Below are positions 1 to 25,224 of a stretch of 25,224 nucleotides of DNA, piece after piece (the stretch's first letter is position 1; every line of letters starts with the position of its first letter). Location: the IMG/VR virus record IMGVR_UViG_3300042879_004488, positions 1 through 25,224 of that record; one strand, 5' to 3'. The notes beneath the pieces were generated by a model. It was not told where the DNA came from. It saw only the letters and a program-made list of their open reading frames with translations, and did not search any database. Position numbers and translations under genes: made by a program. Source of the DNA: a virus.

Positions 1-459
1 CTTGTCTAGGTTGTCTGGACCAAATGGCATTCTCAGTCGGAATAGATAGGACTTTTTATTATATCCAAATTCGGTCCAGAGCTTCTGAAACTCTGCTTTA
101 GTAGCACTATAAAAACTACCATTGTTCCAGTTAAAGTTAGGCGCATCGGTTTCGGTCCAGCCACCAGGCTTGTAGCCAGTATAAACACAACCTGAGCTTA
201 GGTGCAGTATGGGGCAATCAAAGTTACGTTCTAGGTGTAGGGGATAATTGATGTTGCCCTGAACCGTATCTGCCTTGCGTAGTTCGCAAGCATCTACATT
301 GGGAATGCCGGTGAATCCAGCTGCATTGATGATAAAGTCAGCATCAACAGGTACGTATTCGGTGTGCCGTGTCCAGACATAGTGTATGCTCTGACGATCT
401 AATTCAAGAGCAATATATTTTGCCACATATCCATGACCAATTAATACTATTTTCTTCAT
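1..459 (-). CDS. SDR-family NAD(P)-dependent sugar epimerase/reductase, partial (3' end cut by the window edge)
   Basis: Only the first 153 codons are inside the window. The protein opens with a Rossmann fold, MKKIVLIGHGYVAKYIA, whose GHGYVA is the glycine-rich nucleotide-binding turn. A catalytic-type serine region (LHLSSGCVYTG, residues 86-95) follows, then the Tyr-x3-Lys pair Y117/K121 in FYSATKAEF. The order and spacing match the extended SDR family, including RmlD-like dTDP-4-dehydrorhamnose reductases and sugar epimerases. The likely job is reduction or epimerisation of a nucleotide sugar, in line with the sugar genes elsewhere in the window. The start is set by a GGAG site just upstream of the ATG. 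It lies downstream of the pqqA terminator, so it may belong to the next transcription unit. The exact substrate cannot be read from this fragment. Confidence 0.85.
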   Translation of the reverse strand, partial: MKKIVLIGHGYVAKYIALELDRQSIHYVWTRHTEYVPVDADFIINAAGFTGIPNVDACELRKADTVQGNINYPLHLERNFDCPILHLSSGCVYTGYKPGGWTETDAPNFNWNNGSFYSATKAEFQKLWTEFGYNKKSYLFRLRMPFGPDNLDK

Positions 460-477
460 ATTCACTCCATAAAGTAG

Positions 478-503
478 AAAAGGGGAACCTAAGTCCCCCT
501 TTT
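478..503 (-). terminator. Rho-independent terminator after pqqA
   Basis: On the minus strand AAAAGGGG (503-496) pairs with CCCCTTTT (485-478) around a 10-base loop, giving an 8-bp stem that ends in T's and continues CTACTTT. It starts 17 bases after the pqqA stop codon, so it closes the pqqA transcript before the SDR gene. On the plus strand the stem is not followed by a T run, so minus-strand use is favoured. Confidence 0.75.
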
Positions 504-519
504 AATGTACAACGAACAA

Positions 520-591
520 TTACTTGTTCATTACGTACATTGTAACTTCAAAACCAAATCTCATTTCTTGAGCTGATGGTGTTGTCCACAT
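520..591 (-). CDS. pqqA: PqqA: precursor peptide of pyrroloquinoline quinone (PQQ)
   Basis: The gene encodes 23 residues, the exact length of the short PqqA form in many proteobacteria. It begins MWTTPSAQEM and carries the core RFGFEVTMY followed by VMNK. Known biochemistry: PqqA is made on the ribosome, held by the chaperone PqqD, and the radical-SAM enzyme PqqE links its conserved Glu to its conserved Tyr, whose fused skeleton becomes PQQ. Both residues are present at the expected places, Glu15 and Tyr19 in EVTMY. A strong Shine-Dalgarno AAGGAG sits 7 bases before the ATG. The gene stands alone between terminators at 741-762 and 478-503, and no pqqB, C, D or E is in the window. It would therefore depend on host maturation enzymes. 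Short peptides can match by chance, but length, landmarks, ribosome site and terminator agree here. A role in boosting host PQQ is inference. Confidence 0.9.
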   Translation of the reverse strand: MWTTPSAQEMRFGFEVTMYVMNK

Positions 592-606
592 AATAGTTCT
601 CCTTTA

Positions 607-633
607 CGTTTATAAAAATACTGCGTTTATAAA
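607..633 (-). repeat. Tandem TTTATAAACG boxes upstream of pqqA, possible late-promoter elements
   Basis: The 10-base string TTTATAAACG (minus strand) occurs twice, at 633-624 and 616-607, with a 17-base period, just before the pqqA ribosome site. TATAAAC resembles the T4 late promoter box TATAAATA (six matching bases). The upstream copy would start RNA near 619 and leave a leader containing the AAGGAG. This is suggestive only: the region is AT-rich and no gp55/gp33 specificity is known for this phage. Confidence 0.35.
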
Positions 634-639
634 CTCATG

Positions 640-714
640 TCAGCAGAGATATCGATCAACTGATAAAGGTCTGCCTTGAGGCCTATAGTACATCATGAAT
701 AATTTCTTATCCAT
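640..714 (-). CDS. Possible 24-residue leader peptide ORF upstream of pqqA
   Basis: An ATG at 714 opens a 24-codon frame (MDKKLFMMYYRPQGRPLSVD, then RYLC) that ends 48 bases before pqqA. It has no Shine-Dalgarno site. However, the TATAAT at 726-721 would place a transcript start at about 714, the A of this ATG, so it could be read as a leaderless message. I do not recognise the sequence. It may be a real micro-gene, a leader that affects pqqA expression, or a chance frame in a 5' leader. Confidence 0.25.
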   Translation of the reverse strand: MDKKLFMMYYRPQGRPLSVDRYLC

Positions 715-720
715 AACACT

Positions 721-750
721 ATTATATATGAACTATGCCTAAAAAGTCTA
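721..750 (-). promoter_or_regulatory. Candidate sigma70-type promoter for the pqqA unit
   Basis: TAGACT (750-745), an 18-base gap and a perfect TATAAT (726-721) lie just downstream of a terminator and upstream of pqqA. The -35 box is only 4/6 to consensus and overlaps the terminator stem, so this is weaker than the other promoters in the window. It would give pqqA its own transcript. Confidence 0.45.
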
Positions 751-762
751 GGGGGATTAGAC
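741..762 (-). terminator. Rho-independent terminator after the 49-residue gene
   Basis: Minus strand: GTCTA (762-758), a 7-base loop ATCCCCC, TAGAC (750-746), then TTTTT (745-741). The stem is short (5 bp) but the T run is directly attached. It lies 23 bases past the stop at 786 and separates the co-chaperonin operon from pqqA. Confidence 0.55.
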
Positions 763-785
763 GTAATTAAGGCTAATGATCTTCA

Positions 786-935
786 TTAATCAACTGGTTT
801 CCACCAGAAGCGATTGCCTCTGAGTCTGCGAAATTTATCATACCAGCGTTTGTTTTTATCTGATACTCGCATTTTAACATAGCGTCTAAACACCGACGAT
901 ATGACCCATTTAGATTTACACTTATAGACTATCAT
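786..935 (-). CDS. Small basic protein of unknown function (49 aa)
   Basis: The ATG at 935 lies inside the 3' end of the co-chaperonin gene and the frames overlap by 14 bases, the usual packing in this genome. The product is strongly basic and aromatic: it begins MIVYKCKSKW and has a region RVSDKNKRWYDKFRRLRGNR followed by FWWKPVD. That composition suits nucleic-acid or membrane-surface binding, but I recognise no family. It is the last gene before the terminator at 741-762, which supports its being part of the co-chaperonin transcript. The alternative frame across the same stretch is less protein-like and has no start near a stop overlap. Confidence 0.6.
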   Translation of the reverse strand: MIVYKCKSKWVISSVFRRYVKMRVSDKNKRWYDKFRRLRGNRFWWKPVD

Positions 936-1191
936 CTTCAAACACCCAGACAATGTTATCTTCGCTTACAACATAGTGTGGAATGTCATCAACCGTAACT
1001 GGATTGGCCTTATTCCAATCACAGAAGACAATGTCATCTTTTTGCACCAGGGTAACTTCACTACCAACAGCTATGACCTGTGCTCGGTCAACGTTGCCGT
1101 CATGATCACTTTGCAAAATAATGCCTGATTCAGTTGTAGATTTCTTTTTTAGCCTAACTACTAGTACGTTCTTTTTAAGTGGTTTAATCAA
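922..1191 (-). CDS. GroES-like co-chaperonin (T4 gp31 role)
   Basis: The 89-residue product has the Cpn10 layout. The first strand IKPLKKNVLVVRL matches the GroES opening (RPLhDRVlVkR). A mobile-loop segment KKSTTESGIIL at residues 15-25 is equivalent to the GroES loop that docks into GroEL through a hydrophobic tripeptide, here IIL. A barrel strand AQVIAVGSEV and a closing DIVWVFED complete the fold. In T4, gp31 replaces GroES and lets host GroEL fold the large capsid protein gp23; the same role is likely here. The protein is slightly shorter than GroES (about 97 aa). It overlaps its neighbours on both sides (8 and 14 bases), so it is co-translated with them. Confidence 0.85.
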   Translation of the reverse strand: MIKPLKKNVLVVRLKKKSTTESGIILQSDHDGNVDRAQVIAVGSEVTLVQKDDIVFCDWNKANPVTVDDIPHYVVSEDNIVWVFEDDSL

Positions 1192-1366
1192 AATCGCTCT
1201 CTTCCCATTTATATTTAATTGCTGGTTCTGGTCGAGTTACTTTAACAACTTCACCAGTTACTTTGTCTAATTCGTATTCAGGTAGATTTGGTATCAATTG
1301 TTCCGTCGGTGGTGAACCAATACCAACTGATCGATCCCATTCTCGTTGTGTTATTTTGTTTGTCAT
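1184..1366 (-). CDS. Hypothetical phage protein (60 aa)
   Basis: The frame is open from 1384, but AGGAG at 1377-1373 lies 6 bases before the ATG at 1366 and only 3 before the ATG at 1369, so I choose 1366 (product MTNKITQREWDRSVGIG...). It is a small, charged, proline-containing protein with the segment LPEYELDKVTGEVVKVTRPE and an acidic end EESDFD. I recognise no domain. It is the first gene behind a perfect sigma70-type promoter (1398-1426) with a roughly 25-base leader. It overlaps the co-chaperonin gene by 8 bases, so it probably belongs to the same transcript. Confidence 0.7.
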   Translation of the reverse strand: MTNKITQREWDRSVGIGSPPTEQLIPNLPEYELDKVTGEVVKVTRPEPAIKYKWEESDFD

Positions 1367-1397
1367 CATATGCTCCTTTGTCATAGCCTACACCGTG

Positions 1398-1426
1398 ATT
1401 ATATATGAGTGTCAATAGTTTGTCAA
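1398..1426 (-). promoter_or_regulatory. Consensus sigma70-type promoter for the co-chaperonin operon
   Basis: TTGACA (1426-1421), 17 bases, TATAAT (1403-1398): both boxes are perfect. A second TTGACA lies in the spacer (1415-1410) but is too close to the -10 to serve. The -35 overlaps the stop codon of the exonuclease gene. The predicted start near 1391 gives a leader of about 25 bases carrying AAAGGAG. Confidence 0.85.
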
Positions 1427-2103
1427 TAACTATTGTGATTCTTTTCGTAGATATTTCTATAGTCCAGTAAGCCCCGAGTCCAGCGATTGCGTTTCTCGGA
1501 AAATATCTGCGGTTCCTGATCTTCTACGGCTATGAGTATATGTATGTCAGGAACTGGTATGCCCGTGAGCTCTTCGTACATGATGGCATAAGCACTGGCC
1601 TGCATGAAATAGCTATGAATCCATTCGTGTCTTTTGGTTTTACTGGCAGTCTTGAAGTCTATGACACTCAACACTCCATTGTATTCGGCTATGCAATCTA
1701 CGGTTCCAGCCAGACGAAGATGATGGCTAAACATACGAGTCTCCAGACAATGTATGTTGTTTATGGGGTCCAGCAAAGGTTTGAAGGTGTTGAATAGCTC
1801 TTCGGTAAATATGTTCAGACCAAAGTCTATGGGTTGGTTTTTTAAATACGATTCGGTATAGCTATGAATACGAGTACCACGATTGGCAGCTCGGGCGCCA
1901 ATCTTTGCGGCTTCTTCATGTCCAATGCGATTACGCCAGGCGTCTAGTGCTTCCTTGCCGTGTTCGCTAAGTATGGTAGTAACACTGGGATAACGACGCC
2001 CGTCGGGTGTTGCATAGAGACGGGTGCCGTTTTCGTTGATTTGTTCTAGCTTGGGGACTGTTAGATCCCGTCCCCCAAAGCCCAGGTGCGTATAATTAGG
2101 CAC
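1423..2103 (-). CDS. PD-(D/E)XK exonuclease, MGME1-like (RecB nuclease fold)
   Basis: The 226-residue protein has the signature of the single-strand exonuclease group that includes mitochondrial MGME1 and homologues in T4-like marine phages. The early motif is YPSVTTIL (38-45), then RGTRIHSYTE (75-84). The nuclease core is E121 (LETRMFS), D136 in AGTVDCIAEYNG, and D149-F-K151 in VIDFKTASK, with a following Gln in FMQASAYA (Q168). These correspond to the metal-binding Glu/Asp/Asp-x-Lys set of the superfamily. The likely role is trimming of DNA ends or flaps in phage replication, recombination or host DNA recycling. It overlaps the endolysin gene by 8 bases. Its stop codon forms part of the next gene's promoter. 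Confidence 0.85.
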   Translation of the reverse strand: MPNYTHLGFGGRDLTVPKLEQINENGTRLYATPDGRRYPSVTTILSEHGKEALDAWRNRIGHEEAAKIGARAANRGTRIHSYTESYLKNQPIDFGLNIFTEELFNTFKPLLDPINNIHCLETRMFSHHLRLAGTVDCIAEYNGVLSVIDFKTASKTKRHEWIHSYFMQASAYAIMYEELTGIPVPDIHILIAVEDQEPQIFSEKRNRWTRGLLDYRNIYEKNHNSY

Positions 2104-2722
2104 TTAGAGTAATTAAATTATTCTCAAAATGATGCTTGCGATCTTCTAGTCCAATTGTACCACCATTGATGCGTTTTGTCAGGGTAACAATGTCGTTTTT
2201 ATCGGCAATATCATTTAACTTGTTGGTTGTCCAGAACCAGCAGGCACTTTCAATGGCACCATCCAGAGTTTCTGTATAGGCAACTGCTTCATCCAGAGTC
2301 TTGCCAACACTTGCAGCAAACTTAGTATAGTTTTCTTTACCAGTTAACTGTATAGCACCACGACCACGGAACTTGAACCCCTCGCCAGATGCTTCTGGAC
2401 CATTGCCCATGCGGTCAGCATAGATCTTATTGGCAATCTTTTCAGGGTTGCGATTATATGGTTGTGCAGCTGCTACGGTTGGAAATCGTTTAGGAAATAC
2501 CTTGCTCAGTCCTTCGGCACTGTAGTTTAGGTTTTCTTTCAGCACTGTAAAGTCTGCACTTTCATGACCACACTGAGCCAGGAATGCTGCCACTCGTTCC
2601 ACGGTTGTAATGTTGTACTTGGGTAATACTGTGTTAAATGTTTCAAATAATTCTGCAATGTTTTTATTGCGACTTAAACATTTTGCTAGTTTAGCTTGGG
2701 TAAAATCAAAATTAAAGGACAT
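2096..2722 (-). CDS. GH19 (chitinase-class) endolysin
   Basis: The 208-residue protein is a family 19 glycoside hydrolase of the phage lysin type. The catalytic glutamate is in FLAQCGHESADF (E54), a form of the conserved (A/C)xxxHES motif. The second landmark is FKFRGRGAIQLTGKENY (117-133), where chitinase/lysozyme family members bind substrate. The helix with CWFWTTNKLNDIAD and the end motif RINGG also fit. It would cleave peptidoglycan glycan strands to release progeny. There is no signal peptide, so export would need a holin or similar, not identified here. A clear AAGGAG lies 7 bases before the ATG. It overlaps the upstream glycosyltransferase-like gene by 11 bases. Confidence 0.88.
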   Translation of the reverse strand: MSFNFDFTQAKLAKCLSRNKNIAELFETFNTVLPKYNITTVERVAAFLAQCGHESADFTVLKENLNYSAEGLSKVFPKRFPTVAAAQPYNRNPEKIANKIYADRMGNGPEASGEGFKFRGRGAIQLTGKENYTKFAASVGKTLDEAVAYTETLDGAIESACWFWTTNKLNDIADKNDIVTLTKRINGGTIGLEDRKHHFENNLITLSA

Positions 2723-3545
2723 AGCCTAACTCCTTGAGGTATAAATTGCTGTAATGATTGATTAAATGTGGTATTTGATTATGACGATCCCACTGATGTA
2801 TGACACTGGGTAACTTACCATACACAGTAACACGTCCATCATCCAGTACTTTTAATTGATTTGGATGTACCAGACATAATGTTCCAACACCCGTGCCGTT
2901 TTCCAACTTGGTATGAGGTATTAGGTTTTTATGGAATATGTAGTTGTATGGACCTTGTTCATCAGGTATGCCACCTACTTCCATCATCTTTTTAATATCA
3001 CGTTGATTCATTAATGTTACAATGTACTGAATCATCATTTCCTGACTACCCAGAGTAGTACCCGAACATAAAATGCGATTGGGTTCTAGTTCCTTGGCCA
3101 CGGCTTCGCCATAGTTGGTGGTCAAAATGTATTTATTAAAACGTTCTCCCAGGTTGGCTTCAGGATCTTCTTCATTGACAAATAAATCTACCTGATCTGG
3201 GGGTGCCTGGATTTCTTCGAAAATGTCGCCCTGAAAGGCTACATCTCGTACGTCACAGTGAAATACTCGGTTATATTGTCCACGCTCTTCTAATAAAATG
3301 TCCAGGTATTTAAAATAGCGAGTATTATGTATGGCACTGGGAATAAAATATCCAGCAGTATAGAACCGAACATCAACGCCGGAATCCAGCAGATAATTAA
3401 GTTTATCCTGTTTGATGTCAGGCTCAACCAACATGATCATGTCAGCAGTTGCTTTCTGATACTTTTTCCAGCTTTCAACAAATATGGCTATGAGGTCTAC
3501 CTTGTAGCCCCAGCCCGTGCAAAGTATTAAATTTGGTTTATCCAT
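2712..3545 (-). CDS. Probable GT-A-fold glycosyltransferase
   Basis: The 277-residue protein begins with a beta-strand start (PNLILCTGWGYKVD) and an acidic-rich nucleotide-sugar region FHCDVRDVAFQGDIFEEI (95-112). There D98 and D101 are placed like the metal-binding DxD element of GT-A enzymes. The late YGKLPSVIHQWDRHN recalls the acceptor-side His/Asp region of processive and capping transferases that list 'DxRDvaFQ'-type motifs. The exact CAZy family is uncertain. An AGGA lies 8 bases before the ATG. It is the last sugar gene before the endolysin and follows two other probable transferases, which supports surface-glycan work. Confidence 0.6.
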   Translation of the reverse strand: MDKPNLILCTGWGYKVDLIAIFVESWKKYQKATADMIMLVEPDIKQDKLNYLLDSGVDVRFYTAGYFIPSAIHNTRYFKYLDILLEERGQYNRVFHCDVRDVAFQGDIFEEIQAPPDQVDLFVNEEDPEANLGERFNKYILTTNYGEAVAKELEPNRILCSGTTLGSQEMMIQYIVTLMNQRDIKKMMEVGGIPDEQGPYNYIFHKNLIPHTKLENGTGVGTLCLVHPNQLKVLDDGRVTVYGKLPSVIHQWDRHNQIPHLINHYSNLYLKELGYVL

Positions 3546-3553
3546 GATCGGTC

Positions 3554-4333
3554 CTAGTCGTAGATTAAAGTTCCATTGGGTGCAATAGTTCCCATGAGAT
3601 GTGTATGTTCAATCTCTTGGCTGACTGCTGGGCCCATGTGTTTGTATAATAAATGTTCGATGTCAACGTAATGAGTTTCTGTAATGCTATAATAATCATT
3701 GATGATGTTTTCATAGCGTTGTACGCAGTCTTCAAGCAGCTTTGCTGGGAAACTCCACAGACGACTACTATAACTATGTTCAACACCAATGGCGCTTAGT
3801 GCATCAGGCATCCAGCTTTTTTCACGCTGTTTAAACACATAGAGATTTTGTGCTGTTGCAGTCTCATAGATGCTGCTATCAAACAGTGGGCTGAGCATGT
3901 AGCGACCAGAAATTTTAAAAATTCTGTCTACATTTCTAAATGCTTCTAGCTCTGCATTGGTTTGTAGCGTATGCAATACATTGTACATGATGATATTTTC
4001 AGCTGCACTTTTTATGAGACCAGTTGTGCCGCCCATCTCATGGCGGACTTTGATCTTGTCCAGATAATTTTTATGAAAGTTCTGCACCTGTTCGTTGTTG
4101 GTCATGTCCAAATAAACATGAGCTCGTTGAGTTAGTTGCCTATACTGTTCGTACAACGCAGGATATTCCGCTGCTACAACAGGTTTACCACCATCAACTA
4201 ATATGATGTTGGCATCTGGATAATGACCAAGTATGCTATCCATGGTCTGTTGAATCTGCAGTATTCTAAAACTTGGATCGTAGATGCCTATGTTGGTATT
4301 GATGGCACAGGTCATGATAAAGGTTGTCTTCAT
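3554..4333 (-). CDS. Probable glycosyltransferase-like protein of the surface-sugar block
   Basis: The 259-residue protein opens MKTTFIMTCAINTN, and residues 37-50 (HYPDANIILVDGGK) look like the first Rossmann-type strands of a GT-A enzyme ('...vDgG'). A later strand, VDRIFKISGRYMLS, fits the 'K.SGRY' segment seen in several phage and bacterial sugar-cluster proteins. No complete catalytic DxD can be assigned. It overlaps the upstream gene by 4 bases (ATGA) and precedes another GT-like gene, so I infer a role in the same pathway. The exact activity is unknown. Confidence 0.5.
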   Translation of the reverse strand: MKTTFIMTCAINTNIGIYDPSFRILQIQQTMDSILGHYPDANIILVDGGKPVVAAEYPALYEQYRQLTQRAHVYLDMTNNEQVQNFHKNYLDKIKVRHEMGGTTGLIKSAAENIIMYNVLHTLQTNAELEAFRNVDRIFKISGRYMLSPLFDSSIYETATAQNLYVFKQREKSWMPDALSAIGVEHSYSSRLWSFPAKLLEDCVQRYENIINDYYSITETHYVDIEHLLYKHMGPAVSQEIEHTHLMGTIAPNGTLIYD

Positions 4334-5229
4334 GCTAGGATTTCAGTTCCTCGGTAATCGGGGTTTGCAAGTAATACTTTGATGATATTGGCAATTCTTT
4401 CATCGTTGGTTTCGGCAGTATGCACACAGCGAGCCTTGTATAATCCACCGCCGCTAGGACAATCCGTTGCTAGTATGCTTAGATTTAAAAAGGTTAGAGC
4501 ATTGTTCATTAGGTTAATGGCATTCTGACAATAGCTAAATGGTCCAGAATTTTTACCAACTATGACATCACAACCACCGGCCAGGTATGCAATCTGATTA
4601 AGATCGTTTTCCTGTCCTGCAAATATATCATCGGTATAATATATATTGGTTGCAGTCAAGGGCAGTTTATGAGTTAATACAATGTTAATCTCGGGCAATT
4701 CAGCCGACAACTTTGTAATGCAGGCTGATAAATCACCTACTCTACTCTGGCCAGAATTAGCAGTACCATTGCAGATTAATATGCTGGGTCGGTCACCATG
4801 TTCGTGGAACCAGACATCGGCCTGACTGACATCATACTGATCATAATCAATCACTGGCAAATAATAGTTAGGATCTTCTACAAAATCCAATTTAAAATGC
4901 TTAAAGTATTCGCGCCAGATGTTGTGTAGGCGAATAAAGTTAATGTGTTCGCCATGCGGGAACAAGGTGCCTTGCCAGCAACCAACCCAGGTATTCACAT
5001 ACACAGTTTCACCATTAGGACTATTAGCTACACGTATTAGACGATCTAACGGTGGCAAACTATCTAGACTGACATGCTTGATGCCCAGATCTTTAATGAT
5101 GTCAGGGTGTCGAGCATGTGCATATTCAAACTCTAGGTCTGGTAATTGACGTACAATTTCTCGCACGTAGTTTTTACCCACAAAACAATCGCCATTATGA
5201 AACTGATTGAAAAAAACTATTTTTTTCAT
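4330..5229 (-). CDS. Possible GT-B-type (family 9-like) glycosyltransferase
   Basis: The 299-residue protein has two Rossmann-like halves: an N-terminal MKKIVFFNQFHNGDCFVGKN and a C-terminal half with SILICNGTANSGQSR, INIVLTHKLP and DVIVGKNSGPFSYCQ. The last segment resembles the conserved 'sDSGp.h.A' nucleotide-sugar loop of heptosyltransferase-like GT-B enzymes. Similarity is at motif level only. It is tightly coupled to both neighbours by 4-base ATGA overlaps and sits next to a sugar C-methyltransferase. Transfer of a sugar to a surface polymer is the likely role; donor and acceptor are unknown. Confidence 0.5.
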   Translation of the reverse strand: MKKIVFFNQFHNGDCFVGKNYVREIVRQLPDLEFEYAHARHPDIIKDLGIKHVSLDSLPPLDRLIRVANSPNGETVYVNTWVGCWQGTLFPHGEHINFIRLHNIWREYFKHFKLDFVEDPNYYLPVIDYDQYDVSQADVWFHEHGDRPSILICNGTANSGQSRVGDLSACITKLSAELPEINIVLTHKLPLTATNIYYTDDIFAGQENDLNQIAYLAGGCDVIVGKNSGPFSYCQNAINLMNNALTFLNLSILATDCPSGGGLYKARCVHTAETNDERIANIIKVLLANPDYRGTEILA

Positions 5230-6461
5230 TTAATGTTATCTTTGGTTATGATTTTAAATTCTGGGCAAGGAACAACCAGGGCTCCACCAGCCTCTAGATA
5301 TTCTTGTTCACGACTAACAAATTCATCAATAAAGTGCCAGGGTAAAACCAACAAGTAGTCAGGTTTGGCGGCTCGCATTTCGGCTTCGCTTACAATGGGA
5401 ATTTCCGTACCCACGGTCTTTTTACCAAACTTATAAGGACTGCGTTCTGCAATGGCAGTAATGTCTTGGTTGGTCAGACCAAAGTACTGTAATAAGGTAT
5501 TGCCCTTGGTGCTGGCACCATAGCCATAGATGGTTTTACCCTCGGCTCGTGCAGTTCGTACAAAATCTATCATGCTAATTTTTAGCTGTTCCAGGCGTGT
5601 ACCAAAAGTCTCCCAGACCTTAGGATCTGAAATATCAGCAACGCGTTCAAAGTTTAAGATAGCATCGGTTCGGTATAGACAAACCTGACGCAACTGTGCA
5701 GTGCCAAAACTATTAGGATTACATTTTTGCTTGGCAATGTATACGCGTATGCTACCACCATTGGTATCATTAACATTGGCATCGACAATCATCATGCCAT
5801 GCTGACTAAACAGGTTAAGTAAACTGGTCAGACTATGATAATAAACATGTTCGTGGCAAATGTTGTCAAATGCCATTTGCTGAACCATTAATGGTGTATA
5901 GCTCATTTGTAGTACAATGACGCCATCATCATCTAATACTTCAGAAAGATCTTTAATAAATGTATGCGGATTGTCCAGGTCATAGAACATGGCAATGCAG
6001 GTTATGACCTTGGCTTTCTTTGTAGTAGCCTTGGCATAGGATGCTGCACTAAAGTAATCCTGTATGACTGTTCCATGCTGACTGCTTTCTTTATAGTATT
6101 CATCATCACAGGGATCAATACCAATGCGTTGAATACCAGCTGGAATTTGTCGTAATAAAGTACCATCGTTACAGGCTATGTCCAACCAGACATCATCATT
6201 GTTTAATTTTACTCGATCAGTAATCTCGGCTACAATGTTACCCAGTTCCTTGGTCATGGTAGCATTGGTTCCACTTCGATACCAATAACGTCCCCACATG
6301 GCCTCGGCTGGTGGAAGAGTTTCAGACTTCAAACGGACAGCACCAATGGCTTCGTCCAGATATAAATCTAGACTGTATTTGCTTCGATCTGCACTGGTTT
6401 CGTCAGCATTTAAAAAGTCACTGACATAATGATCACCTAATTTTAACACTGGCTCAGACAT
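5226..6461 (-). CDS. SAM-dependent sugar C-methyltransferase (TylC3/NovU-type), zinc site lost
   Basis: The 411-residue protein has the three-part layout of NDP-4-keto-sugar C-methyltransferases. A short N-terminal domain ends in WYRSGTNATM. The SAM-binding domain contains VWLDIACNDGTLLRQ (motif I) and VITCIAMFYDLDNP. The C-terminal domain carries the family hallmark YGYGASTKGNTLLQYFG near residues 315-331. These enzymes methylate a carbon of a 4-keto-6-deoxy sugar nucleotide. What is odd is the N-terminus. Family members normally start with a CxxC and have a second CxxC before the 'YRSGT' segment; here the corresponding stretches are VLKLGDHYVSDF and YLDEAIGAVRLK, with no cysteine, so the zinc site is gone. 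The start overlaps the upstream gene by 8 bases, leaving little room for a longer N-terminus. Confidence 0.85.
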   Translation of the reverse strand: MSEPVLKLGDHYVSDFLNADETSADRSKYSLDLYLDEAIGAVRLKSETLPPAEAMWGRYWYRSGTNATMTKELGNIVAEITDRVKLNNDDVWLDIACNDGTLLRQIPAGIQRIGIDPCDDEYYKESSQHGTVIQDYFSAASYAKATTKKAKVITCIAMFYDLDNPHTFIKDLSEVLDDDGVIVLQMSYTPLMVQQMAFDNICHEHVYYHSLTSLLNLFSQHGMMIVDANVNDTNGGSIRVYIAKQKCNPNSFGTAQLRQVCLYRTDAILNFERVADISDPKVWETFGTRLEQLKISMIDFVRTARAEGKTIYGYGASTKGNTLLQYFGLTNQDITAIAERSPYKFGKKTVGTEIPIVSEAEMRAAKPDYLLVLPWHFIDEFVSREQEYLEAGGALVVPCPEFKIITKDNIK

Positions 6462-6828
6462 ATAATTTTTCCTCTATGATTTCACTACCAAATTGTTCAT
6501 TGATCTGTTTTTTAATAGCAGCTCGCTTATCATTTGTTAGGGGAATGTTCAACGCTGCTGTATAGTATAAATCGCCCTTGTCACCCGTACGGATGCAATT
6601 GCGAATGATATCTTCTAGTTCCCAGATCTTTTCATTTACTTCTTTTAATTCTATATGAAAATTATCCAAGTGTCGATCCTGAAGCGGAAAGTAAATTAGA
6701 CTTAACTCTTCGTGTTCTACCCGTATGTTATGACGCTTTTCGGGATCCTTGACTCGTTCCATCTTTATTTCCAAGATGGTGATTTTATCTATTAACTCAC
6801 CTAGACTAATAGGCGCTAATATTTTCAT
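6454..6828 (-). CDS. DUF6165-like protein of sugar clusters
   Basis: The 124-residue protein starts [20 protein letters not shown], the characteristic opening of a family found in phage and bacterial surface-polysaccharide loci ('[15 protein letters not shown]'). The rest is mainly helical and charged, with [14 protein letters not shown] and a central [10 protein letters not shown]. No catalytic residues are known to me. It lies between gmd (4-base overlap) and the C-methyltransferase (8-base overlap), which ties it to nucleotide-sugar use. Function is unassigned; the family name is from recognition of the opening motif. Confidence 0.65.
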
Positions 6829-7862
6829 GCATTATCCTTTTCAAATTGAGCTAATTTTAAATCGTGTTTCATCATGTCAGCAACTAACTCTTCGAAGCTA
6901 ACTTTAACCTGCCAGTTTAGTTTAGTTTTAGCCTTGGTGCAATCTCCCCAAAGTAATTCTACTTCGGCTGGACGATAATACTGTGGATCTATGACTACCC
7001 AGGTTCGACCTGTAACGGGATCAACACCAATCTCATCGGTTCCTTCTCCAGTCCATTCTAGATTAACTCCAATTTCTTTAGCAGCTAATTCACAAAATGT
7101 ACGTACTGTCTGAGTCTGTTCAGTGCTAATAACAAAGTCTTCGGGTGTGTCTAATTGCATCATGGCATGCATGGCACGAACATAATCGCGAGCATGTCCC
7201 CAGTCTCGTTTGCTGTCTATGTTGCCTAGTCGAACTGGCAAGGCCGAGTCATCAACAGCTATGCGACCAAACTGACGGGTAATCTTTCGGGTAACAAAGT
7301 TTTCGCCTCGGCGTGGACTTTCGTGATTAAATAAGATGCCTGCGCAGGCAAAAATGCCATAGCTTTCTCTATAGTTGGTGGTAATCCAATGAGCAAATAA
7401 TTTGCTGCAACCATAGGGACTGCGAGGGTAAAAGGGAGTAGATTCGGTCTGGGGTGTTTCGCGAACCTTGCCAAACAATTCAGAAGTGCTGGCCTGATAG
7501 AATTTTATTTTCTTAGTAAGCCCCAGTGATCTAATAGTATCAAGTATCCTAAGAGCACCAAGGGCATCAACATCGGCAGTATACTCGGGTAGTTCAAAAG
7601 AAACAGCCACGTGCGATTGCGCAGCCAGATTATAAATTTCATCAGGTTGTACTTCATTAATGATATTCCTCAGGTTAGTACTGTCAGTAAGGTCTGCATA
7701 GTGCAGAGTAATTTTGTCTTCGATTTTTTTAATGTTTGGATGACTTACATAACTGCTGTTGCGTCGAATTAAACCATGTACTGCATAGCCCAATTCCAGC
7801 AAATATTCGGCGAGATAACTACCATCCTGGCCGCTGATGCCAGTGATAAGTGCTTTTTTCAT
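6825..7862 (-). CDS. gmd: GDP-mannose 4,6-dehydratase
   Basis: The 345-residue length matches Gmd (about 345-370). The NADP-binding turn is [16 protein letters not shown], the exact Gmd form of GxxGxxG. Catalytic residues are visible: T126 and E128 in QASTSELFG, and Y150/K154 in SPYGCSK. The RR and substrate stretch [18 protein letters not shown] and the late [13 protein letters not shown] are also family-specific. The enzyme converts GDP-D-mannose to GDP-4-keto-6-deoxymannose, the precursor of fucose, rhamnose, perosamine and similar sugars. No GDP-fucose synthase follows it directly. The downstream C-methyltransferase acts on 4-keto sugars and could use its product, which is inference. An AAAGG site precedes the ATG. 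Confidence 0.95.
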
Positions 7863-7900
7863 AACGACCTTTCATCAATAGAATAGTATAATGTATATAT

Positions 7901-8161
7901 CTAGAATTTAGTATTTAAGTTTGAGCCAGGATTATTGGCATGAATTTTTTGCATGACTTCTTTGAAGCCCTGATCGGTTTTGCGTATGCCGAGTCTAACG
8001 GGATCGCCTAATGAAGGAGCACCAAGTATGGTCTTGAGGACCTGGCCCTGTGTTTGACACTCGGGGCATGGTTCGTTGATAGGTAGGTCTCTGTCCGCGA
8101 TTTTAAGTACTCGTTCGAACTCGTGTTTACATGCCTCACATCTGTATGAATAAGCTGGCAT
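7901..8161 (-). CDS. FmdB-type zinc-ribbon protein
   Basis: The 86-residue protein begins MPAYSYRCEACKHEFE, the diagnostic opening of the FmdB/putative regulatory zinc-ribbon family. The four ligands are C8, C11, C32 and C35 (CPEC). The C-terminal half is polar and lacks further domains. Family members are common in bacteria and in T4-like marine phages; the name comes from a proposed regulator of formamide/amide genes, but the biochemical role is not established. It lies 9 bases after the end of uvsE, and a CATAAATA box at its start may drive it late. Confidence 0.8.
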   Translation of the reverse strand: MPAYSYRCEACKHEFERVLKIADRDLPINEPCPECQTQGQVLKTILGAPSLGDPVRLGIRKTDQGFKEVMQKIHANNPGSNLNTKF

Positions 8162-8166
8162 ACTAT

Positions 8167-8174
8167 TATTTATG
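8167..8174 (-). promoter_or_regulatory. Candidate late-type promoter box CATAAATA before the FmdB gene
   Basis: CATAAATA (8174-8167) differs at one position from the T4 late box TATAAATA and lies across the uvsE stop codon. The predicted start, 5-6 bases downstream, falls at or next to the FmdB ATG (8161). A single short AT box is weak evidence. Confidence 0.3.
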
Positions 8175-9183
8175 TTTTTACCTGTTCCAGGAACCTATCT
8201 CGGGCTAGATTCTTTGCCTTGCTTTCGCACTGTATATCAAAATCCTGCATGAAACCCCTGGCCCAGTCATTGACTGCTGTATTCCAGTAATAATCACTAT
8301 GAGCTCTGAGTTTGCTTTTCTTATAGCCTGCATCCAGCAATTTTTGCATGTCCGGTCTGGTGTTTGGATCATGGTCCGGTATGTAGTCTTCACGACTCAC
8401 GCTGTAATGCAGGGCTGGGCGAACACCACGCCAACTGTCTATTATATATCTAACAGCATCAGAATCAGGTTCTAGATATTCGCCAGTACGAATCCAATGA
8501 TGATGTATGTCCAGAACCAGAGCAACATGATCACGTAGTTTAAGGCTTTCGTCTACGCCCCAGCGCATTTCATCATTTTCTATGGTTATGGTATTACGAG
8601 CTTCAGTACTTAATCGGGGCAACACAGCTAGGATGCCAGCAGCACCCTGTTTGCCAGCTATGTGCACATTGCATTTAAAGTCCTGGAAACGCTGACCATA
8701 GCCCATGTAGCGAATTAGGTCAGCATGGTATTCAAACTCTTCTATGCTGCGTTCTACGATACGTGGATTGTCAGATGCCAGTACGCAAAATTGGCCAGGA
8801 TGAAAACTAAGACGCACATCAAGAAGGCGGCCAAGCTCGCCCACAGATCTGAGGTGTGTTTGACAATAAGCTTGTACGTCAGGTCGGCGCCAAAAGTAGC
8901 TCCAACTAGGCTCAGTATAAGCAGGCAGGATATCGCTGCCAAGTCGTACCATTCGTTTGGATTCATCTAATTCTCCTACCTTTTGTATTAATAATTTTAT
9001 GCTGTTGATGTTGTGCACCATGATGTCCCAGAGACGTTGCTCAGCGACATCACGCGTCTGACGATTTAACCAGGTAATAGTTGTGATGCGGGTATTCCAG
9101 CTTCGAGCTACATCATCGGGTTTAAATCCATTAATCTGCTCCGGAGTGTCAATCCATTTGCAGCAAAACCCTACCCGAGCCAA
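8170..9183 (-). CDS. uvsE: UV damage endonuclease UvsE/UvdE (337 aa, TTG start)
   Basis: This TIM-barrel, metal-dependent nuclease nicks DNA 5' to UV photoproducts. Family landmarks run in order: RVGFCCKW at the N-terminus, RLGSDILPAYTEPS, DVRLSFHPGQFCVLAS, CNVHIAGKQG, TIENDE, LVLDIHHHW, ALHYSVSRE and the closing AHSDYYW. Together they supply the His/Glu/Asp metal ligands. The frame is open further upstream, but only through TTG codons deep in the preceding gene. I take the TTG at 9183, which gives MARVGFCCKW, like the usual family start ('M.rLGy'), with a 13-base overlap. In a marine phage this would repair sunlight damage to the phage genome. Confidence 0.9.
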   Translation of the reverse strand: MARVGFCCKWIDTPEQINGFKPDDVARSWNTRITTITWLNRQTRDVAEQRLWDIMVHNINSIKLLIQKVGELDESKRMVRLGSDILPAYTEPSWSYFWRRPDVQAYCQTHLRSVGELGRLLDVRLSFHPGQFCVLASDNPRIVERSIEEFEYHADLIRYMGYGQRFQDFKCNVHIAGKQGAAGILAVLPRLSTEARNTITIENDEMRWGVDESLKLRDHVALVLDIHHHWIRTGEYLEPDSDAVRYIIDSWRGVRPALHYSVSREDYIPDHDPNTRPDMQKLLDAGYKKSKLRAHSDYYWNTAVNDWARGFMQDFDIQCESKAKNLARDRFLEQVKT

Positions 9184-9368
9184 TATATTAATCCCACAAT
9201 AATGGCCAAGGCTACATAGACAGGCCAATATGGTCCGTCATCATCATAGGTTGGGCCATAGTAAAATCCTGCCTCACGCGCAGTGCGAGGAAAGTTATGA
9301 TAATTACTTCTATTATAGTCTCTGTGTCCTGCCCAGTTATCTGTACGAGAATCTTTATTAATTATCAT
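9171..9368 (-). CDS. Small tail-anchored membrane protein (65 aa)
   Basis: The first 45 residues are polar and rich in Tyr, Asn and Arg (NWAGHRDYNRSNYHNFPRTA). The end is a single hydrophobic helix, WPVYVALAIIVGLIYWLG, which reaches almost to the C-terminus. That is the topology of a C-tail-anchored inner-membrane protein. I recognise no family. It overlaps the ligase stop region upstream by 4 bases (ATGA-type) and uvsE downstream by 13. A lysis-associated or membrane-linked role is possible but has no direct support. Confidence 0.55.
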   Translation of the reverse strand: MIINKDSRTDNWAGHRDYNRSNYHNFPRTAREAGFYYGPTYDDDGPYWPVYVALAIIVGLIYWLG

Positions 9369-10651
9369 TTTATACTCCCAGATAAATCTGCCTGAGTTTT
9401 GTCTTCACGAATCTCCAAAAAGATTGGAAGGAATAGACTAGCAGTAGTACTTGAAGATTTGTTTGTAATGCGAGCATTATACTTGATAGCCACAATCTTG
9501 CCAATAACATCCGCTGCTTTAATACTGTTACGGTCCTCATCATTAAATCCACTCCCTACGTTAACTTTGACACCACCATCGGCACTTTCACATACCAAGG
9601 CACCCAACTTACCAACATTCTTACCAGTTCCTTCTTCCCAACCAACTACTTTTAAATCACATTCTAGTTCGCCCTTGAACTTAATCAGGCTTTTAGATCT
9701 TTTATTTTCCCAGATGGCCGTGGTATCTTTTAGTATGATACCTTCAAATCCAGCAGTAAAATATTCTGTGAATTTTTCTCGGGCCTGTTCTAGATTATTC
9801 ACCATGCTGTATTCTACAACATGAATTTTAGGTGAGTATATCTGATTTTTTAACCAATTAAATCTAAAATCATAGACTCGATTACTTTGGCCAGCTTTAA
9901 AATCTTCTAGACTAATAACATCCCAAAGAGTGGCATGTACTAGCTGAGCCTCGTCTAGTTTAATGGTTCCCTTGACTGCCTTGTTCAGTATGCCATTGCC
10001 AGTCTTACGATCCATGATTGCACCTGCGGCATCATGTACGGTCAACTCACCATCGAATACAACATCAGCGCCCGCAGCCAATCTAATGAATTCACTTTCT
10101 AGTTCGCCCAGGAGGTCTATGGTGCGACCATTGCGAGTTTTAAATTCACATTTACTATTCTGCACTATGGCATTGAAGCGCATGCCATCCATTTTAAGCT
10201 GCACCATGGCAGGCCAGGACATCTTGGCTATGAGCTTATCGTCATAGACAGATGCCAACATTACGGGGTATTCAAGAATCAGGCCTGGCCAGATTTTATT
10301 AATAGTAGCTTCACTAACACCACATCTGAGATCCTTGCCAATGATGCGTTCAATGACAATGGCATCGGATGCGTCAACACTGCCCAGCACAATGGTTAGA
10401 TGCTCAATGCCTGCATTGCCAGTGACTGTTCTGCTGCTAAGCAAACTCAGTCTGGACATGGCGGATTTTAAGCTATCTTTGTCCTGGGACTTATATTGGG
10501 GGATTTTTCTAATATAGAATTGAGTATATGGATCATAGGCCAGTCTAAAAGCTTCACGCAGATCAACATTGTCTCGTTCCCGAGTCAATACGGCTTCTTT
10601 GTGTAGGCGACTAGCATTACCAGCAATTTCATCAAGAATATTTAATATCAT
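9365..10651 (-). CDS. ATP-dependent DNA ligase (T4 gp30-like)
   Basis: The 428-residue protein carries the nucleotidyltransferase motifs. Motif I is LKMDGMRFN with K153 as the adenylated lysine. Motif III is VVFDGELTV, motif IV is GFEGIILKD, and motif V is SLIKFKGELECDLKVVGWEE. It is followed by an OB-type domain ending near SSSTTASLFLPIFLEIRED. T4 ligase is 487 aa, so this is a somewhat shorter relative. It seals nicks in phage DNA replication and joins Okazaki fragments after RNase H action (RNase H lies at 13185-14087). A strong promoter (10658-10686) lies directly upstream and predicts RNA starting at the first base of the ATG at 10651. Confidence 0.93.
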   Translation of the reverse strand: MILNILDEIAGNASRLHKEAVLTRERDNVDLREAFRLAYDPYTQFYIRKIPQYKSQDKDSLKSAMSRLSLLSSRTVTGNAGIEHLTIVLGSVDASDAIVIERIIGKDLRCGVSEATINKIWPGLILEYPVMLASVYDDKLIAKMSWPAMVQLKMDGMRFNAIVQNSKCEFKTRNGRTIDLLGELESEFIRLAAGADVVFDGELTVHDAAGAIMDRKTGNGILNKAVKGTIKLDEAQLVHATLWDVISLEDFKAGQSNRVYDFRFNWLKNQIYSPKIHVVEYSMVNNLEQAREKFTEYFTAGFEGIILKDTTAIWENKRSKSLIKFKGELECDLKVVGWEEGTGKNVGKLGALVCESADGGVKVNVGSGFNDEDRNSIKAADVIGKIVAIKYNARITNKSSSTTASLFLPIFLEIREDKTQADLSGSIK

Positions 10652-10657
10652 AATACC

Positions 10658-10686
10658 ATTCTATAGGAACTGATTAAAAATGTCAA
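10658..10686 (-). promoter_or_regulatory. Sigma70-type promoter for DNA ligase
   Basis: TTGACA (10686-10681), 17 bases, TAGAAT (10663-10658). The -35 contains the stop codon of the upstream gene (AGCTTGA). Seven bases past the -10 lands on 10651, the ligase ATG, so the transcript may be leaderless. Confidence 0.8.
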
Positions 10687-10895
10687 GCTATTTGTTTAGA
10701 ACCGAATGCGGTTGTGTATTCGTAAACCTTTGATTTTATTGTCTTTTTTGGGTGTTTGAGCTGAATGTCTTTTAGAATACCAGCTAGATCGTCCAGGCTG
10801 TTTAGAAAGCCATGCATGTGCCAGCCCTTGTTGCGACCCAGACTATCTATAATGGCATATTCCATGATCAGTCTAGGCGCAAGCAGGTTATTCAA
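10683..10895 (-). CDS. Hypothetical phage protein (60-70 aa)
   Basis: A small mixed alpha/beta protein with MEYAIIDSLGRNKGWHMHGF and an end rich in Lys and Tyr (KSKVYEYTTAFGSKQIA). I recognise no family. The start is uncertain: a TTG at 10895 sits in the stop-overlap position with the preceding gene (8 bases), and an ATG at 10865 gives a 60-residue form starting MEYAIID. Neither has a good Shine-Dalgarno site. The stop codon lies inside the ligase promoter. It is probably real because the frame fills the space exactly between two overlapping neighbours. Confidence 0.55.
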   Translation of the reverse strand: MNNLLAPRLIMEYAIIDSLGRNKGWHMHGFLNSLDDLAGILKDIQLKHPKKTIKSKVYEYTTAFGSKQIA

Positions 10896-11214
10896 TTGAG
10901 CCGCCTTCGGTATCGGCTGGTCGTTTTATTTCAATGTTGGAATTGTGCGAACCAAAATCCGGATCAACGTTGTCTTCATACCAGCCAGGTGGTTGGGAAT
11001 CAGGAAGATTATTATAGCTATTGCTTTGAGTATATGCACTGGGAGTAATGTCCACATGACCATCAAAAGCAAATCCTGCTCCCTTGAGGAATAACTCAAA
11101 GTTACCTATGACATCTGGTAACATTTCAGCGTCAAATTCCAGGGTGTTGCTAAAGGTTGTTCGGCCATCGTCATTTTCATGGTCCACACTAAATCTATAT
11201 CTTGGTTCAGGCAT
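10888..11214 (-). CDS. Conserved hypothetical phage protein (108 aa)
   Basis: The first half is a compact domain beginning MPEPRYRFSVDHENDDGRTT, followed by LEFDAEMLPDVIGNFELFLKGAGFAFDG. It has a beta-rich start and an amphipathic helix ending in GAGF. I recall this pattern in small proteins of T4-like marine phages, but no function is attached. The second half is low-complexity and polar (Asn, Ser, Pro, Asp), probably disordered. It overlaps the DsbA-like gene by 8 bases and the next gene by 8 bases, so the three are co-translated. Confidence 0.65.
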   Translation of the reverse strand: MPEPRYRFSVDHENDDGRTTFSNTLEFDAEMLPDVIGNFELFLKGAGFAFDGHVDITPSAYTQSNSYNNLPDSQPPGWYEDNVDPDFGSHNSNIEIKRPADTEGGSIE

Positions 11215-11506
11215 TTGTATTCTCCACTATTACGGTTGGGGTTTCAACTACATTCTCATAAAACTCTTCGAATGTACGGTTTTCTTCGACTTCTTGTTTG
11301 AAGTTTTGCTTGTGATAGGTACGAGCCATTTTTCTATATACCTTGGCATCAATGCCCGTATCGGCTACGACATTTTCAATGATGTTGTTGATTAGGTCTC
11401 GTTCGGCTTCGGCTCGAGTCAGCGCATTGCTGATCTCTGTAAGACCATCTTTAATTTGTTTGCGAGTAACGGGATTATTCGCCAGTGCTGCTACCTGATT
11501 GCTCAT
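11207..11506 (-). CDS. dsbA: DsbA-like double-stranded DNA-binding protein
   Basis: The 99-residue helical protein resembles T4 DsbA (89 aa). The shared pattern covers the middle and C-terminal halves: LINNIIENVVADTGIDAKVYRKMARTYH is the counterpart of the T4 'I.DIR..AKDELGVDGKMFNRLLALYHK' region, and EENRTFEEFYENV matches its acidic tail. In T4, DsbA binds DNA near late promoters and enhances late transcription. The name refers to that protein, not the disulfide oxidase. A clear AAGGAG lies 8 bases before the ATG. The 32-base overlap with the upstream gene is unusually long. Confidence 0.7.
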   Translation of the reverse strand: MSNQVAALANNPVTRKQIKDGLTEISNALTRAEAERDLINNIIENVVADTGIDAKVYRKMARTYHKQNFKQEVEENRTFEEFYENVVETPTVIVENTNA

Positions 11507-11663
11507 GATGTTTCTCCTTTTTGTCTCTGATTACGGGTCTAAGGGCTGCTGCTAGTTCGGCCTGAATCATCATGGCCTTGAATATGCCACGCTTTTCTTT
11601 AGGTGCTGCAGCAATTAATTTCTTGCTTGTCTTGCTTAGGTTAAAACTACTTGTTGGTTTCAT
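11475..11663 (-). CDS. Conserved hypothetical phage protein (62 aa)
   Basis: A small basic helical protein with SSFNLSKTSKKLIAAAPKEK and a second helix, FKAMMIQAELAAALRPV. The 'FNLSK.tK..l...pke.RG.fK.mMIqA' pattern is one I associate with myoviruses of marine bacteria; its role is unknown to me. The start overlaps the stop of the upstream gene in ATGA style. Its end overlaps the DsbA-like gene by 32 bases, including that gene's ribosome-binding site, so translation of the two may be coupled. Confidence 0.6.
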   Translation of the reverse strand: MKPTSSFNLSKTSKKLIAAAPKEKRGIFKAMMIQAELAAALRPVIRDKKEKHHEQSGSSTGE

Positions 11664-11902
11664 TTAGTCCATCTCCATCCTTGTTTAAGTTCTTTCAGTG
11701 TCCAGCCCTGTTCCATTAAATTTTTATCCCAGTCTTTATACCAATCAATGTCATAGACAAACGAACTGGGAAACTGTGGCTTCATTTGTTTATAACGTTT
11801 GCGTTTAAATAATAACCTGGCTCTGGTGAATGGATAAAAAGGTGGTGTTACATAACTTTTCTTTTTAAATAACTTTCTTAACCAGGTCCATGGACACTTC
11901 AT
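11660..11902 (-). CDS. Hypothetical basic protein (80 aa)
   Basis: Very basic and aromatic: WLRKLFKKKSYVTPPFYPFT, RARLLFKRKRYKQMKP, and a Trp-rich end (DWYKDWDKNL...GWRWTK). No domain is recognised. There is no signal peptide or membrane helix. It overlaps both neighbours by 4 bases, which supports translation. The charge suggests contact with nucleic acid or the membrane surface, but nothing more can be said. Confidence 0.55.
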   Translation of the reverse strand: MKCPWTWLRKLFKKKSYVTPPFYPFTRARLLFKRKRYKQMKPQFPSSFVYDIDWYKDWDKNLMEQGWTLKELKQGWRWTK

Positions 11903-12135
11903 AGTTCTCCCCTTGTTATCATTCTATAAATTTCCTGTCGAAACATTTCTAAACTGCCAATCTTACGCTTGTTTAATCTAATGTCATAGCCGCTGCGAAT
12001 TTCTATGTTGCCCATGCTGGTAGGCAATTCATAATGACTACTATGTTTGATGCTGGGATCTCGAGTCACACCACAAAAAGCTAAGAGCTCAGTAAGCTCA
12101 CCCTTGGTGACATGACGGCTAAACCAGGCGTTCAT
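11899..12135 (-). CDS. Hypothetical phage protein (78 aa)
   Basis: A small protein beginning MNAWFSRHVTKGELTELLAF, with a central IEIRSGYDIRLNKRKIG and a helix FRQEIYRMITRGEL. The mixed alpha/beta content suggests a folded domain. No family is recognised. ATGA overlaps join it to both neighbours (12132-12135 and 11899-11902), placing it in the transcript that starts at the promoter 12560-12588. Confidence 0.55.
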   Translation of the reverse strand: MNAWFSRHVTKGELTELLAFCGVTRDPSIKHSSHYELPTSMGNIEIRSGYDIRLNKRKIGSLEMFRQEIYRMITRGEL

Positions 12136-12536
12136 CCGCGCCTCATCTTGGCAATGTCTACGGCATCTTCGCTTTGAAACACTGGAATACTATTGCTCTT
12201 GTGCAACTGACCTATGCCAATCATGGCAGTACCAGTATACTGAGTAACTTCTTTTTTAGCTGCTATACCAGCCCCAGTATCCAGGCTAGGAATATGGTGG
12301 GTAAGGCGCTTAGGATCAACCACAGGAGCATTACGCACAACTGGATCGAATCCGGTAGCTCGTGATATTTTGGAATTTTTAGGATTTTCTTTTTTAACAT
12401 CATAACGTACTAGCAAATCAGACCAGGCTTGAGCATTGCGGCGCGCCTTGGCAGCTGCCTCGGCCGTACGGAATTTAGGTTTGCCTTTTTTCTTACCCGT
12501 AGTACTATACATGGGTGGCAATAGATGCATGCTCAT
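12132..12536 (-). CDS. Conserved hypothetical phage protein (134 aa)
   Basis: The opening LLPPMYSTTGKKKGKPKFRT, followed by an alanine/arginine helix AEAAAKARRNAQAWSDLL, is a pattern I associate with T4-like marine phages. The middle is basic and likely disordered; the end holds HHIPSLDTGAGIAAKKEV and a short acidic helix. No function is known. It is the first gene behind a perfect sigma70 promoter. GAGGT lies 6 bases before the ATG at 12536, with a leader of about 17 bases. The promoter and operon position suggest early or middle expression. Confidence 0.65.
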   Translation of the reverse strand: MSMHLLPPMYSTTGKKKGKPKFRTAEAAAKARRNAQAWSDLLVRYDVKKENPKNSKISRATGFDPVVRNAPVVDPKRLTHHIPSLDTGAGIAAKKEVTQYTGTAMIGIGQLHKSNSIPVFQSEDAVDIAKMRRG

Positions 12537-12559
12537 AATAATACCTCACTTAAAACTAT

Positions 12560-12588
12560 ATTATATAATAATACTAAGTTTTTGTCAA
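12560..12588 (-). promoter_or_regulatory. Perfect consensus sigma70 promoter
   Basis: TTGACA (12588-12583), exactly 17 bases, TATAAT (12565-12560): all twelve positions match. The predicted start near 12553 gives a leader of about 17 bases ahead of the gene at 12536. Two 34-bp dyad repeats lie 34-137 bases upstream of the -35. Confidence 0.9.
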
Positions 12589-12621
12589 GCTCTAACCCAT
12601 TGATTACAAAAGGTTAATTTT

Positions 12622-12655
12622 GCTTGGAATATTTCACGATTTTTACCATGCAACG
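12622..12655. repeat. 34-bp imperfect palindromic repeat, copy proximal to the promoter
   Basis: Starts GCTTGGAATATT and ends TTTTTACCATGCAACG on the plus strand. It matches the copy at 12692-12725 at about 26 of 34 positions. Arms GCTTGG and CCATGC make an imperfect dyad. It lies in the 193-base gap between genes, upstream of the perfect promoter at 12560-12588. Confidence 0.6.
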
Positions 12656-12691
12656 GGGTTTGCTTGGCACGCAATCCACACAAGTTCGGTA

Positions 12692-12725
12692 GCATGGAAT
12701 ATTACGTGTATTTTACCAGGCTACG
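12692..12725. repeat. 34-bp imperfect palindromic repeat, distal copy
   Basis: Starts GCATGGAATATT and ends ATTTTACCAGGCTACG. It is in the same orientation as the copy at 12622, exactly 70 bases away, about 26/34 identical. The conserved ends are TGGAATATT and TTTTACCA, and the middle differs. It could be a regulator-binding site, a structured RNA element or a replication signal. Confidence 0.6.
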
Positions 12726-12729
12726 TTGT

Positions 12730-13185
12730 CTATTTTTTAGACACTTTCTCACTTAGTAAAGCTGGGAATGCTTCGCGTACCAGAGCCTCGGTCAGACCCT
12801 TGTAGTCAGAACTTAACTTTTTATCCTTGACCAGATTTAACATGTCGGCTTCGGTATGATGACAGCCTTCGAGAATCTGAATCCAGATATTTTCCTGCTG
12901 CAGTTTTTTAAGACTGGCTGGTCGTTTTGGATGTCCTACTTCGAACAAATACAATCTGCGGGCTTCATTATAAAGATTGCTCTGACTTAATTCAACTGGA
13001 ATATCCCGATCTGCTTTATAGGGAGCTGGACCTGGTGGTAGATCTATGACTACATTGGGATCAAAGTTTAATCTAAGAATTTGTTGTAGTGTAGTACTGT
13101 TGTATTTTTGTAGAGTGCTAATTTTTTCTGCCTTGGTTGGAGCAGCTACCACTAGCTCTAAAATTTCTGGTATGCTTAGTTTCAT
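12730..13185 (-). CDS. Conserved T4-superfamily hypothetical protein (151 aa)
   Basis: The N-terminal helical part is ILELVVAAPTKAEKISTLQK, followed by the signature LPPGPAPYKADRDIP. A helical domain with RRLYLFEVGHP and IWIQILEGCHHTEADMLNLV comes next, then a final LTEALVREAFPALL. I recognise this arrangement ('lPpGpPPyk ... rRLYlF ... llEglh..EA.lll..Kd..l') as widespread in T4-like phages, where it is unassigned (a DUF). A well-placed AGGAG precedes the ATG. The start overlaps the RNase H stop by one base, so it is in the RNase H transcript. Confidence 0.7.
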   Translation of the reverse strand: MKLSIPEILELVVAAPTKAEKISTLQKYNSTTLQQILRLNFDPNVVIDLPPGPAPYKADRDIPVELSQSNLYNEARRLYLFEVGHPKRPASLKKLQQENIWIQILEGCHHTEADMLNLVKDKKLSSDYKGLTEALVREAFPALLSEKVSKK

Positions 13186-14087
13186 TAAAAGTCTCCTAGA
13201 CTATCAATTAAGTTTTTCATGCGATGTTCCATAAAATAATTTAACAGTTGTGATTTATCCTTGCGTGGCTGAGTTTGCCAGGCTGTTATGATGTTGTTGC
13301 GAACTGTATCGGGTATGTAATCAAAATCTATGAGATATCGATTACGTTGAAAATTACGAGCAGTTTCAGTATCTACTACAGTATGGAAATCATCGGGTTT
13401 GACCTCTAGCCAGGGTTCCATCTTTTTAGCAGTTATGGGTCGTTGACGAGCATCTGTAACAAAGGTATCGTCTGCGCTCAGTATATTAGGTATGCCATCG
13501 CCCTTGTCACCTTTGATGATGTGTTCCATTAAGTAATGCTGTATGCTCTGATCGGGTTTAATCCATTTTTTATGTATGGGGCTGTACTGAGACACATTCT
13601 TGTATTTTTGTAGCTGTATGAAATCATGATCGCCAGACAGGACTAATACAGGTTGTGGTTCAGGCTCGCCAAATAGGCCCTCGGAGCTTTTAAATCCATT
13701 GGTCTGAGTCCATTCAGTTAGTATGGCTATGACATCATCGGCTTCGGCGCCTTCGACATCTATGACCTGGTATGGAAAGACCTGATGTAATTCAGCCCTG
13801 ATCTCACTCAGTGTATCAAAGATTAGTTTCCAATCAAAACCACTATCTTGACGAGCCTTTTTACGACTGGCCTTGTAGTATTCGAATTTGTCTTTACGCC
13901 AGTATTTACGATTATCACAGGCAATGACCAGTTCACCAAATTCAGCACCAAATTTTACCTTGTAGCTGCGTAGTGCATTAATGATCATGTGGCGTATGAG
14001 ATCCTTGCGAATCTCTACATCAGTTCGTCCTGCGAGTTCAGCCATTAGAGTACTTATGGCAGTCTGATTAAAATCAACGATTATCAT
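13185..14087 (-). CDS. rnh: RNase H / 5'-3' exonuclease (T4 Rnh, FEN family)
   Basis: The 300 residues compare with 305 in T4 RNase H. The acidic active-site landmarks of the flap-nuclease fold are in order: MIIVDFNQT, LVIACDNRKYWRKD, VEGAEADDVIA, LVLSGDHDFIQLQ and IIKGDKGDGIPNIL. The protein removes RNA primers and short flaps from lagging strands so that ligase can seal the nicks. The end NYFMEHRMKNLIDSLGDF resembles the T4 C-terminus. A near-perfect promoter lies about 30 bases upstream. No good Shine-Dalgarno precedes the ATG at 14087, although the frame begins exactly at the beta-strand expected for the family. Confidence 0.92.
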   Translation of the reverse strand: MIIVDFNQTAISTLMAELAGRTDVEIRKDLIRHMIINALRSYKVKFGAEFGELVIACDNRKYWRKDKFEYYKASRKKARQDSGFDWKLIFDTLSEIRAELHQVFPYQVIDVEGAEADDVIAILTEWTQTNGFKSSEGLFGEPEPQPVLVLSGDHDFIQLQKYKNVSQYSPIHKKWIKPDQSIQHYLMEHIIKGDKGDGIPNILSADDTFVTDARQRPITAKKMEPWLEVKPDDFHTVVDTETARNFQRNRYLIDFDYIPDTVRNNIITAWQTQPRKDKSQLLNYFMEHRMKNLIDSLGDF

Positions 14088-14113
14088 GTTAAACTTTCAA
14101 TTAATTATACTGT

Positions 14114-14142
14114 ATTATATATAAACTTTTATTCAGAGTCAA
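14114..14142 (-). promoter_or_regulatory. Sigma70-type promoter for RNase H
   Basis: TTGACT (14142-14137), 17 bases, TATAAT (14119-14114): 11 of 12 consensus positions. The -35 lies in the last codons of the upstream 53-residue gene. The start is predicted near 14107, about 20 bases before the RNase H ATG. Confidence 0.85.
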
Positions 14143-14290
14143 GCTTTTTGTGTTTGGTAGGACGTCGATTACGAGTTTTTTTTCGGTCCGTATGCGCGCC
14201 AGATGCGTTTCTTTTATCTGTTAGAGTCTGGTGATTTGGATCACGGGGTCGTAATAATATGGCTGGTATTTCAAATTTAAACTTAGGCAC
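14129..14290 (-). CDS. Small basic protein (53 aa, GTG start)
   Basis: The frame starts at GTG 14290, overlapping the stop of the preceding gene by 8 bases, and runs to TAA at 14129. The product begins MPKFKFEIPAILLRPRDPNH and ends in a very basic tail rich in Arg, Lys and Thr (HTDRKKTRNRRPTKHKK). No family is recognised. The overlap style, the codon pattern and the exact fit of the end against the RNase H promoter support it. The basic tail suggests nucleic-acid binding. Confidence 0.6.
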   Translation of the reverse strand: MPKFKFEIPAILLRPRDPNHQTLTDKRNASGAHTDRKKTRNRRPTKHKKLDSE

Positions 14291-14486
14291 AATCACTCAG
14301 ACTATCTATCCATCGGCGATTGCATTGTGTCGTTGGTTTCTCATCTTCGCAGGGATAGGTAATTTTGTAATTGGGGTCTAGGGCAGCAACTGCAGCTTCA
14401 TGAGCTAACTCAGTTGTAGTTTTTTTAACGAAAAAGTTTTCGGCATTTTCGTCTATGATAGTAGATTCTTTTTTGTTAAATTCCAT
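14283..14486 (-). CDS. Hypothetical protein (67 aa)
   Basis: A small acidic-to-neutral protein: MEFNKKESTIIDENAENFFV, then a helix TTTELAHEAAVAALDPNYK, and an end with two cysteines (PCEDEK and TTQCNRRW). No domain is recognised. AAGGTG lies about 6 bases before the ATG. A GATAAATA-like stretch at 14536-14543 could be a late promoter for this gene and its partner at 14129-14290, but that is weak. Confidence 0.55.
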   Translation of the reverse strand: MEFNKKESTIIDENAENFFVKKTTTELAHEAAVAALDPNYKITYPCEDEKPTTQCNRRWIDSLSDCA

Positions 14487-14544
14487 GATTTCACCTTGTG
14501 GGTTAGTTATATAGCCAGCTTGTGACCGGTTCGAATATTTATCT

Positions 14545-14709
14545 TCAATGTATGTTTGGTATAACCAATTCTGCAGTTAGGTTCCATTCTTCTACCTTGG
14601 CTCCTCTTGGAACGTCGATGCCATCTGTAATGGCTTTCTTTACAAACTCCATGAGTAGTCCATTGTATACATCATCTGGTATTTCCGTTATGTCAAGTTT
14701 TATTTTCAT
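14545..14709 (-). CDS. Hypothetical phage protein (54 aa)
   Basis: The ATG at 14709 overlaps the stop of the 373-residue gene as ATGA, and the frame closes at 14545. The product MKIKLDITEIPDDVYNGLLM begins with a beta strand, followed by a helix EFVKKAITDG, GIDVPRGAKVEEWN and a final strand LTAELVIPNIH. It looks like a compact alpha/beta fold. I recognise no family. The reading frame, clean overlap and balanced composition support a real gene that has been missed because of its size. Confidence 0.65.
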   Translation of the reverse strand: MKIKLDITEIPDDVYNGLLMEFVKKAITDGIDVPRGAKVEEWNLTAELVIPNIH

Positions 14710-15827
14710 AGTACCCTTAATAATATAGTTTCGGAATTAATTCTACCATTTAATTTAGACTCAGTAGTGGTAAGGTCACTGAGAATTTTTCTAAGCTGAA
14801 CTTTGCCAGCTTCTAAAACCTGTTTGGTAACAATGTCTGGTTTTCTAAGTGTTCTTTGCACACTGGTTTCAGGATCATAGCCCTGTAAACTGGTTCCTCT
14901 AACACTAAAACCAGCACTGCCCGTGGCCAAATAACAGCCTAGCTTTTTATTTTTAGTATTATATACCCACAACTGCTGAGCTCCAACTATGCCTGTTGCA
15001 CTTACTGATGTAAGACCTAGTTCAGCAAACTCTCGTAGGTATTGCAGTTTAGCTACCTGCACACCAGCTGGTTTGGCTTTCTTAACGCGAACCTTCTGGT
15101 TGGCTTTCTTAAAGTCGGCCCAGCGTTGGCCATCTTCAATTAACTCCAAAAGGAAATTCTCTAGACGACCTCGCTGTGCTGCTGTATAACAGCCATAGGC
15201 TTCGGCCAATTGTTCATCTGTTGACACCTGAGCAATTTCATTGATGCGACGATCTAACAGGTCCTTTACTGCTGTGCCAAATACCTTGGGACTATTAGCA
15301 CCCTGCAGGTATTTGAATAGATTAAAATCGGTCTTGCGACAATCATTTAATATGAAGTTATCAATTTCGCCTTCGAGCTCACCGAAGAATTCACTTTGTT
15401 TGGCCGCTAGTGCGTCCTGTATGCTGGGTCGTTTAGGACCATTATCCTGCACAGGCTCTGGTGCAACTTTGACACTGTGTTTTAACATGTCGGCAATAGT
15501 GTCTGTAAGTTTGGTATTATCACGAGGACTTAGCTTGGCTCCGTGTTCGGCTAGACGAGCTAACCAACCAAACACAGGACGCATATAAAAGTCTGGAACT
15601 GCATCAAAAGTCTTGACATCATTGGGCTGATGCTTTTTAATCCAGCTTCGTAAATATGATCTGCTGGTCTTAAAATCTTTTTCATAGTTATACCAGTTAA
15701 AGGCTCGCATTAAAGCTACTGTATAACCAGGTTGCTCATGATTGACGCTCAGGGCATCTGGCTCTTTACCATGAGCCATTTTCTGCATCATTTCTTCAAT
15801 GCGTTTATTTGAAAAGATATCTGTCAT
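14706..15827 (-). CDS. Conserved phage protein of unknown function (373 aa)
   Basis: A long soluble protein: a helical N-terminal part (MTDIFSNKRIEEMMQKMAHG, then AFNWYNYEKDFKTSRSYLRS), a proline/glutamine linker with GPKRPSIQDALAAKQSEFFG, and a helical domain with NLFKYLQGANSPKVFGTAV. The C-terminal half carries basic KKANQKVRVKKAKPAGVQVA and strands around LGCYLATGSAGFSVRGTSLQ. I associate this arrangement with T4-like marine phages but know no function. It has a promoter of its own inside the preceding gene (15873-15901). DNA or RNA contact is possible from the basic linker; this is inference. Confidence 0.7.
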   Translation of the reverse strand: MTDIFSNKRIEEMMQKMAHGKEPDALSVNHEQPGYTVALMRAFNWYNYEKDFKTSRSYLRSWIKKHQPNDVKTFDAVPDFYMRPVFGWLARLAEHGAKLSPRDNTKLTDTIADMLKHSVKVAPEPVQDNGPKRPSIQDALAAKQSEFFGELEGEIDNFILNDCRKTDFNLFKYLQGANSPKVFGTAVKDLLDRRINEIAQVSTDEQLAEAYGCYTAAQRGRLENFLLELIEDGQRWADFKKANQKVRVKKAKPAGVQVAKLQYLREFAELGLTSVSATGIVGAQQLWVYNTKNKKLGCYLATGSAGFSVRGTSLQGYDPETSVQRTLRKPDIVTKQVLEAGKVQLRKILSDLTTTESKLNGRINSETILLRVL

Positions 15828-16108
15828 TATCGTTTCCGTTTAGCACGGGCCTCATTAATTAATACTTCTTGTATTCTATTTTCTTCTTGCAATTTTGTCA
15901 AGCTTTTTTGAGTCTGATCCAGTTTAACATAGAGCTCACGATCTTCTTCACGCAACTGATGCATCTGTTCCTTTAAGGCATTGATTTCACTGACCAGGGT
16001 GATGATCTCAGTGTCGTAGGCTCGTAGCTGGGCCAAACTGGCCACGCCAATATACGCACCCAGGCTGGCCAGAACTAAACAAACTGCTGCAGTTGTCTTA
16101 GTTAACAT
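15827..16108 (-). CDS. Membrane-anchored coiled-coil protein (93 aa)
   Basis: One N-terminal membrane helix (residues 6-24, TAAVCLVLASLGAYIGVASL) is followed by about 60 residues of heptad-like coiled coil (IITLVSEINALKEQMHQLRE, then KLDQTQKSLTKLQEENR) and a basic end RAKRKR. This is the layout of i-spanins (Rz type), which span the periplasm during lysis, but many other anchored coiled coils look alike. No o-spanin partner with a lipobox is visible. It overlaps the upstream gene by 11 bases, and its stop overlaps the next start by one base. A promoter for the next gene lies within it. Confidence 0.6.
   Translation of the reverse strand: MLTKTTAAVCLVLASLGAYIGVASLAQLRAYDTEIITLVSEINALKEQMHQLREEDRELYVKLDQTQKSLTKLQEENRIQEVLINEARAKRKR
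15873..15901 (-). promoter_or_regulatory. Internal sigma70-type promoter inside the coiled-coil gene
   Basis: TTGACA (15901-15896), 17 bases, TAGAAT (15878-15873) within codons for SLTKLQEENR. The start is predicted near 15866, about 39 bases upstream of the gene at 15827. The location inside a gene makes chance more likely than at the other sites, but the spacing is exact. Confidence 0.6.
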
Positions 16109-16349
16109 GTGTTAGTCTGTCCAATCTAAATGATCTCCAGGCACTTTTATCAGTATCCCAGACAACCAAGGTTTCAGGAAGAGCTGTTGAATCTTTGGTT
16201 TCCTTATGTTCAACCACGGGCACAATGCCTGACTGTAAGGTGCAGTTCATGTTACGAACCGAACCGTCTGCCTTGGTAAAGGTTATGCTGACTACACGAT
16301 TATTTAATTCAGTTATAAAATTGCCAACAAATTCCTGATCAATGTGCAT
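16098..16349 (-). CDS. SH3-barrel-like phage protein (DUF2693-type, 83 aa)
   Basis: The product resembles a small beta-barrel family of phages and bacteria: FITELNNRVVSITFTKADGS, then RNMNCTLQSG, and a strand with LVVWDTDKSAWRSFRLDRL. That pattern ('VtFtKkDGt.R.m.cTl ... vwD...aWRsfr.drv') is the one I associate with DUF2693/SH3-fold proteins; function is unknown. The frame is open from 16361, but GGAG lies 6 bases before the ATG at 16349, so I choose the later start. It overlaps its upstream neighbour by 11 bases. Confidence 0.7.
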   Translation of the reverse strand: MHIDQEFVGNFITELNNRVVSITFTKADGSVRNMNCTLQSGIVPVVEHKETKDSTALPETLVVWDTDKSAWRSFRLDRLTHVN

Positions 16350-16494
16350 TGTTTTCTCCATGAAGTTTTAATAGGTGCTTGTAAATTTTTACGTAATAGG
16401 CAAACCGACGAGGTTCATGCTCGGGGTTTGGTAGATTTTCTCCAAAGGCCTGAACCAGGTTATTCCAATGAAATTCTGCTTGTTCATCCGACAC
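16339..16494 (-). CDS. Small phage protein (51 aa, GTG start)
   Basis: The GTG at 16494 overlaps the upstream stop by 11 bases. The product reads MSDEQAEFHWNNLVQAFGEN, then LPNPEHEPRRFAYYVKIYKH and LLKLHGENNAH. The 'NLPNPEHEPRRFAYyVKlY' segment is one I associate with T4-like marine phages. No function is known. A competing ATG frame starting four bases later gives a much less protein-like sequence. This gene fills the gap between its neighbours exactly, which supports it. Confidence 0.7.
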   Translation of the reverse strand: MSDEQAEFHWNNLVQAFGENLPNPEHEPRRFAYYVKIYKHLLKLHGENNAH

Positions 16495-16660
16495 GTTTGC
16501 AGGCCCCGGTTACATGTTTATGATCATAGTATCGACCATAGAATATCATGGCCTTGTGTAGCTCAATCTGACAGGTTTGAATCGAATCAAATTCAGCCTC
16601 TTTGATGGCCTGCTGACCCAGCCCTGGAAATGTTAAATAGATTAATAATAGGAATTTCAT
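16484..16660 (-). CDS. Small exported or membrane protein (58 aa)
   Basis: The start at ATG 16660 gives MKFLLLIYLTFPGLGQ, a short lysine-plus-hydrophobic signal-type segment, followed by a soluble part QTCQIELHKAMIFYGRYYDH with two cysteines (one near the end, GACKRVG). There is no lipobox. An open frame extends upstream to a TTG at 16696, but that TTG is the -35 box of a strong promoter, so the ATG is preferred. The promoter would start RNA at about 16661, next to the ATG. The two cysteines might pair in the periplasm. Function is unknown. Confidence 0.6.
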   Translation of the reverse strand: MKFLLLIYLTFPGLGQQAIKEAEFDSIQTCQIELHKAMIFYGRYYDHKHVTGACKRVG

Positions 16661-16667
16661 ACCAAGC

Positions 16668-16696
16668 AGTATATAGAATACCGTACTAGTTGTCAA
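16668..16696 (-). promoter_or_regulatory. Sigma70-type promoter at the start of the small exported protein
   Basis: TTGACA (16696-16691), 17 bases, TATACT (16673-16668). It overlaps the last codons of the GIY-YIG gene (CTTGACAACTAG). A start seven bases past the -10 is 16661, one base from the ATG at 16660. Confidence 0.8.
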
Positions 16697-17129
16697 GCAA
16701 TTTAGGTGGAGTTCCTACGTGACTACGATGTATTCTGCATTGAATGATGCCATTGTACCACTGAGCAGGATTTTCAAGTACCCTGCGATGAAATTGTTCT
16801 CGAGCTTCTAGATAGCTAAGCTGACCTTTGCTGTCGGCAAAATATAATATTTCGCGTGTAAATTTGTCTGCGCCTAGATCAGCGACATCGGCCTGAACCT
16901 CGGGGCTAGAGCTCCAATAGGTTTGCCAATCACTATCTGTCTTGCTGCGAATCTTTTTGCGTTTCTTCACACCATTTTTCTGTGTGACCATTTTGTATTT
17001 AACACGGCTAAACTTGCTGAGCTTTTTGCCTATGTATTGACGACCGTTCTGTAGATTGGTTATTAAATAGATAAACCCAATTTTGTCTTCGGGTAGTTCA
17101 GTAATTTCTGCCGAGTTGAAATACCACAT
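16686..17129 (-). CDS. GIY-YIG-type endonuclease
   Basis: The 147-residue protein has the N-terminal GIY-YIG core in the form GFIYLITNLQNGRQYIGKK (18-36), where Y21 and Y32-I-G34 replace the classical GIY and YIG. A downstream arginine follows in FTREILYFAD, and a glutamate/asparagine region in YLEAREQFHRRVLENPAQW. A basic insert KKNGVKKRKKIRSK-type stretch lies between them. These nucleases cut DNA and occur in T4-like phages as homing (Seg-like) or host-DNA-degrading enzymes. There is no separate DNA-binding repeat domain, and the gene fits cleanly into the operon rather than interrupting one. I therefore lean to a resident nuclease over a recent homing insertion. Confidence 0.7.
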   Translation of the reverse strand: MWYFNSAEITELPEDKIGFIYLITNLQNGRQYIGKKLSKFSRVKYKMVTQKNGVKKRKKIRSKTDSDWQTYWSSSPEVQADVADLGADKFTREILYFADSKGQLSYLEAREQFHRRVLENPAQWYNGIIQCRIHRSHVGTPPKLLDN

Positions 17130-17275
17130 TACTCTTCTTCTTGATCGAAATGCTCGTCGTCTAACTCACAGCCGCAAAACGGGCAGTAGTTTATGGGATA
17201 GTATGCCTCATCCATGTCGTGACGAATCTTAAATACTGCATCGCAGCTATTGCATTCGTAATGTAGTAATGCCAT
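17129..17275 (-). CDS. Small zinc-ribbon protein (48 aa)
   Basis: An ATG at 17275 with AAGGA 6 bases upstream opens a 48-codon frame. The product begins MALLHYECNSCDAVFKIRHD and continues to NYCPFCGCELDD and an acidic tail EHFDQEEE. C8, C11, C31 and C34 form two CxxC knuckles, the minimal zinc-ribbon pattern. The stop overlaps the GIY-YIG start by one base, so the two are co-translated. It could be a nucleic-acid or protein adaptor; no target is evident. Confidence 0.75.
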   Translation of the reverse strand: MALLHYECNSCDAVFKIRHDMDEAYYPINYCPFCGCELDDEHFDQEEE

Positions 17276-17283
17276 GTTTTTCC

Positions 17284-17484
17284 TTAGTGTGGGCAACCAC
17301 CGCAGTTAGGGTTGCTGCTGGGATCATTGACTGATATCCAACGCGGTGGTTGGGCTGGACAACTAGCACTTTTTATCAGTGTCTTGGCCGGCATAAAGCA
17401 GTTACATAATCCACAGGTTTTTAATATAGGACCGAAATGCTGGCAACCACGGCAAATATTCATGCGCGTCTCGGCCAGTGTCAT
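17284..17484 (-). CDS. Cysteine-rich zinc-binding protein (66 aa, DUF6171-like)
   Basis: Eight cysteines are present: C11 and C14 (ICRGCQHF), C24, C27 and C29 (TCGLCNCFMPAKT), C42, C61 and C64. The 'C..C..f......C..CgCf...K' pattern is one I associate with small proteins of T4-like phages and with DUF6171. It probably binds two zinc ions. The ATG overlaps the stop of the RmlB-like gene by one base. Function is unknown. It starts the run of two adjacent zinc proteins ahead of the GIY-YIG nuclease. Confidence 0.7.
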   Translation of the reverse strand: MTLAETRMNICRGCQHFGPILKTCGLCNCFMPAKTLIKSASCPAQPPRWISVNDPSSNPNCGGCPH

Positions 17485-18488
17485 TACCAGATCCAGTTAT
17501 CTTGGTGATACTTAACAATGCTGCTAATTTCTTTATGAAAGTCTCGGCTACTTTCAAAGCCCAGATCTTTTAATTTTTTACCATCAATGCTGTATCGCAA
17601 ATCAGCACCTGGTCGTTCATAATTGGTATTTATGTAGTCCTGCACGTTGGCATCAGACCCGTGAAATTCTCGCACCACAGCTTCTACTACTTCCAGGTTG
17701 CTGATTTCAAAGTTACCTGGAATATTATATACTTGATTTACGGTTCCTGAATTAATGATATGTATGACAGCATCTGCAGTATCCTCTACATGTAACCAGG
17801 TACGACGCGGAGTACCACCCAGATGCAGCGGAACTTTACGACCCAGTTGCAGGAACTTAACTGCCTTGGGCACGAGTTTTTCTACATATTGTCCAGCGCC
17901 ATAGTTATTGGTTGGACGTACTATGACATATGGAACGTCATGAGTACGAGCCCAGGCTAAAATTAACTGATCAGCTGCGGCCTTGGTTGCTGAATATGGA
18001 TTGCTTGGATGTAATAAATGATCTTCGCTGAAGCTACCATCGATAATATCACCATATACTTCATCCGTACTAAAATGCAACAGGGTTGGCATACCATAGC
18101 GACCCTTGGCTGTAATTAATTTTAATAGATTATGTACACCATTGATATTGCTTTTTAGAAATACATCACTGCCATCAATGCTATTGTCTACATGAGTCTC
18201 AGCAGCGCAGTTGATAACATAATCACAATCAACTAATCTGTCTAGTTCATTTATGTCCTTGTACATGTAATCATACTGTACATTGTTTTGTTCGGCTATT
18301 TGTTTTAATTCATCATCGCGTTCTGGTGTAGCTGCATAGGTCATTTTATCTACGCCTATGACGTGCCAACCAGCTTTAAGACAGGCCTTGGCTACATAAA
18401 ATCCTATGAATCCCAGATGACCTGTTACATAGACTATCTTTTTATTAGTTGCTGGTTGTTTGTTTGATGCTAAGAATCCCATGCTCAT
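17484..18488 (-). CDS. NDP-glucose 4,6-dehydratase (RmlB-like)
   Basis: This 334-residue extended SDR carries all RmlB landmarks: TGHLGFIGFYV (NAD turn, 22-32), the catalytic T141-D142-E143 in FSTDEVYGD, and Y165/K169 in NPYSATKAAAD. RPTNNYGAGQYVEKLVPK and the RRTWLHVEDTADAV segment also fit. It converts dTDP- (or another NDP-) glucose to the 4-keto-6-deoxy sugar. The start overlaps the next SDR by 4 bases. It lies last in the five-gene rfbH-TPP-SDR set, where it would supply the 4-keto-6-deoxy substrate. Base specificity (dTDP versus CDP) cannot be read from the sequence. The first 15 residues are an extra polar extension. Confidence 0.9.
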   Translation of the reverse strand: MSMGFLASNKQPATNKKIVYVTGHLGFIGFYVAKACLKAGWHVIGVDKMTYAATPERDDELKQIAEQNNVQYDYMYKDINELDRLVDCDYVINCAAETHVDNSIDGSDVFLKSNINGVHNLLKLITAKGRYGMPTLLHFSTDEVYGDIIDGSFSEDHLLHPSNPYSATKAAADQLILAWARTHDVPYVIVRPTNNYGAGQYVEKLVPKAVKFLQLGRKVPLHLGGTPRRTWLHVEDTADAVIHIINSGTVNQVYNIPGNFEISNLEVVEAVVREFHGSDANVQDYINTNYERPGADLRYSIDGKKLKDLGFESSRDFHKEISSIVKYHQDNWIW

Positions 18489-19252
18489 AGTATGTTCAAT
18501 CCTGATAATAATTTTCCAGATCCAGTATAATCAAATTCAGAATCCAGAGTGTTTAAAATATTCAACTTCATGTTGATGCCATTATCATCTATATATCTTT
18601 GTAATACTTCACTAACCTTATACTTGGTATCATACACCATGTTTATATCATGAGGTAAAGTAATTTTTGACTCTACAAAATGTCTGACTATACGAGCCAT
18701 GTCATCTTCGGTTATGTAATCCATGTATTTGTCGTCATGTATGTTAAATTCAGTTTCACCTGCATCAACCGCATCCCAGAGACGTTTGAATACCCGGGTA
18801 TTGGCTATGAGGCCAAACAAGCGCAGATTATACCAGCCAGGTACTGTTAATACATCTCGGGCTATGAGGTTTTTACTCAACCCATAGGCACTGGCAGGAT
18901 ACTGATTAAACAACTCCCATTCGGCTCGTTCAGGTCCATAACTCAATTCACAACCAGATGCAATGTTTATGAGTCTGTAGAATCTATGCTGATGATCACG
19001 CAGGTTGTCCCACATGGTCAGATTACGCTGAGCTATGAGACTATTACTATTATTGGTGTCGTTGGTTCCAACTGCTGCACAATGTATGACGCAGTCCCAG
19101 TGGGTGTTGGCAAAAAACTTATTAGTAGCCTCACGATCCAGTAGATCTACATCAGCCGACCCTTGCAGTGCAGTTACAGTATGCCAGGGAGCCAGATGCA
19201 GATTTAGTAATTGCCCAACAGTTCCGTTGGCACCTGTTAAGAGTATGTTCAT
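18485..19252 (-). CDS. SDR-family NDP-sugar reductase/epimerase
   Basis: The 255-residue protein starts with a Rossmann turn, MNILLTGANGTVGQLL (G7, G10, G13). It has the catalytic region NIASGCELSYG and Y123/K127 in SAYGLSKNL. It is shorter than GDP-fucose synthase (about 310-320) and resembles RmlD-type and WcaG-type reductases. The probable role is reduction of a keto group on the nucleotide sugar made by its neighbours. Four-base overlaps join it to the RmlB-like gene and to the TPP-enzyme beta gene. Confidence 0.8.
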   Translation of the reverse strand: MNILLTGANGTVGQLLNLHLAPWHTVTALQGSADVDLLDREATNKFFANTHWDCVIHCAAVGTNDTNNSNSLIAQRNLTMWDNLRDHQHRFYRLINIASGCELSYGPERAEWELFNQYPASAYGLSKNLIARDVLTVPGWYNLRLFGLIANTRVFKRLWDAVDAGETEFNIHDDKYMDYITEDDMARIVRHFVESKITLPHDINMVYDTKYKVSEVLQRYIDDNGINMKLNILNTLDSEFDYTGSGKLLSGLNIL

Positions 19253-19785
19253 TTACCGTAGTCCGGAAATTCAACTAATATGGTACTGCCGCTTCGTTCA
19301 TAGGCATACTTATAGGCTGGTAGGATGTCATCTGAATGTTTTAATTCAACAACGTTGACATGTTTGAACATGCTGCGGAAAGCCTCAGCAAAGTTACCCT
19401 TGTGCTGTTCCTGTGGATCAACTGGAATCTCTGTACCAACTGCTACTCGAATTATAACCTTGGGATCTACCTTGCCTGAACTCATGCTGTGTAGTTTGTC
19501 CAGGTGATTTACCAGCTGATCGGCCGCACATAGCAGGAAGTTCCAGCGTGGATAAATGGCAACAGGAATGAATCCATTCAGTGCTAGTCCTGTACAGTAA
19601 CCCATCTGAAAGTTTTCGGCCACAGGGAATTCCAATTTTTGTTCGTCGGCCACATCAATTAGACTATTAAACATGCCCGTTCCAGCATAACGAACTGCCT
19701 GGCCAACAAATAAAGTATGAGGTTGTTCAGCCAACCAGTTCATGGCCTTGATTAATTCTTCATTGTATTTGCGATTACGATCCAT
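19249..19785 (-). CDS. Thiamine-diphosphate enzyme, beta-type (pyrimidine-binding) subunit, short form
   Basis: The 178 residues match only the Pyr domain of transketolase/E1-beta proteins. The activating glutamate is E57 in FPVAENFQMGYCTGLALNGF, the counterpart of 'p.aEa...G.a.Gla..G..p'. The C-terminal transketolase domain present in full E1-beta (about 325 aa) is absent. The partner at 19785-20420 carries the PP-binding half, so the two should assemble one active site. In this operon, between an RfbH-type dehydratase and sugar reductases, the likely substrate is a 4-keto sugar nucleotide rather than pyruvate dehydrogenase's lipoyl domain. That is inference. Confidence 0.8.
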   Translation of the reverse strand: MDRNRKYNEELIKAMNWLAEQPHTLFVGQAVRYAGTGMFNSLIDVADEQKLEFPVAENFQMGYCTGLALNGFIPVAIYPRWNFLLCAADQLVNHLDKLHSMSSGKVDPKVIIRVAVGTEIPVDPQEQHKGNFAEAFRSMFKHVNVVELKHSDDILPAYKYAYERSGSTILVEFPDYGK

Positions 19786-20420
19786 TAGAATTGCACCCTT
19801 ACTCCAGCACCAGCGTGTGGATATTTAGTATTTTTATATTTGTAATAGACCAGATTAGGAGCAGTCCAAAACCCATTGGTGTCTAATTGAGCACGGTTCA
19901 GATACCATTTTTGTCTATTGCCCCAGACTTCATGAGTAGGGGTTTCTACACTTAGCTCATTGTCTTCTATGACGAATGTTATGGGTAGCTCCTGTGCGCG
20001 TGCGTATTTTAATGCCTCGGCAAATGCTCCAGTTTCAGCACTCATGTCACCTAACCAACACCAGACCCATTCGCCATTGTTTTTCATTTTGTTAGCAGCG
20101 GCAATGCCCGTGGCAATGCTGGGTATGCCACCAACTATACTAGAGCAGTGAATTTTATATTCTGGCAGATTCATGACCATGCTCTTACCACGGAGTATTT
20201 CTGCTTTTAGTACCTCAGGTGGTACACCTTTGAGCAAACACTGATAGTGATTACGCCAGGTAGCACAGACCCAGTCCTTTTCCGTGTCTATGCATTCAAA
20301 TACTTTTAGTATCTGTTGTTCATTGCCGTCATATAAATGTATGGGTGCTCGGATTTCAGCTCTATTAAAGCTGTCTCCTATGTCCTTTTCAAAGGCCTGT
20401 AATTCTTCGATTGTCATCAT
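19785..20420 (-). CDS. Thiamine-diphosphate enzyme, alpha-type (PP-binding) subunit, short form
   Basis: The 211-residue protein has the TPP motif at residues 124-154: GDMSAETGAFAEALKYA, then ITFVIEDNELS, the family's GD...(25-30)...N pattern. CSSIVGGIPSIATGIAAA precedes it, as in E1-alpha of acetoin and pyruvate dehydrogenases. Canonical E1-alpha is about 320-360 residues, so this is a cut-down version. Start and stop overlap neighbours by 4 and 1 bases. With the beta gene it encodes a split carbonyl-carbon transferase. In bacteria, TPP enzymes with 3,6-dideoxy-4-keto sugars make branched sugars such as yersiniose (YerE), though that enzyme belongs to a different TPP subfamily. Confidence 0.8.
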   Translation of the reverse strand: MMTIEELQAFEKDIGDSFNRAEIRAPIHLYDGNEQQILKVFECIDTEKDWVCATWRNHYQCLLKGVPPEVLKAEILRGKSMVMNLPEYKIHCSSIVGGIPSIATGIAAANKMKNNGEWVWCWLGDMSAETGAFAEALKYARAQELPITFVIEDNELSVETPTHEVWGNRQKWYLNRAQLDTNGFWTAPNLVYYKYKNTKYPHAGAGVRVQF

Positions 20421-21739
20421 AGGTATTTGCTCATGAATTTATCAACAATGGTTCCAATATAATCTATTTGTTCTAGACTAACCACTGGGCTAGTTCCCAG
20501 GAAGAATGTATCCAGCATTACCTTGGTGGCCACGGGAAATTCATCTCGAGCCTGTTGTGGATCCATTAAATGATCATAGGCTGGTTGCAACATGATGTTA
20601 CCAGCAAAATATGGACGAGTCTGAATGCGAGCATCTTCCAGGAAGTCTACAATCTCAGCACGTTTAAATGGTGCACCATCACGTATGGTCAATGGAAATG
20701 CAAACCAGCTAGGATCTGATTTAGCTCGTGCGCGTGGCAGATGAAAGAAGTTTTCATATTGTTCAAAGACTTTAAACAGGGCAGCATAATTTTCTCTGCG
20801 ACGTTTTTCAATTATGGGAAGCTTTTCTAACTGAGCCAGTCCCATGCTTCCTTGCAATTCTATGGGTTTGATATTATAGCCAATTTCATCATACACATAC
20901 TTATGGTCAAATATTTCACCTGGCAGTGCTGGGATCCAATCACTGAATCTTTTCTTACAGCTACCACATTTAAGTTTATTGGCTTCTGGACCTACACAAT
21001 AACAGCCTCGACCCCATTCACGGAATGATCTAAGAATGTCTTCGGTTACTTTGTCATTGCAGGCCACAAAGCCACCTTCGCCCATGGTGATGTGATGTGC
21101 TGGATAAAAGCTGCAGCTTGCCATTTCACCAAAGCTGCCCAGAAGTTTACCATCATAGGTTGTGCCTAGTCCATCACAGCAGTCTTCTAATAGGATTAGG
21201 TTATACTTGTTGACCAAAGCCATTAACCGATCCATGTCCGGAGGATTGCCCAGCACATGAGCAAAAGTTATGACCCTGATATCTGGGTTACTGATCAGAA
21301 CGTCTTCGACCTGATCCAGATCCAGATTAAGTGTGTCGAGCTCGATGTCTACGAACACTGGAGTAAAGCCCACTTGCAGGGTAGGGTTGAGTGTGGTTGG
21401 AAACCCTGCAATGGGCATGAGCACTTTCGTGCCCGGGGGAAGGTTATGTCCGCGTTTAGACTTCAACGCTGACATCATTAAGAGGTTAGCACTTGATCCA
21501 CTATTGGTTAGTACACCATTGCTTTTATCAAAGTATTTAGGAAATTTATTTTCAAAGCGAGCGCAGTCATTGCCCATGACCAACCAACCATCCAGCAATT
21601 TACCTACGGCTGCGGTAATTTCTGCTTCATCATATAATGGACCAGCATAGTTAACAAAATCTTCGCCAGCAGTCCAGGTCTTGTTGGCATTCTTTTCCTG
21701 TATGTACTTCTCAACCAATGATAAAATTTCTTGTTTCAT
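20417..21739 (-). CDS. rfbH: RfbH/DdhC-type NDP-4-keto-6-deoxyglucose 3-dehydratase (PLP and [2Fe-2S])
   Basis: The 440-residue protein belongs to the DegT/DnrJ/EryC1 fold, but the PLP lysine is replaced by histidine: H215 in SFYPAHHITMGEGG. That is the hallmark of the 3-dehydratases RfbH/DdhC (E1) and ColD, which remove the C3 hydroxyl rather than aminate. An iron-sulfur set typical of E1 is present: C188 (LLEDCCDG), C246 and C248 (GRGCYC, 57 residues after C188 as in E1), and C258 near LKCGSC. The last spacing is two residues longer than I recall for E1. The enzyme needs an electron-donating reductase (RfbI-type), not in this window. It is first in the operon, feeding the TPP pair and SDRs. 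Confidence 0.9.
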   Translation of the reverse strand: MKQEILSLVEKYIQEKNANKTWTAGEDFVNYAGPLYDEAEITAAVGKLLDGWLVMGNDCARFENKFPKYFDKSNGVLTNSGSSANLLMMSALKSKRGHNLPPGTKVLMPIAGFPTTLNPTLQVGFTPVFVDIELDTLNLDLDQVEDVLISNPDIRVITFAHVLGNPPDMDRLMALVNKYNLILLEDCCDGLGTTYDGKLLGSFGEMASCSFYPAHHITMGEGGFVACNDKVTEDILRSFREWGRGCYCVGPEANKLKCGSCKKRFSDWIPALPGEIFDHKYVYDEIGYNIKPIELQGSMGLAQLEKLPIIEKRRRENYAALFKVFEQYENFFHLPRARAKSDPSWFAFPLTIRDGAPFKRAEIVDFLEDARIQTRPYFAGNIMLQPAYDHLMDPQQARDEFPVATKVMLDTFFLGTSPVVSLEQIDYIGTIVDKFMSKYL

Positions 21740-21752
21740 TTCAACCCCATGA

Positions 21753-22433
21753 TTAATAAACGATTTTTTCTTTGTATTCCTTGACTAGTTGCAGACGTTC
21801 TTTAGGCTGAGTGCCTGGCCAATGCACAAACCAATCGCCTGACTCCCATTGACCTCGTTCACCATTAACATCTACTTTTTCCTTGTAGTTCCAAGGAGCT
21901 ACTTCATACATTTTATATTCATAACTGTTCATGAAATGCTGCGGCATGATTAACACATCGTCATCATACTGTTCCATGATGTCCAGCATGCACTGCTGTT
22001 CTTTAAACTGATGGCTGGCATACTTGGGCATGTTGTCCATGATGGATTGCAGCCAGACTCGAGCTCGGTCAGTATTCTTAATTAAAATACTATCACAGTT
22101 GATGTCAAAGTTAAAATCCGAACTCATGACTACGCTAATGTCAGGGAATCCTAATCGTTCTACCTCGGCGATTTTATCTTCAATGCGGGTTGTAAAGTTA
22201 GTAACCAGACTATCTGTGCCGGTCCACCAGAGCCAGGTTATATCTGGATAGGCTTCAAAACTATCTAAAATAAATTGTATTTTTTCAAAGCCTGGTTCAA
22301 AACCATAAAAGTCTTCGGTCTTGGCCAGATAAGCATAGCCATGTTTTTCAGCATACTGGACCTTGTTGCCTTCCCAGGTCTCGTCGGCTAGTTCTTTATA
22401 CTTATCATTGTGCATTGTCGCTAATACTATCAT
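21753..22433 (-). CDS. GT34-like (galactosyltransferase GMA12/MNN10 type) glycosyltransferase
   Basis: The 226-residue protein has the GT34 pattern: early HNDKYKELADETWEGNK and YAEKHGYAYL, then WLWWTGTDSLVTNF, where family members have 'W(L/I)WWlDaDa.im', and a late SGDWFVHWPGT corresponding to 'GD...H..G'. Only one of the usual two aspartates of the DxD is retained. The frame extends upstream to 22445, but a GGTGA site 5 bases before the ATG at 22433 supports the later start, right after the previous stop. It probably adds a hexose to a surface glycan. Confidence 0.75.
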   Translation of the reverse strand: MIVLATMHNDKYKELADETWEGNKVQYAEKHGYAYLAKTEDFYGFEPGFEKIQFILDSFEAYPDITWLWWTGTDSLVTNFTTRIEDKIAEVERLGFPDISVVMSSDFNFDINCDSILIKNTDRARVWLQSIMDNMPKYASHQFKEQQCMLDIMEQYDDDVLIMPQHFMNSYEYKMYEVAPWNYKEKVDVNGERGQWESGDWFVHWPGTQPKERLQLVKEYKEKIVY

Positions 22434-22434
22434 G

Positions 22435-23307
22435 TTAATCACCATTTAAAATTGATTGGATTTCTTGCATTTTTGTTACGAGTTTAGTACCCCACAGATC
22501 CCAAACTGTGTTGTCCAGTACATCATTGTAGTCATAGTCATGAAATACGCTGTCAGGTATCTGAGCTCCTGGAGCATCGGGTGCACGATCTGCTGTTGAA
22601 CCCCGAGCCTGTTTTACGGTTTTAAAATATTCCCAGCTCTTGCACTGATAATGATTGATCCTCAGCGGTGCATGTATAACAGGTTCAGCAGGATTATGAC
22701 CGGCCCAGGCTGGTATTAATTGACCGGCTAGATTATAGGTTCCATGTTCGGTTGTGAATATATGTGGATTGGTTCCCCGAACTGCTCCGGCTAGGCCTCG
22801 TCCACGTACAATGCTTTTGTAATGATGGTTAGTGCTAAGGTCTGCATGACCACGATGGTTAAAATCGCGTAAAACATATTCTGGATCAGCGACATGGCCA
22901 CTAGACCCATAAGCGCACCAATTAACACCAAGAGCACTTCCCTTAAAGTTTTTTTCGTATTCATTTAATATATCCTCAACGGTTCGACCTGTATCACTAA
23001 AATAAAATTCATCCATGTCGGCAAAGATTAACCAGTCTACTGTGGGCAATACTTGGGTCAGTGCATGCTCCAGCATGGGATAATGTACATTATATCCTGT
23101 TCTGTAGTGAATGTCAATACTATAACCAGCAGCCTTTAAACGTTCCCAGATGCTCTGAGTGTCATCGGTGCTCTGATGGTTATAGATGACAAAATGATTT
23201 ACACCATTGAGTAAATAATAACTAAACCATTCTAAAATATATTTTGCTTCGTTGCGTTGCATGCTAGCAACAGCAATTTTACGCCCAGACGTCGTTCCAA
23301 TTTCCAC
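22435..23307 (-). CDS. GT92/GT2-like glycosyltransferase (GTG start)
   Basis: The 290-residue protein has the DUF23/GT92 pattern: IAVASMQRNEAKYILEWFSY (residues 11-30), HFVIYNHQSTDDTQ, and the metal-binding WLIFADMDEFYF with D97-M-D99. RINHYQCKSWEYF near the C-terminus matches the conserved 'i.Hy..kS.e.f'. The start is a GTG at 23307 with AAGGTG about 6 bases upstream; the next ATG would remove the first beta strand. It overlaps nrdB by 29 bases, which supports the non-ATG start. The role is addition of a sugar to a surface glycan. Confidence 0.78.
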   Translation of the reverse strand: MEIGTTSGRKIAVASMQRNEAKYILEWFSYYLLNGVNHFVIYNHQSTDDTQSIWERLKAAGYSIDIHYRTGYNVHYPMLEHALTQVLPTVDWLIFADMDEFYFSDTGRTVEDILNEYEKNFKGSALGVNWCAYGSSGHVADPEYVLRDFNHRGHADLSTNHHYKSIVRGRGLAGAVRGTNPHIFTTEHGTYNLAGQLIPAWAGHNPAEPVIHAPLRINHYQCKSWEYFKTVKQARGSTADRAPDAPGAQIPDSVFHDYDYNDVLDNTVWDLWGTKLVTKMQEIQSILNGD

Positions 23308-24259
23308 TTAAAGCACCTTTTGCATAATCTGTAACACGGTTTTCAAAAAAGTTACCATGAACCGGAGCATTGATCATCTCTTCGACCCAGGGTAACGGAT
23401 TGCGTTTGCGTTTAAAGATGCCCTTGAGTCCCAGGCTGATCAATCTGCGGTCAGCAATGTATCGAATATATTCTTTTACATCTTCCTGTTTAAGGTCACG
23501 CATTTCAGCATTGGCAAAACTTAATTCAATAAACTTGTCTTCAAGTTCCACCATCTTTTCTGCTATGGTATATATGCGACTTTTTAGGTCGTCGTTCCAG
23601 ATTTCGTTGTTCTCTTTGATAAACTCTTTGAACAACTTGATCATGTTCTCTGCATGCATGGTTTCATCCACGATTGACCAGGTAACAATCTGGCCCATGC
23701 CCTTCATCAAACCATGACGAGGAAAATTAAGAAGCATAATAAAGCTACTAAAAAGCTGCATGCCCTCTGTAAAAGCACTGAAGACGGCGATGTGTGTCGC
23801 AGTTGAAGCCGTGTCACCGTTTCTCGAACTGAGGTCCGTAACATAATCGTGTTTGTCCTTCATGGCCTGGTATTCCAAGAACTCGTTGTAGGTGCTCTCG
23901 GGCATGCCCAGGGTTTCGATTAGATGACTATAAGCAGCAATATGCAGTGCTTCACGAGCTGCAAAGCCCATGAGCATCATTCTAATCTCGGGTTGTGGGA
24001 AATAGGGCAGATAGTTTTTAACATATCCACCGGCTACGTCAATGTCACCCTGAGTGAAAAAACGAAATATGTTGGTTAGAAAATGTTTTTCTTCCGCAGT
24101 TAATTTCTTTTTCCAGTCTTTTACATCTTCCATCATGGGCACTTCGGTATGTAACCAATGTGCCTGTTCGTGCTTGAGCCAGCTGTCATAGGCCCAGGGA
24201 AAACTAAATGGTTTAAAGAAGCTACGTTCTTCAGTTAGTTTATATTTTTTAGTTGTCAT
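23279..24259 (-). CDS. nrdB: Class I ribonucleoside-diphosphate reductase, beta subunit (NrdB)
   Basis: Di-iron radical protein, 326 residues. By spacing to E. coli NrdB the ligands are D72 (FTQGDIDVAG), E103 and H106 (AAREALHIAAYSH), E165 (FTEGMQLF), E199 and H202 (VDETMHAEN). The radical tyrosine is Y110, four residues after H106, so the classic Tyr-radical form is intact. It works with NrdA to make deoxynucleotides for phage DNA. NrdA is not in this window and may lie just outside. The frame opens earlier at a TTG (24292), but the ATG at 24259, one base after the nuclease stop, fits the family start. Confidence 0.95.
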   Translation of the reverse strand: MTTKKYKLTEERSFFKPFSFPWAYDSWLKHEQAHWLHTEVPMMEDVKDWKKKLTAEEKHFLTNIFRFFTQGDIDVAGGYVKNYLPYFPQPEIRMMLMGFAAREALHIAAYSHLIETLGMPESTYNEFLEYQAMKDKHDYVTDLSSRNGDTASTATHIAVFSAFTEGMQLFSSFIMLLNFPRHGLMKGMGQIVTWSIVDETMHAENMIKLFKEFIKENNEIWNDDLKSRIYTIAEKMVELEDKFIELSFANAEMRDLKQEDVKEYIRYIADRRLISLGLKGIFKRKRNPLPWVEEMINAPVHGNFFENRVTDYAKGALSGNWNDVWA

Positions 24260-24260
24260 A

Positions 24261-24713
24261 CTAGTTGCACCAGCTAGATTTAGCTTCACCAAAGTATGGA
24301 CGAGCTAGATTATTTTTAATCAGCAACTGACTTAATCTCTGACCATCCAAGATGACATCTCCTAATACGCGTCCACCAAATTTATCCCAGTCAACTAATT
24401 CTACCTGAATCTGTTTAGCATTGGCCACGGCCTTCTTGGTAAATTCTGTTGCAGCAGCACCACCAGCTGCTTCCTTATCACATTTAGCACGAGGAGCTTT
24501 TTCTGGGGTGTCAACACCTAGCACACGAATACTTAACTGTTGTTTAAGGGGAGCTGGTAAATATGGAGCTTCTATGACTACTGTATCACCGTCTTTGACT
24601 GCTGTAACTTTAAAATTATGTACAACACCTGCAGCAGGCTTAGCCCAGCTATTAGTGAGGGTCGTCAAAACGAATGTTGGCATTAGTACTGCTAATAAGA
24701 GAATCTTTTTCAT
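24261..24713 (-). CDS. Secreted thermonuclease-like (SNase) nuclease with signal peptide
   Basis: The 150 residues begin with a clear signal peptide, MKKILLLAVLMPTFVLTTLT, with likely cleavage after NSWA near residue 24. The staphylococcal-nuclease core follows: D41 and D43 in AVKDGDTVV, R63 and D68 in SIRVLGVDTPEK, and R115 in DKFGGRVLGDV. These are the calcium ligands and two catalytic arginines. The rest (GQRLSQLLIKNNLARPY) closes the OB fold. C78 and C149 may form a disulfide after export. An AAGGA precedes the ATG. A periplasmic or external DNA/RNA-degrading role is likely: nutrient recovery, exclusion of competitor DNA, or lysis-stage cleanup. Confidence 0.88.
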   Translation of the reverse strand: MKKILLLAVLMPTFVLTTLTNSWAKPAAGVVHNFKVTAVKDGDTVVIEAPYLPAPLKQQLSIRVLGVDTPEKAPRAKCDKEAAGGAAATEFTKKAVANAKQIQVELVDWDKFGGRVLGDVILDGQRLSQLLIKNNLARPYFGEAKSSWCN

Positions 24714-25200
24714 GGTTGTCCTTGTTGATTAATTGTGTTGAATGTTGTGGTATTTCTTGGACAGGATCGGCTAGATTACGTTTAAGAGCTTCTAGCTCAT
24801 AGGTTCGTTTTCTAAGATCGCTGCTACTGTATGTGTGTTCTCTTGGATGATAATATAATTCTATGCCTCTGTCAATACAGTATTGCTTACCTGTAAAGTC
24901 TCGGTTTAGATACTCCTCACTTAAAAATCTAATGTGAATGGTCTGTGTCATGATCAGGTTTAATAACTCAGCTTCGGTATCATAGACTAGTATTTCATCA
25001 ACGTACTTGCAGCCCTGTAGCTGTACATAGCGTTCATAAATGCTCTGCACTGGGCGATTCTTTACGCCTGGTCGATCCATGGTTGGGTCAGTCTGCAGGG
25101 CTACTTTTAAATAGTCACAGCGTTCCTTTTCCATTTTAAGCATGGTAACATGACCGGCATGAAGTAAATCAAAACTACTGCAATTAAATCCTATTTTCAT
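24652..25200 (-). CDS. Cytidylyltransferase-like nucleotidyltransferase (TagD-like)
   Basis: The 182-residue protein has the HxGH signature of the family, H14-A-G-H17 in FDLLHAGHVTML, and the second landmark SSSDLRKRTYE near residue 125, the place of the 'STT.I..R' motif in glycerol-3-phosphate cytidylyltransferases. The catalytic domain ends around residue 135; the last 45 residues are a polar tail. It would attach CMP (or AMP) to a phosphorylated alcohol or sugar, preparing a building block for a surface polymer or head group. The start is the ATG at 25200; an upstream TTG is less likely. The tail overlaps the nuclease gene by 62 bases, longer than usual here. Confidence 0.8.
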   Translation of the reverse strand: MKIGFNCSSFDLLHAGHVTMLKMEKERCDYLKVALQTDPTMDRPGVKNRPVQSIYERYVQLQGCKYVDEILVYDTEAELLNLIMTQTIHIRFLSEEYLNRDFTGKQYCIDRGIELYYHPREHTYSSSDLRKRTYELEALKRNLADPVQEIPQHSTQLINKDNHEKDSLISSTNANIRFDDPH

Positions 25201-25224
25201 TACCAATGTTTCCAAATATTAAGT

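Follow-up and report, generated by a model that had tools for sequence, protein, structure and literature searches.

A phage-borne gene for PqqA, the precursor peptide of the cofactor PQQ

The virus fragment examined here carries a real 23-amino-acid gene for PqqA, the peptide that methanol-consuming bacteria convert into the cofactor PQQ, and the same overlooked gene was found in all nine matching Methylophilales isolate records of the phage collection searched. Infected cells are therefore probably supplied with extra raw material for making the cofactor, although this supply role is inferred, without expression, proteomic or PQQ measurements. The idea itself is not new, as PqqA together with a methanol dehydrogenase was reported in a Lake Baikal methylotroph phage (PMC7678222); what is new here is how general the gene is.

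Results

Identity and structure of the gene

The window, comprising the whole 25,224-nucleotide record IMGVR_UViG_3300042879_004488, contains pqqA on the minus strand at positions 520 to 591. The preliminary description gave these coordinates exactly but did not state the strand; the plus strand contains a stop within the interval and is not coding. Read from 591 to 520, the gene comprises 23 codons from ATG to TAA and encodes MWTTPSAQEMRFGFEVTMYVMNK, with glutamate at residue 15 and tyrosine at residue 19, the two residues cross-linked to make PQQ in known PqqA. The codons for Glu15 to Tyr19 (E-V-T-M-Y) occupy positions 535 to 549 (minus strand). Profile searches placed the peptide well above both curated cut-offs, with Pfam PqqA giving an E-value of 3e-10 and 40.3 bits against a cut-off of 21.1, and NCBIfam TIGR02107 giving 1.8e-9 and 37.2 bits against 20. 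Conversely, PHROGs has no family for the peptide and the PDB has no chain that matches it.

The gene has a ribosome site and its own terminator. A Shine-Dalgarno site, AAAGGAG, lies in front of it at 599 to 605 (minus strand), with AAGGAG invariant in six aligned sequences. An intrinsic terminator with an 11-pair stem and a T-rich tail follows just after the stop at 478 to 503 (minus strand); the scan found 3 such terminators with 0.2 expected, and the fold has an energy of -16.2 kcal/mol (z -2.5). A possible sigma-70-like promoter, TAGACT-18-TATAAT (10 of 12), occurs at 721 to 750 (minus strand) and is conserved in three close relatives, but the evidence for it is weak. A 24-codon ORF at 640-714, just upstream of pqqA, matches no Pfam family, and its frame does not look conserved in one of these relatives (L251).

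Genomic neighbourhood

The neighbouring genes are those of a phage. They include, all on the minus strand, a GroES co-chaperonin at 922 to 1191 (PHROG 3188, E 3.8e-16), a phage exonuclease at 1423 to 2103 (PHROG 298, E 6.6e-71) and an endolysin at 2096 to 2722 (PHROG 181, E 6.9e-74). Downstream of pqqA, at 1 to 465, lies an NAD-dependent epimerase-like gene, cut off by the contig end and just above the Pfam Epimerase cut-off. A 5' exonuclease/RNaseH at 13185 to 14087 (PHROG 107) marks the phage as T4-like, with up to 48% identity to T4-like cyanophages and 47% to Methylophilales phage Melnitz; DNA ligase and NrdB genes are also present. Additionally, the window contains a large surface-sugar gene set at 5226-7862 and 17484-23307 (GDP-mannose dehydratase, epimerases, DegT aminotransferase, C-methyltransferase, glycosyltransferase and an E1-dehydrogenase-like gene), and a UvdE-type UV-damage endonuclease at 8170-9228 (Pfam 120.6 bits). 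No PqqB, PqqC, PqqD or PqqE was found in the record.

The neighbouring exonuclease was used to find relatives. The four closest (loci L248-L251, 73-100% identity) all keep pqqA in frame in the same neighbourhood, with the ribosome site, a terminator hairpin and the start of the following gene conserved; in L250 the terminator differs in sequence but still pairs. The gene is also intact in a further relative (L375), and larger T4-like relatives of 116 and 167 kb carry it too. Together with the intact cores described below, these observations exclude chance.

Distribution among phages

A tblastn search of the 23 residues against 50,697 phage records gave twelve records. Nine have Methylophilales hosts, namely P19250A, Venkman, MEP301, MEP401, MEP402 and four Melnitz genomes, and one is an environmental phage (MW202481). 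The remaining two, CAKLQF020000010.1 and CAKLQH020000055.1, are filed as Acinetobacter phage MD-2021a; the first holds a bacterial ppk-pqqBCD operon, so they are likely host contigs and were rejected as phage evidence. Every isolate phage record that carries this peptide and names a host infects Methylophilales, which agrees with the methylotroph host suggested in the preliminary description. The isolate count covers only records that matched, since NCBI names further Methylophilales phages that did not appear among the hits and may not be in this collection, and one MEP401-like environmental phage of unknown host, MW202697, shows no pqqA hit. In the isolates the gene is unannotated or overlapped by a different 'hypothetical protein'. 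In Melnitz, gp152 (MZ577097.1, 76100-76195) is annotated on the minus strand, overlaps the real pqqA on the plus strand and is probably a spurious ORF.

All six isolate genomes searched pass the Pfam cut-off with one copy each, and 33/33 long viral records and complete isolates carry exactly one copy over that cut-off. In IMG/VR, two pattern scans together gave 166 distinct contigs, which is a lower bound. A second peptide type (D-[ML]-RFGFEITMY, mostly ending IANR) was observed in contigs of up to 167 kb, and its host may not be Methylophilaceae. Carriers range from 34 kb to 356 kb, the largest being a jumbo-sized viral contig (G010, 356,312 bases) with a single pqqA at 5889-5945.

Carriers were grouped by gene sharing. 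A threshold of two shared genes merged 152 contigs and was too loose, and stricter thresholds were used. These put the window with nine T4-like contigs, MEP401/402 with four contigs, and the Melnitz stretch apart, while MEP301, P19250A and Venkman fall in one large mosaic cluster although sharing only 3-4 genes with each other. The gene occurs across unrelated phages of this host group, although its 72 bases carry too little signal for a tree to resolve the number of independent gains.

Purifying selection and possible signs of autonomy

One of the pattern scans fixed only the leader and placed no constraint on the core. All 120 of its hits continue into an intact core with Glu15, Tyr19, a stop in the same place and a ribosome site. 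Over codons 13-23, which the pattern did not touch, synonymous differences are near saturation (pS 0.69) and amino-acid differences are rare (pN 0.05); over codons 12-19 the values are 0.70 and 0.009, codon 12 being partly fixed by the pattern. Strong Shine-Dalgarno sites precede 164 of 177 viral pqqA genes but only 162 of 454 other ORFs (36%). Terminator-like hairpins follow 94 of 181 viral pqqA genes against 33 of 474 controls, and in 57 of 151 cases the gene points against both neighbours. These may be marks of a small self-standing unit, though promoter matches upstream are barely above background and no promoter enrichment is claimed.

These data bear on two alternatives, both considered very unlikely. 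The first is a passenger gene recently picked up from the host and kept by chance without benefit to the phage. In its favour, 72 bases cost little, hosts have many copies to pick from, and the best host identity is high (median 93% at the nucleotide level). However, synonymous sites are near saturation while the protein is unchanged, only 5 of 151 viral genes are identical in DNA to a host copy among those compared, the gene sits in the same place in relatives whose exonuclease is only 73% identical, it occurs in phages with few shared genes, and no broken frames were seen in close relatives. The second is a substrate mimic that occupies host PqqD/PqqE and lowers PQQ synthesis or diverts methanol metabolism. 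A lone substrate peptide without its enzymes could compete with the host's own PqqA, but no result supports this directly. A competitive inhibitor would be expected to lose or alter the reactive residues, whereas Glu15 and Tyr19 are kept in 120/120 sequences and the core is almost frozen. Moreover, viral and host peptides are often identical, and a virus that carries methanol dehydrogenase also carries pqqA.

Absence of the remaining pqq genes and comparison with hosts

No PqqE above cut-off was found in 73 viral records, no PqqD in 16, and no PqqB or PqqC in any viral locus, while 26 of 120 host loci did match. Weak PqqE matches in three records (G030, G010 and G019) are far below cut-off, and the same search gives sub-cut-off matches in all 14 control genomes. 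Conversely, all 80 Methylophilaceae genomes sampled have pqqA, with 1 to 12 copies and 78 of them with two or more, whereas the two host genomes checked hold one pqqE over cut-off and one pqqD each. In one of these, LSUCC0401, all three pqqA copies lie over 100 kb from the single pqqDE. A published table likewise shows several pqqA but one pqqBCDE set (PMC4109929), and in one methylotroph two of five pqqA copies carry most of the expression, one of them an orphan copy (PMC9851590). It is inferred that the host itself multiplies only the consumed part. The host of the window is also inferred, with no link beyond the peptide and its phage relatives, and the exact peptide of the window was not found in 143 host copies.

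Only 1 of 79 viral records searched also carries a methanol dehydrogenase; as the contigs are fragments, its absence from the window says little. The exception is a 72,356-base contig (G016, IMG/VR 3300025120_009955), which at 33,989-42,790 holds, within 9 kb, pqqA, a PQQ methanol dehydrogenase (TIGR03075, 608 bits), a formate dehydrogenase alpha subunit (TIGR01591, 885 bits) and a quinoprotein-associated SoxYZ-like carrier (TIGR04557, 198 bits). GroEL and NrdA/B lie elsewhere on this contig, and an ORF that looks similar to the UvdE-type gene of the window also occurs on it (L440:9530-10564). The formate dehydrogenase is not mentioned in the Baikal paper (PMC7678222).

Discussion

The identity of the gene, its strong purifying selection, its presence across unrelated phages and the absence of other pqq genes support, with high confidence, a true pqqA carried as a stand-alone auxiliary gene by a T4-like phage, most likely one of Methylophilaceae. 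In this explanation the phage makes the peptide during infection, host PqqD binds it, host PqqE cross-links Glu15 to Tyr19, and the host's other PQQ enzymes finish the cofactor, keeping PQQ and methanol dehydrogenase working. The PqqDE chemistry is known from the literature, while expression, processing by host enzymes, increased PQQ and benefit to the phage remain inferences. The preliminary description, which proposed that the phage supplies only the consumed substrate and uses host PqqD/E/C/B, is supported, with the qualifications that phage pqqA was already published and that a raised PQQ supply during infection is inferred. Hosts already have several pqqA copies, so one more might change little unless host transcription is shut down.

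A use of the peptide other than PQQ for host dehydrogenases, such as PQQ as redox protection or an unmodified peptide with a regulatory role, is possible but unlikely. No measurement fixes the final use, and dehydrogenase genes are rare in these phages. However, the association is with methanol-oxidising hosts, which need PQQ for methanol dehydrogenase, and one phage pairs pqqA with methanol dehydrogenase, formate dehydrogenase and a quinoprotein-associated carrier, as was reported in part for Baikal phages (PMC7678222).

A broader hypothesis, judged somewhat more likely than not, is that a lone pqqA is a near-universal, host-defining gene of Methylophilales phages, acquired and kept by unrelated phages because PqqA limits PQQ supply once the phage shuts down the host, and missed because annotation drops genes this short. 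Methylophilales (OM43, LD28/Methylopumilus) are abundant methanol users in coastal seas and lakes, and if their phages routinely feed PQQ synthesis, infection changes methanol oxidation in these waters. Notably, genes below 30 codons can be among the most consistent auxiliary genes of a phage group and still be missed. The papers on MEP301, MEP401/402 and Venkman do not mention PQQ, the Melnitz paper names it only as a medium ingredient, and no open-access paper found reports pqqA in the isolates or as a general feature. A 2026 sediment paper lists pqqA, pqqD and pqqE among viral genes (PMC13188868).

Comparison with known systems places the gene in context. It shares with the bacterial PqqA family (PF08042, TIGR02107) its length, MW start, RFGFEVTMY core, Glu15-x3-Tyr19 spacing and a C-terminal VMNK as in Methylophilaceae, but is encoded by a phage without any pqqB-E in the same genome; the presence of pqqB-E is usual for the family yet not required of a peptide acting in trans. 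The Lake Baikal phages VP_266/VP_139 (PMC7678222) similarly involve phage-borne pqqA in a T4-like phage assigned to Methylophilaceae, with the same proposed use; there it was one case beside a methanol dehydrogenase, whereas here the gene is alone, and the survey shows that the lone form is the common one and is present in all matching Methylophilales isolates. The orphan pqqA copies of Methylophilaceae genomes (PMC4109929; PMC9851590) are likewise multiplied on their own while pqqDE stays single, and act in trans, but are chromosomal and not viral. Finally, the photosynthesis auxiliary genes of cyanophages (psbA type) appear to follow the same general logic, replacing a consumed host component during infection with host-specific spread among unrelated phages, although here the product is a peptide substrate for a cofactor and not a protein of the machinery itself.
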